From an uncultured Prevotellaceae bacterium (GTDB lineage: Bacteria > Bacteroidota > Bacteroidia > Bacteroidales > Muribaculaceae), in the NCBI GenBank assembly GCA_900318255.1, contig ONJX01000001.1, forward strand, positions 124,001 through 188,000: DNA of 64,000 bases, written 5' to 3'. The notes beneath the pieces are model-generated. The model searched no databases and was not told where the DNA came from. It worked only from the letters and a program-made list of their open reading frames with translations. A program made the translations under genes and the position numbers. This document shows, in pieces, positions 1 to 64,000 of this stretch. Position 1 is the first letter of the stretch. Each line of letters begins with the position of its first letter.

Positions 1-1227
1 TAATGGACTAATGAAATTAGAAGATAAAAACTGTTGACATTCTTCATTCAATAGGGCATTAATGAAAACGAAAAAACGTTCTCTCTCAGTATAGTAAACA
101 AAGGAATTGTTATCGTTATTACGCATTAATCTAAACATGTAGTTAATGTAACCTTTGTTTACATTATAAACCATCATCCCACTGTGAAAGAAACCATAAG
201 CAGGGCATGAAAACTGGACATTGTTAACGTGTACTTGCCCATCATCGTAATGTTCTTTGAAATGCAGATTTGACGTTAATCTTCTGAAGTATGGAATTAT
301 CGCAAATTCTTTTTCCAATTCATTATGAATGTAACTAGCAAAATCTTTTTGGGTAATAACTTTTGTACCAATGTCCAAATGATGATAAACGGCTTGAGCC
401 TTACATTGCATTTTGAAATCATTTGTAACTAATACATCACAGCAAGTAGCATAATAACAGTGTTTAGCGTCTGCGACGATATTGGATAGCGATTTTTTAT
501 CATTATCCTTATGATAGTTGTGATAATTTAAGGCTAAATAATGCCCAACAAAACGCAACATTTGACCGTTCATGTTCGGCATCTGATTAATGAATTTATT
601 AAAATCAAAATCAGGATTTACAATCTTTAAATGGTTCTCCAATGTGTCAAATGCTTCATCTGGATTGGTTCCATGAAAGTTCCTGTAGAACTTTTTTTCA
701 ACATCTGATAGCAGTTCAAATGGATTCTTATAGTATTCTGAATTTAATAATCCAGATATTTGTTTGGAAAAAAGTCCTAAAGCGTCTTTTAACATTTCCA
801 TTGACAAATCAACCAATGGTGATTCTCCTTCAGTCACTTCAAATAGCCTTTGGATGTTATTGATTATCGCTTCGCTGGACTCTTGATTTCCAACAAAGGC
901 ATTACATATAGTATAGTAGTCAGTATGGTATATGCGATTATTTTTCACATATTCACTTGGAAGACATTTATAAGGTATCAGCATATCTTTTTCTTTATCG
1001 AAATCGACTAGATTGTCTCCACACAGCAAATCCATTTTTTTAATATCTTCTTGGAGACGCATTTCTGCATCTTCATTCAAACTACCATGTATTAAGTCAT
1101 CAAAATGAGCGGGTGAATATGGAAAGATGAATAATCTGCCGTACTTGTTAAGAAAGTCTAGCAATTTATCATCAGTTTCATCCTTCAGATGAGTGATAAT
1201 GTTTGTGTCTAGATAGATTCTTTGCAT
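1..1227 (-). CDS. PIN-like nuclease, C-terminus beyond the left edge
   Basis: This reading frame is open from an ATG at 1227 to the first base of the window, so at least 409 codons with no stop seen. The N-terminus reads MQRIYLDTNIITHLKDE, the acidic first strand of a PIN domain. About 270 residues later comes ADAKHCYYATCCDVLVTNDF, the usual D...D pair near the end of a PIN fold, giving the expected acidic set for a metal-dependent ribonuclease. The protein is far longer than VapC toxins (about 130-150 residues); the larger PIN-like families seen in bacterial defence loci fit better. It starts 21 nt after the hsdS stop on the same strand, so it is probably co-transcribed with the restriction-modification genes. 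The fold call is fairly secure; its role as an accessory nuclease or toxin of the type I system is inference. Confidence 0.75.
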   Translation of the reverse strand, partial: MQRIYLDTNIITHLKDETDDKLLDFLNKYGRLFIFPYSPAHFDDLIHGSLNEDAEMRLQEDIKKMDLLCGDNLVDFDKEKDMLIPYKCLPSEYVKNNRIYHTDYYTICNAFVGNQESSEAIINNIQRLFEVTEGESPLVDLSMEMLKDALGLFSKQISGLLNSEYYKNPFELLSDVEKKFYRNFHGTNPDEAFDTLENHLKIVNPDFDFNKFINQMPNMNGQMLRFVGHYLALNYHNYHKDNDKKSLSNIVADAKHCYYATCCDVLVTNDFKMQCKAQAVYHHLDIGTKVITQKDFASYIHNELEKEFAIIPYFRRLTSNLHFKEHYDDGQVHVNNVQFSCPAYGFFHSGMMVYNVNKGYINYMFRLMRNNDNNSFVYYTERERFFVFINALLNEECQQFLSSNFISPL

Positions 1228-1248
1228 TAAACGCCTTGTTAATTATAT

Positions 1249-2463
1249 TCAAACTTCAATTTCACCTGACATCAACTTGGGAAGAAGCGTGTCACGAAGG
1301 ATGGAGAGACGCTCGTTCTCAAGGAAATGACTCTTTATGGCAGAATCAATACCAACAACAATTTCATCAAATTTATCAATAATTTTATGAGGAGGTATTA
1401 TTATTTTCAAACCTTCTAAAGCATTTCTATTGATGCTTCCAAACACTGTCCCTTCTCCGTTATAGATATCAAGTGATGTTCGTTGTGACAACATCAAATA
1501 GTATAAGAAAGAATCATTTCCAAATAGTGACCTTATCGATGCCAAACCACGACCAATACAACATTTTATTAACGCTCTATTGATGTCACCAACTGGAGCC
1601 CTAACACTTAACAACACGCTATTGGGTTCAGCATAACGTGATGGTTCTGTTGTGTAAAGACGAATGGATGGATATCTAAAACCAAACTCGGTGCGCCCCT
1701 GATAGAAAATAATGCCATCCTTATTATCATTTAAACTCTCTCCTGAAGGAGACTGTCCCATTGTTATAGTTGCTATTTCGTCCAATGTTCCCACTCTCCA
1801 CCCTTCGGGAATGGGGCCTAATTCAGAATCAATGAACTTGATGTCTTTGAAGGGCTCAAAGTCTATAAACCAACTCTTGAACAAGGCTTGTGCCTGCTGC
1901 TCCAAATTCTCATTTATCTTCTTGTTATTCTCTATCTTATCGTCAAGAGCCAAAACAACATCCATTATTTCATCTTGAGTCTTTAGTGAAGGAAGGCTAA
2001 TAGACACTTTTTTAAATGTTGATGTAGGTCTTGCCAAAGCAGGCACTCCGACTTGTGAAGCATTCATTAATATTTTATGCTGTCCTTCTCTTGTATGGAA
2101 GTAATATACAAAGAAGTCTGGACGAACTATTGATGTATCTAGTTTTAATCTGAATTGGCTTTGAGATATCACATAACGTTCAAATTTTGAATCATTAGGA
2201 ATATATACAATTTGTCCCAATGTTCCTCGATGAGTGATTACTACATCCCCTCTATAAGCATTTGCTTTGCCTAATGAATCTGCTTTTTCTTCTGATACAT
2301 AGTTAAAACTTTCTTCATTAAGTTTATGCCCTTGTAAATTAGAACCATTCAGAACTGGTATACCAAAGTCAATAAAAATATCAACTTTGATATTAGACCC
2401 AAAAGGCCCCATTGATATTTCCTCAGTTATATCAGAAATTGTATATTCTTTCCACTCGCTCAT
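1249..2463 (-). CDS. hsdS: Type I restriction-modification specificity subunit HsdS
   Basis: This is the DNA-recognition subunit (404 aa) of a type I restriction-modification enzyme. It has the standard two-half layout. The first target-recognition domain covers roughly residues 1-155 and is followed by a conserved spacer helix (LDDKIENNKKINENLEQQAQ) and the sequence FKSWFIDFEPF. A second target-recognition domain begins near IPEGWRVGTLDEIA, and a second conserved helix ends in LLPKLMSGEIEV. Both domains appear intact, so a bipartite site should be recognised, but the site cannot be read from the protein. The start lies 2 nt after the hsdM stop, so the genes are translationally linked. The N-terminal domain is noticeably AT-richer than hsdM, as expected for exchangeable recognition domains. 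Confidence 0.93.
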   Translation of the reverse strand: MSEWKEYTISDITEEISMGPFGSNIKVDIFIDFGIPVLNGSNLQGHKLNEESFNYVSEEKADSLGKANAYRGDVVITHRGTLGQIVYIPNDSKFERYVISQSQFRLKLDTSIVRPDFFVYYFHTREGQHKILMNASQVGVPALARPTSTFKKVSISLPSLKTQDEIMDVVLALDDKIENNKKINENLEQQAQALFKSWFIDFEPFKDIKFIDSELGPIPEGWRVGTLDEIATITMGQSPSGESLNDNKDGIIFYQGRTEFGFRYPSIRLYTTEPSRYAEPNSVLLSVRAPVGDINRALIKCCIGRGLASIRSLFGNDSFLYYLMLSQRTSLDIYNGEGTVFGSINRNALEGLKIIIPPHKIIDKFDEIVVGIDSAIKSHFLENERLSILRDTLLPKLMSGEIEV

Positions 2464-2465
2464 AG

Positions 2466-3977
2466 TTACTTTATATTATAGCCAATGGAGGCGAGTTGTT
2501 TGCGGATTTCTTCTTCAAGGCGGTGGCTCTCGGTGAAGAGGTCGCCTAACTCGGTGGTGAGGCGTGACATTTTCTCGGGGAAGGGTTCGCCATCGTCTTC
2601 TTGCTCGGCAATGCCCACATAGCGACCTGGGGTGAGTATGTAGTCCTGCTTTGCCACCTCATCAAGGGTCTTGACGGCGCAGTAGCCTTTCTCGTCTTCG
2701 AGAGTGCCCTCGTCAAACTTGCTGAAGGTTTCGGCAATCTTCGTGATGTCATCATCGGTGAGTTCACGCAAGCGGCGGTTCACCATCTCGCCCATGTTGC
2801 GGGCATCGATGAACAGCACCTTGCCTTTCTGCTTCTTATCACGGTTAAGGAACCACAGACTGACGGGGATGCCAGTGGTATAGAACAACTGGCTGGGCAG
2901 TGCCACGATGCCTTCCACAAGGTCGGCCTTGAGGATGTTCTCACGAATAGTGCCCTCGCCGCTACTCTGACTGCTCAACGCGCCGTTGGCGAGCACCATG
3001 CCTATTTTTCCCACGGGCGACAAGTGATGTATCATATGTTGGAGCCAGGCGAAGTTGGCGTTGCCAGCCGGTGGTATGCCATATCGCCAGCGCACGTCTT
3101 CCTGCAACTTCTCGGCTCCCCAATCACTGAGGTTGAACGGTGGATTGGCCATAACAAAGTCGGCCTTGAGGGTGGGGTGCTGGTCATCAAAGAACGTGTC
3201 GGCAGCATGGTCGCCCAGGTTTGCCTCAATGCCACGGATGGCAAGGTTCATAATCGCCATCTTACGGGTGGTGGCGTTGGCATCCTGACCGTAGATACTG
3301 ATTTTTTGGAGGTTGCCTTGATGACGCTTGATGAACTTGGCACTCTGCACAAACATGCCGCCACTGCCACAAGCGGGGTCATAGACACGACCGTGATAGG
3401 GCTGGAGCACCTCGACAATGGTACGTACAATACATGAAGGCGTGTAGAACTCCCCAGCGTTTTTGCCCTCCTTCTCGGCAAACATACGCAAGCAATATTC
3501 ATAGGTGCGGCCCAGCAAGTCACGGCTGTCGTCGCCACTGGAGAGGCTGATGCTGTTAGTAAAGAGGTCAACCACATCGCCCAAGCGACGCTTGTCAAGT
3601 TCGGGACGTGCGAAATTCTTGGGGAGCACACCCTTGAGGCGTTGGTTCTCCTGCTCGATGAGACGCATGGCATCGTCGATGGTAACGCCTATGGTGGGAT
3701 TGTGGGCATCGCTGGCAATGCGGCTCCATCGTGCCTCACGTGGCACGAAGAAGATGTTGTCGGCAGTGTATTCGTCTTTGTCCTCCTCAAAGCCGTCGCC
3801 CTCGTCAAGCAGTTCCTTGTATTTCTCCTCGAAGCGGTCGCTGATATATTTGAGGAAGATGAGCCCAAGCACCACATTCTTGTACTCGCTGGCATCAATG
3901 TTGCCACGAAGCACATCGGCCGCCTTCCACATCTGCGCCTCAAATCCCAGTTCAGTTGTACTCTTTTTCTTTGCCAT
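2466..3977 (-). CDS. hsdM: Type I restriction-modification DNA methyltransferase HsdM
   Basis: This subunit transfers methyl groups from S-adenosylmethionine to adenine in the site chosen by HsdS. After an HsdM N-terminal helical domain (about residues 10-130) comes the methyltransferase core, with the AdoMet motif DPACGSGGMF near residue 200 and the catalytic motif NPPF near residue 280. The length, about 503 aa, is normal. I chose ATG 3977 (MAKKKSTTE) over the longer frame opening at 4004 because a TATCTTTG -7 box lies at 4002-4009, so 4004 would be inside the promoter. It leads the operon hsdM-hsdS-PIN. No hsdR motor/nuclease gene is present; it may lie left of the window, or this may be a partial system. 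Confidence 0.95.
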   Translation of the reverse strand: MAKKKSTTELGFEAQMWKAADVLRGNIDASEYKNVVLGLIFLKYISDRFEEKYKELLDEGDGFEEDKDEYTADNIFFVPREARWSRIASDAHNPTIGVTIDDAMRLIEQENQRLKGVLPKNFARPELDKRRLGDVVDLFTNSISLSSGDDSRDLLGRTYEYCLRMFAEKEGKNAGEFYTPSCIVRTIVEVLQPYHGRVYDPACGSGGMFVQSAKFIKRHQGNLQKISIYGQDANATTRKMAIMNLAIRGIEANLGDHAADTFFDDQHPTLKADFVMANPPFNLSDWGAEKLQEDVRWRYGIPPAGNANFAWLQHMIHHLSPVGKIGMVLANGALSSQSSGEGTIRENILKADLVEGIVALPSQLFYTTGIPVSLWFLNRDKKQKGKVLFIDARNMGEMVNRRLRELTDDDITKIAETFSKFDEGTLEDEKGYCAVKTLDEVAKQDYILTPGRYVGIAEQEDDGEPFPEKMSRLTTELGDLFTESHRLEEEIRKQLASIGYNIK

Positions 3978-4001
3978 ACTGTTTCTTACTGTTATCAAAT
4001 G

Positions 4002-4009
4002 CAAAGATA
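4002..4009 (-). promoter_or_regulatory. -7 promoter box for hsdM
   Basis: Read on the minus strand this is TATCTTTG, matching the Bacteroidetes -7 consensus TAnnTTTG. The transcript would start about 20 nt before the hsdM ATG at 3977. No convincing TTTG -33 element was found at the usual spacing. Confidence 0.5.
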
Positions 4010-4069
4010 ATACTTTTTTCGTTGTTGAAGTTATCAGAATAATCTTTTAGATTAAAATGATAAAAAATT

Positions 4070-4114
4070 AACCGTCAATTCTATTTTATATAAGATTATT
4101 TTGACGGTTTTTTT
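4070..4114. terminator. Inverted repeat with T-run, possible terminator
   Basis: AACCGTCAA (4070-4078) and TTGACGGTT (4101-4109) form a perfect 9-bp stem with a 22-nt loop, followed on the plus strand by a run of Ts. It sits between the small gene at 4224-4349 and hsdM. On the minus strand the stem is followed by AATTTTTT, so it could end transcription from the cinA side. The long loop makes this uncertain. Confidence 0.4.
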
Positions 4115-4223
4115 AATTGACAGTTTATTTGTTTGATTTTTTGTCGATTAAACGGTTAAATGCTTTGCTGGGAGGGGTAATGGGTATTACCCTTACCAGA
4201 TTATTATTTTTTGCCAAGAATCT

Positions 4224-4349
4224 CTAGTGGTCGGCATGGTCGTCATAGCGGTTGTTGTTATACACGCCTTTAATCTTGATAGGGTCGGCATTAGTCGTGA
4301 GGCACAAGGCCATAATTGCCACTATGGCAATAGAGAATTTCTTTGTCAT
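4224..4349 (-). CDS. Small exported peptide, 41 aa
   Basis: A short frame from ATG 4349 encodes MTKKFSIAIVAIMALCLTTN and then about 20 polar residues ending RYDDHADH. The first 22 residues form a good signal peptide (KK, a hydrophobic core, then a small residue before ADP), leaving a mature peptide of about 19 residues. The frame can be extended to 4406, but the added residues are not signal-like. It lies just after cinA on the same strand. No family is recognised, and it could be a decayed or chance frame; the well-formed signal sequence is the only support. Confidence 0.4.
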   Translation of the reverse strand: MTKKFSIAIVAIMALCLTTNADPIKIKGVYNNNRYDDHADH

Positions 4350-4416
4350 AATAGTGATTAATAGTTGTTTATAAATAAGCTTGGTGTAGTTCTCAAAAAT
4401 ATACAAGCCGCTTGTG

Positions 4417-5661
4417 TTATTGCTGTTGCAGCAGCTTCAGGAGCATGATGAGTGCCTGGTTGGTGGCACGGGTGATGACTTGCTTGCGCTCGCCGGGCAG
4501 GTGCAGGCACTGGCTCACGACGATGTCGCCCACCTTTGCCGCCATCCACACGGTGCCCACGGGCTTGAGAGGGGTGCCGCCGCCTGGGCCTGCCACGCCG
4601 CTGGTGGCCACGGCGCAGTGGGTGTGGCACAGCTGGCTCACTCCGCATGCCATCTGCTCTACTACGGGCTGGCTCACCGCGCCACAGGTGTCGAGAGTGT
4701 CGCTATCCACCCCCAGCACTCGCTGCTTCACGTCGTTGCTGTAGCTCACCACGCTGCCCATGAAGTAGTCGCTGCTGCCGGCAATCTCGGTGATGACATG
4801 TGCCACGTTGCCGCCAGTGCAGCTCTCGGCGGTGGAGAGGGTGAGTCCCAGCTCGCGCAGCCGCTCGCCCACAATCATCGCCAGTGGTTTGTCGCCATCG
4901 GCAATGATGCTGCGGCCCAGTATCTCATGGAGCTTGCGCGAGTGCTGCTCCATGGCGGCGGCAATGACCTGTGGGTCGTGGTGCGCGCCTGTGAGTCGCA
5001 GCCTGATGATGCCCAGGTTGGGCAGGTAGGCGAGGTGGATGTATTCTGGTAGCTGTTTCTCGTAGTCTTCGAGTTTCTCGGCTAGGGCACTCTCGGCATA
5101 GTCGATGACGACAAAGGTGCGGAACTCGATGTCGAGGTCGCTGTGGAAGTGCTTGAGCAGCTGCGGGATGACGGCGCGCTGCATCATCGTCTGGGTCTCG
5201 TGGGGCACGCCAGGCATCGACACCAGCACCTTGCCGTCGCGCTCAAACCACATGATGGGTGCTGTGCCCACCTCGTTCTGTATCACGCGGCACGACGAGG
5301 GCACCATGGCCTGGCCTGCGGTGAGGCGGTTCATAGGGATGCCGCGGCGCTCAAACTGTGCGTCAACATTGCGCTTTACGTCCTCGTTGAGCACCATCTC
5401 GCCGCCGAAGTACTGGCACAGGGTGGCTTTGGTGATGTCGTCTTTGGTGGGGCCTAGGCCGCCAGTCATGAGCACCACGTCGGTCGCGGCAAAGGCCTCG
5501 TCGATGGCATTGAAAATCTCGCTGGCGTCATCGCCAATCACTTTCACGCTCTTGGCTTCCCATCCCAGTGGTGACAGGTGTCGGGCTATCCAGCCCGAAT
5601 TAGTGTCGGTGACTTGGCCTATGAGCAGCTCGTCGCCTATTACTATTGTGGAATATTTCAT
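4417..5661 (-). CDS. cinA: CinA family protein (nicotinamide-nucleotide amidohydrolase)
   Basis: A two-domain CinA protein of 414 aa. Residues 1-170 form the MoCF/COG1058 domain, starting MKYSTIVIGDELLIGQVTDTN with MTGGLGPTKDD near residue 70, a domain linked to ADP-ribose pyrophosphatase activity. Residues 255-414 form the PncC-type domain with TAESCTGG, VVSYSN and SGVAGPGGGTPLKPVGTVW, which deamidates nicotinamide mononucleotide to nicotinate mononucleotide for NAD recycling. Both halves look complete and the length matches the family. In Bacteroidetes this gene is often near tsaD; here tsaD is 6 kb upstream, and a truncated tsaD copy lies at 7047-7121. Confidence 0.93.
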   Translation of the reverse strand: MKYSTIVIGDELLIGQVTDTNSGWIARHLSPLGWEAKSVKVIGDDASEIFNAIDEAFAATDVVLMTGGLGPTKDDITKATLCQYFGGEMVLNEDVKRNVDAQFERRGIPMNRLTAGQAMVPSSCRVIQNEVGTAPIMWFERDGKVLVSMPGVPHETQTMMQRAVIPQLLKHFHSDLDIEFRTFVVIDYAESALAEKLEDYEKQLPEYIHLAYLPNLGIIRLRLTGAHHDPQVIAAAMEQHSRKLHEILGRSIIADGDKPLAMIVGERLRELGLTLSTAESCTGGNVAHVITEIAGSSDYFMGSVVSYSNDVKQRVLGVDSDTLDTCGAVSQPVVEQMACGVSQLCHTHCAVATSGVAGPGGGTPLKPVGTVWMAAKVGDIVVSQCLHLPGERKQVITRATNQALIMLLKLLQQQ

Positions 5662-5664
5662 GTT

Positions 5665-5778
5665 TCGTTTATCGTTTATGGTTTATGGTTTATCGTTTAT
5701 GGAAGATTGTGGTGAGATTAGTGGCAACACATTCTAAATTACGCATTGTGCATTGAGCATTATAGATTATGCGTTGTG
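5665..5778. repeat. Low-complexity intergenic repeats
   Basis: Between cinA and the Ste24 gene, 5665-5702 is a run of CGTTTAT/GGTTTAT words, and 5740-5778 is made of GCATT/TGCG/ATTATGCATT words such as ATTATGCATTAATTA. The latter type recurs after the prolyl oligopeptidase at 47,900. Confidence 0.6.
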
Positions 5779-5780
5779 AA

Positions 5781-7013
5781 TTATGCATTAATTAAGGCGG
5801 TTATGCGTTGCGCGAGGGTGGGGTGACTGTAGTCCATCCACACCACTGCGGGGTGTGGGGTGAGGTTGGAGAGGGTGTTGGCGCTGAGCTTTTTCAGTCC
5901 AGCGATCAGGTGGTCGCCATGCCCATAACGCTTGGCGAAGGCGTCGGCGGCATACTCGCAGCGCCTCGACACAGCATTGATGAGGGGGTCGAGGATGAGG
6001 TCGATGGGCGAGAACAGCAGCGAGAAGGCAACGAGCGAGAGCGCGAAGGAGTGCTCTCGGTCTCCTCCCAAAGCATGCGAGAGTTCGGGATTATCGGCAA
6101 GCAGCGAAAACACAAAGAGGTTCACCGCCACCATCACGATGCTCATTGTCATGGTTTTGAGAGTGTCGTGATGCTTGTTGTGACCTAATTCGTGAGCCAG
6201 CACCGCCACAATCTCCTCGGTGGTGAGCTGCTCGATGAGGGTGTCGTAGAGCACCACGCGCTTCTTCATGCCAAAACCAGTGAAATAGGCGTTGGCCTTG
6301 GTGCTGTGCTTGGAGCCGTTGATGACGTAGATGTTCTTGATTGAGAAGCCCATCTTGTGGGCAGCATCCTCAATGGCTGTGCGCAACGCCCCTTGCTCAA
6401 GTGGTTTCTGCTTGTTGAACAGAGGCACTATCAAATTGCTGTAAAACAGCGAGAAGAAGATGATAAATGCAGCGCACACTATCGTTGCCCAAATCCAGAA
6501 CGACTTGCCAAGATAGCTGTAAAGAATGAATATAACCCCAAGCATCACCGAACCGAGCACCAAGGTGAGCAGGAAGCTTTTGAGGGTGTCGAGCCAAAAG
6601 GTAGTTTTTGTTGTCTTATTGAAACCGAACTTCTGCTCGATGACAAAGGTGTCGTAATAGCTGAAAGGGATGCTGACGATTGTCGATACCGCCATGTAGA
6701 TAGCAAAGAAGATGAGTAGCTGCAGCAGCAGGCTATGTGTCCACTGCGTGGTGAGGGTATCGAGCCAGCCTAGCAAGCCAGGAATGAGGACGGCAAGGGT
6801 GATGGCTAGCGCCACGCCACGCTCTATCCACCCCACGCGTGCATTGGCACGCATGTAGGCTTGCTGTTTTTGGTACTTCTCCTCGTCGTAGAGACCCTCG
6901 AGCACTGCGGGGATGGGGTGTGTCATCCACTTGCCGTTGAGCCACGACAGCACGCTGCTCACGGCAAACTCCAGCAACACAAAGGCGATGATAAGTGTGA
7001 GTAAAGGGTGCAT
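5781..7013 (-). CDS. Ste24-like M48 family membrane metalloprotease
   Basis: An integral-membrane zinc protease of 410 aa. The N-terminal part (residues 1-200) contains several hydrophobic segments and resembles the M48 N-terminal membrane region of CAAX-protease/Ste24 proteins. The zinc motif HELGH is at residues 274-278 in AVLAHELGHNKHHDTLK, and the third ligand is expected in RRCEYAADAFAKRYG near residue 350. Bacterial relatives act in membrane-protein quality control; no prenylated substrate is known. The cinA gene follows 119 nt downstream on the same strand. The family call is firm and the substrate unknown. Confidence 0.9.
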   Translation of the reverse strand: MHPLLTLIIAFVLLEFAVSSVLSWLNGKWMTHPIPAVLEGLYDEEKYQKQQAYMRANARVGWIERGVALAITLAVLIPGLLGWLDTLTTQWTHSLLLQLLIFFAIYMAVSTIVSIPFSYYDTFVIEQKFGFNKTTKTTFWLDTLKSFLLTLVLGSVMLGVIFILYSYLGKSFWIWATIVCAAFIIFFSLFYSNLIVPLFNKQKPLEQGALRTAIEDAAHKMGFSIKNIYVINGSKHSTKANAYFTGFGMKKRVVLYDTLIEQLTTEEIVAVLAHELGHNKHHDTLKTMTMSIVMVAVNLFVFSLLADNPELSHALGGDREHSFALSLVAFSLLFSPIDLILDPLINAVSRRCEYAADAFAKRYGHGDHLIAGLKKLSANTLSNLTPHPAVVWMDYSHPTLAQRITALINA

Positions 7014-7046
7014 TCTTTTTAAGTTAGAAATGTTAAGTTTTAAGAG

Positions 7047-7121
7047 TTAAGTGGACTGCGACTCGTCGCGGCATGCCGCACTGGTATCATCGCACGACGA
7101 CTCAATTCCTAATATTATCAT
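7047..7121 (-). pseudogene. Truncated copy of the tsaD 5' end
   Basis: From ATG 7121 this frame reads MIILGIESSCDDTSAA, identical to residues 1-16 of the tsaD product at 12,854, and then diverges to a stop at 7047. Within those 16 codons there are six nucleotide differences from tsaD, all synonymous. The similarity extends upstream: GCAAG, AGCAAT and GAGTTATG are shared, and TATTTTTG at 7151-7158 sits where tsaD has its -7 box. It therefore looks like a copied or left-behind tsaD start with its promoter, not chance. The rest of the gene is missing. Confidence 0.75.
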
Positions 7122-7371
7122 AACTCAATATTGCTATTCTTAATTACTTGCAAAAATAGAAATATTTTTTCTATTCTAAACCCTTTGAGCGAGATTTTTT
7201 CCCACCGGTTTTGGTGAAAATGTAGTCCAATCATGCAAATGCTCAATGCATAATGGCTTTTGAGGCTGGTGGGAAGCTTCGCTTAAGATATAATGAAAAT
7301 TGCTTTGACTTTTCAACGAGGATTACCGGTAATTGGCCTCATATTATCATCCAGTTAATTATGTGAAAAAG
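7122..7371. other. Intergenic stretch with no gene
   Basis: This AT-rich region contains the -7-like TATTTTTG (minus strand, 7151-7158) belonging to the tsaD fragment. No frame with codon-like structure and no further repeat was seen before the terminator at 7372. Confidence 0.5.
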
Positions 7372-7400
7372 AAAGGCGACACTGTGATGGTGTCGCCTTT
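7372..7400 (-). terminator. Rho-independent terminator of the C10 peptidase gene
   Basis: AAAGGCGACAC (7372-7382) pairs with GTGTCGCCTTT (7390-7400), an 11-bp perfect stem with a 7-nt loop, followed on the minus strand by TCTTTTTC. It lies about 95 nt after the stop at 7495. Confidence 0.8.
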
Positions 7401-7494
7401 AGAAATGGGATTATTTATTTGTCAGCATCCAATTTAATTATTTTTTATTTTTGACACACCCTCTTGAAAGGGTCTTATCTTAATATATGTTTCT

Positions 7495-9834
7495 TTAGTT
7501 TCCTAAAAGTATGTTGTAAATTACTGTAACGTCGGCGCTGGTGATATAGCCGTCGCCGTCTACGTCGCATGTGTCAAGGAAGGTCTCATCGCCGTTAAGC
7601 AAGTAGTTGTAAATGCAGGTCACATCGGCACTGGTCACGTAGCCGTCTCGGTTCACGTCACCCACTGCATAGCCTTCTCCCTCGAGGACAACGGTCTTGG
7701 CATTGCTCCAAGGGCTCCAGGTGTCGTCGGTGTAATGGGCCTTCACGCGGAAGAAGAAGGTGCCACCGGCAGTCAGGTTCTTAACGGTGTAGAACTTGTC
7801 GGGGGTAATACCGGTAATCAAGCGATAATCGGCATCTCCTTCCTCGTTGACGGCTTTGAGTTTTGAAGGCTCGCTAGCATCACCTGCTAGGATTTGGATG
7901 TTTGCGATCGATCCATAGTCGTTCGGATAATTATCACCCTTGATGGCCACCTGGTCTACGTCGGCACAGTCAAGCACAAACACGTAGTCGGTAAAATTGG
8001 GTTCCAGATCAACGTGAATTGACTGGAGACTGGTCGAGATCGTAATACCTGATTGATACCATGATTTATAACTCTTGGCTTTTATCTTAACGGTAATCTT
8101 GTCATAGCCAGCCAGATCATACTCGGGTGTGAGAATTTCACCCTCTGAGTCCAACTGGATGCAACCGTTTCCAGTAAATAACTGATCTCCATTGTAAACC
8201 CAACCCTCAGGGAAGTAATCCTGCCAATGTGAAATGACACTAGAGCCCTGATAATAGCAGTCACTGAAGTCGGCCTCGCCCAACTCCATAATAATCGATT
8301 TGTTCTTCACCTCCAAGGTATAACTCTCCACATTCTTAGCAGGCGTCTCGTCTGTCCAATCGGCACGGAATTCGGTTAATTTGATATAGTCTTCATTTGC
8401 ATCGAGCATTACGGGATTATGAGTTTCAAAGATAGAGGTACCCGTCAAGTTAACCACCACATCCTCAGCCCCCTCGCTGTGCATAGTGATGGTTGCACTG
8501 TGCGTACCCAGTTCCTGGGGAGAATAGGTCACATTGATGTCTTTGCCAGCATCCGCATCACTCAACGACACATGGTCAGCATCAATCGAGAAGACGCCAT
8601 TAGGATCATTCAATGTCAACGTCACGTCATTCTCCAGATAATAGCCGTAAACCGTGAGAACATCGGTAGCAGTTTTCTCGGCATAGGACTCGATAGCCAT
8701 ATTCTTGACACTGGGCACGATAGTCGGTCCCATATAAGGAGGCTGGATACCGATAATCATATGCTGATTGTCATCGAACGTGTAGTGACCGTCAGTGAAG
8801 TCATTGAGCACGCAATAGCAGTTGCCATCGCCACTCCAACCCCAGTTAATGTGGTAGGTATCGTTGGTTGAATCATAGCCATCGACATTGAAGGCATGGC
8901 CACCAGCATTACTATCGGAAGCACAATACACAATGGGGCGGTTGTTCGCCAACTCCTCCTGAATCATGCCAACCCAGCGACTGTCGCTGTAGGAATACTT
9001 GTAGTAAAGTTGAGCCATACTGGAGTTGTAACCAAAGAATTTCACTGCACGCAAGATATCGCTACCATAGGCACCACTGCCGGTTGGGGAGTAATCCATC
9101 TCCTCTTCCTGACCGATGTAACGCATCAACCAAGCCACAGCATCGGCCTGGGCATCAGTATAACCATTCAGGTAGTCGTCAATCATATTGTCCCAATCAA
9201 AGGTGATGGAAGGCAGAGGCTCGACTTGGAAATCGTAACTGTCGTAACCCGAAACAGCAGGAGTGGGGCCTACAGGATATTTCCAGTAATAGAACACCAT
9301 TGCCAACGAAGTGGCAGGGCAACCAGTGACACAGAACTTGCCATTATACACAGGGCAATGGTTGTAGTAGGGTTCCTGCTGATCCCACATGGCCGTGAGC
9401 AGCGGAGCCACACTTGCGACACGAGTAGGCTCGTTCAATTTGTTGCTAATAACCAACTCAGGATGCTCCTGCAAATACTCCATCTGTCCCTTGTAATTGG
9501 CCAGCCAGTGCCCCATGTTGGCAGGAATGCGTTTCTCATCCAACGGACGGTCACCATAGGCAAGCACCTCTGGCGCACGGTCGTCACCTGAAATGATGTA
9601 GAAATGGTCGGCAGTGTTAAAAATGTAATACACTGTGGTACCTGGTTTCACACTATTCATTTCCTGTTTCACCAACGTCATGTCAATGTTCGACGGGTTC
9701 ATAAAATGGCCTTGGGCCATCTTTGAAGCGGCAAACCTTTGAGCACTGGACTTGGCAGTCGCTAAATCAATGTCGGCTCCCATGGCCTGCAAAGCAATTG
9801 CAATGACAAAAACGAATAAAAACAATTTCTTCAT
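7495..9834 (-). CDS. Secreted C10 (streptopain-like) cysteine peptidase with C-terminal dockerin
   Basis: A 779-aa secreted protease. Residues 1-19 are a signal peptide, and about 20-140 form the inhibitory propeptide typical of SpeB-like zymogens. The C10 catalytic domain follows: the nucleophile is probably Cys172 in FCVTGCPATSLAM, and the histidine His313 in NAGGHAFNVDGYD, followed by YHINWGWSGDG. The middle (about 380-700) is a series of beta-sandwich-like segments, with a fibronectin-like stretch ending near 700. The last 58 residues carry two EF-hand repeats, VNRDGYVTSADVTCIYNYLL and CDVDGDGYITSADVTVIYNI, a dockerin type I pattern. Such modules normally bind cohesins, but none is seen here. 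The TPR-AraC regulator gene lies upstream. Confidence 0.9.
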   Translation of the reverse strand: MKKLFLFVFVIAIALQAMGADIDLATAKSSAQRFAASKMAQGHFMNPSNIDMTLVKQEMNSVKPGTTVYYIFNTADHFYIISGDDRAPEVLAYGDRPLDEKRIPANMGHWLANYKGQMEYLQEHPELVISNKLNEPTRVASVAPLLTAMWDQQEPYYNHCPVYNGKFCVTGCPATSLAMVFYYWKYPVGPTPAVSGYDSYDFQVEPLPSITFDWDNMIDDYLNGYTDAQADAVAWLMRYIGQEEEMDYSPTGSGAYGSDILRAVKFFGYNSSMAQLYYKYSYSDSRWVGMIQEELANNRPIVYCASDSNAGGHAFNVDGYDSTNDTYHINWGWSGDGNCYCVLNDFTDGHYTFDDNQHMIIGIQPPYMGPTIVPSVKNMAIESYAEKTATDVLTVYGYYLENDVTLTLNDPNGVFSIDADHVSLSDADAGKDINVTYSPQELGTHSATITMHSEGAEDVVVNLTGTSIFETHNPVMLDANEDYIKLTEFRADWTDETPAKNVESYTLEVKNKSIIMELGEADFSDCYYQGSSVISHWQDYFPEGWVYNGDQLFTGNGCIQLDSEGEILTPEYDLAGYDKITVKIKAKSYKSWYQSGITISTSLQSIHVDLEPNFTDYVFVLDCADVDQVAIKGDNYPNDYGSIANIQILAGDASEPSKLKAVNEEGDADYRLITGITPDKFYTVKNLTAGGTFFFRVKAHYTDDTWSPWSNAKTVVLEGEGYAVGDVNRDGYVTSADVTCIYNYLLNGDETFLDTCDVDGDGYITSADVTVIYNILLGN

Positions 9835-9913
9835 AATAAACTGATTTGTTATTGGTTAATAATGTTAATTATATAAGTTATCTAACAATGTAGGATTGTT
9901 CTATCCACACACC

Positions 9914-9976
9914 TTATTTCATGACCTTGGCTTTGCTCGTGGTGCCATCGGTATAGGTAGTCACCTGGATAGTCAT
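9914..9976 (-). pseudogene. Remnant of a secreted-protein C-terminus
   Basis: The minus strand encodes MTIQVTTYTDGTTSKAKVMK before a stop at 9914. This matches the C-terminal tails of other exported proteins in the window (IVRYSNGTVKKVMK at 24,957 and SDGTIKVEKVMR at 37,640). The same frame is open back to about 10,045 but carries no recognisable domain. It is best read as the last piece of a lost secreted protein, although chance similarity over 12 residues is possible. Confidence 0.45.
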
Positions 9977-10050
9977 TTCTGATGTCAAAAAAACCTTCGC
10001 AAAATTAGTGCTGACCCTTTCCTCTTGCAAGGAAAAGGCCAGCGCCTGTG

Positions 10051-10071
10051 TTCTGTTTCAGTGAAACAGAA
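10051..10071. other. Perfect 21-nt palindrome
   Basis: TTCTGTTTCA-G-TGAAACAGAA is a 10-bp inverted repeat around a single base, 56 nt after the stop of the TPR-AraC gene. It may be an operator or a hairpin without a U-tract. Confidence 0.5.
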
Positions 10072-10126
10072 CCAAAAACCTAGGTTTTATGGGTATTTTG
10101 AGCGTTATCTGTTAACCGGTGCTCCA

Positions 10127-11797
10127 TTATTTCTCCTTGGCCATCTTTAAGAATTTTGAAGGAGATATGCCTGTAATACGCTTAAAAGTAACCGTAAAAT
10201 TGCTTCGCGAATTAAAGCCCAAATTGGCGGCGATAGCTTCGATGGTTAAGTGACCATATCGCTCGGTATCGTTAAGTTGGCGACAGGCCTCACGCACCCG
10301 TTGTTCATTCAGTACCTGTTTAAAACTTTTCCCGTAGTACTCATTGACCACTTGAGAAACATATTTATAATTGCTGCTCACCAGGTCGGCAAGACTCTGT
10401 AATGAAAAATCAGGTTGGCAAATGATGTGAATATCATCCATCACCTGTTTGATTCGGGCAAAGAGGCGTTCCTTGCTCTCCTGGTCTAGAGTTGTACCCT
10501 GGTATTTAGGAGCAGATTCATCATGCAATTCATTGGGTTCGACAGAGCCCACAACGGTCGACTGGGGGATGACCTCGCTTGTCACCAACAACTGCACATT
10601 TTTTTCATACAGATGTCTGATATAATTGCGTTGTTTGAGGTAGCTACGCACCAACAAGACTAGGGCTAATAGTATTATGGCAGCAATCAAGCTCATCATT
10701 AGCAGCAACTGATGGGCACGCTCGTGCTTGGCTTGAATCTGCGCCACTTGATCATTGACACGGCGCATTTCGTCCAGGAAACGTGACTTTTCAACCATTT
10801 CGGCATGGCTCTTTTTAATAAATTCATCTCTGGCTTTCAGGAATTTGTAGTCAAGTTGCTCAGCCATTTTCTGGTTTCCCATGGCATCATAGACCTGAGC
10901 CATCGCCCTGTAATTGTCAATCAACTCGCTCTGCATACTATGGTCGAGAGCTATATGCTCCACCTCGCGCAAGCAAGAAATGGCTTCTTCATAATGGCGC
11001 ATAACGGCAAGCACTGCAGCCTTCTGCTGCATGGCCTTGATGACACACTGCTGGCGGTTGGTCGTGATTTTCTGAGCCTCACCGAGCATCTTTTCATAGT
11101 AATTGAGAGCTTGTTGATATTGACCTGCTTGGAATGCCTCGGTGGCCTTGCAGAACATGCGCGTACATTGCCACATTTCCACGCTGTCGGTCAACTGCAA
11201 ATTCTTGAAACGGACCAGATCTGGTGCAATGAGTTCAAAGTCAGTTTTATTGTGTATCATTTCCAGCATGTTATAGATACTGGTAACAGCCACATTCCAC
11301 TCTTGGGCCTTGACGGCGAAATCAAATGCCAGTTTTGTGTTGTCCAGAGCCTCGGTCGATAGGGCATCGTTGGCAAAGAGTCTATTGCGATTGTCAAAGA
11401 TAGAGGCCATGTTAAGATAGGAGTATGCCAGATTATTGTCAAAACCGTATAGTTTAGACAATTCCATTGATTTATTCAAATTCTCGTAGGCCTTCTGGAA
11501 GTCATAATAGTAGGTCGCGTAGATATAACCTAAATTGTTTAGCGCTCGGGCAATCTGATATTTCTCCTTGCTTTCCAAATTGTTGTTTTGGACTCGATTG
11601 GCAACGATACTGTAACATACCATCGCGCTGTCAACCCATCCTTTGTTTTGAAGGTAATCCTGACCACGACGCATCAGCTCTTCGGTAGAGACCTTGACCC
11701 ATTGATTGTACTGGTTTACGTTATAAGCATTAGCTTCTAGCATCATAACTGATGCCAGCAGCATTATCAATATGGCATATAATTGCTTCTTAAACAT
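10127..11797 (-). CDS. Membrane-anchored TPR sensor with AraC-type DNA-binding domain
   Basis: A single-chain regulator of about 556 aa. It starts with a signal or anchor sequence (MFKKQLYAILIMLLASVMML), followed by tetratricopeptide-like helical repeats (about residues 30-330), a transmembrane helix (LLLMMSLIAAIILLALVLLV, about 365-385) and a C-terminal AraC/XylS helix-turn-helix pair (about 460-556) ending in GFNSRSNFTVTFKRITGISPSKF. The layout puts the TPR region in the periplasm and the DNA-binding part in the cytoplasm. I chose ATG 11797 over 11815 because the signal sequence begins there. The C10 peptidase is the next gene downstream, so it is a plausible target. Signal and regulon are unknown. 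Confidence 0.85.
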   Translation of the reverse strand: MFKKQLYAILIMLLASVMMLEANAYNVNQYNQWVKVSTEELMRRGQDYLQNKGWVDSAMVCYSIVANRVQNNNLESKEKYQIARALNNLGYIYATYYYDFQKAYENLNKSMELSKLYGFDNNLAYSYLNMASIFDNRNRLFANDALSTEALDNTKLAFDFAVKAQEWNVAVTSIYNMLEMIHNKTDFELIAPDLVRFKNLQLTDSVEMWQCTRMFCKATEAFQAGQYQQALNYYEKMLGEAQKITTNRQQCVIKAMQQKAAVLAVMRHYEEAISCLREVEHIALDHSMQSELIDNYRAMAQVYDAMGNQKMAEQLDYKFLKARDEFIKKSHAEMVEKSRFLDEMRRVNDQVAQIQAKHERAHQLLLMMSLIAAIILLALVLLVRSYLKQRNYIRHLYEKNVQLLVTSEVIPQSTVVGSVEPNELHDESAPKYQGTTLDQESKERLFARIKQVMDDIHIICQPDFSLQSLADLVSSNYKYVSQVVNEYYGKSFKQVLNEQRVREACRQLNDTERYGHLTIEAIAANLGFNSRSNFTVTFKRITGISPSKFLKMAKEK

Positions 11798-11843
11798 TAG
11801 CGCAAAGTAAGGCAAGTAGTTTAAACTTATTGATAGTCACGAA

Positions 11844-12854
11844 TCAGATTATCACTCTTGCGAAGGGTGGAGCGGTGATGTCGCAGGTCTCGCCGCGCAA
11901 GAATTTGTAATGGCCTGCCACGGCAATCATAGCAGCATTGTCGGTAGTGAATGTGCGCTTGGGGATAAATGCTTTGATGCCCCTACGGTCGCAATACTGC
12001 TGCACAGCGGCTCGCACACCGCTGTTGGCGCTAACTCCGCCACCTATAGCCACCGTTTTAATGCCTGTGTCCTTAATGGCTTTGCCAAATTTGTCCATCA
12101 GGATGTCGATGATAGTCTTCTGTAGCGATGCGGCAAGGTCGGCCTTGTTCTCCTCAATAAAGTTGGGATTAAGCTTTATCTCATCGCGCAGGGTGTATAG
12201 AAATGAGGTTTTCAAGCCACTGAAGCTGTAGTTATAGCCATCTATATGCGGTTTTGAGAATTTAAAACGCTTTGGGTCACCCTCTTGAGCAAGCTGGTCT
12301 ATGATTGGTCCGCCAGGATAAGGCAGTCCCATCACCTTGGCGCATTTGTCGAAAGCCTCGCCGGCGGCGTCGTCGATGGTTTGCCCCATGATTTTCATGT
12401 CATAGGGCGACTCCACCTTGATAATCTGTGAGTTGCCGCCGCTGATGAGCAGGCACAGGAAAGGAAATTCAGGTACCTCAGTATTTTCATCTTCTTTAAT
12501 GAAGTGGGCAAGGACATGGCCATGCAGGTGGTTCACATCGACGAGAGGGATGTTCAACGCCAACGCCAACCCTTTGCTGAAAGCAGTGCCTACATGAAGC
12601 GAACCAGGCAACCCAGGGCCACGCGTGAAGGCGATGGCGTCAATCTCGCTTTTGTCGATGCCAGCTTGGCGTATAGCCTCGCTCACCACTGGCACGATGT
12701 TCTGCTGGTGGGCGCGCGAGGCGAGCTCAGGCACAACTCCACCGTAGGCCTCATGCACCTTTTGGCTGGCGATGACGTTGCTCAACAAAACGCAGTCCTT
12801 AATGACCGCTGCGCTGGTATCGTCACAAGACGACTCAATTCCTAATATTATCAT
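11844..12854 (-). CDS. tsaD: tRNA N6-adenosine threonylcarbamoyltransferase TsaD
   Basis: TsaD/Kae1 transfers the threonylcarbamoyl group to A37 of ANN-decoding tRNAs together with TsaB and TsaE. The protein (336 aa) starts MIILGIESSCDDTSAA, has the metal-binding HLHGHVLAHF, the nucleotide-site sequence GGNSQI and the C-terminal AIGGGVSANSGVR, with normal family length. The frame extends upstream to 12914, but those residues lie in promoter sequence, so ATG 12854 is preferred. A good promoter is at 12884-12915 inside a duplicated repeat. A truncated copy of this gene's first 16 codons lies at 7047-7121. Confidence 0.95.
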   Translation of the reverse strand: MIILGIESSCDDTSAAVIKDCVLLSNVIASQKVHEAYGGVVPELASRAHQQNIVPVVSEAIRQAGIDKSEIDAIAFTRGPGLPGSLHVGTAFSKGLALALNIPLVDVNHLHGHVLAHFIKEDENTEVPEFPFLCLLISGGNSQIIKVESPYDMKIMGQTIDDAAGEAFDKCAKVMGLPYPGGPIIDQLAQEGDPKRFKFSKPHIDGYNYSFSGLKTSFLYTLRDEIKLNPNFIEENKADLAASLQKTIIDILMDKFGKAIKDTGIKTVAIGGGVSANSGVRAAVQQYCDRRGIKAFIPKRTFTTDNAAMIAVAGHYKFLRGETCDITAPPFARVII

Positions 12855-12883
12855 AACTCCAATGCTAATGTGAAAATAACTTG

Positions 12884-12915
12884 CAAAAGTAGTGCAAGCC
12901 GAGAGAAAAACCAAA
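12884..12915 (-). promoter_or_regulatory. tsaD promoter
   Basis: On the minus strand TTTG (12912-12915) and TACTTTTG (12884-12891) are separated by 20 nt, matching the Bacteroidetes -33/-7 consensus. Transcription would begin near 12878, about 25 nt before the tsaD ATG. Confidence 0.8.
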
Positions 12916-12943
12916 TTTATTTGAGATTTTCCGAGGCGCCGCC
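12884..12943 (-). repeat. Promoter-bearing repeat, intact unit
   Basis: This 60-bp unit runs from CAAAAGTAGTGCAAGCCGAG through CCAAATTTATTTGAGATTTT to CCGAGGCGCCGCC. The same parts, in the same order, form a second unit at 12953-13080, where they are split by a 67-nt insertion. The intact unit carries the tsaD promoter. Confidence 0.8.
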
Positions 12944-12952
12944 CACTTTATC

Positions 12953-13080
12953 CAAAAGTAGTGCAAGCCGAGAGAAAAATGGGATTAAACGAGAGTAAAC
13001 AGGAGCTTGCTCTTTGTTTACCGAGCGTGAGCATTTTATTTAAAAACCAAATTTATTTGAGATTTTCCCGAGGCGCCGCC
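12953..13080 (-). repeat. Promoter-bearing repeat, interrupted unit
   Basis: The second copy of the 60-bp unit has its left part at 12953-12979 and its right part at 13047-13080. The 67 nt between them separate the -33 and -7 elements, so this copy's promoter should be dead. Confidence 0.8.
12980..13046. mobile_element. Small hairpin element inserted in a repeat (copy A)
   Basis: These 67 nt interrupt a repeat whose uninterrupted sister at 12884-12943 acts as the empty site. AAAAA is present on both sides of the insert, as a short target duplication might be. The core 12979-13039 aligns without gaps to 44302-44362: 47 of 61 positions match, and 12 of the 14 differences fall in the arms of a 12-bp hairpin (12995-13006 with 13009-13021). 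Four arm pairs differ by compensatory changes. The flanks GATTAA-CGAGA and CGAGCGTGAGCATTTTAT are conserved. It is non-coding and REP/MITE-like in behaviour. Confidence 0.7.
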
Positions 13081-13102
13081 TGTTTTGTAACCGCATTAGG
13101 TC

Positions 13103-13546
13103 TCACTCCCAGCGGGTGAGGTGATAGGTGAGTGTGGAGCCAGTCAGGGAATGGGTGTGCTTGAGTGTCATCTCTCGGCTAGTGAGTGTGTCAACGGTGA
13201 GTGTGGTGACCACCTCAAGGGGAACAAGAGGGGTGACGCCGGGCTTGAAGTTCTCGTCGGCAAAGGTGAGAGTCACGTGCTGGTGGTCGTCGCTCTCATG
13301 CCACTGTGCATAGCTCTCGATATAGGACTGGTGAGCTTCGTCAACGCACCTGATGCAGAACACCTTTCCTTGAAACATGAAGTAGGTGTTGCCATCGTAG
13401 TGGGTCACTGGGGTGCCGTCAATTTCAATGGAGTCGAGGTGCCACAGCCCCAACCAGTAGCCTATGTCGCCATTGTTGTGAGAGCAGCCGCTCAAGCTTA
13501 TTATAGCCGCTATAGCAAGGATGATGTGTGTTGCCAGTCGTTTCAT
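13103..13546 (-). CDS. Lipoprotein, lipocalin-like
   Basis: A 147-aa lipoprotein with signal sequence MKRLATHIILAIAAIISLSG and lipobox cysteine 21. The mature part begins with WLGLWHLDSIEIDGTPVT, a W...L.I...G pattern of small lipocalin-like barrels common in Bacteroidales, followed by alternating beta strands to the end. Its ATG is directly next to the stop of the Wzi-like gene, so the two are one operon. Function is unknown; a role beside an outer-membrane barrel is inference. Confidence 0.75.
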   Translation of the reverse strand: MKRLATHIILAIAAIISLSGCSHNNGDIGYWLGLWHLDSIEIDGTPVTHYDGNTYFMFQGKVFCIRCVDEAHQSYIESYAQWHESDDHQHVTLTFADENFKPGVTPLVPLEVVTTLTVDTLTSREMTLKHTHSLTGSTLTYHLTRWE

Positions 13547-15109
13547 TTAAAAGGAGAAATTGCCGTTATAGAATACCGAGATTAGCGCGCCGGTGTTGTT
13601 GTCATAGAGTGAGCCGTGGTCGTGAGCCAGCATAGCTTTGATTTGCAGGCCAGCCAGCCATTGCGGGCAGTAGGAAGCCTCAACCATCATCGAGGTGCCC
13701 GACAGTGGGGTTCTGTGAGGAATAAATGGTGTGCCAAACGACTTGCGCCACGTGAGCATGGCGCGGTAGCCCACCTGAGAGCCCACCTCACCCATGACCG
13801 CGAGGTGGAACCCCCGCAGGCGGTTGTCGGTGAAGCGCAGGTAGCCGTTAGTGTTGTAGAGTGGCGACTTAGCCATGGGCGACCCTATCGACATGCCCCG
13901 GTTGTGATACCCGTCGTAGCAGTAGTTGTTGTAGTAGTCGTCGCTGCCAGTGGCCGCCGACCCTATTGCGCTGCCGTCGGGGTGTGATTCATCGGCAAAG
14001 TCTTTATAGGCGAAATGGATGGGGCCGCTCTGGTTCATGAGAGTGAGCAGCTCGGCAACGACACCAGTTACCACTCCATGCTTGGAGCTACGGTACTCCA
14101 GTCCCCACAGTCCGTCGAAGCCGTTGTATTTGCCCACTCCCGAGCCGTCTTCAAATGGCGACTGGTAATATCCCCTGAGGGTGTGTGATGAGTCAAGCTT
14201 ATATTCTAGTGCCAAGTCCCACGACCCAATGTGGTTGCCTTCCACATAGATTTTGTCGCCCAAGTTCTCACCTCCATTGCCAGGGATGAAAGCGTGCCAG
14301 AAGGCTCCAATGCCGGCTTTCATTTTCACCTCTTGCCACACCTGGCCGTTGTTATAATAGGTTGCTGTGCCGGCAAACTGGCATGCCGCCTGCATTCCTA
14401 GGGTGAAAACCAGCGGCTTGCTAGGATTGGTGCGCAGGTATAGGTTCTTGTAGTTAAACCAGTAGTTGGTGGTGATGAAGTTGTTATAGTAGTTATAGTG
14501 GTTTTTGAGCCATTTAGAGTCGCCAAGGCGGTAATATCCTATCTCGCCCTTGATTTGCACCCAGCCGCGGGTGAAGGGTATGTTCTGGTAGTTGACAAAG
14601 CCTATCTTCACGCCAAAGGGTGCTCGCGCATTGCCACTCATTATCAGGTCGCCGCTGCTGAGGCTGCGGTTCACAAATCCTGGGTCAATGTCCTTTTGGC
14701 CTATCATGAGGAAGGCTCCGCGATATTTGCCCTCTACCCACAGTTGCTGCAGCCACAGGCGGGCGGGGTGCTCACTCACGGCAGTCATCCCTTCGCTGGC
14801 AGGGTCGTAGCGCTGATAGCTGGCGCTCGAGGAGTATCCACCCCAGGCTTCGATGCCGGCTCCCCACGAGAGGCGTCGCGTGGTGTCCATGGTGTGCCAC
14901 AATGCTGCGCTCACCAGTGCCGAGTGCTGCTGTGTGACAGTGCCTCGCCGGTTGCTGGCTATGTGGTAGGGTGCAAACTCCTTGCCACCAGCATTTATGG
15001 TAATGCCAGTGCTGTAGTTCACGGCGATGCTGTCGGCAGCGCACGTCACCGCACTACCCACAGCTATAGCGGCCAATAGGCACCACAAACACTTGTAAAG
15101 ATATGTCAT
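13547..15109 (-). CDS. Capsule assembly Wzi-like outer-membrane beta-barrel
   Basis: A 520-aa exported protein with a signal peptide (about residues 1-25) and then alternating amphipathic strands with many Tyr, Trp and Gly residues, ending in an aromatic residue (FYNGNFSF), as outer-membrane barrels do. Segments such as LWLQQLWVEGKYRGAFLMIG and the following GDLIMSGNARAP resemble the Wzi family, which anchors capsular polysaccharide at the cell surface. No polysaccharide locus is nearby, so the role is uncertain. The lipoprotein gene follows with no gap. Confidence 0.65.
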   Translation of the reverse strand: MTYLYKCLWCLLAAIAVGSAVTCAADSIAVNYSTGITINAGGKEFAPYHIASNRRGTVTQQHSALVSAALWHTMDTTRRLSWGAGIEAWGGYSSSASYQRYDPASEGMTAVSEHPARLWLQQLWVEGKYRGAFLMIGQKDIDPGFVNRSLSSGDLIMSGNARAPFGVKIGFVNYQNIPFTRGWVQIKGEIGYYRLGDSKWLKNHYNYYNNFITTNYWFNYKNLYLRTNPSKPLVFTLGMQAACQFAGTATYYNNGQVWQEVKMKAGIGAFWHAFIPGNGGENLGDKIYVEGNHIGSWDLALEYKLDSSHTLRGYYQSPFEDGSGVGKYNGFDGLWGLEYRSSKHGVVTGVVAELLTLMNQSGPIHFAYKDFADESHPDGSAIGSAATGSDDYYNNYCYDGYHNRGMSIGSPMAKSPLYNTNGYLRFTDNRLRGFHLAVMGEVGSQVGYRAMLTWRKSFGTPFIPHRTPLSGTSMMVEASYCPQWLAGLQIKAMLAHDHGSLYDNNTGALISVFYNGNFSF

Positions 15110-15189
15110 GAATAATTATGTTATACTAAATTAAAACGTGGTTACCTCTGCTTTTGTTGTGTGAGAAAAAAGATTAAATGACACCTCAA

Positions 15190-15221
15190 TTTGTCTATAT
15201 CAAGAATTTTGATGAACTTTG
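15190..15221 (+). promoter_or_regulatory. Promoter of the DUF3667 gene
   Basis: TTTG (15190-15193), 20 nt, then GAACTTTG (15214-15221), one base off TAnnTTTG. It supports the ATG at 15235 over the longer frame from 15178. Confidence 0.6.
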
Positions 15222-15234
15222 CACTGATAAAGTA

Positions 15235-16122
15235 ATGAGCATTAAGGCAAAATATCAGAAGGTAAAGGACTGCAGCCAGCGCATTGACCAGCGCATGAGG
15301 CAGCCTGTGGCAACTGGCGATGTGGTGCACGAGCATCACGTGTGCAACCATTGCGGCTATGGCTATGAAGGGCGCTACTGCCCGCAGTGTGGCATGTCGT
15401 CGCTGCATGCACGTTTCACTTTCAGCCGATTGACTAGTAACTTTCTCGACATCTGGGGCTTTGGCAACCGCCCTATGTTTCGCTCCATTCGCGACCTGCT
15501 GTGGCGCCCTGGCTACATGATACGCGACTATCTCGAAGGTCACCACTTGAGCTATTTTCCTCCTTTCAAGATGCTGGCGGTGCTCACCCTTGTCATCGTC
15601 TTTGTGACATGGCTATTTGATTTTGAAGACCCACTAGTGAGCGTCGATGTAGCTCAAGCCCTAAACTCGGTGCCGCACACAAGCAAAATAACGGCTCTTG
15701 TCTTTGATTACATAGGCCGCGTCTTGGTCTATCTAGATAAAAACGACCTTTACCGCATTCTTGTGCAGAACGTGTTTGTGGTGCTGGCGGCATGGGTCGT
15801 GTTCCACAACAAGGGCTATAACCTGGTAGAGACCTTCTTCTCGCAGATTTACATCAACTGCCAGATGCACCTCGTGGCCATCTTGTGGATGCTCATCACG
15901 TGGAACTTGCCACCCACTTTTTTCCTGCCCTATTTTGTGCCAGCGCCACTGTCAGGCATAGTCCTGGTTTTTGACTACAAGCAGCTCTATGGCTTAACGT
16001 TCACGCAGTCGATAGTGAAAACCCTTCTTTTCATCTTGCTGGTACTGGCCATCTATGTGGTAATGTTTGTGTTGCTGCTGTTTTTGTTTGGCGCGTTAGA
16101 TGAAATGACTGGGGTGGGCTGA
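15235..16122 (+). CDS. DUF3667 zinc-ribbon membrane protein
   Basis: A 295-aa protein. Near residue 35 is a zinc ribbon, CNHCGYGYEGRYCPQCG, followed by the DUF3667 signature around LWGFGNRPMF...GYMIRDYLEG. The C-terminal half has about five hydrophobic helices. DUF3667 proteins are widespread in Bacteroidetes and have no assigned function. I chose ATG 15235 because a promoter lies just upstream and the extra N-terminal residues would be untranscribed. A paralogue with the same layout is at 30187-31185. Confidence 0.85.
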   Translation: MSIKAKYQKVKDCSQRIDQRMRQPVATGDVVHEHHVCNHCGYGYEGRYCPQCGMSSLHARFTFSRLTSNFLDIWGFGNRPMFRSIRDLLWRPGYMIRDYLEGHHLSYFPPFKMLAVLTLVIVFVTWLFDFEDPLVSVDVAQALNSVPHTSKITALVFDYIGRVLVYLDKNDLYRILVQNVFVVLAAWVVFHNKGYNLVETFFSQIYINCQMHLVAILWMLITWNLPPTFFLPYFVPAPLSGIVLVFDYKQLYGLTFTQSIVKTLLFILLVLAIYVVMFVLLLFLFGALDEMTGVG

Positions 16123-16154
16123 GCTGGCAAATTGCATCTAATTCAATCATTGCT

Positions 16155-16186
16155 CTTGCAAGAGTGAAAACTAATAATTAACTTTG
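16155..16186 (+). promoter_or_regulatory. Promoter of the 16272 operon
   Basis: CTTG (16155-16158), 20 nt, then TAACTTTG (16179-16186). The leader to the ATG at 16272 is about 80 nt. Confidence 0.6.
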
Positions 16187-16271
16187 CATCGTGCATTGGC
16201 AGGCTATTCATGAAGTGTTATCTAAAATGCTTGATATTAGCCCACAAACCTTTTTACAACAGAAATAATCA

Positions 16272-16976
16272 ATGGACAACGACACTCAAATCATAAACAA
16301 CAACCAAGCACCTGAGAGGAGAAGACAAGGCAAACTGTCAAGGTTTTTATGGGCACTGGTGGCTTTGCTGGCCCTGGCGCTGGCAGCCAGCTGGGTGTGG
16401 ATTCATCACATCAGCAACAACAAGAACGCTGCCGACATGGGGCTGAAGAATGCCAACGGCCAGGTGGCAACGCTCAAAAGCCAGGTCGCGAGTCTCAACT
16501 TTCAGCTCGACACTACCACACAGGCCTTGAAGAAGGAGAGGCTCGCCCGAGAGGCGCTTGTCAAAGAGGGCGACAGCCTGCGCACCCTTTACCCCATCTA
16601 TATCAAGAAGCTGGAAGTTGCCAACGCCGACGGCAGTGGCAAGTCCATAACCACCTTTGGGGGCGACATTCAGGCTTCCACCTCGATGTATCTGCTGCCA
16701 CGCATCACCTACTATGGCTTTAAGCCTGGTGAGAAAGTGGAGCTTCAAGTAAAGCTCTATAATCCCGATGGAAATATTGTGCTAGGTGGCGAGTCGCCCA
16801 AAGATGGCTCTTATTCTTACTCTTACACGATTAGCACCGTGTATCCTGCCGACAATGTGGAGTCATTGAAAGGGTGGGGTGGCTCTGACAAGGGGCATTT
16901 CTATCCTGGCACCTACCGCTACGAGATATGGTGTGGCGACATGTGCTTCAAGTCGGTCACTTTCAAGCTCAAATAG
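16272..16976 (+). CDS. Single-pass membrane protein with coiled coil and beta domain
   Basis: This 234-aa protein has a polar N-tail, one transmembrane helix (FLWALVALLALALAASWVWI, about residues 24-44), a heptad-like segment from about 60 to 105 (VATLKSQVASLNFQLDTTTQ) and a C-terminal domain of about 120 residues rich in beta strands (YYGFKPGEKVELQVKLYNPD). Topology predicts an extracytoplasmic C-terminus. No family is recognised. The lipoprotein gene follows 17 nt downstream, which suggests a shared envelope role. Confidence 0.8.
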   Translation: MDNDTQIINNNQAPERRRQGKLSRFLWALVALLALALAASWVWIHHISNNKNAADMGLKNANGQVATLKSQVASLNFQLDTTTQALKKERLAREALVKEGDSLRTLYPIYIKKLEVANADGSGKSITTFGGDIQASTSMYLLPRITYYGFKPGEKVELQVKLYNPDGNIVLGGESPKDGSYSYSYTISTVYPADNVESLKGWGGSDKGHFYPGTYRYEIWCGDMCFKSVTFKLK

Positions 16977-16993
16977 ATAGCATTGTTTAGGCT

Positions 16994-17815
16994 ATGAGAA
17001 ACTCTACATCCCGTTATTTAGTGTGCTGTGCCATCCTTGGTGCCCTCGTTCTATGGCTGGGCGCATGCACCAGCAAGCAGTTGAAGCTCGGTGAGAAGAT
17101 GAGCGATAGCGAGGTGGAGCAACTGGTAAACGAACTCAATCAAAATTGTCCCATCGACTACAAGCTATTCTCGGCCATCGGCTATAAGCGTGATGGCAAG
17201 ACACTTGTTATCAACTATGTGGTTGATGAAAACAAAATAGAATATGCTAATCTTGACGACAAGACACTGCTGAATATTTGGAGGCTGTGTTGCCTTGATG
17301 AAGTGTCGCAAAAAGACAAAGCTCTAATAAAGACCCTAGTCTTGTCGGGCTATGGAATAAAGTGCCACTTTAATGGCTCAATGTCAGGAAAGAAGATGGC
17401 TCTAGAGGTGAGTCACGACATGCTCAAGGGCATCAAGGCGCTCACTCAAGACGAGATAATCGAGAACCTTGTTCAGATAACAAGAAAAGCCATGCCCAAG
17501 ACTGTAGATCGGGTAACGAAAATCGTGGATTTCAAACTCGAAAAAGATAATATCATCTATGTCTATGAGATTGACGATAGCAATTTTGACATCTCTCAGA
17601 TCGAAAACAACAGCAGTTACAAAGATAATGGCAACATGGTCATAGGCAATGAGCTGCGCAATAACACCTTGACAGGTGTTCTTTATAAACTGGTAGCGCG
17701 CTCAGGGCGAGGAATATGCCACCGCTACACAGGCAAGGGCACTGGTAAAACAGTAGATATTCAATTCTCCAATTCCGAAATAAGGCAAATTGCTACCGCT
17801 AACGGCGTGAACTGA
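16994..17815 (+). CDS. Lipoprotein of unknown function
   Basis: A 273-aa protein with an N-terminal hydrophobic stretch and lipobox LWLGAC (Cys near residue 25). The mature part is charged, mixed alpha/beta, with no recognised domain. It is second in the operon after the coiled-coil membrane protein. The Cys pairs WRLCCLDE and GYGIKCHF are noted but do not form a known motif. Confidence 0.75.
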   Translation: MRNSTSRYLVCCAILGALVLWLGACTSKQLKLGEKMSDSEVEQLVNELNQNCPIDYKLFSAIGYKRDGKTLVINYVVDENKIEYANLDDKTLLNIWRLCCLDEVSQKDKALIKTLVLSGYGIKCHFNGSMSGKKMALEVSHDMLKGIKALTQDEIIENLVQITRKAMPKTVDRVTKIVDFKLEKDNIIYVYEIDDSNFDISQIENNSSYKDNGNMVIGNELRNNTLTGVLYKLVARSGRGICHRYTGKGTGKTVDIQFSNSEIRQIATANGVN

Positions 17816-17884
17816 CGTCACCACAACTTATAATGCCCACACTCGTGGAGTGGCACAAAACAAAAACGAGAAAGAACAGTGTTA

Positions 17885-18844
17885 ATGAACAAACTTATTA
17901 ATTTCTTGAAAGAATGGACCCTGCCAGTGTCGATGACGACAGGAATACTGGTATATTTCATCTTCTACTTCACTCCAGCGCTCGATGAGGCGTCGAGGGT
18001 GTTTAACAGCTTCTTCGACTTCATCTTGCCCTGGATCTTGTTTGTGATACTGTTTGTGACATTTTGCCGTGCCAACTTCCACCGCATGCGCCCCTGCTGG
18101 TGGCATTTCGTCATCCTGGCCATGCAGCTGGTGCTGGTGATAGTGAGCACAGCACTCATAGTTCACTACCATGCCTCGGGCAACGAGCTGGTGCTCATGG
18201 AGTGCATCATCTGCTGCGTGATATGCCCTTGCGCCACGGCCGCCCCGGTGGTCACCGCCAAGCTCGATGGCGACTTGGAGAAGATGACCACCTTCATGCT
18301 GCTGAGCAACTTCCTGGCAGCGGTGCTCATCCCCACGGTGTTCCCGCTCGTTGACGAGAGCATCGACATGCCCTTCTGGGACGCCTTTGTGGCACTGCTC
18401 AAGCGTGTGTGTACGGTGCTGCTGGCACCAATGGCTCTGGCCTATGTAGTGAAGCATTATGCTCATCGCCTGCACCGCCTCATCACGAGCAACAAGGACT
18501 TGTCGTTCTACCTGTGGGGCGTGCTGCTGCTGGTGATATCGGGAGCCACGATGCGCAACATCATGAACTCGGGCACCACGCTGTGGTTTATTGTGGTAGT
18601 GGCGCTCACGAGCCTCGCCATCACCTTTGTGCAGTTTGCCATTGGCCGTTATGTGGGCCGCTTCTTTCATGCCACCACCGAGATGGGTCAGGCAATGGGC
18701 CAGAAGAACACCGCCTTCGCCATCTGGATCTCAAGTGCGTGGCTTAACCCGCTTGCCGCCGTGGGTCCCGGCTTCTATATCCTGTGGCAAAATGCGTTCA
18801 ACAGTCTCGAGATATGGCATCATGAGAAAATGCACAAGTCATAA
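17885..18844 (+). CDS. Bile acid:sodium symporter (BASS) family-like transporter
   Basis: A 319-aa integral membrane protein with about nine to ten hydrophobic helices. The segment CPCATAAPVVTAKLDGDLE and the late motif MGQKNTAFAIWISSAWLNPL resemble the two crossing-helix regions of BASS/SBF transporters, which couple organic anion uptake to Na+. ATG 17885 is preferred; the frame also allows a GTG at 17879. Its substrate cannot be assigned. It follows the lipoprotein by about 70 nt. Confidence 0.7.
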   Translation: MNKLINFLKEWTLPVSMTTGILVYFIFYFTPALDEASRVFNSFFDFILPWILFVILFVTFCRANFHRMRPCWWHFVILAMQLVLVIVSTALIVHYHASGNELVLMECIICCVICPCATAAPVVTAKLDGDLEKMTTFMLLSNFLAAVLIPTVFPLVDESIDMPFWDAFVALLKRVCTVLLAPMALAYVVKHYAHRLHRLITSNKDLSFYLWGVLLLVISGATMRNIMNSGTTLWFIVVVALTSLAITFVQFAIGRYVGRFFHATTEMGQAMGQKNTAFAIWISSAWLNPLAAVGPGFYILWQNAFNSLEIWHHEKMHKS

Positions 18845-18849
18845 TGCAC

Positions 18850-18900
18850 TGACAAGGCACGCCTTGTCACTACTTAACATTTAACACTTTACACTTAACG
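18850..18900. repeat. CAAGGC hairpin with TTAACACTT tract
   Basis: TGACAAGGC-AC-GCCTTGTCA (18850-18869) is a perfect 9-bp inverted repeat, followed by a run of TTAACA/TTTACACTT words. The same pairing of hairpin and tract occurs near 24,129-24,179 and 31,830-31,886. It may act as a terminator after the transporter. Confidence 0.6.
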
Positions 18901-18907
18901 TTTATCC

Positions 18908-19129
18908 ATGAAAGTTTCTTTTCAATATTATAGCGAGGGTGAGGATGGTCGCGACGACTATCGTTTCTCTAGCGAGGTCCAGGCCCAGGAAAAATTTGAG
19001 AGCCTCAAGGCGATGATTGAGGTGCAATTTGGTGGTTGCCGCGATGCCGAGATAGTCGATGAACCCGATTTTTTCGGCATCATCGACCACGCCACAGGCG
19101 ACTGGGCAAAAGTGATAATGAGTTGTTAG
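18908..19129 (+). CDS. Small acidic hypothetical protein
   Basis: A 73-aa soluble protein with no signal peptide; it starts MKVSFQYYSEGEDGRDDYRF and ends DWAKVIMSC. Composition and codon use look genuine, with an alternating strand-helix-strand pattern. No family recognised. Confidence 0.6.
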   Translation: MKVSFQYYSEGEDGRDDYRFSSEVQAQEKFESLKAMIEVQFGGCRDAEIVDEPDFFGIIDHATGDWAKVIMSC

Positions 19130-19214
19130 TTTTGTGGCTCTCTTTTACGCCGCGGTGCGGCGCAATACATCAAACGCACCACCTAGGTTCCCGTCCTTTC
19201 CTTTCACTCCTTTC

Positions 19215-20135
19215 CTATTTTAATTCCTCATAATGTAGCTTCACGCCAGTGTCGCTCACCGCGAGGGTGGCGGTGGCGCCTTCCACTATGGGCACATTGC
19301 GCTCCACGTGCCCTATGGGGAAGTTGAAGGCTACGGGGTAGTGGTAGGGTGCCACCATGTCGTGAATCATGTCGAGCATGGCTGTGGTGTCGTCGCCACG
19401 GTGCTTGGTGAACTGTCCCACGATGAGTCCTGCCAGTCGCGGCAGGATGCCCGCTAGCCGCAAGTGATAGAGCAACCGTTGCACCTGATAGACCTGCTCG
19501 GCCACGTCCTCGATAAACAGGATGTTGCCCGCCTTGATGAGGTTGAACGGCGTTGCCAGCAGCCCCATGAGCACCGCCAGGTTGCCGCCGGTGATGGTGG
19601 CGGTGGCAGTGCCAGGGCGGTTGTAGTGGTGGGCAGGCTCGTGGTATGTGGGCAGGCCCTTGCCGGTGAGGATGTTATAGTTGATGCGGTTGGTCTCGTT
19701 GTCGCTGTCATAGAGGGTGAGGTGCTTGGCCATGGGCGAGTGGATGCTCACCACGCCGGCACGGTGCCAGGCGGCGTGCAGTGCCGAGATGTCGCTGAAG
19801 CCTATGAGCCACTTGGGGTCACGGGCGAGTGCTTCGAGGTTGAGGTGTTCAAGCAGATGCACCGCGCCATAGCCGCCACGGCTGCACAAGATAGCCCTCA
19901 CCTGCGGGTTGTGGAGTGCCCACTGCAAGTCGGCAAGGCGTTGCTCGGGCGGCGCGCTGTGGGTGATAACGGTGTAGGCATGATACTCCTCTTTGCAATG
20001 CTCACTCACCAGTGGCACAAAGCCCCATAGCTCGATGGCACGCACTGCGCCATCCACCCTCTCGGGCAGCACAGTTCCCGAGGGAGAGACGATGGCAAAC
20101 TTATCGCCTGGTTTGAGAAAAGGAGGAATAATCAT
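19215..20135 (-). CDS. LD-carboxypeptidase (S66 family)
   Basis: A cytoplasmic L,D-carboxypeptidase (306 aa) that trims the terminal D-Ala from tetrapeptides in murein recycling. It begins MIIPPFLKPGDKFAIVSPSG. SRGGYGAVHLLEHL and LIGFSDISALH surround the predicted nucleophile serine of the S66 family, and the C-terminal half holds the expected Glu and His region. The frame continues upstream to 20264, but those residues are a translation of the GACAAGAG intergenic repeat, so ATG 20135 is the start. It matches usual family length. Confidence 0.92.
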   Translation of the reverse strand: MIIPPFLKPGDKFAIVSPSGTVLPERVDGAVRAIELWGFVPLVSEHCKEEYHAYTVITHSAPPEQRLADLQWALHNPQVRAILCSRGGYGAVHLLEHLNLEALARDPKWLIGFSDISALHAAWHRAGVVSIHSPMAKHLTLYDSDNETNRINYNILTGKGLPTYHEPAHHYNRPGTATATITGGNLAVLMGLLATPFNLIKAGNILFIEDVAEQVYQVQRLLYHLRLAGILPRLAGLIVGQFTKHRGDDTTAMLDMIHDMVAPYHYPVAFNFPIGHVERNVPIVEGATATLAVSDTGVKLHYEELK

Positions 20136-20156
20136 GATGGTTATATTTTGGTAGGG

Positions 20157-20234
20157 GACAAGAGGACAAGAGAACAAGAGGACAAGAGAACAAGAGGACA
20201 AGAAAACAAGAAAACAAGAGGACAAGCTGACAAG
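20157..20234. repeat. 8-bp tandem repeat GACAAGAG
   Basis: About ten consecutive units of GACAAGAG and variants (AACAAGAG, GACAAGAA) lie just upstream of the LD-carboxypeptidase ATG. It is simple-sequence DNA between the start codon and any promoter, so unit number could alter the leader. Confidence 0.75.
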
Positions 20235-20317
20235 GCAATGGAAACCGTCGCTCTCAACGGACAAGACAGTTCTTGTCCCTACTTAACCCTTAACACTTAA
20301 CACTTATCATTTATCAT

Positions 20318-21100
20318 TTACCCCGCCACTTGCACTGTGATGCCGGTCTCGGCCTCGATGTGGCGGGCAATGCGCTTGAGGTCCTCGACGGGCACTTTCA
20401 CCAGCTTCTCCTCGGGAGTCTTGCGGTCGATGGTGTAGAGCATGATTTCGCGGGGCTTTATGGCGAGGTAGGCGTTGATAAGGGCGTCGATCTCGGCATC
20501 GGTGGTGTTGTCAATAATCTCGCCATCGTGCTCGCCGCGCACCATCATGGTCTGAACGATGCACTTGCCGCCGTAGGCCTTCAAGTCCTCGATGATGCCT
20601 GCCGGCAGCACGTTGCTCGAGGTGGGACGGTTAATCAAGCGCATGGTGCGTGCCACTGCGCTGTCGAGCTTGAGGATGTTGTTATCCACCTGCTTGAGGG
20701 CGGCAATCACATTAGGGCGGCCAGCCATGGTGGCGTTGCTGAGCACGCTCACCTTAGCCTCGGGGAAATAGTGGTTGCGCAGGTTTATCACGTCTTGCAC
20801 TATCTCCTTGAAGTGCGGGTGCAGGGTGGGCTCGCCGTTGCCAGAGAAAGTGATCACGTCGAGTTTCTCGCCAGCCTCGTGCATGGCCTGGAGCTTGGCT
20901 TTGAGCTGCTTTTTAAGGGTCTCACGCTTTGCCACGCCTGTGGTGCCAGGACCTTGGGCGTTGTAGCCAGCCTCGCAGTAGAGGCAGTCAAACGAGCAAA
21001 TCTTGCCGTCGTTAGGCATGAGGTTAATACCAAGTGAGGTCCCGAGCCTGCGGCTGTGAATGGGACCAAATACCGTACTTGTAAATAAAACTGTTTGCAT
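20318..21100 (-). CDS. Radical SAM protein
   Basis: A 260-aa radical SAM enzyme. The iron-sulphur motif CSFDCLYC (CX3CX2C) is near residue 34, preceded by GPIHSRRLGTSLGINLMP, and the AdoMet-binding GNGEPTLHP is near residue 86. The layout matches the COG0731 group, whose substrates are mostly unknown. There are no extra cysteine clusters at the C-terminus. It stands between LD-carboxypeptidase and flavodoxin genes on the same strand. Confidence 0.88.
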   Translation of the reverse strand: MQTVLFTSTVFGPIHSRRLGTSLGINLMPNDGKICSFDCLYCEAGYNAQGPGTTGVAKRETLKKQLKAKLQAMHEAGEKLDVITFSGNGEPTLHPHFKEIVQDVINLRNHYFPEAKVSVLSNATMAGRPNVIAALKQVDNNILKLDSAVARTMRLINRPTSSNVLPAGIIEDLKAYGGKCIVQTMMVRGEHDGEIIDNTTDAEIDALINAYLAIKPREIMLYTIDRKTPEEKLVKVPVEDLKRIARHIEAETGITVQVAG

Positions 21101-21120
21101 TGTTATCTGTTTTTATACAT

Positions 21121-21999
21121 TTATCTAACAACCTTGGTGAATTCGGGTGCTTTACCATTAATGACAATTACATAGACCTGCATATCCTTTGGAGGACGCA
21201 TTGCAACGTTTGGGTCAACTGGCCTATCTTGCTTTACGTAAGCAGTGAACAGGTATTCAGTGCCATCGGGAATGGCACGCGAAGCAACGGTACGAGCTCT
21301 GGTGTTTTTCATCATCGGGTAATCACCAATTGCAGCATCATAGATGGCCGACTCTTCATCGCTAACGTAATGAGGTGCCGAAAACTCACCAAGCTTTACA
21401 TATTTGCCCTTGAGAAAACCATTTGCCTTGAGAAACTGGTCAACCTCATTGGGCATTGCGGCCATGCGTGCTGCGCGCACTCCATAACCATCAAGAATCT
21501 TGGCTCCTTTCTGCTTGGCTTCAAGTATAATCTTGCTAATCTCAAGTCCACCGCTGCCAAAGGTGCAGAACGGCACCAATTTCTTGCCACTCAAGTCCAC
21601 CTGGCTGAGAAAAGCTTCCATTGGGGGAGCAAAGGTGCCATACCAGATGGGGTATCCCAGGAATATCACGTCATATTTTTTGATGTCGGCTTTTATAGGC
21701 TTTATCTCGGGCAAAATGCCTTGCTCACGCTCCTTCTTGCTACGCTCAATGGTAGCCTTGTAATCACCGTCATAGGGGGTCACAGGCGCTATTTCCTCAA
21801 TGTCGGCACCAAGCTTTCTGGCAATCTCCTTGGCAACGGTCCTGGTGTTAGACGTCTGTGAATAATAAACTACCAGAGTCCTTTGCGCAGGTTTCTTGTG
21901 CGTCCTATGGCTCTTTTTCCGTGCTTGAGCATCAGGGCAGCACACTATCGCCAGCAATAATGTCGCCGCTATTCCCATAATTAATGCCTTTGTCTTCAT
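21121..21999 (-). CDS. Exported flavodoxin-like protein
   Basis: A 292-aa protein with a signal peptide (MKTKALIMGIAATLLLAIVC) and a basic linker, then a flavodoxin-like domain: the phosphate-binding loop YYSQTSNTRTVAKEIA, GYPIWYGTFAPPMEAFL and FCTFGSGGLE. About 95 residues follow after the flavodoxin fold, with a beta-rich end. Most flavodoxins are cytoplasmic; an exported one implies FMN in the periplasm. Redox partner unknown. Confidence 0.85.
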   Translation of the reverse strand: MKTKALIMGIAATLLLAIVCCPDAQARKKSHRTHKKPAQRTLVVYYSQTSNTRTVAKEIARKLGADIEEIAPVTPYDGDYKATIERSKKEREQGILPEIKPIKADIKKYDVIFLGYPIWYGTFAPPMEAFLSQVDLSGKKLVPFCTFGSGGLEISKIILEAKQKGAKILDGYGVRAARMAAMPNEVDQFLKANGFLKGKYVKLGEFSAPHYVSDEESAIYDAAIGDYPMMKNTRARTVASRAIPDGTEYLFTAYVKQDRPVDPNVAMRPPKDMQVYVIVINGKAPEFTKVVR

Positions 22000-22006
22000 A
22001 TTTACA

Positions 22007-23242
22007 TTATTTTTCGGTTTTTATTCTATCAAACAGCTCAATATATTGATGGGCAATCATTGAGGAAGCAAAATTGCGCTCCACCTCGCTGTGCAGGAAC
22101 TCACGTGAGATGTTGGCGTCTATCGCCCACTCGATTCCCTCGGCAATGCTTGCAGGGTCTTTATAGTGTGCAATGTATCCTGTCTTGAGGTGCTCCACGA
22201 TGTCGGCTTGGCCGCCTTTGCCAAAGGTCACGGGCAGGCATCCGCTCGCCTGTCCCTCGATGAGTGTGCCAGGAAGAGTCTCATAAAGCGATGTAGAAAG
22301 TACAACATCACTGTGACGATACACACTGGCAACGTCACTCACCATGCCAAGGTGGCTATAGGGCAACGCTATTTCATCAAGCAGCGAAGCATCTTTAATT
22401 GCTCCAAAGAGTAATAGATGCAAGCGCTTGGCAAGTTCTGGTTTTTGCTCCGATATATAGTGAGAGGTTGATATCAGTTGATCAAAGCCCTTGACTGGGT
22501 CGTCAAGACGTGCTGCGCCCATCACAATCACTTTCTTGCTGTCATCGATGCCGTAGTCACTGTTGGGAAGTCGATCAGCCGAGAAACGTTCAATAGGGAA
22601 TGCGTTGGCAATCACACTCATGTCACTGTCATGCATCAAGCTGCTCTCACGACATTTGGCTGCCAACCAATTGCTTACAGCCACAAAGTGGATATTTGCA
22701 CCAATATAAAGCTGCTGTTTACGCTCCTGTGTGATTGTAGAAAGGTCTCGCCCCTTGGAACCGAGCAGAGGACAACTCTCGCAAGTCGCCTTATATCTCT
22801 GGCACTCGTAGGCATGGTGGCACACTCCTGTGCAGTTCCACATGTCGTGCATGGTCCACACTATGGGTTTGCCGCTCTGTGCCAGTTCCTTTATAGAACG
22901 CAGCGACAACGTGCCTTGATTCACCCAGCCCAGGCACACCACATCGGCATCCTTCACCCAGGGATGAGTGGCGATGTTAATGCCGTGAGAACCGGTATCG
23001 ATTTTGAACAAGGTGTCGCGGCGGCAGCCGTTGCGCATGAACACTCCCAGGCGCTCGGCGAGGAAGCGCCACTTGTTGCCCCACTTGCTGCCCATCTCGC
23101 CCACTAGAGGGTCTTCACTCTGCTTGTCAATGACAAGCATGCGTGCGTCAATACCAGCCTCTTGCAGCGCATGAAGAAGCCTGAGCGACACTATTGCCGC
23201 CCCGCCCTGCATGTCGCTATGATTGACAAGAACTACCTTCAT
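22007..23242 (-). CDS. Glycosyltransferase family 4
   Basis: A 411-aa GT-B-fold glycosyltransferase. The N-terminus MKVVLVNHSDMQGGAAIVSLRL is typical of family 4. A cysteine-rich insertion (CHHAYECQRYKATCESCP) near residues 145-165 is seen in some WcaC/colanic-acid-type members. The C-terminal nucleotide-sugar half shows VIVMGAARLDDPVKGFDQLI and the E-rich motif LPGTLIEGQASGCLPVTFGKGG. It lies 7 nt before the flavodoxin start. Donor and acceptor are unknown; no polysaccharide cluster surrounds it. Confidence 0.88.
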   Translation of the reverse strand: MKVVLVNHSDMQGGAAIVSLRLLHALQEAGIDARMLVIDKQSEDPLVGEMGSKWGNKWRFLAERLGVFMRNGCRRDTLFKIDTGSHGINIATHPWVKDADVVCLGWVNQGTLSLRSIKELAQSGKPIVWTMHDMWNCTGVCHHAYECQRYKATCESCPLLGSKGRDLSTITQERKQQLYIGANIHFVAVSNWLAAKCRESSLMHDSDMSVIANAFPIERFSADRLPNSDYGIDDSKKVIVMGAARLDDPVKGFDQLISTSHYISEQKPELAKRLHLLLFGAIKDASLLDEIALPYSHLGMVSDVASVYRHSDVVLSTSLYETLPGTLIEGQASGCLPVTFGKGGQADIVEHLKTGYIAHYKDPASIAEGIEWAIDANISREFLHSEVERNFASSMIAHQYIELFDRIKTEK

Positions 23243-23329
23243 GCTGACGCTTAATGCTTATATAGACTGCAAAAGTAATCAAAAACTTTCATAATGCAGC
23301 ACCTATTGCACGAAAAACCACAAACAAAA

Positions 23330-23364
23330 TGCCCAGTCACGCAAGCTATGTGTGTGGCTGGGCA
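23330..23364 (-). terminator. Terminator after the 23392 lipoprotein gene
   Basis: GCCCAG (23331-23336) pairs with CTGGGC (23358-23363), with further internal pairing; on the minus strand it is followed by ATTTTGTTTG. Confidence 0.65.
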
Positions 23365-23391
23365 TTAAATATTGAGTGTACAGGCTCGCCC

Positions 23392-23775
23392 TTAGTGGGC
23401 AAAGACCGTGTAGCTGTTCATGTAGGGGTTTTTAGACAGATATAGGTATCCTCCCTTAGTGTCGAAGTAGTAGGTGTCGCTACCTCCGCCATTATAAAAG
23501 AGTCTCACATGATCACGGTACTCGTCCCACTCGAAACCGTAGGTCACCCAGCCATAGTCGTCATAGAACGACACTGAGCCGGTGCCATCGGTGCGGAAAT
23601 AGATTTCCATATAGTCGAAATCGGTAGGGTAGATATTGTAACGCGAATAGCCATCCACTCCCTCTATAGCATACCATTTGTAGCCCGATAATGACGACCA
23701 AAAATGCCTTGTGTCGCAGGAGCTCAGTCCCACTAACATTACAGTAAGCAATAAGGTAATACTTAATTTTTTCAT
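23392..23775 (-). CDS. Small lipoprotein
   Basis: A 127-aa lipoprotein: signal MKKLSITLLLTVMLVGLSSC with the lipobox cysteine at residue 20. The mature part is rich in Tyr, Asp and Trp (YKWYAIEGVDGYSRYNIYPT) and probably a small beta-barrel. The frame extends upstream to 23859, but a -7 box at 23826-23833 and the signal peptide fix the start at 23775. No family recognised. Confidence 0.78.
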   Translation of the reverse strand: MKKLSITLLLTVMLVGLSSCDTRHFWSSLSGYKWYAIEGVDGYSRYNIYPTDFDYMEIYFRTDGTGSVSFYDDYGWVTYGFEWDEYRDHVRLFYNGGGSDTYYFDTKGGYLYLSKNPYMNSYTVFAH

Positions 23776-23825
23776 ATACTTGGTTTTTTTTGAGTTAATA
23801 TTCTTGTGCTGGTGATTGATGGTTG

Positions 23826-23833
23826 CAAAGGTA
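23826..23833 (-). promoter_or_regulatory. -7 box of the lipoprotein gene
   Basis: TACCTTTG on the minus strand matches TAnnTTTG, about 50 nt before ATG 23775. No -33 element at standard spacing. Confidence 0.5.
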
Positions 23834-23924
23834 ACAAAATCTTTTGGTTTTACTACCATTTATCGCCGTTTTTTATCCTTTGACATAAAGAATTGCCAAA
23901 AAGTTTAAAAAATGAGCCCGAAAA

Positions 23925-23956
23925 TTTGGTCATAATAAATATTTATCGTAAATTTG
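23925..23956 (+). promoter_or_regulatory. Promoter of the rubredoxin-rubrerythrin genes
   Basis: TTTG (23925-23928), exactly 20 nt, then TAAATTTG (23949-23956): a full match to the Bacteroidetes promoter. The leader to ATG 24014 is about 50 nt. Confidence 0.8.
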
Positions 23957-24013
23957 TATTCTTGATAATCAATAAGTTAAATATTTATTCACTTTAAAAT
24001 TAAATTGACTATT

Positions 24014-24127
24014 ATGAAAAAATGGAAATGCACAGTTTGTGGCTATGTTCATGAAGGCGAGAACCCACCCGAGGAATGTCCCCTTTGCGGTGTAGGCCCA
24101 GAAGACTTCGAGGAAGTAGTAGAGTAA
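24014..24127 (+). CDS. Minimal rubredoxin-like protein, 37 aa
   Basis: A complete 38-codon frame: [20 protein letters not shown], then CPLCG, ending EDFEEVVE. It has the two CxxC iron knuckles (CTVC and CPLC) and the GY-H-G spacing of the rubredoxin module found in rubrerythrins. It closely resembles the first 38 residues of the rubrerythrin encoded 120 nt downstream, so it probably arose from, or gave rise to, that domain. It would act as a single-iron electron carrier to the peroxidase. A perfect promoter precedes it. At under 40 residues it is easily missed by gene callers. Confidence 0.85.
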
Positions 24128-24128
24128 C

Positions 24129-24180
24129 TAAGAGTTAAGTAGTAAGTGTTAAGTGATAAGTAGGCCAAGGCGAGCCTTGA
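24129..24180. repeat. AAGTGTTAAGTG tract with CAAGGC hairpin
   Basis: A run of AGTTAAGTAGTAAGTGTTAAG words followed by CAAGGC-GA-GCCTTG (24166-24179). It lies between the rubredoxin and rubrerythrin genes, and is the second of three such hairpin-plus-tract sites in the window. Confidence 0.6.
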
Positions 24181-24246
24181 CCGTTAGACAATCTAGATTA
24201 AAATAATAAACTAAAAACTAATCAACTAATAACTAAACAAACAATT

Positions 24247-24795
24247 ATGGCAAAGAAATGGATATGCACAGTGTGCGGTTATGTTCATGAGGGCGACACC
24301 CCTCCCGAGAAGTGTCCACAATGTAAGGTTCCTGCAAGTAAGTTCAAGGAGCTGGAAGAGGGCAACGTGGCTTATGCTGCAGAGCATGTTGTTGGCGTGG
24401 CTAAGGGCGTTGATCCCGAGATTTTGCAAGGCTTGCGCGACCACTTCGCTGGTGAGTGCTCCGAGGTGGGGCAATACTTGGCGATGGCACGCCAGGCCGA
24501 CCGCGAGGGGTATCCCGAAATCGCCGAGGCCTTCAAGCGCTATGCCTTTGAGGAAGCCGACCATGCCTCTCGCTTCGCCGAGTTGCTCGGCGAGGTAGTG
24601 TGGGATACCAAGACCAACCTTGAGAAGCGTGCCGCTGCCGAGGCTGGTGCCTGCGAGGACAAGACCCGCATCGCCAAGCTCGCTAAGGCTCAGGGCCTTG
24701 ACGCCATCCACGACACCGTTCATGAGATGGCGCGCGACGAGGCTCGCCACGGGCAAGGCTTCGCCGGCCTGCTCAAGCGCTACTTCGGCAAGTAA
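24247..24795 (+). CDS. rbr: Rubrerythrin with N-terminal rubredoxin domain
   Basis: A 182-aa peroxidase that reduces hydrogen peroxide in the cytoplasm of anaerobes. The order is reversed relative to classical rubrerythrin: the rubredoxin module comes first (CTVCGY...CPQCKV, residues 8-27), then the four-helix diiron ferritin-like domain (about 45-182) with ligand motifs [19 protein letters not shown] and [10 protein letters not shown]. Reverse rubrerythrins are known from anaerobes. The separate 37-aa rubredoxin upstream may feed it electrons. Confidence 0.93.
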
Positions 24796-24839
24796 TGCCT
24801 TAAGAACCATTCACACGTTGATAAAAAGAGGTGCGTCAT

Positions 24840-24864
24840 GATGCGTTTATGGCGCATCCTTTTT
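24840..24864 (+). terminator. Rubrerythrin terminator
   Basis: GATGCG (24840-24845) pairs with CGCATC (24853-24858), then CTTTTTATAA. Outer AAAAAG/CTTTTT bases can extend the stem. Confidence 0.75.
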
Positions 24865-24892
24865 ATAATAAACCTCCTGAGAAATAATGACA

Positions 24893-24926
24893 AAGAGAGT
24901 GTGCCAGAATTTTGACACACCCTCTT
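24893..24926. terminator. Hairpin between convergent genes
   Basis: AAGAGAGTGTG (24893-24903) pairs with CACACCCTCTT (24916-24926) at 10 of 11 positions. It lies between rubrerythrin and the convergent BspA-like gene and may end the latter's transcript. Confidence 0.55.
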
Positions 24927-24956
24927 CGTTTATGTATTAAAGTGATAGAATTGCGA

Positions 24957-26867
24957 TTATTTCATAACCTTCTTCACAGTGCCGTTGCTGTAGCGAACAA
25001 TGTTGATGCCCTGTTGCATCTCACGCACTTGCTGGCCATTGATGTTGTAGATGGCCTCGATGGTGGCATTGTCGTCGCTGCTCAGGGTCTCGATTGGTGT
25101 GGCGTCGGGGTTGAGAACGATGACGATCTCATCGTTTGAACCACCTTCACAAGTCACAACGCCAGCAGGGATAACCACATAATAGGTCTTGCTTGCATCG
25201 CTTGTAAAGTAATCAACGTAGCCGTCGTAATCGCTGCCCCAAACGTGCAGTGTGGTCTCGCCGTTCATGGTTGCATACCAGCTGTCGAGTGGGCTCAGGG
25301 TCTCGCTGCTGCCCATCTCGCCAACGTAGATTTTCACATCGGGAGTGCTCTGGGCCACGGTAACTGGCTGGTTGAATGTCACCTCAAACGAGTAGGTCTG
25401 ATAGCTCTGGGCGTTGTCGCCGCTCATGGGATTGGTAGAAACAACCTCGAGTGGGAGAGCCTGCTCAACAATGGTGTAGTAGCTCCACTCGGTGTTTTGA
25501 TAAGCGCTCTTGCTGCCCTTGGGGACGTAGAGGATAGCGTTCTCGTTGCTGTTGTAGAATGGCATGTCGTAGTCCTCGTAGTAATCCATGATAGTGGGAG
25601 GCACTGCGCTGAGGCAGGTGATAGACTGCAGGGCGCTGCAGTTGTTGAGGGCGTGAGGATAAATCTCGGTGATGCCCTCGGGGATGGTGAGTGAAGTGAG
25701 CGAGGTGCAGCTTGCAAACTGGCCATCGTTCAGGTAATAGGGGTTGGCGGGAAGAACAACCTCGGTGAGTTTAGTGTCGGCAAACACCTGCTCGTCGATA
25801 AAGTTGATGCTCTCGGGACCATCAAGATTGATGTCGCTCAATTGGCTGCTCTCAAAGCAAGCGTAACCCAGGGCCACGAGGTCCTTGTTGAGTGTGATGC
25901 TCTGGAGCTGGCTTCCCCAGAAGGCTCCGCCCACGATGCCCTTGCAGTTCTCATCTACCACATGGGTGGTGACGCCAGTCATTGGGGACATTTGAAGCAA
26001 CGACTTGTCGGCAGTGTAGAGCACGCCGTCAACCATGACGAATGAGGTGTTGGCAGGATCAAGTGTGATAGTGCTCACAGCAGTGTTAGCGATAACACTC
26101 TCGCCAATGGTGGTCACGCTGGCAGGGATATTGATGGCTGTGAGGGCCTTGTCGTTAAGGAACGCCTCCATGCCAATCTCCTCGAGTGTAGATGGCAGGG
26201 TGATGCTGCTAAGGGCGGTGCAGTTGTTGAAAGCACCATCGCCTATTTTTTTCAGGCCTTCGTTGAGTGTCACGTTCTCGAGCTTGCTGTAAAGGAAGCA
26301 TGTAGAGCCAATTTCCTCGGTCGAGGCAGGAATCTCGATGCTGGTGGCTGCCAGTTTGTAGAATGCAGCATTACCAATGTGCTTAACGCCATTGCCCAGG
26401 TCCACCTGAGTCAAGCATGGCTGGTAGCTTGAGTTGTGCTGGTTGTAGAATGCACTGTTGCCAATCCATTCCACGCTGTTAGGCAGCGTGAGGCTTGAGA
26501 TGCCCAGGCCTGAGAAGGCATAGTCGCCAATGTATTTCACTCCGTCGCCAAAAGTTACGCTGGTGAGGTCGCTGTAGTAGAATGCCTTGGCTTTAATGGT
26601 ATCGACCGAGCCAGGGATTACCACCGAGGTAAGATTGCTCCACTGGAATGCGGCTTCGCCAATGGCTTTGACATTGTAGGTCACACCATCGTTCTCAACT
26701 GTTGCGGGAATAACAATACTGGTGGCAGCATTGTCAACGCCGCTACACTCAACGGTGTTTTCACCAGTCACAGTGTAGGTGATTTGTTGCGACGTGAAAG
26801 TCGTTTGAGCTTGCATGCCGAGTGCGAGCAATGCTGCAACGGCAGTTAATAAGTGATTTTTCCTCAT
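24957..26867 (-). CDS. BspA-family leucine-rich repeat surface protein
   Basis: A 636-aa exported protein: signal peptide (residues 1-20), then about 13 LRR_5/BspA-type repeats of 22-24 residues from about 55 to 440 with the pattern I..P..V..IG..AF..C..L. Then comes a beta-sandwich region with NPMSGDNAQSYQTYSFEVTF, a bacterial Ig-like segment, and a C-terminal tail YNINGQQVREMQQGINIVRY followed by SNGTVKKVMK. That tail type ends many secreted Bacteroidales proteins and is thought to be a sorting or anchoring signal. Roles of BspA proteins include adhesion; none is proven here. Confidence 0.9.
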   Translation of the reverse strand: MRKNHLLTAVAALLALGMQAQTTFTSQQITYTVTGENTVECSGVDNAATSIVIPATVENDGVTYNVKAIGEAAFQWSNLTSVVIPGSVDTIKAKAFYYSDLTSVTFGDGVKYIGDYAFSGLGISSLTLPNSVEWIGNSAFYNQHNSSYQPCLTQVDLGNGVKHIGNAAFYKLAATSIEIPASTEEIGSTCFLYSKLENVTLNEGLKKIGDGAFNNCTALSSITLPSTLEEIGMEAFLNDKALTAINIPASVTTIGESVIANTAVSTITLDPANTSFVMVDGVLYTADKSLLQMSPMTGVTTHVVDENCKGIVGGAFWGSQLQSITLNKDLVALGYACFESSQLSDINLDGPESINFIDEQVFADTKLTEVVLPANPYYLNDGQFASCTSLTSLTIPEGITEIYPHALNNCSALQSITCLSAVPPTIMDYYEDYDMPFYNSNENAILYVPKGSKSAYQNTEWSYYTIVEQALPLEVVSTNPMSGDNAQSYQTYSFEVTFNQPVTVAQSTPDVKIYVGEMGSSETLSPLDSWYATMNGETTLHVWGSDYDGYVDYFTSDASKTYYVVIPAGVVTCEGGSNDEIVIVLNPDATPIETLSSDDNATIEAIYNINGQQVREMQQGINIVRYSNGTVKKVMK

Positions 26868-27051
26868 GTTTGTTTGGTTTAATTATTAGACATTTATGTG
26901 AATCGGTGCAAAGGTACGCAAAAAAACGGTTCCACCAGTTTAGCAACCGTTGTTATTGTCCTCTGGTGTGTTAAAAAGAATGTAGCATCTTCCCGAATGA
27001 CTCTAAAATAGTTAATATAAGTTAAATGTGTAAGATTAACACGGAATAGTT

Positions 27052-27083
27052 TTTGTTGTGTAAAAAAATACACACTATCTTTG
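27052..27083 (+). promoter_or_regulatory. Promoter of the VWA gene
   Basis: TTTG (27052-27055), 20 nt, TATCTTTG (27076-27083). A 12-bp inverted repeat flanks the -7 region (27055-27066 and 27092-27103). Confidence 0.8.
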
Positions 27084-27103
27084 TTGCGTAATTTTTACAC
27101 AAC
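27055..27103. promoter_or_regulatory. 12-bp inverted repeat around the VWA promoter
   Basis: GTTGTGTAAAAA (27055-27066) and TTTTTACACAAC (27092-27103) are perfect inverse copies with 25 bp between. Their placement across the -7 box and start site suits a repressor site or a 5'-leader hairpin. Confidence 0.6.
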
Positions 27104-27134
27104 GCTTTTTATTGACTCTAAAAACTAAGAAAAA

Positions 27135-28220
27135 ATGAACGACAACGCAAACAAGGGCAATAAGGCCCGCATCTACAACTTGATTATCGTTGACGAAAGT
27201 GGCTCAATGGGCGGCCTTGAGCACGCCACCATCACTGGTGTGAATGAGACAATCAACAGCATTCGCAGTGCTCAGCGAGATTTTGGTGCCACCCAAGAGC
27301 ACTTCCTCACGCTGGTGACGTTTGACAGCAACGGTAGCAGCGCTCCCGTGCGCACTTTGCTCAACCGCGAGCCTATAGGCGCAGTGAGCGACTTCGACAA
27401 CTATCGCCCCTGTGGTAGCACTCCACTCTATGATGCCATGGGCCAGTCGATAAGCGAGTTGCACAACTTAATCAAGGGCGACGATGACGCCAGCGCTGTG
27501 GTGACAGTGCTCACCGACGGCTATGAGAACGCCTCACGCGAGTGGACTGGTGCCGCACTCAAGGCCCTGATTGAGCAGCTCACCCAGGAAGGCTGGTCGT
27601 TTTCTTACATGGGCAGCAATCACGACGTGAAGCAGGTGAGCTTCAACCTGTCGATCAACAATGTGGTTGAGTTCAGTCACGATGTTGCCGGCACCAGCAA
27701 CACCTGGGCTCGAGAGAGCTCGGCAAAGCGCAACTACTATCGCAAGATGGACGAGGAGTATCGCAGCGGACGCAGACACAACAAGGAGGAATGGATTGAG
27801 CTCAAGCGACAGATGGCGGGCGACTACTACGGCAATCGTGTGACGCTCAGCCGCATCGACACGTTGCAGGAAGGTGAGATATTCGTCTTTGGCAGCAACC
27901 CACAGGGGTTCCACAGCGGTGGCGCAGCTCAGGCAGCCATGAACCGCTTTGGTGCTGTGTGGGGACAAGGCGAGGGTTTGCAGGGGCGCAGTTATGCCTT
28001 GCCCAGCAGCTGCCCGCTTGAGACAATGGCTCAGGCTGTGCGTCGCTTCACAGAGTTTGCCGCTCAGCATCCCGAGCTGCGATTTCTCGTCACTCGCGTG
28101 GGCTGTGGCAATGCAGGGCATCGAGCCACCGATGTGGCATCAATGTTCAAGGGTTGCATAGGCCTTGAGAACGTGGCTTTGCCCGCCGAGTTCTGGAAAA
28201 TCCTGGGCCTGACAATGTAA
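27135..28220 (+). CDS. VWA-domain protein fused to a macro-like C-terminal domain
   Basis: A 361-aa soluble protein. Residues 12-190 form a von Willebrand A domain with the metal-site motif DESGSMGG, then the threonine and aspartate elements near STPLYDAMG and VTVLTDGYEN. A helical linker (about 200-240) leads to a second domain beginning EIFVFGSNPQGFHSGGAAQA, with FGAVWGQGEGLQGRSYALPS. That pattern matches the A1S_2505-type phage-associated domain and resembles macro domains that bind ADP-ribose. There is no signal peptide. The fusion suggests a protein-binding module linked to nucleotide or ADP-ribose handling; this is inference. The gene has its own strong promoter. Confidence 0.75.
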   Translation: MNDNANKGNKARIYNLIIVDESGSMGGLEHATITGVNETINSIRSAQRDFGATQEHFLTLVTFDSNGSSAPVRTLLNREPIGAVSDFDNYRPCGSTPLYDAMGQSISELHNLIKGDDDASAVVTVLTDGYENASREWTGAALKALIEQLTQEGWSFSYMGSNHDVKQVSFNLSINNVVEFSHDVAGTSNTWARESSAKRNYYRKMDEEYRSGRRHNKEEWIELKRQMAGDYYGNRVTLSRIDTLQEGEIFVFGSNPQGFHSGGAAQAAMNRFGAVWGQGEGLQGRSYALPSSCPLETMAQAVRRFTEFAAQHPELRFLVTRVGCGNAGHRATDVASMFKGCIGLENVALPAEFWKILGLTM

Positions 28221-28254
28221 AAACCGCGTTCCCCCGATTACGCACGCAATCTAA

Positions 28255-28668
28255 TCAAAAGAAAAAGAAGAAGAACGCTGCTGCCCACTCGCGGCTCACG
28301 CCCTCGACATAGCCCAGGCAGCTATGGCTGCTGTTCTCCACGCGCCCGTCGCTGCGCACGTAGCCCAAGCAGCTGTGGCTGCTGTTCTCGATGCGCCCGT
28401 CGCTGCGTATGTAACCCAGGCAGCTGTGGCTGCTGTTCTCCACGCGTCCGTCGCTGCGTATGTAGCCCAGGCAGCTATGGCTGCTGTTCTCTACGCGTCC
28501 GTCGCTGCGTATGTATCCCAGGCAGCTGTGGCTGCTGTTCTCCACGCGTCCGTCGCTGCGCACGTAGCCCACGGTGCTGTGGTTACTGTTTCTCACCGTC
28601 TGGGCATCAACAGCCAGCGGCATGGCTGCGGCAATCACCGCAAACAACAATATGATGAAATGTTTCAT
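28255..28668 (-). CDS. Exported 5-fold beta-flower-like repeat protein
   Basis: A 137-aa exported protein: signal peptide to about residue 22, then five full 17-residue repeats (NSSHSCLGYIRSDGRVE) and a half unit, then EGVSREWAAAFFFFFF. The repeat type and aromatic tail match Bacteroidales 5-fold beta-flower proteins, a family known by structure but not by function. The repeat units are nearly identical at DNA level. A diverged paralogue is immediately upstream at 28722-29153. The six-phenylalanine C-terminus is unusual. Confidence 0.75.
   Translation of the reverse strand: MKHFIILLFAVIAAAMPLAVDAQTVRNSNHSTVGYVRSDGRVENSSHSCLGYIRSDGRVENSSHSCLGYIRSDGRVENSSHSCLGYIRSDGRIENSSHSCLGYVRSDGRVENSSHSCLGYVEGVSREWAAAFFFFFF
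28309..28590 (-). repeat. 51-bp coding tandem repeat, 5.5 units
   Basis: The repeat encodes N-S-S-H-S-C-L-G-Y-I/V-R-S-D-G-R-V/I-E. Units 2-5 are nearly the same in nucleotide sequence, so copy-number change by slippage is likely. The phase is always in frame (51 bp = 17 codons). Confidence 0.85.
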
Positions 28669-28721
28669 GATTAGTTAAGAGTTTATTATTGTTAATTGAG
28701 AACAGTCGTTAATCTAAGTTT

Positions 28722-29153
28722 CTAGTCAAAGAAATCGAAGAAGTAGTAGGCGGCGACGCGCTGAATGGAGATGCCGTTGGCAAACCCCAGCACTTCGCCA
28801 TCCTCGTTGGTCACCTTGCCGCTCTTCACCTCGATGTATCCCAGCAGGTGGCTCTCGCCATCGTTGACCGAGCCGTCGGCATTGATGTAGCCAATGCGTT
28901 CTCCGGCTTTGTTGTAGATTTGCATCTTGGCGTCGATGCGGCCCACCGTCTTGCCTTTGGCGTTGGCAATGGTGCCGTCATTGTTGAAGTAGCCTATGGG
29001 GTCGTAGTTGCTGTTGCGCACAGTGCCGTTGGCAGCGATTTTTCCCACAATATTGTAGTTGGCGTCGCGCAGATTCTGTGCCACGGCGCTGCCCGTGCCC
29101 ATCGCAACGAGCATGATGGCTACCATGATGATATTTCTAGTAAAAGTCTTCAT
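28722..29153 (-). CDS. Exported beta-flower-like protein, diverged paralogue
   Basis: A 143-aa exported protein with signal peptide MKTFTRNIIMVAIMLVAMGT and cleavage near AVAQ. It contains six diverged 16-18-residue repeats of the form GxIxxDGTVxNxxxxxIGY, ending SIQRVAAYYFFDFFD. The end again combines an R-x-AA and an aromatic tail, as in the neighbour. The repeats are degenerate here, in contrast to the near-identical units downstream. Gap to the next gene is 53 nt. Confidence 0.75.
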   Translation of the reverse strand: MKTFTRNIIMVAIMLVAMGTGSAVAQNLRDANYNIVGKIAANGTVRNSNYDPIGYFNNDGTIANAKGKTVGRIDAKMQIYNKAGERIGYINADGSVNDGESHLLGYIEVKSGKVTNEDGEVLGFANGISIQRVAAYYFFDFFD

Positions 29154-29194
29154 TGCCCTAAAAAATAAAAATGTTCAACAATACAATACCACTG

Positions 29195-29202
29195 CAAATA
29201 TA
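29195..29202 (-). promoter_or_regulatory. -7 box of the beta-flower pair
   Basis: TATATTTG on the minus strand, about 40 nt before ATG 29153; no -33 at standard spacing. Confidence 0.45.
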
Positions 29203-29443
29203 AGCACTTTTTTTGAAAACCATGCCATTTCTTCTCAAAAAACGCTTTGTCACTTAGACTTAACGTTTTGGCTAAAGTTTAAGAAATGTCTTTTGAGAAA
29301 ATACATTAACTTTGTGGCGTCATTAAAAAACAACCCCACGATTGCTCGGAACAACCGCATGCTCGACCGCTCGTAAAATTAAATATAACAAAAAACTAAA
29401 AACCAGAATGACTGATAAAGACTGATTATTTGCTCAAAATTAC
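29203..29443. other. Intergenic stretch with no gene
   Basis: A TAACTTTG box (plus strand, 29307-29314) is present but is followed only by very short frames, e.g. five codons at 29408. No stable hairpin or gene was seen. Confidence 0.4.
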
Positions 29444-29451
29444 TACCTTTG
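29444..29451 (+). promoter_or_regulatory. -7 box at tcdA
   Basis: TACCTTTG lies only 4 nt before ATG 29456, so the mRNA could be leaderless or almost so. No -33 at standard spacing was found. Confidence 0.45.
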
Positions 29452-29455
29452 CGCT

Positions 29456-30190
29456 ATGAATGACGATTTTTTTTCTAGGACGCGCCTGCTGCTGGGTGAG
29501 GAGGCGCTGGAGCGGCTGGCAGGATGCCGCGTGGCGGTGTTTGGCGTGGGCGGCGTGGGCGGCTATGCCGTGGAGGTGCTGGCACGCAGCGGCGTGGGGG
29601 CTATCGACCTCTACGACAGCGACGTGGTGAGCCCGAGCAATATCAACCGCCAGATTATCGCCACCACCAGCACCGTGGGTCGCTACAAGGTGGATGTGGC
29701 CCTGGAGCGCATCCTCGACATCAACCCCGGGTGCCAGGTGCGGGGCTTCAAGATGTTTTATGTGGTGGCTAATGCCGGCGAGGTGGATCTCTCGCAATAT
29801 GACTACGTGCTTGATTGCATCGACACCGTGAGCGCCAAGATGGAGCTGGTGAGGCGATGCACGCGGCTGGGAGTACCCATCATTTGTAGCATGGGTGCTG
29901 CCAACAAGCTCGACGCCAGCGCCTTCAGTGTTGCCGACATCAGCCAGACCGATGTTGACCCGCTGGCGCGCATCATGCGCAAGCGCCTGCGCAAGGAGGG
30001 CATCGAGCACTTCAAGTGCGTCTTCAGCAAGGAGCAGCCTCGCAAGCCCCAGTCAGCAAGCGGCAATGCCGAGCCTGGCCAGCGCCCTGTGCCTGCGAGC
30101 AACGCGTGGGTGCCCGCCGCGGCAGGACTGGTGCTTGGCGGCGAGGTGGTGCTAGATTTAGTCTCAACCATAAAAACCGTGACGCCATGA
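29456..30190 (+). CDS. tcdA: tRNA threonylcarbamoyladenosine dehydratase TcdA
   Basis: An E1-like/ThiF-family enzyme (244 aa) that cyclises t6A37 of tRNA to ct6A using ATP. It has the nucleotide-binding FGVGGVGGYAVEVLARSGVG (from about residue 28), then DLYDSDVVSPSNINRQ with the adenylation arginine, and DYVLDCIDTVSAKMEL near 120. Length and order fit TcdA. It acts on the product of the TsaD pathway, whose gene is at 11,844. Its TGA overlaps the next gene's start by 4 nt (ATGA), so translation is coupled to the DUF3667 gene. Confidence 0.93.
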   Translation: MNDDFFSRTRLLLGEEALERLAGCRVAVFGVGGVGGYAVEVLARSGVGAIDLYDSDVVSPSNINRQIIATTSTVGRYKVDVALERILDINPGCQVRGFKMFYVVANAGEVDLSQYDYVLDCIDTVSAKMELVRRCTRLGVPIICSMGAANKLDASAFSVADISQTDVDPLARIMRKRLRKEGIEHFKCVFSKEQPRKPQSASGNAEPGQRPVPASNAWVPAAAGLVLGGEVVLDLVSTIKTVTP

Positions 30191-31185
30191 AACTCGCACA
30201 ACGCCTAGAGAGATACTGCCGGCGGCAGCGAGAGGTGAGAAGCTTCACCTACGACAAGGCTCAGCTTCATCACTGCCCCTGCTGCGGTGAGGACTATGCC
30301 GGCAACTATTGCCCGGCTTGTGGCTTGCCCACTGGCAAGGGCCCAATCACTTGGCACTCTATTCAGGAGGGTGTTATGGACTTGTGGGGACTGGGGTCGC
30401 GGTCGCTGCCCCGCACGCTATGGCAGCTCATCGTCAGGCCCGGGCACTTGATTGCCAGCTACATCAGTGGCCGTCGCCAGGTGAGCTTCCCGCCCGTGAA
30501 GATGCTAGTGATAATGGCACTGGTGGCGCTGCTCGTCAATAACGTTTGTGACAGCCTGACGCCTGCCACCGCCAGTGGGGTGAATACTGCCCCCAGCAGC
30601 GACAACAGCGTTCTTCTCACTGCCGACCATTATTTCGACGTGGTATATGACTGGATGAGCACTCACTTTGACTGGGCTTGCATGCTCCTGTTCTCGTTCT
30701 TCATCTTTCCCACATTGATAACATTTCGCTATGCTCCTCGCTGCGGTCATCACAATGTGCCGCAAGGCTTCTTCATACAGGTGTTTAACAGCATGCAGCT
30801 TCTCCTAATAGTAATGGTAGTGTTCATTAGTGGTGTGATACTCTACTACACTTTCCCCACCGTGAGTGATGAGGTGCAGGGCATTTTGGTTACATCGTTG
30901 CTGGCAGTCATGCTCTACCGCACCTATAAGCAGCTCTTTGGCTACGGGGCATGGGGCACCGTGTGGCGGCTGCTCACAATGCTCGTGTCGGGCTGTTTCC
31001 TCTTTGGTGCCACGTTGTGCATCTTCTATGTGGTGATGGCGATAGGCATGGGAGAATGGGCTTTTGTCAAGAGGATTATCATGACGCGCGTGCTGCTCTT
31101 TCTTGCGGGTGCAACGCTACCCCTCGTTCTCACTCACCTCATCAACAAGCGTCAGTCCAAGAAGAGACTACCAGTGCAGGAATAA
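30187..31185 (+). CDS. DUF3667 zinc-ribbon membrane protein, second copy
   Basis: A 332-aa protein: a short basic N-terminus, a zinc ribbon CPCCGEDYAGNYCPACG near residue 35, the DUF3667 signature LWGLGSRSLPRTLWQLIVRP, and about five transmembrane helices. I place the start at ATG 30187, which overlaps the tcdA stop as ATGA; the frame is open further upstream but only inside tcdA. It shares layout with the protein at 15235-16122. No function is assigned. Confidence 0.85.
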   Translation: MKLAQRLERYCRRQREVRSFTYDKAQLHHCPCCGEDYAGNYCPACGLPTGKGPITWHSIQEGVMDLWGLGSRSLPRTLWQLIVRPGHLIASYISGRRQVSFPPVKMLVIMALVALLVNNVCDSLTPATASGVNTAPSSDNSVLLTADHYFDVVYDWMSTHFDWACMLLFSFFIFPTLITFRYAPRCGHHNVPQGFFIQVFNSMQLLLIVMVVFISGVILYYTFPTVSDEVQGILVTSLLAVMLYRTYKQLFGYGAWGTVWRLLTMLVSGCFLFGATLCIFYVVMAIGMGEWAFVKRIIMTRVLLFLAGATLPLVLTHLINKRQSKKRLPVQE

Positions 31186-31280
31186 TTAGCTCAATTCGCA
31201 AAATTCGCCGTTAAAAGATTAGTTCAATTCGCAAAATTCGCCGTTAAAAGATTAGCTCAATTCTCAAAATTCGCCGTTAA
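31186..31280. repeat. 33-bp tandem repeat, three units, entering aroK
   Basis: Units at 31186-31218, 31219-31251 and 31252-31280 share TTAGCTCAATTCGCAAAATT followed by CGCCGTTAAAAGA with one or two changes. The third unit supplies the end of aroK on the minus strand (residues TANFEN and the stop). A related 27-nt piece is at 62833-62859. Confidence 0.85.
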
Positions 31281-31814
31281 GCTGAGGAGCAGCTGTGCGA
31301 GCTGGCGGGCGCTGTCGCTTATCTGCTCTTCGCTCTCAAGACGGGTGGAGTCAAATTGCAGCTGAGCCTGCTCGTAGAATGGTGTGCGCACGTCAAGGCC
31401 CTGAACCACCGACGCCCTTATCTCATCATCGCTCATGCCGCTCAGCAGTGGTCGCTTGCAGCGCTGCTCGGGGAGCACCAGGCGCGAAGTGATGCGCTCC
31501 ACGCTCGTGCGCAGCCACACCGTGATGCCCAAGCTGTTCATCAGCTCCATGTTGCCCTCTTGCAGCGGAGTGCCACCGCCGCACGCTACAATAGTGTTGT
31601 CGCAAGCTGTCGCCACTTCTTGAAGAGCCTCACGTTCCAATTTCCTGAAGTGCGGCTCGCCCAGGGTCATGAAAATCTCCTTGGCAGTCATTCCCTCCTT
31701 TGCCTCAATATATTGGTCTAAATCTACAAACCGCCAACCCAGCTCCTGTGCTAGCGGTTCGCCCAGCGTAGTCTTTCCACAGCCCATATACCCTATCAAA
31801 AACACAGGTTTCAT
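31257..31814 (-). CDS. aroK: Shikimate kinase
   Basis: Phosphorylates shikimate at the 3-hydroxyl in the chorismate pathway. The protein (185 aa) starts MKPVFLIGYMGCGKTTLGEP with a P-loop, then DLDQYIEAKEGMT (shikimate-binding aspartate), FRKLE, and the glycine loop VACGGGTPLQ. Length is normal. The frame opens one codon earlier with TTG, so ATG 31814 is the start. Its last six codons and the stop lie in a tandem repeat shared with the intergenic region. Confidence 0.93.
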   Translation of the reverse strand: MKPVFLIGYMGCGKTTLGEPLAQELGWRFVDLDQYIEAKEGMTAKEIFMTLGEPHFRKLEREALQEVATACDNTIVACGGGTPLQEGNMELMNSLGITVWLRTSVERITSRLVLPEQRCKRPLLSGMSDDEIRASVVQGLDVRTPFYEQAQLQFDSTRLESEEQISDSARQLAQLLLSLTANFEN

Positions 31815-31829
31815 CAAGAAGTGTAAATT

Positions 31830-31886
31830 ATTAAGTGTTAAGTGTAAAATGTTAAGTGTTAAGTGGGGACAAGGCGTGCCTTGTCC
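31830..31886. repeat. TTAAGTGTTAAGTG tract with CAAGGC hairpin
   Basis: The tract is followed by GGACAAGGC-GT-GCCTTGTCC (31867-31886), a perfect 9-bp inverted repeat, between aroK and the sulfatase. It is the third site of this kind and may end the sulfatase transcript. Confidence 0.6.
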
Positions 31887-31929
31887 GATGGGTGCGACGG
31901 CTACTATTGTCTTGTCAGCTCGTTCCTCG

Positions 31930-33921
31930 TCAGCTTTTAGCTAAAGCGGTGAGGCGGTTGCCGTTCATGCGGTCGATGTATTGCTGGATGATGGCTTTTA
32001 GCTCACGCTCCATAGTAGCTTGCTCGGGCACTTTCCCCACCAGGTTGTGACGCAGCAGTGGGTCGGTCTTAAAGCGGTAGATGGCCTTCACCTTGTTGCC
32101 GTCGTGCTGCATCATCAGCTCGCCCTTGACAAACTGGTAGATGCCGTTATTGTAGTTAAACGCCCAGGTTTGGCTGGCGGGGATGCTGGTGATGTCGCAG
32201 CCAAAGGCGAGATAGGGCTTATCATATCCTAACATTCCCATGATGGTGGGCATGATGCTTGCTTGCTGCATCACCACGTCGGTGCGCATGGCGGGTGCCA
32301 CGCTGCCGTCGGGCGTGAAAAAGATGATGGGGATGGAGTAGAGGCCCAGGTCGGTCTTGTACTCGGCGTGCGAGGTCTGGTTGGTGTGGTCGGCGACGAT
32401 GACAAACAGGGTGTTGCGGTACCACGGCTGCCGGGCCGCCTGCTCAAAGAAATGACGCAGTGCCATGTCGGTGTAGCGCACGCACTTGTGGATGGGCTGA
32501 CCTCCCTCGTCGGGGTACTGCTCCTGAAGCTGCTCGGGCACCTTGAACGGGTGGTGGCTCGTGGCAGTAAATGCCGTTGCCATGAATGGCTCACGGTAGC
32601 CGTTGAGCCTGGTGAGCATAAACTGCAAGAACGGCTCGTCCCATATCGCCCACATGCCGTCGTAGTCGCTGTCGCCGCCTGTGTGCGGGTCTTGGTTATA
32701 CTCGTCACGCCCCAGATATTGCTGGTAGCCTGTGGCGCGGGCAAAGGCCTGGAAGCCCATCGACCCGTTGTTGGCACCATGGAAGAAGGCGGTGCTGTAG
32801 CCCTTGTCGTCGAGCTGTCGCGCCAGGCCGCTCAGGTCGTTCATCGACGCTGGGGTGAGGAAGAACGGTTCTATCATCATGGGGATGCCCGAGAGCACGC
32901 TGGGCATGGCGTCGATGCTCTTGCGGCCGTTGGCATAGCTATATTTAAAGGTGAGCGAGCGTGTGAGCAGCGAGTCGATAAATGGGGTGTAACCCCTATA
33001 GTTGCCGCCGTCGAGCTCACGGTTGAAGGCACCTATATATTCCTTGCCCAGGCTCTCAACTATGATCACCACCACGTTTTTAGGGGTGAAAGTGGCTGTT
33101 GTGTCGGGCATGTGTACGGGGGTGTAGATAGCCTCTAGCTGCGACTTGTTGTCATAGTAATGCGGGTCGGCAAACACGTTCTTGCCGAGGGTGCGCAAGA
33201 TGGAGAACGGTGTGTTGAGCACCAGGGCGCCATCGATGGGGCGGTCAACATATTGGTTGGCATTACTCACTGTGATGGGGCGCACCGAGTGGGCCAGGCC
33301 ACCGCGCATGCCGCCAATCACCGCTGGCACCATTGCCACAAGGCTGAGCACCATAGCCACATAATATCGCCAGCTGCGGCACTTGCTGGCTTCGAGGCGA
33401 GGAGTGACATAGAGCTTCCACATGAGCCACACCAGCACTGCCGCCAGCAGCACAAAATACCAGTGCTTGACCAGTTCTATGCCCATGATGCCTGCCAGGT
33501 TGCCCTCGTTGGCAAACTCGCTGAAGATGGTGCTTGTGGTGCGACGGCTGGTGTATTGGAAATATACCGCATCCATCAGGTTCATTGCCAGGGCAATGCT
33601 GTTAATCACCACAAACGTCCATTTGCACACCTTGTGGTAGGCGCTGCGCTCCTTGAGGTGCAGCGGCAGCAGCATCATGATGATGTAGAGAGCGCAGGTG
33701 TACATGATTGCCGACGAGTCGAAGGCCAGTCCGCCCTTAAAGGCATCCACTAGCGCCTTGCCTTGCAACCCCTGCGAGAAGATGCTGTAGTTCTCGAGAA
33801 AGTAGGCAACGCGTGCTATGCCATAGATGACATAGGCCATGAGCAGGTTGCACACTACTGCCACCAGCGGCGCCAGCGGCGAAGTCATCGTTTTGCGCAT
33901 TATATCTTTTAGGCGTTTCAT
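31930..33921 (-). CDS. LTA-synthase-like membrane sulfatase
   Basis: A 663-aa protein with five N-terminal transmembrane helices (about residues 10-190) and an extracytoplasmic sulfatase-fold domain from about 275: NVVVIIVESLGKEYIG (metal and nucleophile region), YANGRKSIDAMPSVLSG with the threonine/serine position, and VIVADHTNQ near 520. The family includes lipoteichoic acid synthases and, in Gram-negatives, phosphoglycerol or phosphoethanolamine transferases that modify lipids or glycans. In Bacteroidales the substrate is unknown. ATG 33921 replaces a TTG 30 nt upstream. Confidence 0.88.
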   Translation of the reverse strand: MKRLKDIMRKTMTSPLAPLVAVVCNLLMAYVIYGIARVAYFLENYSIFSQGLQGKALVDAFKGGLAFDSSAIMYTCALYIIMMLLPLHLKERSAYHKVCKWTFVVINSIALAMNLMDAVYFQYTSRRTTSTIFSEFANEGNLAGIMGIELVKHWYFVLLAAVLVWLMWKLYVTPRLEASKCRSWRYYVAMVLSLVAMVPAVIGGMRGGLAHSVRPITVSNANQYVDRPIDGALVLNTPFSILRTLGKNVFADPHYYDNKSQLEAIYTPVHMPDTTATFTPKNVVVIIVESLGKEYIGAFNRELDGGNYRGYTPFIDSLLTRSLTFKYSYANGRKSIDAMPSVLSGIPMMIEPFFLTPASMNDLSGLARQLDDKGYSTAFFHGANNGSMGFQAFARATGYQQYLGRDEYNQDPHTGGDSDYDGMWAIWDEPFLQFMLTRLNGYREPFMATAFTATSHHPFKVPEQLQEQYPDEGGQPIHKCVRYTDMALRHFFEQAARQPWYRNTLFVIVADHTNQTSHAEYKTDLGLYSIPIIFFTPDGSVAPAMRTDVVMQQASIMPTIMGMLGYDKPYLAFGCDITSIPASQTWAFNYNNGIYQFVKGELMMQHDGNKVKAIYRFKTDPLLRHNLVGKVPEQATMERELKAIIQQYIDRMNGNRLTALAKS

Positions 33922-33979
33922 GAAATCATCATTAGCTCGAAAACACTGCAAAATTACACAGAATTTCTATAATAGTTAT

Positions 33980-33987
33980 TATCTTTG
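33980..33987 (+). promoter_or_regulatory. -7 box of the phosphopantetheinyl transferase gene
   Basis: TATCTTTG about 18 nt before ATG 34005. Confidence 0.5.
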
Positions 33988-34004
33988 CAAAACAATTTGA
34001 ACCG

Positions 34005-34664
34005 ATGACCACAAGCAACGGCATAGAAATATTGAGGCATTACATCCTTGACGGCTGCCAAGTGAAGGTGGCCGATGTGGCACCGCTGGCAGCGCCTGGA
34101 GCGCTCGACGATGCCCTGTCGCGGCTCTCGCACTACCGCCGCGACAAGACGCTGCGCTATCGCTTTGAGCGAGGCAAGATGCTTAGTGCTGGCGCAGGGC
34201 TGCTGCTCGATGACATGCTCATGGACCGTGGACTGCGTGAGCGCGACATGCGCTATGTGGAGGGCGAGCATGGCAAGCCGTCACTGGAGCAATATCCCCA
34301 CCTGCACTTTAGCCTCTCGCATAGCGGCACCCTGGTGGCGTGTGCTATGGGTGAGATGCCGCTAGGTGTTGACATTCAGACTATTGCCGTTGCTCGCGAG
34401 AGCCTTGTCAACTACACGCTTAGCGATGACGAGAAGGCAATGCTGCGTGCTCTCGATGGGCCTGATGCTCAAAACGCCTATTTCACCCAGCTATGGACCC
34501 TCAAGGAGTGCTATGCCAAGGCCACCGGCACGGGGCTGACGCACGATTTCCCGTCGTTTGCCGTTGTCGATGGCCAGGTGCGTGCCTTGTCGCCATTGTC
34601 GCCCCCGGCGCGTTTCTTCGTGTTCTCGGTTGATGGTTCCCGCGGTGCAGTGGCCATGCTTTGA
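34005..34664 (+). CDS. 4'-phosphopantetheinyl transferase (Sfp type)
   Basis: Transfers phosphopantetheine from CoA to a serine of carrier proteins. The 219-aa protein has the family landmarks HFSLSHSGTLVACAM, LGVDIQ (Mg-binding aspartate) and WTLKECYAKATGTGL (W/KE motif). The N-terminal half carries YRRDKTLRYRFERGK. It stands just upstream of the glycine-lipid acyltransferase pair, whose first step needs acyl-carrier protein, but it has its own -7 box and a gap of about 80 nt, so a common function is only suggested. Confidence 0.88.
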   Translation: MTTSNGIEILRHYILDGCQVKVADVAPLAAPGALDDALSRLSHYRRDKTLRYRFERGKMLSAGAGLLLDDMLMDRGLRERDMRYVEGEHGKPSLEQYPHLHFSLSHSGTLVACAMGEMPLGVDIQTIAVARESLVNYTLSDDEKAMLRALDGPDAQNAYFTQLWTLKECYAKATGTGLTHDFPSFAVVDGQVRALSPLSPPARFFVFSVDGSRGAVAML

Positions 34665-34719
34665 GTAAAAAAATATTAAGTTTTTTGGAATTTACGTTCT
34701 AATTTTTAGCAATAATAAT

Positions 34720-34727
34720 TAACTTTG
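34720..34727 (+). promoter_or_regulatory. -7 box of the acyltransferase operon
   Basis: TAACTTTG 15 nt before ATG 34743. Confidence 0.5.
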
Positions 34728-34742
34728 TAGTTTAAAAACTAA

Positions 34743-35573
34743 ATGCTCATGGAACAGCAGCCATTAAGGATAGATGTAGATAGCGTGATAAGGCAGCGCC
34801 TGCCTCGTCATTACAAGTATATTCCACGGTTTGTGATAAGGTGGGTGGAGCGTATCATCAAGCAGGACGGCCTCAACAAGATTCTCACTGACATGAGTGT
34901 GGCAAAAGGTGTGGAAGCTGCCGACATTGCTCTTGCCGACCTCAACGTGTCTTATAATGCCGTTGATGAGGACAATATTCCTGGCGATGGCCGTTTCATC
35001 TTTGCCAGCAACCACCCGCTGGGCGGACTCGACGGCATGGCGCTGATCTCGCTCATAGGGCACCGCTACCATGGCGAGATAAAGTTCATCGTCAACGACC
35101 TGCTCATGGCAGTCAAGCCTCTTGACAACGTGTTCATGCCAGTCAACAAGCATGGGCGCCAGTCGCGCCAGAGCGCGCAGGAGATAGAGGCCGAGTATAA
35201 TGGCGATAAGCAGATGATTACCTTCCCTGCCGGGCTTTGCTCACGCCGTCTCAAGGGCGGCACGATTGGCGACCTGCGGTGGCAGAAGTTTGTGGTGTCA
35301 CAAGCCATCAGCAGCCAGCGCGACATCATCCCAATCTATTTTGATGGTCGCAACAGCAAGTTCTTCTACCGCTTTGCCAAGCTCCGTGAGTGGCTCGGCA
35401 TCAAGTTCAACATCGAGATGGTGTTGCTGCCACGGGAGATGTTCAAGTGCTCAGGGCAGAAGTTTGACGTGTATTTTGGACACCCCATCAAGTGGCAGGA
35501 CCTTGATGCCAAGAATGTGCGTGGCGAGGCCGAGAGAATAAGGGAAATGGTCTATAAGCTGAAAAAAACATAG
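34743..35573 (+). CDS. glsA: PlsC-like O-acyltransferase (GlsA-type, glycine lipids)
   Basis: A 276-aa acyltransferase of the PlsC/LPLAT group. The catalytic region reads FASNHPLGGLDGMA (a His/Asp pair with one residue more than the usual spacing), with FMPVNKHGRQSRQ and ITFPAGLCSRR as later substrate-binding blocks. In Bacteroides thetaiotaomicron a like pair, GlsA and GlsB, makes N-acyl-3-hydroxyacyl-glycine lipids; GlsA adds the second (O-linked) acyl chain. The gene for the GNAT partner follows 8 nt later, matching that arrangement. The start could also be ATG 34749. Confidence 0.82.
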   Translation: MLMEQQPLRIDVDSVIRQRLPRHYKYIPRFVIRWVERIIKQDGLNKILTDMSVAKGVEAADIALADLNVSYNAVDEDNIPGDGRFIFASNHPLGGLDGMALISLIGHRYHGEIKFIVNDLLMAVKPLDNVFMPVNKHGRQSRQSAQEIEAEYNGDKQMITFPAGLCSRRLKGGTIGDLRWQKFVVSQAISSQRDIIPIYFDGRNSKFFYRFAKLREWLGIKFNIEMVLLPREMFKCSGQKFDVYFGHPIKWQDLDAKNVRGEAERIREMVYKLKKT

Positions 35574-35581
35574 GCAGAAAT

Positions 35582-36508
35582 ATGGTAAAGGAAATAATTG
35601 ACAAGGTTGACCTCGGGCTCATCACCCAGGAGCTCACTCCAGAGCGATTGCTGCGCACCACCAACAAGGCGGGCAACGAGATTTATGTCATCGACGCTCA
35701 CAACGCGCCACACGTCATGCGCGAGATAGGGCGCTTGCGTGAGATAGCCTTCCGCCAGGCGGGAGGCGGCACAGGCAAGGACTGCGACATCGACGAGTTT
35801 GACCTCATGGAGCCGGCGTGCCAGCAGCTGCTGGTGTGGAACCCCGATGCCCAGGAGATAATAGGCGCTTACCGGTATATCGTGGGCAAGAACATGCGAC
35901 TCAATGCCGACGGCACCCCTAACATCGCCATGTCGCACATGTTTCATTTCTCGCAGGAGTTCCTTGACCAGTACCTGCCTTACACCATTGAGCTGGGACG
36001 CTCCTTCGTCAGACCTGAATACCAGTCGAGTAAAGTTGGCGCAAAGGGCATCTTTGCCCTCGACAACCTGTGGGACGGACTGGGCGCGCTCACCATCATT
36101 CACCCCGAGGTGAAGTACCTCTTTGGCAAGATGACGATGTACACCAACTATCCCACCGACTGCCGCAACCTGCTGCTCACGTTCCTGCACCTCTATTTCC
36201 CCGACCCCGACAAGCTGGTCACTCCCATCACGCCCCTCAACATTGGCGACATGAAAGAGCTGGCCTCGTTCTTCGAGGGCAATAATTTCAAGAAAGACTA
36301 CCTGCTGCTCAACAGCTACATTCGCAGCAAGAGCATCAACATCCCGCCGCTCATCAGCTCCTACATGAGCCTCTCGCCCACCATGCGCATGCTAGGCACG
36401 GCCATCAACCACGAGTTTGGCGACGTGGAAGAAAGCGGCATCCTCATCAACCTCGACGAGATCACCGACTCCAAAAAAAGCCGACATATCGACACCTTTA
36501 TCGGTTAA
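35582..36508 (+). CDS. glsB: GNAT-like N-acyltransferase (GlsB-type, glycine lipids)
   Basis: A 308-aa protein of the COG3176 group, related to ornithine-lipid OlsB. Key segments are REIGRLREIAFRQAGGGTGK, DLMEPACQQLLVWNPDAQEI and YTIELGRSFVRPEYQ. The B. theta relative GlsB joins a 3-hydroxyacyl chain to glycine to give commendamide, the precursor of glycine lipids needed for stress resistance. Partner of the gene 8 nt upstream; the operon ends at a perfect palindromic terminator (36565-36592). Confidence 0.82.
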   Translation: MVKEIIDKVDLGLITQELTPERLLRTTNKAGNEIYVIDAHNAPHVMREIGRLREIAFRQAGGGTGKDCDIDEFDLMEPACQQLLVWNPDAQEIIGAYRYIVGKNMRLNADGTPNIAMSHMFHFSQEFLDQYLPYTIELGRSFVRPEYQSSKVGAKGIFALDNLWDGLGALTIIHPEVKYLFGKMTMYTNYPTDCRNLLLTFLHLYFPDPDKLVTPITPLNIGDMKELASFFEGNNFKKDYLLLNSYIRSKSINIPPLISSYMSLSPTMRMLGTAINHEFGDVEESGILINLDEITDSKKSRHIDTFIG

Positions 36509-36564
36509 GCAAAATCACATCAAAGTGTGGATTTTATCATAAATCCTAATGACCGATTTGGGAT

Positions 36565-36592
36565 AAAAAACTTGATTTAAATCAAGTTTTTT
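36565..36592. terminator. Palindromic terminator of the glsAB operon
   Basis: AAAAAACTTGATTT and AAATCAAGTTTTTT are perfect inverse halves. The T-run serves the plus strand and the A-run the minus strand. Confidence 0.85.
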
Positions 36593-36731
36593 TATGTTTC
36601 AGTCATTTCTCTGCAACAAATAATACCAATTTTGCGTCTAAAAAATTGAGAATGCACTCCCACCATCTTATCTTTTATCAACATTTTGAGCGATATTGAT
36701 TTAGGGTAATACTTAGTGGCGTATTTCTCAA

Positions 36732-36739
36732 TACTTTTG
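36732..36739 (+). promoter_or_regulatory. -7 box of the Crp-type regulator
   Basis: TACTTTTG 20 nt before ATG 36759. Confidence 0.5.
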
Positions 36740-36758
36740 CAGAGAAATAGATTTTTAG

Positions 36759-37316
36759 ATGACATATTTAGATTATTCTGATAGCGATTTCTACATCGCG
36801 ATAAAACACTTGTTGCTAGAGAATGGCAGGAAGGTGGAGCTAAACAGGGGCGACTTTTTGTGCCATCAGGGGGAGATGACTTCCAACCTGGGGCTTCTCG
36901 TGAGTGGCGCACTTAAATATTCCCGCACATTAACCAATGGTAATGAGCGCATCGTCTCGTTTGCCTTTACTGGCGACCTAGTGGGCAACTACAGCTGCAT
37001 GCGACACCATGCGCCTTGCCTGCTCGATATAGTGGCGATAGAGAGTTCGGTTGTATTTCATCTTCCCTTGGAGCAGATTGATGTGGCGATAGAACCAGCA
37101 TTTCGCATTAAGCTCGCTGAGGCGCTATGCTATCAGCTATTAAAAAGTGCTGTTGAAGATAGCTACCATTCGCCCGAGGAGCGGTATCTGGCCCTTACCG
37201 AGCGCTTCCCCGACATACACAACCGCATGACTAATCGCACCATAGCAAGCTACTTAGGTATCACTCCCGAGTCGCTGAGCCGCCTGCGCAAGCGGTTACT
37301 TACAAGACAACCATGA
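36759..37316 (+). CDS. Crp/Fnr-family transcription regulator
   Basis: A 185-aa regulator. Residues 20-115 form a cyclic-nucleotide-binding-like beta roll (VELNRGDFLCHQGEMTSNLG...GALKYSRTL), followed by a dimer helix and a short helix-turn-helix (NRTIASYLGITPESLSRLRK). There is no four-cysteine iron-sulphur motif of FNR type. Bacteroidales have many such proteins with unknown ligands. It stands alone between terminators. Confidence 0.88.
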   Translation: MTYLDYSDSDFYIAIKHLLLENGRKVELNRGDFLCHQGEMTSNLGLLVSGALKYSRTLTNGNERIVSFAFTGDLVGNYSCMRHHAPCLLDIVAIESSVVFHLPLEQIDVAIEPAFRIKLAEALCYQLLKSAVEDSYHSPEERYLALTERFPDIHNRMTNRTIASYLGITPESLSRLRKRLLTRQP

Positions 37317-37420
37317 AAGACACTATAACACTGCATCAAAACACTTGACGATATAACTCGCGACGAGCACCTCGACACAGTGAGCAGTTAATGATTAAAC
37401 TTCAAGTACAATGATACAAA

Positions 37421-37453
37421 AAGATAGCGTCCTCGCGATGAGGGCGCTATCTT
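37421..37453. terminator. Bidirectional hairpin terminator
   Basis: AAGATAGCGTCCTC (37421-37434) pairs with GAGGGCGCTATCTT (37440-37453) with one G-T pair. The minus strand continues TTTTTGT; the plus strand has no T-run. It lies between the Crp-type gene and the convergent secreted protein. Confidence 0.7.
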
Positions 37454-37483
37454 GTGTGTGTGGCAGGGTTATGAATTATAACC

Positions 37484-37625
37484 GATTCCACTTTAAAAAG
37501 TCCAAATCTTGAGTCAATCTTTCAAAAAACTAACCTGCATGACAATCCAAAGTGGTGATTATCAAGAGCCATAAATTGGTTGAAATTAGTTTAATTCGTG
37601 TGCTTTTTTCTTTTTAGAGTGGACT
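37484..37625. repeat. About 142-bp intergenic element, copy 1
   Basis: It begins CCACTTTAAAAAGTCCAAAT followed by CTTGAGTC and ends AATTAGTTTAATTCG...AGTGGACT. A second copy at 62740-62881 has matching ends and a different middle. The ends are inverse (AAGTCCA and TGGACTT), as in miniature mobile elements. Confidence 0.5.
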
Positions 37626-37639
37626 TAAAAATATGATTA

Positions 37640-38686
37640 TTAACGCATCACTTTCTCTACCTTGATGGTGCCGTCGCTCAAGCGGCTCTGCTTGATGAGC
37701 AGGCCAGTGGCATTGGCGTCAACCTTGCGGCCTTGCAAGTCGTAGTAGGTGGTCTCTGCCACGTTGCTGGTGCTGATGGCATCGATGGCAGTAGTGTTGA
37801 GAGGATACCAGAAGATTTCGCTCTCGCGCGACTCGCGCGACTTGTCGCCCACGGTGTAGATGCTCTTCACGCCGATGGCGGTCCACTGGTCGATGTCGTC
37901 GCCATAGATATACACTTGCTTTCCAGCCACGTCGATGTCGTAATAGTCGCTGAAGGTGTAAGGTATCACGGTCATGTTCTCGGTGAGGAACTCGTAGGCG
38001 TCGGTAGTGAACTCATACACGCTTTGCTCGCCACCACGGTCGATGAGAATCTGATAGCTGAGCAGTGCGGGGTAGATGTCGTTGCCGTCAACGTCGGTGG
38101 TGGGGATGGTCATCTCCAAGTAATGTCCGTAGCTGTCCTCGGTGAAATTAGTAATGGTGGGAGTGGCGGGGGTGGCAATCTCGGGCAGTGCCTTGGTGAG
38201 GGTGACATTGATAAACTCGTCAAGAATTTCTCCCTCGACCGAGGTGGTGTAGCCCTCGGCTGCAGTGAGCACACTGGCATCATCGTTCACGGTGAATGTG
38301 GCACCGTCGAAGTCGAGTGCATACTCATCGCCCCAGAACTCAAAGGTTCCCATATAGGCAGCGGGGAAGGTGGCCGTGCCCTCGGCGATGGTGCCTTTCA
38401 CCCATCCCTCGGTGAGATACTCACTCAGGCCCTTGATGTAGATGTCGGCATTGTCGATAACGACAAACACCTCGAAGGCCTTGTCTTTGTTGGTGTAAGT
38501 GTCGTGGCCCTGGAAGTTGTAGAGCATCTGCTCGGCACCGGCAGGAGGCGTCACGATGTCGCCCTCGGCCTTGACTATGGCACTCTTAGCATTTTGTAGC
38601 TTGGCTGCCTTGTCGTTGTTGAAAACTCCAGCTTGTGCAATCATTGCCACCAAGCCAGCAATAAGAATAAGTGTAATCTTTTTCAT
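37640..38686 (-). CDS. Secreted protein with C-terminal sorting-like tail
   Basis: A 348-aa exported protein. Signal peptide (residues 1-19), then two apparent repeats of a beta-rich domain (about 50-170 and 180-300) with YLEMTIPTTDVDGNDIYPAL, and a tail beginning AETTYYDLQGRKVD and ending SDGTIKVEKVMR, the common end of secreted Bacteroidales proteins. No enzyme motif was seen. Expression is likely from the TACTTTTG box at 38726-38733. Confidence 0.78.
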   Translation of the reverse strand: MKKITLILIAGLVAMIAQAGVFNNDKAAKLQNAKSAIVKAEGDIVTPPAGAEQMLYNFQGHDTYTNKDKAFEVFVVIDNADIYIKGLSEYLTEGWVKGTIAEGTATFPAAYMGTFEFWGDEYALDFDGATFTVNDDASVLTAAEGYTTSVEGEILDEFINVTLTKALPEIATPATPTITNFTEDSYGHYLEMTIPTTDVDGNDIYPALLSYQILIDRGGEQSVYEFTTDAYEFLTENMTVIPYTFSDYYDIDVAGKQVYIYGDDIDQWTAIGVKSIYTVGDKSRESRESEIFWYPLNTTAIDAISTSNVAETTYYDLQGRKVDANATGLLIKQSRLSDGTIKVEKVMR

Positions 38687-38725
38687 AAGCGTTTAAAAAT
38701 TTGAAAGATTAATTAATGCTGTTTG

Positions 38726-38733
38726 CAAAAGTA
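38726..38733 (-). promoter_or_regulatory. -7 box of the secreted-protein gene
   Basis: TACTTTTG on the minus strand, 40 nt before ATG 38686. Confidence 0.5.
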
Positions 38734-38771
38734 ATACAAATTAATTGAAATCATAAAGTTTTTTATAAAAA

Positions 38772-38802
38772 AAGATTGCGCCATGTGTTGTGGCGCAATC
38801 TT
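38772..38802 (-). terminator. Terminator of the M16 peptidase gene
   Basis: AAGATTGCGCC (38772-38782) and GGCGCAATCTT (38792-38802) form an 11-bp stem; the minus strand continues with a run of Ts. Confidence 0.85.
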
Positions 38803-38826
38803 TATAATGGTTTTGAGCACTAAGGC

Positions 38827-41754
38827 TTATTTGCGACGGCTTTTACCTTTTTTGCCACCTTTCTTGGTAGCGTCCTTCTTGGCAGCGGCTTTCTTGGCAG
38901 GTTGTGCGCTGGCTTTGGCAGCTTCTTGAACGAAGTTGCCCTCGGGGTTCATAGTTACCTCGATGCAGTTGCCGCTCTTGACGAGAACGTCCTTGACAAA
39001 CTTGCTCACGTCGGCAGCAGTAACCTTGTTGACAGCCTCTTTGTAGCCGTTCTGGGTGTCGATGTTGAAGCTATTATACATGTTCAGCACGTTAATCCAG
39101 TGGGCATTGCTCTTGGTGTTAGTGTCATAGTCCTTGAGCATCTTCTCTTTAATCTTCTGGAGTGCGTCGGCCTCGATTTGTCCATTGGCAACATCATTGA
39201 GCGACTCACGCATAATCTTGATCACGAGGTCTTTCTTCTCGGGCTTCATCGACACGTAAGTGATTGCCTGGGTGAAAGGCTTGTCGCCCTTGATGGTCAT
39301 GCCGGCACTGCCGTGAGGAGAGTAGGCTGCGCCCTCATCCTCGCGCACCTTCTTGAGCAGGATCACGTCGAGCACCTGACCGGCGATGTCGGCCTTGATG
39401 TCGTTCTCCATAGTGTAAGGAGCGTCGTAGCTGTGCCACATCACCAGCGAGGTGGTTTGTGGGGTCTCCATAGCGCGTACAAACTCGTTCTTGACGTTTC
39501 CTGTCACAATCTTGGCGCCTTCCTTGAAGTTCTCTTTCACGCCAGGTTGCGATGGCAGCGAGGCGATGTATTGCTCAATGAGAGGCTTGATAGTTTCCTC
39601 GTCGAAGCTACCCACGAAGTAGAAGGTGAAGTCGGCAGCGTTAGCGGTGCGCTCCTTGGCAATCTCAATCACGCGGTCGTAGTTCACATCCTTAATATCC
39701 TCAACGTTGAGGGGTTTCTTGCGCCAGTCGTGGTTGTAGGTGGTAGTCTGGATACTGTCGGCCAGGGCGGCGTCGGGGTTGCTGCTCTTGTTCTTGAGCT
39801 GAGTCTCGACAAACGACATGTAGGTCGAAGCAGCCTTCTCGTCCTTGGTGAGGGCGGTGAAGTAGAGGTAGTTGAGCTGGAACAGGGTCTCAAGGTCTTT
39901 CTTGGTAGAGTTACCGTTGAGGCGCTCATAGTTCTCCGAGAGGCTCAGGTCCACGTTGGCGTTCTTGCCAGCGAGGGCCTTCTCGAGCTCGTTGTTAGTG
40001 AAGTTTCCAAGACCACCGGCAGCCACTACGAGGTCAAACATACTGCAGTTAGCCCAGTCCTTCTTACCATAGAGTGAGCTACCGCCCTTCGACTCGGCAT
40101 AATAGCGAATCTCGTCGTCCTTGAAGTCGGTCTTCTTGAGGATCACCTTGGCACCGTTGCTCAGTGTGAGCTCCTTGAAGCCAAGCTTGGTGTTCTCGGT
40201 CTCGCTCACGATCTTGCCTGGAGTGGGCAGCTCGGTGATGAGAGGCTCATCCTTCACGTTGTCAACGTAGGCTTCGAGGTTTGCACCCTGTGCAGCATCG
40301 ATGGCACCCTTGAGCAACTCTTTTGCAGGAAGGGTAATCTCGGGCTTGTCGGGGGCGAAGTTCATCACCACGAGGTTCTTGTCGTCGGTGGGCATCATCT
40401 GTGCCATGAGTTGGTTGATCATGTCAACTTGAATGTTGGGCGCAATCATGCTCATCATCTGGTGCTCCCACTCGATTGAGGGATAAGGCTCGTGCTCAAG
40501 GAAGTTAGAGCAATATTCACGACCGAAGCGGTCGTTGTTGATTTGGTTGCGGTTGTTGTATTGCTTCTCGAGGTTGCTCATGTACTCATCTTTCACGCGC
40601 ACATACTCGGTGGCGGTGAAGCCGTGCTTAGCAGCGCGAAGGGCCTCCTCTGTAACCATCTGTGTTGCCTCCTTGGTCTTGCCGTCCTTGGGAATAAACG
40701 AGAGCTGGAAGGCATCTTTGGTCTTTGCAAAGATGTAGTTGCCATAGCCGGCACCAGCCTGCAGATAGGGGCAGTCGGGCTCAAGGGCTTTCTCCTCAAG
40801 ACGCTTGTCGAGCATGGTGCAAGCCATGTTGATGGCATACTGCATCACCATGTAGCTGATGTCGCTCTTGATCTCATCGGGCAGTGGATCGGTCTTGTAC
40901 ATGATTTGCACAATGTTGAACTGCTGCTCCTTGTCGTGGTCGATGACGAAGATGGGCTCGTCGTTGTCGGGCACCTCCACGTCAACTACCTGTGCTGCAT
41001 CGGCAGCAGGACCAGGGATGGAGCTGAACATCTCTTTAATCTTGGCCTCGGTGCGGTCCACGTCGATGTCGCCCACCACCACGATAGCCTGGTTGTCGGG
41101 ACGATACCACTTGTGGTAGTAGTTGCGAATCTCGTCATACTTGAAGTTGTCAACCACGCTCATCAAGCCGATGGGCATGCGCTTGCCATACTTCGACCCT
41201 GGATAGAGGGTCTCGAGGTTGCGCTCAAACATGCGCTGGCTGGCGCTAGAGCGCACACGCCACTCCTCGTGAATGACACCACGCTCCTTGTCGATCTCGT
41301 CGCCCTCGAGCAGCAGGCCGTTGCTCCAGTCCTTGAGGATGAGAAGGCACGAGTCAATAGCACTGACGCGAGTGCTGGGAACGTCGTTGATGTTGTAAAC
41401 AGTTTGATCCACGCCGGTGTAGGCGTTCAGGTCGCGACCAAACTCCACGCCCAGCGAGCGGGTGTAGTCAATCACACCATTGCCAGGATAGTTCACAGTG
41501 CCGTTAAAGGCCATGTGCTCGAGGAAGTGGGCGAGACCACGCTGGCTCTCCTCCTCCTGCAATGAGCCCACACGCTGTGCGATGTAGAAGTTCACGCGAT
41601 GCTCGGGCCAGTTGTTCTGCTTGATGTAGTAGGTCAAGCCGTTAGCCAGCTTACCGGTGCGCACCGAGGGGTCGTTCTCGATGGGCATCGATTGAGCCAT
41701 TGAGCCAAGAGCTACAAGCATCATGGCTGCAAAGAAGATTTTTCTTAATTTCAT
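38827..41754 (-). CDS. M16-family zinc peptidase (PqqL-like)
   Basis: A 975-aa exported insulinase-type peptidase: signal peptide (1-20), first M16 domain with the inverted zinc motif HFLEH at residues 76-80 and the distal Glu near residue 150, an inactive M16 domain, and the C-terminal M16 pair from about 540. It acts as a periplasmic clamp that degrades unfolded or small peptides. The last 35 residues are alanine/lysine-rich (PAKKAAAKKDATKKGGKKGK, then SRRK), which is unusual for the family. Terminator downstream; a -7 box TACTTTTG is at 41824-41831. Confidence 0.92.
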   Translation of the reverse strand: MKLRKIFFAAMMLVALGSMAQSMPIENDPSVRTGKLANGLTYYIKQNNWPEHRVNFYIAQRVGSLQEEESQRGLAHFLEHMAFNGTVNYPGNGVIDYTRSLGVEFGRDLNAYTGVDQTVYNINDVPSTRVSAIDSCLLILKDWSNGLLLEGDEIDKERGVIHEEWRVRSSASQRMFERNLETLYPGSKYGKRMPIGLMSVVDNFKYDEIRNYYHKWYRPDNQAIVVVGDIDVDRTEAKIKEMFSSIPGPAADAAQVVDVEVPDNDEPIFVIDHDKEQQFNIVQIMYKTDPLPDEIKSDISYMVMQYAINMACTMLDKRLEEKALEPDCPYLQAGAGYGNYIFAKTKDAFQLSFIPKDGKTKEATQMVTEEALRAAKHGFTATEYVRVKDEYMSNLEKQYNNRNQINNDRFGREYCSNFLEHEPYPSIEWEHQMMSMIAPNIQVDMINQLMAQMMPTDDKNLVVMNFAPDKPEITLPAKELLKGAIDAAQGANLEAYVDNVKDEPLITELPTPGKIVSETENTKLGFKELTLSNGAKVILKKTDFKDDEIRYYAESKGGSSLYGKKDWANCSMFDLVVAAGGLGNFTNNELEKALAGKNANVDLSLSENYERLNGNSTKKDLETLFQLNYLYFTALTKDEKAASTYMSFVETQLKNKSSNPDAALADSIQTTTYNHDWRKKPLNVEDIKDVNYDRVIEIAKERTANAADFTFYFVGSFDEETIKPLIEQYIASLPSQPGVKENFKEGAKIVTGNVKNEFVRAMETPQTTSLVMWHSYDAPYTMENDIKADIAGQVLDVILLKKVREDEGAAYSPHGSAGMTIKGDKPFTQAITYVSMKPEKKDLVIKIMRESLNDVANGQIEADALQKIKEKMLKDYDTNTKSNAHWINVLNMYNSFNIDTQNGYKEAVNKVTAADVSKFVKDVLVKSGNCIEVTMNPEGNFVQEAAKASAQPAKKAAAKKDATKKGGKKGKSRRK

Positions 41755-41823
41755 ACTTTGAAAAATGTTTATTATGAATTTATTAATTGGGATTTGTTAA
41801 ATAATCACCTTGTTTTAAACTTA

Positions 41824-41831
41824 CAAAAGTA
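41824..41831 (-). promoter_or_regulatory. -7 box of the M16 gene
   Basis: TACTTTTG on the minus strand, 70 nt before ATG 41754. Confidence 0.45.
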
Positions 41832-41875
41832 GGTAATTATCAAATAATATTGTGTATGGATAATATTATTAAATG

Positions 41876-43036
41876 TTAATTTTGTGAAATTCCTTGATTT
41901 TGGCTTTCGTTTTGACCCACAAGTAGGCGCTTCATCAGCTCAATGTCGGTTTCCACCTCGCCTTGCATGAGGTAGCTGTCGTGACGGGCGATGACCTCGT
42001 TGTAGAGCTGCTCGGCCCGTGCACGGTCGCCGTCAAGGAGCAGGGCTTTGGCCATGAGCACGCGCTGCTTCGACGACATCACGCGGGCGTGCTTGGTAAC
42101 GTAGGTCATCATCATCTTGTCGGCAACACACGCTTGCGCCAGCTCTTTATCGCCGGTGGCGAGGCTGGTGTAGGTGAGCTCGCTCTTTGCTTCGAGCTTG
42201 TAGAGCGGTATCAGCTCATCGCCGTGGCTGTGGAGCAGCTCTTTAAAATGCTCGTGAGCAAGCTCAAGATGCCCCTGGTCAAGTTCGCGCGAGAAGCTCA
42301 TCAGTCCCACATTGGCTTGCAGTGGGTCGCGGTAGTTGATGTCACCACCCAGGTCAAAGAGCTCATTGGGCATGTGAGACAGACGCGTGCCGTTCTGCAG
42401 TTTCTCATTCACGAGGAGCTGCACGGCAAAGCCCTTCACCGCCTGCTTGTCGCGGTGCAGGTTAAAGAGGTTGTAGCCATCGTTGGCAACGCCACCAAAT
42501 TTTAAGGGGATGCCGTTGAGCAACGCAAAAACTAAGCCTATCGCCAATGTTGCCGCAAGGAAATAACGCAACCCCGAGGGCATGCCGTCACAGAAGATCA
42601 ACAGCAACAGCGACACGATGGCGCACAGCAGGTTGACGAGCACTCCACCGGCATTATAGAGCTGAGTGGGAATCTTGTCGAGAGGCACATCCACGGGTGG
42701 CGACATGAGGCATTGACCACCAGTGCCGGCAAGCTTGAAACGCTTGAAGCGCAGCTTGCCATCGCCGTCCTTAAACAGCGTGATAGACCCCACGCGAAAC
42801 GACACAAAGCGGTAGCCGCTCAGCAGGCCGCACACCAGGTGTCCCGCCTCGTGAAGAACAATTTGCAAGTAGGCGGCGAGTGCCACGGCAACAAAGAGCA
42901 TGCACATATCAAGTATCTCACCAAGAGCGCTAGTGTCGCCCTTCGAGCCACCGCCATGGTTGGCAAGCAGTATTATTGCAAGTCCTACGCCAAAGCCAAG
43001 AAACAGCGATATAATTATTGGAAATACCTTTTTCAT
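41876..43036 (-). CDS. M50-like site-2 protease family membrane protein
   Basis: A 386-aa membrane protein. The first helix is followed by a second hydrophobic stretch containing VLHEAGHLV (HExxH, residues 62-66). A later hydrophobic segment (GLVFALLNGIPLKFGGVAND) may hold the third metal ligand, as in the NxxPxxxxDG region of M50 proteases. The C-terminal half (about 190-386) is a soluble helical, TPR-like domain. It is third in an operon with an ECF sigma factor and a membrane protein, which suggests regulated intramembrane proteolysis. ATG 43036 is preferred over a TTG at 43042. Confidence 0.75.
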   Translation of the reverse strand: MKKVFPIIISLFLGFGVGLAIILLANHGGGSKGDTSALGEILDMCMLFVAVALAAYLQIVLHEAGHLVCGLLSGYRFVSFRVGSITLFKDGDGKLRFKRFKLAGTGGQCLMSPPVDVPLDKIPTQLYNAGGVLVNLLCAIVSLLLLIFCDGMPSGLRYFLAATLAIGLVFALLNGIPLKFGGVANDGYNLFNLHRDKQAVKGFAVQLLVNEKLQNGTRLSHMPNELFDLGGDINYRDPLQANVGLMSFSRELDQGHLELAHEHFKELLHSHGDELIPLYKLEAKSELTYTSLATGDKELAQACVADKMMMTYVTKHARVMSSKQRVLMAKALLLDGDRARAEQLYNEVIARHDSYLMQGEVETDIELMKRLLVGQNESQNQGISQN

Positions 43037-43042
43037 CGTCAA

Positions 43043-43657
43043 TTAGTCTTCTTTAGTTATCTGCTCTATTTGCTCAATGAGCTGGTTGTTGGTGCGCTGC
43101 ATCTTGCGCAAGATGAGCCAAGCTATCACGCCGCCAATGAGAGCTCCCACCACAATGGCGCCAATCATGATAGCCACCACTGTGCCGTGGTGTGGAAGGG
43201 TGCAGCCGCAGTCGAGGCGCATGGCAATCTCGATGCAGAACCACACCAGCCATATCACCAAGAAGATGACGCCAGCCACAAACCACGAAGTGCGCTGCTT
43301 CTTCATCTCGGCCAGGCGCTTGCTCGTCTCCACCAGGTCGCCGCTCAGCAGCTGGCTCTTGGGAATGCGGTTGATGATATAGTCGCCCGTGGCATCGGCA
43401 ATGAGTCCTATGGCCAGGAAGCCATAGAGCCACCACGACAAGCCGTTGCCGGCGTGGAATAGCGCCATGATAATGAGCAGGATGGGAACCACGATTATCT
43501 CTCCCCACACAAATTTCTTTATCCACGAGAGCTTCGAGCCCATGCTGGTGCGCACCAGCTGCTCGTTGATGATTTGCTGCTTGTCGAGACGGCTCTTGAA
43601 GGCCGCCATCTGCTCCCGCATCTGCTCAAGTTCGGTCATATTATTATCTTTTTCCAT
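43043..43657 (-). CDS. Four-helix membrane protein between sigma factor and M50 gene
   Basis: A 204-aa protein with a helical cytoplasmic N-terminus (MTELEQMREQMAAFKSRLDK), four transmembrane helices (about 52-72, 75-95, 125-147, 160-185) and a short C-tail. It starts 11 nt after the sigma stop and ends next to the M50 gene. A cytoplasmic segment followed by membrane helices beside a sigma gene is the layout of a membrane anti-sigma factor, but no known anti-sigma domain is recognised, so this is inference. Confidence 0.75.
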   Translation of the reverse strand: MEKDNNMTELEQMREQMAAFKSRLDKQQIINEQLVRTSMGSKLSWIKKFVWGEIIVVPILLIIMALFHAGNGLSWWLYGFLAIGLIADATGDYIINRIPKSQLLSGDLVETSKRLAEMKKQRTSWFVAGVIFLVIWLVWFCIEIAMRLDCGCTLPHHGTVVAIMIGAIVVGALIGGVIAWLILRKMQRTNNQLIEQIEQITKED

Positions 43658-43668
43658 TTTCTTCGGTT

Positions 43669-44151
43669 TTAGTTGTCATGCATTTGTTTTAGTTGCTCAC
43701 GGATTCGCACCAGGCGCACTCCCACGGCCTTGGTGCTGATGCCCACGATGGCGGCAATGTCGTCGTAGCTCATGTTCTCGAGCCACAACAGCACGATGGC
43801 GCGGTCGAAGGGCTGCAAGCGGCTGATGCGCTGGTGCAGGAGCTTGGTTTGCCGGTTCTCCACGTTGTCATCGTCGAGGAAGTCGCGGTCGATGGTGAGC
43901 GGCACTGTGTCGAGGCGTTTTTTCTTCTTGCGGTCGCTGGTGATGCAGGTGTTGAGGGCTATGCGCCACACCCAGGTGCCCATGTTGCTGCGCCCCTCAA
44001 ACTTGTCGAGGCCATTCCACAAGTTGATGAGCGTCTCCTGAAACAGGTCCTCCACCTCGTCGTGCTCTTTCGAGAACATGTAGCACACCGAGTAGATTGT
44101 GCTCTTATACTCCAGCAGGAGTTGCCTGAAATTGGATTCGGTTTTTTCCAT
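43669..44151 (-). CDS. ECF-type RNA polymerase sigma factor
   Basis: A 160-aa sigma-70 family factor with region 2 (YSVCYMFSKEHDEVEDLFQE and LINLWNGLDKFEGRSN) and region 4 (LQPFDRAIVLLWLENMSYDD followed by IAAIVGISTKAVGVRLVRIR). I use ATG 44151 (MEKTESNFRQ); the frame can be extended to 44181. It leads an operon with a membrane protein and an M50 protease. The linker has a KKKKR block. Targets are unknown. Confidence 0.92.
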   Translation of the reverse strand: MEKTESNFRQLLLEYKSTIYSVCYMFSKEHDEVEDLFQETLINLWNGLDKFEGRSNMGTWVWRIALNTCITSDRKKKKRLDTVPLTIDRDFLDDDNVENRQTKLLHQRISRLQPFDRAIVLLWLENMSYDDIAAIVGISTKAVGVRLVRIREQLKQMHDN

Positions 44152-44281
44152 TTTCTTTTTCGTTACATCTGTTAGACGCAATAAAAACTCAAAAACTACA
44201 ATAAAAACTGTTTTTTTGATGTTTTTTCTATAAAAACGAGGTGTGGGCTCACATTATTTCTTGTATTATGGGAAAAATCAG

Positions 44282-44289
44282 TATCTTTG
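44282..44289 (+). promoter_or_regulatory. -7 box of the L,D-transpeptidase operon
   Basis: TATCTTTG, with CTTG about 18 nt upstream. The hairpin element (copy B) lies between this box and the ATG at 44389, so it is in the leader. Confidence 0.6.
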
Positions 44290-44301
44290 TAAGCTAAAAA
44301 A

Positions 44302-44362
44302 ATGCGATTAAGCGAGACAAAGCATAAGCTTGCTTGGTGCCTTGCGAGCGTGAGCATTTTAT
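44302..44362. mobile_element. Small hairpin element (copy B)
   Basis: This 61-nt core aligns without gaps to 12979-13039. Hairpin arms are 44318-44329 and 44332-44344 around TT; flanks GATTAA-CGAGA and CGAGCGTGAGCATTTTAT match copy A. Here it sits in the 5' leader of an L,D-transpeptidase gene, whereas copy A lies upstream of the tsaD promoter in the opposite sense relative to its gene, which argues against a fixed cis-regulatory job. Confidence 0.7.
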
Positions 44363-44388
44363 GCAAATAATGCAAAAACAAAAATAAC

Positions 44389-45021
44389 ATGATCAAGAAA
44401 CTATTGACATTAATGGTGCTTGGGTGCTTGGCATGGGGAGCACAAGCGCAAATTGTTGACGCTGCCACTGCCACCAAGGCGACCGACAAGACAGTGTTTT
44501 ATCAAACACCACAAATCGAGAAAAAGAACACCTTTATCGTGGTCTCAAAGGCCGAGCTTAGGCTATATGTCTATGGCACTGTGGGAGGCGACACCGTGCT
44601 CATGGCAAAGTTCCCTGCCTGCTTGAGCCGCAACAAGGGGCAGAAACAGCGCAAGGGCGACAACAAGACTCCTGAGTGCAAACAGTCCAAGCCGTTCCAC
44701 ATCCAGGCCATTCGCAACTCCTCGGCTTGGACCCACAACTTCCACGACGGACGTGGCAACATCAAGGCCTACGGAGCTTGGTTCCTGAGCCTTTACACCC
44801 CAGGGCACACTGGCATAGGCATCCACGGCAGCACCAACAACGAGAGCTCGGTGCCTGGCCGCCAGAGCGAGGGTTGCATACGCCTGCGCGACCCCGACAT
44901 CATCATCCTCAAGGAGCAATATGCCTACCTCAAAATGCCCGTTATCATCAAGAACGAGACCGAGGGGCCATGGGGCTGGGAACTCAAGGCTCACGCTAAA
45001 GCTAAGCCCATAAAAAAATAA
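44389..45021 (+). CDS. L,D-transpeptidase (YkuD), exported
   Basis: A 210-aa exported enzyme that makes or edits L,D cross-links in peptidoglycan or links proteins to it. Signal peptide MIKKLLTLMVLGCLAWGAQA; the YkuD domain (about 45-185) has GIGIHGSTN with His145 and SEGCIRL with catalytic Cys163. Tandem with a lipoprotein paralogue 10 nt downstream. Confidence 0.92.
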   Translation: MIKKLLTLMVLGCLAWGAQAQIVDAATATKATDKTVFYQTPQIEKKNTFIVVSKAELRLYVYGTVGGDTVLMAKFPACLSRNKGQKQRKGDNKTPECKQSKPFHIQAIRNSSAWTHNFHDGRGNIKAYGAWFLSLYTPGHTGIGIHGSTNNESSVPGRQSEGCIRLRDPDIIILKEQYAYLKMPVIIKNETEGPWGWELKAHAKAKPIKK

Positions 45022-45031
45022 AGCTAGCGAT

Positions 45032-45661
45032 ATGAAGAAATTACTCACATTGACATTAACGGCTCTTATTCTCATTGGCTTTACCGCCTGTGGCGGCAAG
45101 AAAGACAACGACACCGAGAAAACATCGGTCAAGAAAGAGAAAAAAGAGGCCTACAAGGACATCTACAAGGGCGACTACGACAAGAGCAAGACCTTTATTG
45201 TCATCTCCAAGAAAGACCTGCTGCTCACCGTCTATGCCCCCGTCAAGGGCGACACCGTGCCTGTGGCGCAGTTCCCAGTGTGCCTGAGCCTTAACAAGGG
45301 CCAGAAGCAGAAACCAGGCGACATGCGCACCCCCGAGAGCGAGCCTGGCGAGCCCTTCGTCATCGACGCCATCAAGCCTGCTAAGGACTGGACTCACGAC
45401 TTTGGCGACGGACGCGGCGCCATCCTAGCCTATGGCGACTGGTTCCTGCGCCTGAAGACTCCGGGGCACAATGGCATAGGCATCCATGGCAGCACCAATA
45501 ACGACGAGTCGGTGCCTGGTCGTGCCAGTGAGGGCTGCATACGCCTGCATGACCCCGACATCATCACCCTCAAGGAGCAGTATGCCCGAGTGGGAATGCC
45601 AGTAATCATCAAGCAAGAAGACCAGGGACTCAAGTCCTTTGAGAGAGCAGTAAAGCAGTAA
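45032..45661 (+). CDS. L,D-transpeptidase (YkuD), lipoprotein form
   Basis: A 209-aa paralogue of the preceding gene with a lipoprotein signal (MKKLLTLTLTALILIGFTAC), so it should be membrane-anchored, unlike its neighbour. GIGIHGSTN and SEGCIRLHDPD hold the catalytic His and Cys. A charged Lys/Glu linker (KKEKKEAYKD) separates anchor and domain. Its last codons merge into an AGCAGTAA repeat. Confidence 0.92.
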   Translation: MKKLLTLTLTALILIGFTACGGKKDNDTEKTSVKKEKKEAYKDIYKGDYDKSKTFIVISKKDLLLTVYAPVKGDTVPVAQFPVCLSLNKGQKQKPGDMRTPESEPGEPFVIDAIKPAKDWTHDFGDGRGAILAYGDWFLRLKTPGHNGIGIHGSTNNDESVPGRASEGCIRLHDPDIITLKEQYARVGMPVIIKQEDQGLKSFERAVKQ

Positions 45662-45685
45662 AGCAGTAGAGCAGTAGAGCAGCCC

Positions 45686-45755
45686 GATCCCCGATCCCCG
45701 ATCCCCGATCCTCGATCCTCGATCCCCGATCCTCGACCCCCGATCCCCGATCCTC
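45686..45755. repeat. 7-bp tandem repeat GATCCCC
   Basis: Ten consecutive heptamers GATCCCC/GATCCTC/GACCCCC. Just before it, 45650-45682 is a run of AGCAGTAA/AGCAGTAG octamers that overlaps the end of the L,D-transpeptidase gene. Confidence 0.85.
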
Positions 45756-45790
45756 GTTTCACCTTCCACCTAAATAATAACTAAAAAACT

Positions 45791-47899
45791 ATGAACTATA
45801 AACCATTTCTCATGTGCGCTGCACTCACCATTGCTGGCTCGGCAGTAGCCCAGCAAAAGATTAACTACCCCAAGGCTAAAACCGTTGATGTCACCGACGA
45901 CTACTTTGGCACCCGAGTTGCCGACCCCTACCGTTGGCTCGAGGACGACAACAGCACCGAGACCGCCCAGTGGGTAAAGGCCGAGAACGAAATCACTCAA
46001 GCCTACCTCAAGAAGATTCCCTTCCGCGACAAGGTGAAGAAACGCCTCACCGAGCTCGCCAACTATCCCAAGATGGGCACCCCATTCTATGTGAAAGATA
46101 AAATCTACTACTTCAAGAACGACGGTCTGCAAAACCAGAGCGTGCTTTACATGAAAGAAAAGCTCGACGGCGAGGAGCGCATGGTATTTGACCCCAACAC
46201 GCTGAGCCAGGACGGCACCGTGGCGTTGCAAAGCCTTAACTTCTCGAAGGACGGCCGCTATGCCGCCTACACCATCACCCGCAACGGCAGCGACTGGAAC
46301 GAGATCATCGTCCATGACCTCAAGACCGGCAAGATGCTCGACGACCACATCGTGTGGGCAAAGTTTACCGACGCGCAATGGCTGGGCGACGGCTTCTTCT
46401 ATAGCGCCTACGACAAGCCCGAGGATGCCAAGTCGTCGAAGAACGAATGGCACAAGGTGATGTATCACAAGCTGGGCACGCCGCAAGAGGAAGACTACCT
46501 GGAGTTCCGAAGCTACGACGACCCGCTGCTCTTTAACCAGGTGGGTGTTGACGAGGACGAGCGCTATGTCTTCATCCTGCAAAGCGCTGGCGAGGGCAAC
46601 TCGCTCTTTGTCAAGGATCTCAAGAGCCTCAACCCACATTATGTGAAGATTGCCGACGATGGCGAGTATGCCTTCTCGCCCATAGGAGTAGATAACGGCA
46701 AGATATATGTGATGACCAACCAGAATGCACCTTGCTACAAGGTGCTCGCCTACGATGCCGAGAAGCTTGGCGCCAAGAACTTCACCGAGTTCATCCCCGA
46801 GAAGAAATGGGTGCTCAGCGGCATACAGATGGCCGACCACAAGTTCATCGTCACCTACGACCGCGACGCCAGCTCTCATGCCTACCTCTATGACCGCAAC
46901 GGCCGCGAGCTACAAGAGATAAAGCTCCCCACGCTGGGCTCGGTGGGCTTCAGCTGCAAGAACACCCGCAAGGAAGTGTTCTACAACTTCACCTCCTACA
47001 CCTTCCCCTCCACCATCTACAGCTACAACATCGAGACCAACCAATCGACACCCTTCTTCCAGCCTAAGGTGGCCCTCAACCCCGAGGACTATGTCACCGA
47101 GCAGGTGTTCTATCCCAGCAAGGACGGTACTAAAATTCCCATGTTCCTCATCTACAAGAAAGGCATGAAGAAAGACGGCAAGCGACCAGTGTTCCTCTAT
47201 GGATATGGTGGCTTCAACGTGTCGATGAACCCAGGCTTCAGCTATGCCCGCACACCATTTGCCATGATCGACAAGGGCGGCATCTGCGCCTACACCAACC
47301 TGCGCGGCGGTGGTGAGTATGGCGAAGAGTGGCACAAGGCTGGCACCAAGATGCAGAAGCAGAACGTGTTTGACGACTTCATTGCCGCTGCCGAGTGGCT
47401 CATCGACCAGGGCTACACCAAGAAAGGCAAAATAGCCTGCAACGGTGGCAGCAACGGCGGCCTCCTCGTGGGTGCTGTGGTGAACCAGCGTCCCGACCTG
47501 TGGGGTGCCGCAGTGCCTCAGGTGGGCGTGATGGACATGCTGCGCTACCACCTCTTCACCATTGGCTGGAACTGGGCCCCCGACTATGGCCGCAGCGACG
47601 ACAGCCGCGAGATGTTTGAGTACCTCAAGGGCTACTCACCGCTGCACACCATCAAGAACGACGGCACGCCCTATCCTCCCATCATGGTCACCACCAGCGA
47701 CCACGACGACCGTGTGGTGCCTGCCCACTCGTTTAAGTATGCCGCTCAGCTGCAAGCCAGCAACACTGGCAATGCCGTGAAGCTCATTCGCATCGACGTC
47801 AACGCCGGCCACGGCCACGGCAAGCCCATGAGCAAAGTGATTGAGGAATATACCGACATCCAGTCGTTTATCATGTATAACCTCGGCGTTAAGCCTTAA
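45791..47899 (+). CDS. Prolyl oligopeptidase (S9 family), exported
   Basis: A 702-aa serine peptidase: signal peptide (1-20), seven-bladed propeller (about 75-430) and alpha/beta-hydrolase domain. The nucleophile lies in CNGGSNGGLLV (near residue 555), the aspartate in DHDDRVVPAHS and the histidine in GHGHGKPMSK (near 675). It cleaves after proline in short peptides, probably in the periplasm. Length is typical. Confidence 0.93.
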   Translation: MNYKPFLMCAALTIAGSAVAQQKINYPKAKTVDVTDDYFGTRVADPYRWLEDDNSTETAQWVKAENEITQAYLKKIPFRDKVKKRLTELANYPKMGTPFYVKDKIYYFKNDGLQNQSVLYMKEKLDGEERMVFDPNTLSQDGTVALQSLNFSKDGRYAAYTITRNGSDWNEIIVHDLKTGKMLDDHIVWAKFTDAQWLGDGFFYSAYDKPEDAKSSKNEWHKVMYHKLGTPQEEDYLEFRSYDDPLLFNQVGVDEDERYVFILQSAGEGNSLFVKDLKSLNPHYVKIADDGEYAFSPIGVDNGKIYVMTNQNAPCYKVLAYDAEKLGAKNFTEFIPEKKWVLSGIQMADHKFIVTYDRDASSHAYLYDRNGRELQEIKLPTLGSVGFSCKNTRKEVFYNFTSYTFPSTIYSYNIETNQSTPFFQPKVALNPEDYVTEQVFYPSKDGTKIPMFLIYKKGMKKDGKRPVFLYGYGGFNVSMNPGFSYARTPFAMIDKGGICAYTNLRGGGEYGEEWHKAGTKMQKQNVFDDFIAAAEWLIDQGYTKKGKIACNGGSNGGLLVGAVVNQRPDLWGAAVPQVGVMDMLRYHLFTIGWNWAPDYGRSDDSREMFEYLKGYSPLHTIKNDGTPYPPIMVTTSDHDDRVVPAHSFKYAAQLQASNTGNAVKLIRIDVNAGHGHGKPMSKVIEEYTDIQSFIMYNLGVKP

Positions 47900-48020
47900 T
47901 GCAATGCACAATGCTTAATGCACAATGCTTAATGCATAATGCTTAATGCTTAATCTATAAAAACTAGAATATCTAGAATTTCTAGAAAATCTAGAATTTC
48001 TAGAACCTCTAGAAAAAAAT
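47900..48020. repeat. AATGCACAATGCTT and TCTAGAA repeats
   Basis: 47900-47953 is built of GCAATGCACAATGCTTAAT words; 47964-48017 is built of six TCTAGAA words. The latter recurs after lolD. Confidence 0.8.
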
Positions 48021-48027
48021 AACAAAA

Positions 48028-48690
48028 TTGATTCAAGCACTCAACATAACCAAGCGCTATGGTGACCTCGAGGTCCTGAAAGGGGTCTCGGTCACCATTG
48101 GCGATGGCGAGATTGTCGCCATTGTGGGGCCCAGTGGCGCCGGCAAGACCACGCTGCTGCAAATCATAGGCACCCTCGACACGCCACAGGGCGGCCAGGT
48201 GCTCTATGACGGCACCGACGTGCTGCGGCTCAAGCAACGCGAGCTGGCACACTTCCGCAACCGCAACATCGGCTTTGTGTTTCAGTTCCACCAGCTGCTG
48301 CCCGAGTTCACCACTCTCGAGAACGTGGCTATCCCGGCCCTGATAGGCGGTGACAAGAAGAGCGACGCCTACGAGCGGGCGCGGCAGCTGCTCGACCATC
48401 TGGGACTTGGCGGTCGTCTCGACCACAAGCCGGCGCAGCTCAGCGGCGGTGAGCGCCAGCGCGCGGCAGTGGCACGCGCACTGGTCAACAACCCAAAGGT
48501 GATTCTTGCCGATGAGCCTTCGGGCTCGCTCGACACTCAGAACAAGCAGGAGCTGCACCAGCTTTTCTTTGACCTGCGGCGGGAGTTCAACCACACCTTT
48601 GTCATCGTCACCCACGACGAGGGCCTGGCCACCAACAGCAATGTGGACCGCGTGCTGCACATGCGCGACGGAATCATAATCAATGCTTAA
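48028..48690 (+). CDS. lolD: LolD-like ABC transporter ATP-binding protein
   Basis: A 220-aa ATPase with Walker [10 protein letters not shown] (from about residue 35), LSGGERQR signature, and Walker [13 protein letters not shown]. The sequence [14 protein letters not shown] is characteristic of LolD/MacB ATPases that power lipoprotein release or envelope export. The start is TTG at 48028 (TTG-ATT-CAA), supported by alignment of [18 protein letters not shown] with family N-termini; no ATG is suitable. No permease gene is adjacent. Confidence 0.9.
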
Positions 48691-48691
48691 T

Positions 48692-48738
48692 AAAATCTAG
48701 AAGTTCTAGACAATCTAGAGTATATAGAACTTCTAAAA
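48692..48738. repeat. TCTAGAA repeats after lolD
   Basis: ATCTAGAAGTTCTAGACAAT and further TCTAGA/TATAGAACTTC words mirror those before lolD at 47964-48017. Confidence 0.75.
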
Positions 48739-48753
48739 AAACAGCAATTAAAG

Positions 48754-49431
48754 ATGCGTAATTTTATTCTTATAGCAATCGCTGTCCTGTCTCTCGCTGC
48801 TTGCGACCGCAGTCATGACGGCAAGCTCGACGAGGCGTTTGAGACGCAGGTGGTTGACATTGTCACCTACACCGGGCTTGATGGTAGTGGCCATGCCACC
48901 TTCTGCCTCGACGGGCGTGACGATGAGCCTGCCGTGATGCTCTACACCAGGGTGGGTGCCCTCGACAAGGTGAAAGAGAACGAGCGCCTGCTGCTCACCT
49001 ACGCCATCGACCACCGCGCTAGCGATAACTCCTACTGGAACATCGATGCCCGTGGCTACTCACGCATCATCAACGACTCGCTGCGGGTGAACGCTAAGCC
49101 GCTCGACACCTACCAGATGCGGCCCATCAAGCTCATCAGCGCATGGCGCACAGGCGAGTACATCAACCTGCACGGCCAGGCCGAGACATCAAGCAAGAGC
49201 CGCCTGCTCTACATGATGATTGACAGCGACACTAAGTATGACGAGACCGTTGACGCCTATCTCGTCCACGACCTGCTGGGCAGCGACAGCATCTTCCAGT
49301 GGCGCGAGTTCTATATGTCGGTCAACGTTGCCGCCCTCAAAAGCCCAAATGCCCCCTGCCACACCCTGCGCCTGCACCTCAACGACGAGGCCAACCACAA
49401 AATCACCTACCGCGACTTCCACATCAAATAA
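48754..49431 (+). CDS. NigD-like lipoprotein
   Basis: A 225-aa lipoprotein (MRNFILIAIAVLSLAAC; cysteine 17). The mature part follows the two-domain NigD-like pattern: an OB-like first half with LLLTYAIDHR, and a beta-sandwich second half beginning PIKLISAWRTGEYINLHGQA. NigD-like proteins are common Bacteroidales surface lipoproteins; the name comes from a bacteriocin-linked operon but function is unclear. The family assignment is moderate. Confidence 0.65.
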   Translation: MRNFILIAIAVLSLAACDRSHDGKLDEAFETQVVDIVTYTGLDGSGHATFCLDGRDDEPAVMLYTRVGALDKVKENERLLLTYAIDHRASDNSYWNIDARGYSRIINDSLRVNAKPLDTYQMRPIKLISAWRTGEYINLHGQAETSSKSRLLYMMIDSDTKYDETVDAYLVHDLLGSDSIFQWREFYMSVNVAALKSPNAPCHTLRLHLNDEANHKITYRDFHIK

Positions 49432-49456
49432 AAACTTTGAGATAAAGTGCTATATC

Positions 49457-49750
49457 GTGAAAAACAGCAACCTTACTCCAATTGAGGATTTAATCGAAGA
49501 GGATTTTGGCTCAATCGACACCCCTTCAAGGGTGGAATTTGAGGCCGATTGTGACGCTTTCATCCTTGGTGTGCGCCTCAGGGAAGAAAGACGCAAAGCC
49601 GGACTCACTCAGGAGCAACTTGCTCAGAGAATTGGCACGAAGAAAAGCTACATTTCTCGTGTTGAGAACGGCCATGCCGACATCCAGCTCTCTACCCTCT
49701 TCAAGATTTTTCAAGGACTCGGTCGCCGAGTGAGCCTTAGAGTTCTTTAA
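49457..49750 (+). CDS. HigA-like XRE antitoxin, orphan
   Basis: A 97-aa DNA-binding protein from GTG 49457 (VKNSNLTPIEDLIEEDFGSI). A helix-turn-helix of XRE type covers residues 40-95 (RKAGLTQEQLAQRIGTKKSY...ENGHADIQLSTLFKIFQGLG). The match to HigA antitoxins of HigBA pairs is strong, but the usual upstream toxin gene is missing: only 25 nt separate it from the lipoprotein stop. It may be a solitary regulator or the remains of a pair. Confidence 0.8.
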   Translation: MKNSNLTPIEDLIEEDFGSIDTPSRVEFEADCDAFILGVRLREERRKAGLTQEQLAQRIGTKKSYISRVENGHADIQLSTLFKIFQGLGRRVSLRVL

Positions 49751-49751
49751 G

Positions 49752-49864
49752 AGAAACCGCTATCTTTGCGGATGGCAGAAAACAGATTGAATTATGGAAA
49801 GAAAATTTAAATAATCTGGCGTAAGCCAGCTTTTCGACATCGATAGATGCAGCTTTTTGAGATT
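49752..49864 (+). repeat. 113-bp dispersed repeat, copy 1
   Basis: It contains TATCTTTG (49761-49768, a -7 box), a 12-codon frame MAENRLNYGKKI, the hairpin CTGGC-GTAA-GCCAG followed by TTTTCG, and CATCGATAGATGCAGCTTTT. It differs from copy 3 (55323-55436) at only a few bases. Confidence 0.85.
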
Positions 49865-49922
49865 ACACACAGCAGCGATTTGTTCAAATTGGCTCAAATT
49901 TAGTTATTATTTTTATGATTTT

Positions 49923-49954
49923 CTTGCTTTTAAATAAAAAACAATCTAAATTTG
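49923..49954 (+). promoter_or_regulatory. Promoter upstream of the rod RNA
   Basis: CTTG (49923-49926), 20 nt, TAAATTTG (49947-49954). Transcription would start near 49960 and meet a hairpin AAGCAC/GTGCTT (49963-49993) followed by TTTTT within about 40 nt. Confidence 0.6.
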
Positions 49955-50025
49955 CAACATTAAAGCACATAGCAGAGGCTATACATAGTGCTTTTTGACA
50001 TAGAGAAAGCGTTTATGCTTATCCA

Positions 50026-50180
50026 AACTTAGAAATTCGCCAAATTTTTAAACTCGATTGGTAATAGCAGTTTTAGACGCCTTCCCTTGCCTATATCCAC
50101 CTATGTTGGTGACAGATATAATGGCATGGCGTGAGGTAGACTGTTTTTTCGAGTTGGGCGTTTGGCGATGCCTCTAAGTT
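50026..50180 (+). ncRNA. Rod-shaped structured RNA, 6S-like candidate
   Basis: Nested complementary segments fold this 155-nt stretch into one long interrupted hairpin: AACTTAGA (50026) with TCTAAGTT (50173), TCGCCAAA (50037) with TTTGGCGA (50161), AACTCGA (50051) with TCGAGTT (50149), CAGT (50068) with ACTG (50140), CGCC with GGCG, TGCC with GGCA, TATATC (50092) with GATATA (50115), and CACC with GGTG closing a 6-nt loop. Internal loops interrupt it, as in 6S RNA, which mimics an open promoter for RNA polymerase. Strand is assumed from the upstream promoter. Identity as 6S RNA is unproven; it might instead be a leader of the TPR gene. Confidence 0.5.
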
Positions 50181-50277
50181 AAAAGCAGGTAACAACCTCA
50201 CGTTTTCTTTTATAAAACAAGAAGATTTATTAACTTAGTGGCGTTCAAAAGATTCGCTACCTCAAAAACAAAACGAT

Positions 50278-51846
50278 ATGAAAACATCCTTTCTTCGCAT
50301 TTTGGTTATAATCTGCGCCGTGGTTTGGTCGCTTGGGGTGCAGGCGCAGAGGTCTATTGACTTGATCAACGACAACGACCGTGTGCAGCTTGATGAGGCT
50401 ATTGGCCTCATGGATAGTGGCAAACCCAAAGATGCCATCAAGATTTTTGACGACTTGTGCAAGAAGTACAAGGACAATTACATCCTTGAGTACGAACGGC
50501 TCTATGCCTACTATCTCGCTGGCGACTTCAAGCGCATAGTCAAGGATGGCCCCAAGCTCTATAAGCATCCCGAAAGTGAGCCTCAGCTCTATCAGTTGGT
50601 GGGAAATGCCCAGGATGTGCTTGGCGATCCCGAAGCGGCAGTGAAGACCTATGATGAAGGTCTCAAGCGTTTCCCCAATTCGGGCCACCTCTATCTCGAG
50701 AAGGGCAACATCCACATGATGCATCAGCGCTACAACGAGGCGGTTGAGTGCTATCTGCATGGTGTAGAGGTGCAGCCCGACTTTGCCAGTAACTACTACC
50801 GACTAGCGAAGCTGTATGCCAACTCAACCGAGCCGTTGTGGGCGATAGTATATGGTGAGGTAGTGTGCAACTTGCAGCCTGGCACAGAACGCAGCGCTGA
50901 GATGGGAAAGCTAATCTATGACCTTTTTAACGAAAATATTAAGGCCGATAGCAAGGACACCATTCATGTCACTATGAGTAAAATGAATACAATATATATG
51001 GACAGTGACACCTCAAGGATAAAGGTGCCTTTTCCTATGGCTTATGAGATGGGGCTCTCTATTGCTGTTGGCCCTTATGGGAAAGAACTATTTGAGAACA
51101 AGAAACTGACAGTATCCCAAATTGCTGACATTCGCAAGAGTGCTATTGAAATTCTAGACTCAATAGCTCCTGAACAATACAATCTCTCTCTTCTTGACTT
51201 CCATCGCAAACTCATTAAAAGTGGGCACTGGACGGCTTATAACATGTGGCTTATGTCACCTGGGGCCGAAGAAGAGACTAATCAATGGGCCGACACCAAA
51301 GAAGGTGAAGAGCAGCTTCAGAAGTTTGCCAACTGGTTTGGTGAGAACCGTCTCGTCCCAACGGTGAACAAACCCACAGTTATGACAAAAATGTATATGA
51401 CCGATGAACTCAACATACCCAGCATTGATGAGGTGTCCACTGCTGACGGTTGCCGGTTACACCGCGACGACGCTCTGCGGCTAGCGAAGTGGTACCTCGA
51501 GCAGCCAGCCACCACTAAAGATTTGACTCATCTGAATGTGTTGCAATTCTTGATGAAGTGGATGGAGAACACCGACGAGTTCACTTTCTCAATAAGCGAT
51601 AATGCAGCAATTGGTCATATAGAACTCTTCGCAGCATTCATGGCCGCGACAACAGAACACGCCATCGAGTTCAACGTTAGCAAGACCGACGAAGCGATGT
51701 ACTGCGAGGTGATGCTCCAAGTCATCGACTACTACAAGCGCAACAAAGACGTGCTCGGAACCATCGAGTCTATGGAGAAATATCTCGATATGGACGGCCC
51801 CACCCTGCGCAACACCCTTGCCCAGGAGTTCAAGAAATTTAAGTGA
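50278..51846 (+). CDS. Exported TPR-repeat protein
   Basis: A 522-aa protein with a signal peptide (MKTSFLRILVIICAVVWSLG, cleavage after QAQ) and tetratricopeptide repeats from about 35 to 200 (EAIGLMDSGKPKDAIKIFDD, LEKGNIHMMHQRYNEAVECY). The second half is helical without recognised motifs. It is the first gene after the rod RNA and lies 50 nt before a TonB-C-terminal gene. Role unknown. Confidence 0.8.
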   Translation: MKTSFLRILVIICAVVWSLGVQAQRSIDLINDNDRVQLDEAIGLMDSGKPKDAIKIFDDLCKKYKDNYILEYERLYAYYLAGDFKRIVKDGPKLYKHPESEPQLYQLVGNAQDVLGDPEAAVKTYDEGLKRFPNSGHLYLEKGNIHMMHQRYNEAVECYLHGVEVQPDFASNYYRLAKLYANSTEPLWAIVYGEVVCNLQPGTERSAEMGKLIYDLFNENIKADSKDTIHVTMSKMNTIYMDSDTSRIKVPFPMAYEMGLSIAVGPYGKELFENKKLTVSQIADIRKSAIEILDSIAPEQYNLSLLDFHRKLIKSGHWTAYNMWLMSPGAEEETNQWADTKEGEEQLQKFANWFGENRLVPTVNKPTVMTKMYMTDELNIPSIDEVSTADGCRLHRDDALRLAKWYLEQPATTKDLTHLNVLQFLMKWMENTDEFTFSISDNAAIGHIELFAAFMAATTEHAIEFNVSKTDEAMYCEVMLQVIDYYKRNKDVLGTIESMEKYLDMDGPTLRNTLAQEFKKFK

Positions 51847-51897
51847 GAAACGCAGACCTCAAAAGAAGCACAGCTTTGAGAACAAAAATTAATTGAG

Positions 51898-52578
51898 ATG
51901 AAACAAGGAAAGCATATTTGTGAGACGCTGAAGGGCATTCGTAAAGAAATTGCCCAGGCTAATGATATTGACTACATTCCAATTGAGTGCTCGCACAATG
52001 GTGACTGCGCTGGCACGTGTCCTGCCTGTGAGAGCGAAATGCGTTGGTTAGAGCGACAACTGCGACTTCGTCAGTCGCTTGGAAAGGCAGTAATCGTTGC
52101 TGGGCTAAGCCTGGCATTGAGCGGCGTTGCAACGGCAAGTCCAAGTCCATCTCCAGTGCCAAGTGACAGGAAAAAGAACGTGAAGCAACATCGGACGCAT
52201 AAGCAGAAGAAAATTAATAATGATGTTTTACCTGTGGGGAGAGTGATTCAAGGGCAAGTAACATCGTTTTATGAAACAGCTGAGTTTCCTAACGGTCAAC
52301 AAGCATTATTGGATTCTATTGTAAAAAACATAGAAATTCCCAAAGAATTGATTGGAAGTTCCGATGAAAAAGTGGTGGTAATGTTCAGCATTTTAACGGA
52401 TTGTAGCATAGGCGAAGTAAAAATAGAAAAGTCCACAAATCCCGCAATTGACAAATATGTCATTGATGCCATCCGCAAACTTCCAAAGTTTTCAAAACCT
52501 GGACATTATGCGAATGGTGACCCTGTGACAACTTGGCTCACAATCCCTATTACAGTTAAAGGCAAGGACAGTGAGTAA
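51898..52578 (+). CDS. TonB C-terminal domain protein with Cys-rich cytoplasmic N-terminus
   Basis: A 226-aa protein. The N-terminus is cytoplasmic: KHICETLKGIRKEIAQAND, then CSHNGDCAGTCPACESEMRW with four cysteines spaced as in a small metal site, and an LERQLRLR helix. A transmembrane helix (AVIVAGLSLALSGVATAS) precedes a Ser-Pro linker and a C-terminal TonB-like domain (about 125-220) with VVVMFSILTDCSIGEVKIEK. TonB proteins carry proton-motive energy to outer-membrane receptors; no ExbBD or receptor is nearby. Confidence 0.78.
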   Translation: MKQGKHICETLKGIRKEIAQANDIDYIPIECSHNGDCAGTCPACESEMRWLERQLRLRQSLGKAVIVAGLSLALSGVATASPSPSPVPSDRKKNVKQHRTHKQKKINNDVLPVGRVIQGQVTSFYETAEFPNGQQALLDSIVKNIEIPKELIGSSDEKVVVMFSILTDCSIGEVKIEKSTNPAIDKYVIDAIRKLPKFSKPGHYANGDPVTTWLTIPITVKGKDSE

Positions 52579-52632
52579 AACTGCTTGTTTTTTCAAAACG
52601 ACACCATTGTTCCACAACTTAAAGAAGAAAAA

Positions 52633-53184
52633 ATGAAAAAGAATAAAGTGTTTCTAGTATTATTACTACAATTAATGGCCTTACATGCTTGGGCATCTAC
52701 TGGGCAAACTTTAGACTTGTTTAAAGAGCTTATGAGTTTTGAAATAAATATTGATGATTCATTTGCTAAATTTGTACGGCAACATAAAATCTCTAAAGCA
52801 GATGCACATGAAATCATTTATGCTGCAGATTTGTTGTCGGGTGAAGAATCGATAATTCGGGATATTGCCAAAGAAACAGCAATGTATAATGAGTCTTTTG
52901 AGTTTAATACATTATTTGGTGTGTACATTTTTTTCGATACATCAAATCAACATGCAACTCATTATGTATTATTATTTAACAATAACGAGAAAAAGATATT
53001 TGACGAGTCATGTTTACATGTTTTATTGTCTGAATTATTGACGATTAATAAAGAAAATAAAAACAAGCTTTCTGATTCAATGCTTATCAAGATACTCGAA
53101 ACATTTAGATCATATGAATCATTTTATTCTTTACAATACAACACTCAAGAAATAGGCGGTTTCGAAGTTTATAATTATGATTAA
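52633..53184 (+). CDS. Exported protein of unknown function
   Basis: A 183-aa exported protein, AT-rich, from ATG 52633 (signal peptide MKKNKVFLVLLLQLMALHAWA). The mature part is helical at first (LDLFKELMSFEINIDDSFAK) and mixed later. No family recognised. Its base composition differs from the flanking core genes. Confidence 0.65.
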   Translation: MKKNKVFLVLLLQLMALHAWASTGQTLDLFKELMSFEINIDDSFAKFVRQHKISKADAHEIIYAADLLSGEESIIRDIAKETAMYNESFEFNTLFGVYIFFDTSNQHATHYVLLFNNNEKKIFDESCLHVLLSELLTINKENKNKLSDSMLIKILETFRSYESFYSLQYNTQEIGGFEVYNYD

Positions 53185-53190
53185 TGCCAA

Positions 53191-53293
53191 TCTCTTTGCC
53201 GATGGCAGAAAACAGATTGAATTATGGCAAGAAAATATAATAATCTGGCGTAAGCCAGCTTTTCGACATCGATAGGTGCAGCTTTGTGAGATT
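53191..53293 (+). repeat. 113-bp dispersed repeat, copy 2
   Basis: Same arrangement as copies 1 and 3, with a small deletion in the AATATAAATAAT stretch and a few substitutions (e.g. AGGTGCAG). Its -7 box is altered to TCTCTTTG, so this copy may be silent. Confidence 0.8.
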
Positions 53294-53346
53294 CTCTTAC
53301 TAATTTTGTAAAATAATCTCTAAAACAACTTTTAATAGAAGAATAT

Positions 53347-53377
53347 TTTGTGGTATTAAAAATAATACCTATATTTG
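53347..53377 (+). promoter_or_regulatory. Promoter of the DUF4160/DUF2442 pair
   Basis: TTTG (53347-53350), 19 nt, TATATTTG (53370-53377), about 28 nt before ATG 53406. Confidence 0.7.
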
Positions 53378-53405
53378 CGTCATAAACATAAAAACAATCA
53401 GAGTT

Positions 53406-53645
53406 ATGCCCGAAGTATTTCGTTTTTTTGGATTCTCGTTTTTCTTTTATAGCAAATAACACGAGCCCGTGCACATTCATGTTGAAGGTAACGACGGCAT
53501 GGCAAAATTTGATTGGGATGGCGACAAGTTTGTCCTTGTTGAGAAACAAAACATTAAGGCTGGTGACATGAAGAAAATCAAAACTGTTATCAACGATAAT
53601 GCCGATATTATAATAAAACGCTGGAAAGAATATTTTGAAAAATAG
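53406..53645 (+). pseudogene. DUF4160 gene with an in-frame stop
   Basis: The 80-codon frame reads MPEVFRFFGFSFFFYSK, then TAA (53457-53459), and continues HEPVHIHVEGNDGMAKFDWD to a final TAG at 53643. Family members have a continuous FYS-x-E/D-HEP-x-H-x-HV block exactly here, so one base change has cut the protein at codon 18. The promoter and the downstream DUF2442 gene are intact. DUF4160-DUF2442 pairs are common and toxin-antitoxin-like, though not proven. Confidence 0.85.
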
Positions 53646-53660
53646 CACAACATCACCACT

Positions 53661-54068
53661 ATGAAGATTGTTAAGATTTGGTTTGATAGCGAACACATAT
53701 TTGGCGTTGACGAGAATGGCAAGGAGTATCGCCAATCGTTGCTATGGTATCCTAAACTTAGGACTGCCACTGCCGAGCAGCGCGAACAATATAAATTTGG
53801 ATTAGGAGGTATTCATTGGCGCGAACTTGACGAAGACATAAGCTTCGAGAGCTTCGAATATGATGATGCTGAGCCAACTGCAATGCAACGTTTTTTCTTG
53901 ACACACAAAGAAATAAATGTTGCCGAGTTTGCACGCTCTTTAGGCATGAATGCCACTCTTTTAAGAAACTATATCAATGGATTCAAGAAACCATCGGCCG
54001 AAAGAGAAAAAGCTATTCTTGCCCACATACACAAACTCGGCAAAGAGATGATGGCTGCCTGCTTCTAA
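53661..54068 (+). CDS. DUF2442 domain protein with C-terminal helix-turn-helix
   Basis: A 135-aa protein. Residues 1-75 follow the DUF2442 pattern (VKIWFDSEHIFGVDENGKEY, LGGIHWRELDEDISFESF), and residues 85-130 form a helix-turn-helix of XRE/HTH-3 kind (EINVAEFARSLGMNATLLRN). It starts 15 nt after the broken DUF4160 frame, the usual order for this pair. If the pair is a toxin-antitoxin unit this would be the antitoxin, kept after toxin loss. Confidence 0.85.
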   Translation: MKIVKIWFDSEHIFGVDENGKEYRQSLLWYPKLRTATAEQREQYKFGLGGIHWRELDEDISFESFEYDDAEPTAMQRFFLTHKEINVAEFARSLGMNATLLRNYINGFKKPSAEREKAILAHIHKLGKEMMAACF

Positions 54069-54080
54069 ATGAGTGATATA

Positions 54081-54118
54081 ATGGCATAAAACAGATTGAA
54101 TTATGGCAAGAGAATATC
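54081..54118 (+). repeat. 113-bp dispersed repeat, 5' part only
   Basis: ATGGCATAAAACAGATTGAA and on match the first 38 nt of the repeat, with one change and a second near the end. Its ATGGCAAGA (from 54103) is the start of the next gene, so the repeat has become that gene's start site. Confidence 0.7.
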
Positions 54119-55305
54119 ATATATGGGCTATATTGCTGCTGATGGTTTGCGCCACGGGCTTCACTGTGGCGGCACAGTCGGCTGCAACTAAGAACGATAC
54201 CATAAAACTTATCATTAATGGTGTCGAATTTAATGCTGATAGAGCTCTTGTTCACGCTGTTGATGAGCCACTCAACAGTGTAATGAAGAAGTTTCACAGT
54301 TTAGAAGTTTGTCAAAATCAGTCTGAAGATAATGTTAGGGAGCAGAATCCAGCTAAATACAAGAATTGGAAAACCATTGGAGAGTATCTTAGGAAAAACG
54401 ATTTTAATGGTGCTCGAGAAGCTTTTGGAGACCTTCAGCTGATAGAAACTCTCTATCACTACGAACTTGGTGATTCTATTGAAGGTTTTAGATCTTATTG
54501 GTATGACGAACAAACTGCCAATAAGATACCTGATATGGTGAGATCTTCTAATCAACACGGACACGTTTGCACCAATAAAATTAAAGCCTTGTCATGGATT
54601 ATTTGGATTTATCGGAATGAGACACCAATTCACAATTATCTTGTTTTCAAAAACGCTAAAGATGAAGTGATATATGATTACTATTGCCACAAGCAAGATA
54701 AAGGTTTTGATGAATATGGTCGTATCTATATAAACGTTTCTTTTGTCAAACAACCTACTGATGGTTATGATGAGCTTGTAAATGAGATAGGTGCATGGAT
54801 TGATTTGGTTAAAGAAGTGGGCATTGATGAAGTGAGAAAAAAAGGCATTGCTCCATTGAGTTCTATAAAGTATAAGATAATATCTTATGAGGAAATTATG
54901 CCAGAATTGTTTAAACCAGACTATAAGTTAAGAACAATCAGGGGATTGGTAGTAGATGATCTCGACTTTGAGCCAGTTCCATTGGTGGATATCATGATTA
55001 ACGATTCTGTAGAAATTGCAAATACAGAGCTCTACGGCTTTTTCTTTGTCTTGGTTCCCGACACAATTAAGGCATTAAGTTTTATGGCTGTTGGATTTGA
55101 GCCTATGAAAGTGGAACTATGCGACGATGATTATCTTGAAGTGATAATGATTAGTACATCTTCTGATTGCTTCTTACCTAAAGACGAAGCAAAAAAGGAA
55201 ACACAAAAGAGATTCAAGCAGTTGGGGAAATTGAGAAAAGAAGCTCTCAAGCGCGGCATTTTCCAAACCAAAAAACCGTGCTATAAGCAGATATTTGTTC
55301 CGTGA
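54103..55305 (+). CDS. Exported protein with carboxypeptidase-regulatory-like domain
   Basis: A 400-aa exported protein: signal peptide (MAREYHIWAILLLMVCATGF, cleavage after AAQ), an unknown domain (about 30-270) with many Tyr/Asp/Glu residues, and a C-terminal beta-sandwich (about 275-350: IRGLVVDDLDFEPVPLVDIM, FFVLVPDTIKALSFMAVGFE) like the carboxypeptidase regulatory-like domains of Bacteroidetes surface proteins. The first codons lie inside the partial 113-bp repeat. No enzyme motif seen. Confidence 0.75.
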   Translation: MAREYHIWAILLLMVCATGFTVAAQSAATKNDTIKLIINGVEFNADRALVHAVDEPLNSVMKKFHSLEVCQNQSEDNVREQNPAKYKNWKTIGEYLRKNDFNGAREAFGDLQLIETLYHYELGDSIEGFRSYWYDEQTANKIPDMVRSSNQHGHVCTNKIKALSWIIWIYRNETPIHNYLVFKNAKDEVIYDYYCHKQDKGFDEYGRIYINVSFVKQPTDGYDELVNEIGAWIDLVKEVGIDEVRKKGIAPLSSIKYKIISYEEIMPELFKPDYKLRTIRGLVVDDLDFEPVPLVDIMINDSVEIANTELYGFFFVLVPDTIKALSFMAVGFEPMKVELCDDDYLEVIMISTSSDCFLPKDEAKKETQKRFKQLGKLRKEALKRGIFQTKKPCYKQIFVP

Positions 55306-55322
55306 TAGGAAAGAATGATAAC

Positions 55323-55436
55323 AGAAAACCGCTATCTTTGCCGATGGCAGAAAACAGATTGAATTATGGAAAGAAAATATAAATAATCTGGCGTAAGCCA
55401 GCTTTTCGACATCGATAGATGCAGCTTTTTGAGATT
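55323..55436 (+). repeat. 113-bp dispersed repeat, copy 3
   Basis: TATCTTTG at 55333-55340, MAENRLNYGKKI frame, and CTGGC-GTAA-GCCAG-CTTTT hairpin as in copy 1. The two copies are nearly identical though 5.5 kb apart, so they spread recently or are kept by gene conversion. Confidence 0.85.
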
Positions 55437-55456
55437 ATATTACTAACTTTGGGGCG

Positions 55457-55590
55457 TGAAACAACGGGGTCTGACCCCGTTGTTTCATTAGCGAGAGGAT
55501 TACCTGTTGTAAATGCAAATTCGTTCAACAGAGCTGAAAGAATTAACGTAAATTCATTCAATGGCATTGAACGAATTTTTATTTTTTCTT
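55457..55590 (+). ncRNA. Candidate small RNA with promoter box and terminator
   Basis: TAACTTTG (55444-55451) should start RNA near 55457, where a perfect 15-bp hairpin TGAAACAACGGGGTC-T-GACCCCGTTGTTTCA (55457-55487) begins. At the end, AAATTCATTCAA (55550-55561) pairs with TTGAACGAATTT (55567-55578), one mismatch, followed by TTATTTTTTC. An earlier AAATTCGTTCAA (55517-55528) pairs perfectly with the same 3' arm, so two exclusive folds exist, as in attenuators. No good -33 was found. Confidence 0.5.
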
Positions 55591-55641
55591 GTTTTTTTCA
55601 ATAGAAGAAACTAACTTTACGCCCAAGAAAGCAACATAATA

Positions 55642-55769
55642 ATGGAAAACATAAAAAGAATACTACAACAGGAAGCAAGGTAGCAAAAGCACCATTGGCA
55701 TTCGCCAAGAACTATCCCGACACCACTTTTGAAACCATCAATCGTGACAATTTCCTGAATTTCATTTAG
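55642..55769 (+). pseudogene. Frameshifted short gene remnant
   Basis: From ATG 55642 the frame reads MENIKRILQQEAR then TAG; shifted by one base the reading VAKAPLAFAKNYPDTTFETI continues to NRDNFLNFI and a stop at 55767. The join of a good start with a good C-terminus in another frame suggests one small gene broken by an indel. Family not recognised. Confidence 0.4.
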
Positions 55770-55814
55770 CATTAAATCCAGCACACTATTCTTCCATAAC
55801 CTAAAAGAAGAGAA

Positions 55815-56696
55815 ATGAGAAAGATAATCACATGTTTTGTAGTAGTGACAGCGGTATTAACCTGTTTTGATGCTTTAGCCGAAGAATTACGTCAAGATGC
55901 ATGTCGGCAGGAATGTGAACGTTGGGAAAGTGGAACACGCGGCAACATTATCCTCGACGACACACAGGTGAGTGGAGATAGGCTCATTTGTGATGATGAC
56001 TCATGTGAAATATTTCTTGCTTGTAATCGTTCCATGCCCAGATTTCCTGGAGGCGACCAAGCAATGCGTAAATATTTAATGGACAAGGTTCATTATCCCG
56101 ATAATGTAGATTGCGACACCATCCAAGGTACTGTGGTAGTGAAATTCTACGTCAACAAAATTGGGAAAGTCACCGATGTGATAATCAAGAAATCACTTCA
56201 TTATTATATTGACAGTCAGGTTGTAAATCTGTGCTTAAGTTTCCCTGATTTTATTCCAGCCAAAGATGTAAATGGTGCAAACAAGGGTGAATGGTTGACG
56301 CTTCCCATCAGCTTCGGGAAAAGCGATTTTGACGATTTTAAAAAGAGAGGACTCTCAAATGACGATATAGAAATCTATTCAGTAGCTTCTCAACCGCCAG
56401 CATTCCCCGGAGGCGATGCACAATTATTTAAATTTATCTCGCAAAACCTCCAATATCCTAGCATCTGTAATGATGCGCAAATACAAGGGAAAGTAATATT
56501 GAGGCTTGTCGTTAAAGCCAATGGTGAGATTGGGGAAGTAGAGGTCATTCGTTCTGTTGATCCATCCTTAGACAGAGAGGCTATTAGAGTTGCCCGATTG
56601 CTGCCAACGTTCATTCCAGCCCGCAATGCCTTGGGTGAGAATGTGGACTGCTGGTACATCCTCCCCGTCATCTTCAAGGTAGCCATCTCACCTTAG
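55815..56696 (+). CDS. Exported protein with two TonB C-terminal domains
   Basis: A 293-aa protein with a signal peptide (about 1-22) and two tandem TonB-C-like domains (about 75-170 and 195-290). Each begins with PRFPGGDQAMRKYL / PAFPGGDAQLFKFI and contains a VVKFYVNKIGKVTDVIIKKS / ILRLVVKANGEIGEVEVIRS strand pair. There is no proline-rich spanning linker, so it is a periplasmic relative of TonB, not a full energy transducer. Cysteines in the first 80 residues may form disulphides. It ends the accessory block at a strong terminator. Confidence 0.82.
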   Translation: MRKIITCFVVVTAVLTCFDALAEELRQDACRQECERWESGTRGNIILDDTQVSGDRLICDDDSCEIFLACNRSMPRFPGGDQAMRKYLMDKVHYPDNVDCDTIQGTVVVKFYVNKIGKVTDVIIKKSLHYYIDSQVVNLCLSFPDFIPAKDVNGANKGEWLTLPISFGKSDFDDFKKRGLSNDDIEIYSVASQPPAFPGGDAQLFKFISQNLQYPSICNDAQIQGKVILRLVVKANGEIGEVEVIRSVDPSLDREAIRVARLLPTFIPARNALGENVDCWYILPVIFKVAISP

Positions 56697-56725
56697 TTTG
56701 GCATAGTTTACATCTTACTAAAAAA

Positions 56726-56758
56726 GTGCCTCGGGACTGCTCTTCAGCCCCGAGGCAC
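56726..56758. terminator. Bidirectional terminator between convergent genes
   Basis: GTGCCTCGGG (56726-56735) pairs with CCCGAGGCAC (56749-56758). The minus strand continues TTTTTAG, suiting the beta-helix gene. Confidence 0.8.
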
Positions 56759-56808
56759 AACATGTAATTAAGTTTGAGTTTATTTAGGCTTTTATTATTG
56801 TGCCGTGA

Positions 56809-59800
56809 TTACCAGCCGCTGCCACCAGAATAGTTCGAAAGCGATACTGACGAACCACCGCTGGCATTGCTATAGCCGTTACCACTCCAGAACGAGGTGC
56901 CGCTACCGGTCACACCACTATAGAGTTTGCACGATGGCGAGGTTACCACCATGGTATTGCCACCGCTGCCGCCACCGGGACCCCAGCCGCCACCACTACT
57001 ACTACCCAGAGTAGGTGTGCGGAATGCGGCAACTACGGTATTGCCGTTATATAAGGCATACCAGGTCTGTGAACTGGCCGTTGTTGAGTAGCATGTTTGG
57101 CTGATTGATGCGCCACTCTCAATGGCACCCATGCTACGGCCTATAGCGGCAAGATTGGCACCACTTTGGATATACACCTTGTAGCCACCTTCGCTATTGG
57201 CATCAAGGCCCTCTTCACTGCCACAGCAGAACACCATGCCACCGCTCAAGTACATGTTGCCGTTGCTATCTATGGCGTCGTTGTTGGTAGCCACAGCATA
57301 GACGTAGCCGCCCTTGATATACATGTGCGAGGCACTGTTGAGAGCGTCGTCATAGGTGTTGCTCTCAATGTAACCGCCGTTGATAGTAATGGTTTGCTTG
57401 CTCTCAATGCCCTCACTGCCTTCACCGCCTGTGGCGCTCACTTTAACCGAACCGCCGTTGATGGTGATAGTGCCCAGCACCTTGATAGCCTTGGATGAGC
57501 CGCTGACGCTGCTGCCGCCACCGGGACCCCAGCCGCCACCCGACGATGCAGCAGCAGTGCCAGTAGTAGAAACTGTGAGTGTGGGACCAGTGCCGTCGCT
57601 AGCGCCCTGCACATAGGTGCCGTTAACCTTAATGCCCTTGCCACCATTGCCGGTCATGCTGATGTTGATGGTGCCACCCAGCAGGTTGATGTTGCCATCG
57701 GTCTTAAAGCCCTTGGCAGTGTAGTAGTCACCTGTTGTGCCGGCAGCCTGTGGGGCGCCAGTGTTGGTAATGGTGATGGAGCCGCCGTTGGTGGTGAGGT
57801 TGGTAGTAGAAATGCCCTTGCCGGCCACGCCACTAGAGTTGATCTTGAGCTCGCCGCCGTTGATCACAAAGTCAACGGCCTTGATGCCGCTGCTGTAGCT
57901 AGCATCGCTATTGATAACCTGCATGGCACCGCTTGGAGTGAGGGTTATGTCGCCACCATTGATGGTAACAGTAGCCTTGCTCTTGATGCTCTTGCTCATC
58001 TCGCCGCTGTTAGCCACGGTGATGGTGCCAGCGTCGATGGTGATGTTGCCGTCGGCCTTGATGCCGGCAGCGTTGTAGCTAGTGCCGGTGTCCTCGCTCA
58101 CGTCGCTAGTGCCGCCGTAGGTGGCAGTGACGTTAGTCAGGGGATAGGTGCGTGTGGTGCCACTAGTTGAGTAGCCAGTGCCCAGCTGGTAGTAGATGTC
58201 CTCGCCAGTGGTGGGACCAGTGAAGGTAGCGCTCTGGATGGTGTAGCTTGTGCCGCCACCCCAGCCGCCACCGCTGGTGTAGTTGTCGCTCTTGAAGTAG
58301 TAGGTGCCACTGGCAGCAGCGCCAAAGTCGTAGTAGTAGAATGTGAGGGTAGAGTAACCTGAAGTCTTCTGAACAGTATTGGCAGTGATGTTAGCCACCA
58401 TAGTGCCGTTGCTGTTGTAGAGGTACATGTTGGTCCAGGCATTGCTGCCACCATAGCCACCCGATGTGGGCTTGGCGACATAGACCCTGTAAGACTTAGG
58501 AGTCTCGCCACCGGTGGATGTGCCAGCCTCGGCTGTGCCGCCCATGCCGTTAGCCTTAACGTTGATAGTGGTGGTGGCATTAGCCTCGTCGATGGTGATA
58601 GTGCCGTCGGCGTTAAGGCCCTTGCCGCCTTGAGCGGTGTTGGTCAGGTCAACGGTGCCGCCATGAATGAGGATGTCGCCACCGGCCTTGACGCAGGTGC
58701 CATAGTCGATGTCGCCATCGCCGGCCACGATATTGCCGCTCTGCACCATCTTGAGAGTGCCCTTGAGCATGATGAAGCTAGCGGCAGCCTTGATGCCCTT
58801 GCCGCCATCGCTGGTCATGGTCATGTCGAGAGTGCCGTCTTTGAGAGTCACCTCGCCGGTGTTCTCCTCATCTTCGACCACCACGTCGTTGTCGTCGGTC
58901 TCATAGCTCACCTGGATGCCGTCGTCGGCCACATTCTTGATGGTCACCTTGCCGCCATTCTGCAGGTAATACTGGTTGATGTTGAAGCCATCGCCCTTTG
59001 AGCCCAGGATGTTGATCTCGCCCACGGTCTTCTTCACTTCCACATACTCCTTGCCCCAGAAGGCGTGGCTTGAGTTGCCGGTGATGTTGAGGATGCCGGC
59101 GCCCTTGAACTCGGTGTGTCCCTTCACGGCAAAGCAGCCCTTCTGCGAGCCGCCGGTGCCGTCGGTGAGGTTGCTGGTAGTTCCCTCCACGAGCTCGACG
59201 GCGATGCGCTTGCCGTCGCGAATGTTGATGGCAGCGCTGTCGGGGTTGTGAAGTGTCAAGCCATTGAGGCGCATGGTGGCCTTGAATGAGCCATCCTGAT
59301 AGAACGAGCCATTAGTGGAGTTACCGGCAAGCGTGTAGGTAATCTCCTCGGCCACAGCTGCATCTTGCAGAGCCACCACATGAGCGCCGTTGACGCTGGC
59401 AGTCATGTACTTGGCAATGTTACCAGCCACAATCACCTGAGCGGTGTTGCCATCGTAGGCCACATCCACGGTGTTGTCGGCCACTGGCTCATTGTTGACG
59501 TAGATTTGGTCCACATCGGCAATGTTGAAGGTCTTGCCCTGAGCGGTGAACGTGGTGCCGTTGCTGTAAGGCACGGTGTCGAGTTGCTCGGTGGTGAAAG
59601 CCCACTTCACATCGCCAGTGACCACCCACATCGTTTGGTAGCCATCGGTAATCTCGCCCAGCGAGCGCCCTTTAGTACCCAGGATGATGTTATAGACAAA
59701 TGTCACGTCGGCCGAGGTAATCTCGCCGTCGCCACTCTGGTCGCCATTGACTATGGCGCTGTCATCGTTGTTAAGCAACCAGTTATAGAGCGCGGTGATG

Positions 59801-60093
59801 TCGGCACTAGTCACCTGTCCGTCACCGTTCACGTCGCCGGCAACAGCAGGATTCTCCTCTGCTCCCAGCCCAAAGACCATGTAAAGCACACTGCTCAGGT
59901 CGTGAGACCCCAGCATTGAGCCGTCGTTGGAAGCCACAAGCTTCCCATTCTCGAAGTGTAGTGTCAGCCCCTCGGTAGCCGGATAAGAAACCTCTGAGCC
60001 GCCTGTCACACCCACATTCAGGTAGGGGTAGATGGCCGCTGATGCCACCATTACTCCTGTCAGAATTAGGATTGATAATAAAGTCTTCTTCAT
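56809..60093 (-). CDS. Beta-helix carbohydrate-binding protein (Cthe_2159-like) with dockerin-like repeats
   Basis: A 1094-aa secreted protein: signal peptide (1-19), a short beta segment, then dockerin-like EF hands (VNGDGQVTSADITALYNWLL, GDQSGDGEITSADVTFVYNI, about 85-145). A long right-handed beta-helix region follows (about 230-1000), built of repeats such as GGTVDLTNTAQGGKGLNADG and ADGNITIDAGTITVANSGEM. This matches Cthe_2159-type carbohydrate-binding proteins, known to bind polygalacturonate. The C-terminus is rich in Gly and Ser (SSGGGWGPGGGSGG). No catalytic motif was seen. A lone dockerin-like module, as in the C10 protease, suggests a shared attachment partner elsewhere. Confidence 0.82.
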   Translation of the reverse strand: MKKTLLSILILTGVMVASAAIYPYLNVGVTGGSEVSYPATEGLTLHFENGKLVASNDGSMLGSHDLSSVLYMVFGLGAEENPAVAGDVNGDGQVTSADITALYNWLLNNDDSAIVNGDQSGDGEITSADVTFVYNIILGTKGRSLGEITDGYQTMWVVTGDVKWAFTTEQLDTVPYSNGTTFTAQGKTFNIADVDQIYVNNEPVADNTVDVAYDGNTAQVIVAGNIAKYMTASVNGAHVVALQDAAVAEEITYTLAGNSTNGSFYQDGSFKATMRLNGLTLHNPDSAAINIRDGKRIAVELVEGTTSNLTDGTGGSQKGCFAVKGHTEFKGAGILNITGNSSHAFWGKEYVEVKKTVGEINILGSKGDGFNINQYYLQNGGKVTIKNVADDGIQVSYETDDNDVVVEDEENTGEVTLKDGTLDMTMTSDGGKGIKAAASFIMLKGTLKMVQSGNIVAGDGDIDYGTCVKAGGDILIHGGTVDLTNTAQGGKGLNADGTITIDEANATTTINVKANGMGGTAEAGTSTGGETPKSYRVYVAKPTSGGYGGSNAWTNMYLYNSNGTMVANITANTVQKTSGYSTLTFYYYDFGAAASGTYYFKSDNYTSGGGWGGGTSYTIQSATFTGPTTGEDIYYQLGTGYSTSGTTRTYPLTNVTATYGGTSDVSEDTGTSYNAAGIKADGNITIDAGTITVANSGEMSKSIKSKATVTINGGDITLTPSGAMQVINSDASYSSGIKAVDFVINGGELKINSSGVAGKGISTTNLTTNGGSITITNTGAPQAAGTTGDYYTAKGFKTDGNINLLGGTINISMTGNGGKGIKVNGTYVQGASDGTGPTLTVSTTGTAAASSGGGWGPGGGSSVSGSSKAIKVLGTITINGGSVKVSATGGEGSEGIESKQTITINGGYIESNTYDDALNSASHMYIKGGYVYAVATNNDAIDSNGNMYLSGGMVFCCGSEEGLDANSEGGYKVYIQSGANLAAIGRSMGAIESGASISQTCYSTTASSQTWYALYNGNTVVAAFRTPTLGSSSGGGWGPGGGSGGNTMVVTSPSCKLYSGVTGSGTSFWSGNGYSNASGGSSVSLSNYSGGSGW

Positions 60094-60138
60094 AAATATA
60101 ATGTATTTTAAGATTTATAACATCTTCGTCACAAGCGA

Positions 60139-60170
60139 CAAAAGTACCCTCACGAAACGAAATAACCAAT
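60139..60170 (-). promoter_or_regulatory. Promoter of the beta-helix gene
   Basis: ATTG (60167-60170), 20 nt, TACTTTTG (60139-60146) on the minus strand, about 45 nt before ATG 60093. Confidence 0.6.
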
Positions 60171-60185
60171 TTTTTTCAATAAAAG

Positions 60186-60249
60186 AGGTGTTTTTTTAAA
60201 TAAACACCTTACAAAAGCTACTAGTTTCGGCATAATCTGAAACTAGTAG
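60186..60249 (-). terminator. Two hairpins after mgtE
   Basis: CTACTAGTTTC/GAAACTAGTAG (60218-60228 with 60239-60249) and AGGTGTTT/AAACACCT (60186-60193 with 60202-60209). On the minus strand they are followed by CTTTTGT and CTCTTTTATT. Confidence 0.65.
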
Positions 60250-60294
60250 TTCACGAGTAACGAGATTCGTTTAGGGGGAGTTTGAGTGTGTTTA

Positions 60295-61680
60295 TTATCC
60301 TATCATGATGGAGATGAGTATATTGCTGATGAACATGTAGATGAGCATGCCCACGATATCGTTAGTCACCGTCACAAAGGGGCCTGTGGCGATGGCAGGG
60401 TCAATCTTTAGCTTCTCGAGCACGATGGGCACTATTGTGCCAAATACCGACGCGAAGAGCACCACGGCAAAGAGCGAGATGGTCACCGCCAGCGATGTGG
60501 CGAGGGCTTTCTGTGAGTCGCCGTCGGCAGGGAATATCAAGTTGTAGAGGAACACTAGTCCGGCGATAAGCACCGCATTGAGCATAGCCACAAAGAACTC
60601 CTTGGCCAGATGCTTGCCAGCCTGCTTGAGCTCAAGGCTGCCGTTGGCAAGGCCTTGCACCACGATAGCGCTCGATTGAGTGCCCACGTTGCCGCCCGTG
60701 CCGCCTATCAAGGGGATGAACATCGCCAGTCCTGGCAGGATGGTCTGCCAGTCGCCGTTGTCTCCACCCTCAAGAATGAGGGCATTAGCGATACCTCCCA
60801 CGATGCCTATTAACAGCCACGGGAAGCGCGCGCGAAACTGCGTCCACACGCTGTCGCCAGTCTCCACATCGGCGACCAGACCGGTAGCCAGCTGATAGTC
60901 TCGCTCGCTCTGCTCGCGCACCTCATCCATGATGTCGTCAACGGTGATGCGTCCCACCAGTCGTCCTATGGAATCGACCACCGGCATCGCCACCAGGTCA
61001 TATTTCTCGAAGTCGAGCGCCACATCCTCGATAGGGGTGTCGGTCTTGACCGAGATGGGGTTGGGCTCCATTACATATTTTATCTTGTTGGCCGACGGAT
61101 TGGTGATGGTCTTCTTGAGAGGGAACACCCCCTTGAGGCGATTGTCATCGTCAACGACATAGACGTTGTAGATCTCGTCCATGTCCTCGGCCTGCTCACG
61201 CATGGCCTTGATGCAGTCGGGCATGGAGAGGTTCTCGTTGACGACAACCATCTCGGTTGACATTACACCACCAGCGGTGTCTTCGTCATATTGCATCAGG
61301 TCAACGATGTCGCCAGCCTGCTCCACGTCGTCGATGTGCTTTATCACATCCTCCTGGTCGTCCTCATCAAGCTCCTGGATAAGGTCAACGGCATCGCCGG
61401 CATCCATCTGCTCGAGAGTGCGGGCGATGGTCTCGTTAGGCATTATCTCGAGCAGGTCGGCACGCTCGTCCTCGTCGAGCTCGGCAAGCACGTCGGCTGC
61501 CGTCTCCTCGTCGAGCAGTAGCATGACAAATAGTGCCTGGTCAACATCATTAAGCTCGGTGATGAGTTCGGCGATGTCGGCAGGGTGCAGGTCTTTTATC
61601 TCGGCTTTGAGCTGCTCGCTGTTTTTAGCCTCAATCAGTTCTTTGAGCTGGTCGATATTTTCAATGTTAAATTCTTTCAT
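60295..61680 (-). CDS. mgtE: Magnesium transporter MgtE
   Basis: A 461-aa Mg2+ channel: acidic MgtE-N superhelix (residues 1-130; LLLDEETAADVLAELDEDER), two CBS domains (about 135-260) that sense Mg2+, and five transmembrane helices (about 285-461) with the pore segment FIPLIGGTGGNVGTQSSAIV. All parts are complete. No Mg riboswitch was seen upstream. The rsmA stop lies 87 nt upstream. Confidence 0.95.
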   Translation of the reverse strand: MKEFNIENIDQLKELIEAKNSEQLKAEIKDLHPADIAELITELNDVDQALFVMLLLDEETAADVLAELDEDERADLLEIMPNETIARTLEQMDAGDAVDLIQELDEDDQEDVIKHIDDVEQAGDIVDLMQYDEDTAGGVMSTEMVVVNENLSMPDCIKAMREQAEDMDEIYNVYVVDDDNRLKGVFPLKKTITNPSANKIKYVMEPNPISVKTDTPIEDVALDFEKYDLVAMPVVDSIGRLVGRITVDDIMDEVREQSERDYQLATGLVADVETGDSVWTQFRARFPWLLIGIVGGIANALILEGGDNGDWQTILPGLAMFIPLIGGTGGNVGTQSSAIVVQGLANGSLELKQAGKHLAKEFFVAMLNAVLIAGLVFLYNLIFPADGDSQKALATSLAVTISLFAVVLFASVFGTIVPIVLEKLKIDPAIATGPFVTVTNDIVGMLIYMFISNILISIMIG

Positions 61681-61767
61681 AGTCTTTATTTTTAGCTAAC
61701 AAGTTGACAAGTAAACGAGCCACAACATTTGCGTTATAGGTCAAATTGCCGTTATTCTCTTTTATAT

Positions 61768-62565
61768 TCAAGTCTTCTGGAGGTCTTTAATAATATTGGT
61801 CAGTTCCACAAAGTCGCTCACACTCAGCTGCTCGGGACGGAGCTTGAAGGTGGAGGCGTGTTGCTCATCGAGGGTGGGCAAGGCCTCGGGAGGTATCATG
61901 CCGCGAAGCGAGTTGCGCAGTGTCTTGCGGCGCTGCCCAAAGGAGGTCTTCACCACGCTCTTGAAGAGGCGCTCGTCGCAGCCTAGGTGGGTCACATTGT
62001 TTCGCACCAGGCGGATGACGCCGCTCTTGACCTTGGGCGGCGGGTCGAAGACGTTTTCGTCAACGGTGAACAGGTATTCGATGTCGTACCATGCCTGCAG
62101 CAGCACGCTCACGATGCCGTAGGTCTTGCTGCCAGGGCTAGCGGCGATGCGCTGTGCCACCTCGCGCTGGAACATGCCGCTGCAGCACACCACCTGGTCC
62201 TTGTAGTCAAGCACGTGAAACAATATCTGCGACGAGATGTTATAAGGGTAGTTGCCAATGACCACCATCTCGCCTGTGCCGCATGCCTCCTGCAAGTCGA
62301 GCTTGAGGAAGTCGCGCTCAATGATGCGCCCGTCGAGGGCCGGGAAATGCACCTTGAGGTAATCTACACTCTCGCCGTCGAGCTCCACCACCTTGAGGTT
62401 GTGGCCAGCCTCGAGCAGATACTGTGTGAGCACACCCATGCCAGGTCCCACTTCTAGCACTGGCAGGTGCTTGTAGTTGTCGATGGTTGAGGCAATGCGC
62501 TGTGCCACATCAAGGTCGATGAGGAAATGCTGTCCTAGTGATTTCTTTGCTCTTACCTGCTGCAT
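61768..62565 (-). CDS. rsmA: 16S rRNA adenine dimethyltransferase RsmA (KsgA)
   Basis: Dimethylates two adenines near the 3' end of 16S rRNA during 30S assembly. The 265-aa protein starts MQQVRAKKSLGQHFLID, has the AdoMet motif LEVGPGMGVLTQYLL, the catalytic NYPYNISSQI (NxPY) and the C-terminal DPPPKVKSGVIRL. The frame extends to 62622, but the conserved start is ATG 62565. Same strand as mgtE. Confidence 0.95.
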   Translation of the reverse strand: MQQVRAKKSLGQHFLIDLDVAQRIASTIDNYKHLPVLEVGPGMGVLTQYLLEAGHNLKVVELDGESVDYLKVHFPALDGRIIERDFLKLDLQEACGTGEMVVIGNYPYNISSQILFHVLDYKDQVVCCSGMFQREVAQRIAASPGSKTYGIVSVLLQAWYDIEYLFTVDENVFDPPPKVKSGVIRLVRNNVTHLGCDERLFKSVVKTSFGQRRKTLRNSLRGMIPPEALPTLDEQHASTFKLRPEQLSVSDFVELTNIIKDLQKT

Positions 62566-62739
62566 AGTGTTTTGCTGTTGAAAATGGGTTGTGAGAGGGG
62601 AATTGGTTGTTGTAACTTGCAAATTTAGATAAAAATCTTGATTTATAAGCTAGTTGAGATAAAGAAATTTAAATTTTCTTTAGAGGAAAGATAACAAAAA
62701 ATGGGCGAATGTCAAAATTAGTGGTGTTTTCTTGTTATT

Positions 62740-62881
62740 GAGTCCATTTTATAAAGTCCATAATTTTGAGTCTGTAGCCCTCCACAACAATAAAAACAAA
62801 AATTAAAACGAAGATTTTCAATAGCTAAATAATTAGTTTAATTCGCATAATTCACCGTTTTTCATTATTTGATGTGGACTC
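62740..62881. repeat. About 142-bp intergenic element, copy 2
   Basis: It starts GAGTCCATTTTATAAAGTCC and ends GATGTGGACTC, so its tips are perfect 7-bp inverted repeats (GAGTCCA/TGGACTC). It matches the ends of 37484-37625. Inside it, 62833-62859 is close to the 33-bp tandem unit at 31186-31280. Confidence 0.5.
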
Positions 62882-62961
62882 TGCGTTTTATTCAAGTCGA
62901 TGCGCTTTTTTGCCCAAATGGGTGCAAATGGGCAAAAAAAATCGCAAAAAATGTCCATTGG

Positions 62962-62993
62962 CTTGGTGGTTTCAAGATTTTGACGTAACTTTG
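62962..62993 (+). promoter_or_regulatory. tRNA-Met promoter
   Basis: CTTG (62962-62965), 20 nt, TAACTTTG (62986-62993), about 33 nt before the tRNA. Confidence 0.7.
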
Positions 62994-63025
62994 CAGTCGC
63001 TTTTCGGCTCGCTAGAGGCGTGAGC

Positions 63026-63099
63026 GGTCCCATAGCTCAGTTGGTTAGAGCACCTGACTCATAATCAGGGAGTCCTTGGTTCAAGCCCAAGTGGGACCA
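63026..63099 (+). tRNA. tRNA-Met (anticodon CAT)
   Basis: The acceptor stem GGTCCCA pairs with TGGGACC, D arm GCTCAGTTGGTTAGAGC, anticodon stem CCTGA/TCAGG with loop CTCATAA (CAT at 63060-63062), and T arm with GGTTCAAGCCC. CCA is not encoded. The first pair is G-C, so it is not an initiator; it is elongator Met, or tRNA-Ile with a modified C34. Confidence 0.95.
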
Positions 63100-63110
63100 C
63101 GTTTTAAATC

Positions 63111-63148
63111 CGACAACCATTTGATTTTCAATGGTTGTCGTTTTTTTT
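63111..63148 (+). terminator. tRNA terminator
   Basis: CGACAACCATT (63111-63121) pairs with AATGGTTGTCG (63130-63140), followed by eight Ts. Confidence 0.9.
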
Positions 63149-63261
63149 ATTTTCAATAATTCCCCACTTTTTCACCACTTTTTTGCGGGTGACGCCTATA
63201 TATATTGTTGTTGCCGACCCTCCGCTAGTCGCGTCTAACGGACAAGGCGTCACGCCTATTG

Positions 63262-64000
63262 TTACGCTTTGCCTCTAGCTCGGTTGTAGGTGAGCATGGT
63301 GGCTTGTGCCAGGTTTTTCTGTGTGAATGTAGCTGCGAGTTCTTTACCCCTGGCGGTGAGCGTTTTGCATTTGTCGGGGTTGTTGAGCACGGTGTTGATG
63401 TGTGCTACGAGCTGTTGCTCGTTCTTGGGGTCGAAATAGAGAGCGGCGTCCTTGGCTATCTCGCGGTGGCAGCCGTCGTCGCTGGCGATGAGTGGTGTGC
63501 CGCTAATCATGGCCTCAATGACACACTGTCCCATGCCGTCGGCCATCGAGGGGTCGATGAAGGCTTTGGACAGCGCGTAGAGGCACATGAAGTTGTGCTT
63601 GTTAACGCTCGACACTCGCACTATGCGCTCGTCGATGTTGAGTTTCTCGGCTAGACGCTTGAGCTGCTGGTAGTGGGCGTTTTTCTTGCCAATGATGAGG
63701 AGGTCTATTTTCTTGTTGTCAATCTTGGCGAAGGCTTTATAGAGAGTCTCCATGTTGCTCAAGTTGTCGAAGTTGGTAATGGCTAGGATGAAGTTTGACG
63801 GCAGGTTGTATTTCCCTTTGGTGTTCTGGATGAAGATGTCGTCGCCCAGGTTCTCGATATACTCATCGCGGAAGGCAGTGTAGATGACATCGATCTTGCT
63901 GTCGCTGGTGCCATATTTGTTGATGATGGCGTTTTTCACATATTCGCTGGTGGCAATGATGCGGTCGGCGCGCTTGCAGGCGCGGCTAATGCGTGAGTTG
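63262..64000 (-). CDS. Glycosyltransferase family 4, N-terminus beyond the right edge
   Basis: The frame is open from the stop at 63262 to the window end (about 246 codons seen), so the start is outside. The visible part is the end of the first domain (RISRACKRADRIIATSEYVK) and most of the nucleotide-sugar-binding half: SNFILAITNFDNLSNMETLY, then DPSMADGMGQCVIEAMISGT with the E-x7-E-like motif, and AALYFDPKNEQQLVAHI at the end. The GTG at 63939 is internal, not the start. Confidence 0.9.
   Translation of the reverse strand, partial: NSRISRACKRADRIIATSEYVKNAIINKYGTSDSKIDVIYTAFRDEYIENLGDDIFIQNTKGKYNLPSNFILAITNFDNLSNMETLYKAFAKIDNKKIDLLIIGKKNAHYQQLKRLAEKLNIDERIVRVSSVNKHNFMCLYALSKAFIDPSMADGMGQCVIEAMISGTPLIASDDGCHREIAKDAALYFDPKNEQQLVAHINTVLNNPDKCKTLTARGKELAATFTQKNLAQATMLTYNRARGKA

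Follow-up and report, generated by a model that had tools for sequence, protein, structure and literature searches.

The window analysed here is a 64,000-nucleotide stretch (positions 124001-188000 of contig C29) of source genome G000, a 3.15 Mb Bacteroidales genome in 58 contigs. Within it, two repeats, A1 (12885-12953, + strand, as for all repeats, element copies and motifs located below) and A2, lie head to tail; they agree letter for letter as far as GCCGAGAG-AAAAA and once more from AAAAA-CCAAATTT onwards, and A2 holds exactly 67 nt more than A1. The insert, copy 1 of a hairpin element, lies in the 5' arm of A2 and separates its 5' part (12954-12974) from its 3' part (13042-13092, ending ..TGTTTTGTAACC), while the intact sister A1 represents the empty site. 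Five shared A's allow the limits of the insert to shift, such that 12975-13041 through 12980-13046 are equally valid; copy 1 matches the element's covariance model at 81.9 bits. The sister comparison bears out the preliminary description, in which a 67-nt insert was said to split one tandem repeat beside an intact sister. Copy 1 has an outer helix with the 5' strand AAAATGG (12976-12982; the usual form is AAAATGC) and the 3' strand GCATTTT (13031-13037), a conserved internal loop GATTAA (12983-12988) facing GTGA, and two facing CGAG strands (12990-12993 and 13022-13025) that would form tandem G.A pairs.

The element core recurs in the window, as had been described, in copy 2 (44298-44363), and the motif CGAGCGTGAGCATTTTAT occurs twice with up to 3 mismatches (0.08 expected by chance). 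Copy 2 stands at the 5' leader of an L,D-transpeptidase gene, 8 nt downstream of TATCTTTG (44282-44289), which fits, as a sequence match, TAnnTTTG, the Bacteroidetes -7 promoter box consensus. The site is filled in the orthologous locus of relative G001 (84% identity) and lacks the element in G068 at the same position behind TATCTTTG (sides 83 and 81% identical, junction not base-exact). Two neighbouring genes with L,D-transpeptidase (YkuD) domains occupy 44389-45661, and the gene of an ECF-type sigma factor (43669-44181) diverges from them. Comparison of the two copies as 66-nt units gives 15 differences. The double changes reported earlier are present (pair 21-47 GC to CG, 22-46 TA to AT, 25-43 AT to GC, 29-38 GC to AT), as is the G-T/T-G swap (pair 28-40, GT to TG), and at arm pair 24-44 one of the copies has a mismatch (AT to A.C). 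The flanks, which had been viewed as almost fixed, partly consist of outer helix strands that covary in other copies.

The fold runs from an outer 7-bp helix of free sequence through the internal loop GATTAA/GTGA and a small helix (CGAG opposite CGAG or CGAA, then a bulged residue, usually A) to an inner hairpin, likewise free in sequence, whose loop is of the CNNG type. The outer helix, AAAATGC/GCATTTT, was overlooked at first and joins the inner hairpin already known. CGAG facing CGAG would place tandem sheared G.A pairs between C-G and G-C, and GA steps also stand opposite each other in the predicted folds of L036, L052 and repeat A1. What is invariant is the unpaired or non-canonical part, namely GATTAA, GTGA and the two facing GA steps. 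Repeat A, which starts with AAA and ends with ATCC, is built alike from an outer helix, a CCGAG/CCGAGG module and a variable hairpin, but its loops are TGCAA and GCxGC (TGCAA/GCCGC in A1). Its outer helix is paired at a mean of 5.3 of 6 positions against 4.1 shuffled (maximum 5.2), a result that is only suggestive because the sample comprised just nine copies, with six different outer strands. A K-turn was rejected on its mismatched bulge pattern.

In an alignment of 107 distinct copies, pairing holds in 93.1% of cells (72.8% when shuffled; 98.1% in the outer helix), which excludes the possibility that further copies break the pairing, and double-change cells number 420 against 125 shuffled and at most 91 slid. 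That alignment had been fitted to a covariance model, and the covariation test was therefore rerun on 18 copies picked for differing outer strands and aligned with MAFFT alone. The score was 0.740 (0.253 shuffled, at most 0.178 slid), and RNAalifold, run without any structural input, recovered almost the identical fold, in which 16 of 19 pairs have compensated changes. A core-only regular expression blind to the outer strands found 191 copies, 187 of them with at least 5 of 7 Watson-Crick outer pairs, and 25 distinct outer strands are paired at a mean of 6.2 of 7 positions, against 3.8 shuffled (maximum 4.64). In thermodynamic folding, single copies do just modestly better than shuffles. Selection for structure, as first proposed, is well supported, with both helices covarying and the unguided fold in agreement; the folded shape seems to be the thing preserved, because the stems change sequence yet stay paired.

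The element is common in its clade, where it is conserved by shape. An exact-pattern search of its own genome yields six copies, a 13-mer search with one mismatch 36 sites (about half of them family members, judged by their surroundings) and covariance model R1 24 copies, so that a family of only two members is excluded. R1 matches occur in 33 of 61 genomes (the own genome and 60 relatives), with up to 36 per genome, and in 13 of 295 genomes and 12 of 184 genera of an order-wide sample (E up to 1e-4). The named genomes with the element are mainly rumen MAGs labelled Muribaculaceae, Prevotellaceae or Bacteroidales, and the 66-67 nt hairpin recurs across gut and rumen Bacteroidales. Copies are single or in head-to-tail arrays with a spacing of 66-67 bp. 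About seven copies in the own genome have the inner hairpin swapped for a GTAG-tagged REP, GTAGGGACAAGGCGTGCCTTGTCCG; at L048 (G000:C36:10577-10809), one of three tandem units has the plain hairpin and two have the GTAG-tagged REP instead, and a REP appears to have spread there inside another repeat. Searches of plasmid and phage collections and of the Rfam 15 covariance models gave no match to the element, and the open-access literature no earlier description matching it.

Filled and empty sites lend good support to the mobility first proposed, and the element has been mobile in the past. Clean sister comparisons are provided by A1/A2 in the window and by G000:C41 and G030:C29, both beside an intact sister; an insertion in G001:C80 has the same junction as these last two. 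At another place within an A-type repeat, a different subfamily is inserted (L086, sister differing by one base beside the junction), and at L108 an element lies inverted within a gene-end copy; the junctions of both are consistent with insertion. In another family of the order (L385), excising the 67 nt AAAATTGC..TTTATCT restores an open frame carrying a DUF772 transposase domain (E 1.3e-13). At all exact insertions the element starts with an A-run, ends with ATNN or near it and is followed by A, and the shared bases are A's alone, 2-5 of them; each of the two positions after ATNN is A in 76 of 81 copies. Insertions are precise and lie ahead of AA(A); any target duplication is confined to the 2-5 shared A's, which could reflect an AA(A) duplication of 2-5 bp such as a DDE transposase might make. 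Copies are found singly, in tandem, nested in other repeats, within genes and at gene ends.

Gene-end copies have outer strands such as AAGTYGT, AACGAGT and AGTTCGT; every one lies in the sense direction and runs across the stop codon. The ORFs they close have tails reading YNLMGQ..GIYIHNGKKVVIK, which by eye resemble the C-terminal domain of type IX secretion; Pfam called no such domain in two tails tested. The unit supplies K-x-V-I-K-stop, with V-I-K-stop encoded when GT closes the outer strand and the core is GATTAAGTGA, and a displaced second end usually follows soon past the unit's 3' strand (LNVVIK-stop, NMIVR-stop, KILVK-stop). Codon changes in the outer strand are compensated on the untranslated side (KVV/ACGACTT, KRV/ACGAGTT, KFV/ACGAACT), where the KRV group matches with its first positions offset and copy L317 is weaker (4 of 7 paired). 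Among 30 gene tails fetched from two genomes, 7 have the unit, and most others have a native GKKVVIK-like end with other sequence after it, in many cases a hairpin like that of a terminator. Native tails can read GTTGTGATTAAGTGA, which makes core and gene end near-identical there. Copying of the outer strand from the target was rejected for the KRVIK gene ends, where the displaced original end, NMIVR, differs.

Other subfamilies and settings were also seen. Subfamily AAGTTAC abuts CAAAGTTAC, the reverse of the TAnnTTTG -7 box, in tandem units; AAGTTAC-type copies at reversed TAnnTTTG occur in tandem units of about 75-82 bp at L303, L304, L308, L310, L314 and L340. A promoter rule was rejected for the AAAATGC type, in which TAnnTTTG lies within 45 nt upstream of just about 12 of about 123 copies. 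At L406 (G251:C13) the upstream gene's stop lies within GGTTAA of an element spanning an operon junction, and the next gene's start apparently lies in the 3' strand. At L400 (G235:C40) an ORF, by eye similar to a type I restriction specificity subunit, apparently continues in frame through an element close to its start. An element of AAATCTGC type follows about codon 20 of an ORF fragment at L078, L081, L082, L320, L322, L323, L326 and L329; together with this short repeated fragment, MIDIQQLTSLISAFRVETE, it forms a compound repeat with a degenerate downstream frame in many species. Bypass or splicing of gene-internal copies was rejected on those degenerate frames, and a small peptide (ATG CGA TTA AGC..) on between-copy changes that are not synonymous.

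The element is short, multicopy, mostly intergenic, palindromic, foldable as a single strand and non-autonomous, in keeping with the term REP-like used in the preliminary description as far as its way of working goes; it does not qualify as a REP itself, since it lacks the GTAG/CGTC tag and the RAYT linkage. No GTAG, GTGG or CGTC tag was found at the element's foot (feet are AAAATGC, AAGTTAC, AACGAGT and others), and the GTAG-REP is present solely as the inner-hairpin replacement in some copies. Y1_Tnp matches number nine in the own genome and 25 in nine relatives (34 loci, 10 genomes). The suggested check for a linked Y1/RAYT transposase gave no linkage: the R1 scan placed no intact copy beside any of the 34 loci, and its sole match there, at a distance of about 370 nt from the L009 gene, is degraded. 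Clustering of the ORFs near copies (fetched loci, flanks of about 1.5 kb) gave no recurrent transposase family. Three Y1 genes of the own genome (L008, L009 and L010, on C16, C50 and C57) have the motifs NHIH and YIHxNP, like those that PMC6006769 tabulates for subclass 2.6; on their flanks lie tandem repeats of their own, among them GGGGACGGTTCTCTTTTAGTTCA, GGGGTCGGTTCTTTTTGTCCG and GGGGTCTGACCCCGATGTTTCA.

Discussion

We favour, at a probability of roughly 55%, the reading that this 66-75 nt unit of Bacteroidales is a mobile element, non-autonomous and recognised through its folded shape. Its conservation reverses that of sequence-recognised repeats, the helices being free and the internal loops fixed. 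A trans-acting protein (most probably a single-strand Y1/HUH transposase of the IS200/REP type) would read the fixed loops, cut at AA(A) and join the single-stranded unit there, and the helices could drift freely while paired because the transposase reads those loops. A single-strand mechanism is suggested by the hairpin together with the A-flank rule and the absence of any clear duplication, and we infer that the moving enzyme is a transposase. At secreted-protein genes, a V-I-K-stop unit may replace the gene's end without damage, and such harmless replacement would explain its persistence there. A more far-reaching proposal, which we hold as tentative, is that the element forms a separate mobile class read by internal-loop shape alone, with drifting helices, a core that acts as a V-I-K-stop coding mimic re-creating the C-termini of secreted proteins, and sister subfamilies at -7 boxes.

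The foremost alternative, that the element is a MITE moved by a DDE transposase, with AAAATGC/GCATTTT as terminal inverted repeats and AA(A) as a 2-3 bp target duplication, is unlikely. The element is indeed multicopy and non-autonomous, with complementary ends and A-rich junctions containing 2-5 ambiguous A's; however, its terminal strands vary by subfamily (25 seen) while the internal loops are fixed, the reverse of a usual MITE. The inner hairpin, for which a MITE has no use, covaries equally strongly, and the genes around the copies include no recurring transposase family.

Somewhat less likely still is a cis-acting structured RNA, an mRNA end or leader element under selection whose copies spread otherwise. 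Fixed loops between covarying helices would suit an RNA, as would the gene-end copies, all sense and spanning the stop with a downstream strand that compensates codon changes, the L406 copy, which bridges one gene's stop and the following start within an operon, and T.G intermediates at pair 16. Against it, copies of the main AAAATGC type have no orientation bias relative to neighbouring genes, no Rfam model matches, and G.U is scarce: paired cells comprise 1951 Watson-Crick, 59 G.T and 82 A.C, or 59 G.T in 2010 standard-paired cells. With the irregular pairs 24-85 and 28-80 left out, G.T exceeds A.C about 2-fold (46 vs 24), an excess that leans weakly to the + strand and leaves the choice between DNA and RNA undecided. 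Restoration of pairing by mutation (quasipalindrome correction via template switching) instead of selection is improbable, for it would fit near-perfect Watson-Crick arms with few wobble pairs but leaves the fixed unpaired loops and fixed GA steps between variable helices unexplained. The order of junctions does not fit an integron attC, which was rejected.

The element is a kind of short non-autonomous hairpin repeat. REP elements tagged with GTAG/CGTC, which are moved by RAYT (TnpA_REP) transposases (PMC3733652, PMC6006769), are likewise short, multicopy, mostly intergenic hairpins that occur in tandem, fold as single strands and have no autonomous coding; in contrast to them, the element is larger (66-75 nt), has no GTAG/CGTC foot, combines free helices with fixed loops and was not found flanking RAYT genes. 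Nearest among published systems are Bacteroidetes subclass 2.6 TnpA_REP genes, which are flanked by atypical structures without GT[AG]G (PMC6006769). Those structures are also Bacteroidetes hairpins with copies elsewhere in the genome; the L008-L010 genes have other tandem repeats, not the element, and the comparison made here is with the published description of the structures. MITEs such as that of Porphyromonas gingivalis (PMC4596501) are similarly non-autonomous and intergenic with inverted ends, whereas the element has ends that are not fixed, no established target duplication and a shape-conserved interior. The end hairpins of IS200/IS605 are recognised as single strands, beside a short target and without target duplication, and the element would resemble them in this: a target AA(A) beside it fits the insertions examined, with A-run ambiguity at the junctions. 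Unlike IS200/IS605, the element has no transposase and is one hairpin unit, where those have a pair of ends enclosing a gene.

Sequence is what defines most short bacterial repeats, whereas this one is defined by structure, and sequence-based repeat finders would therefore miss or split it. Its 25 outer-strand types, together with several filled and empty sites, form a clean natural data set on how shape might be read by a single-strand transposase. The gene-end copies indicate that a repeat can harmlessly end a gene by carrying codons equivalent to the gene's last ones.
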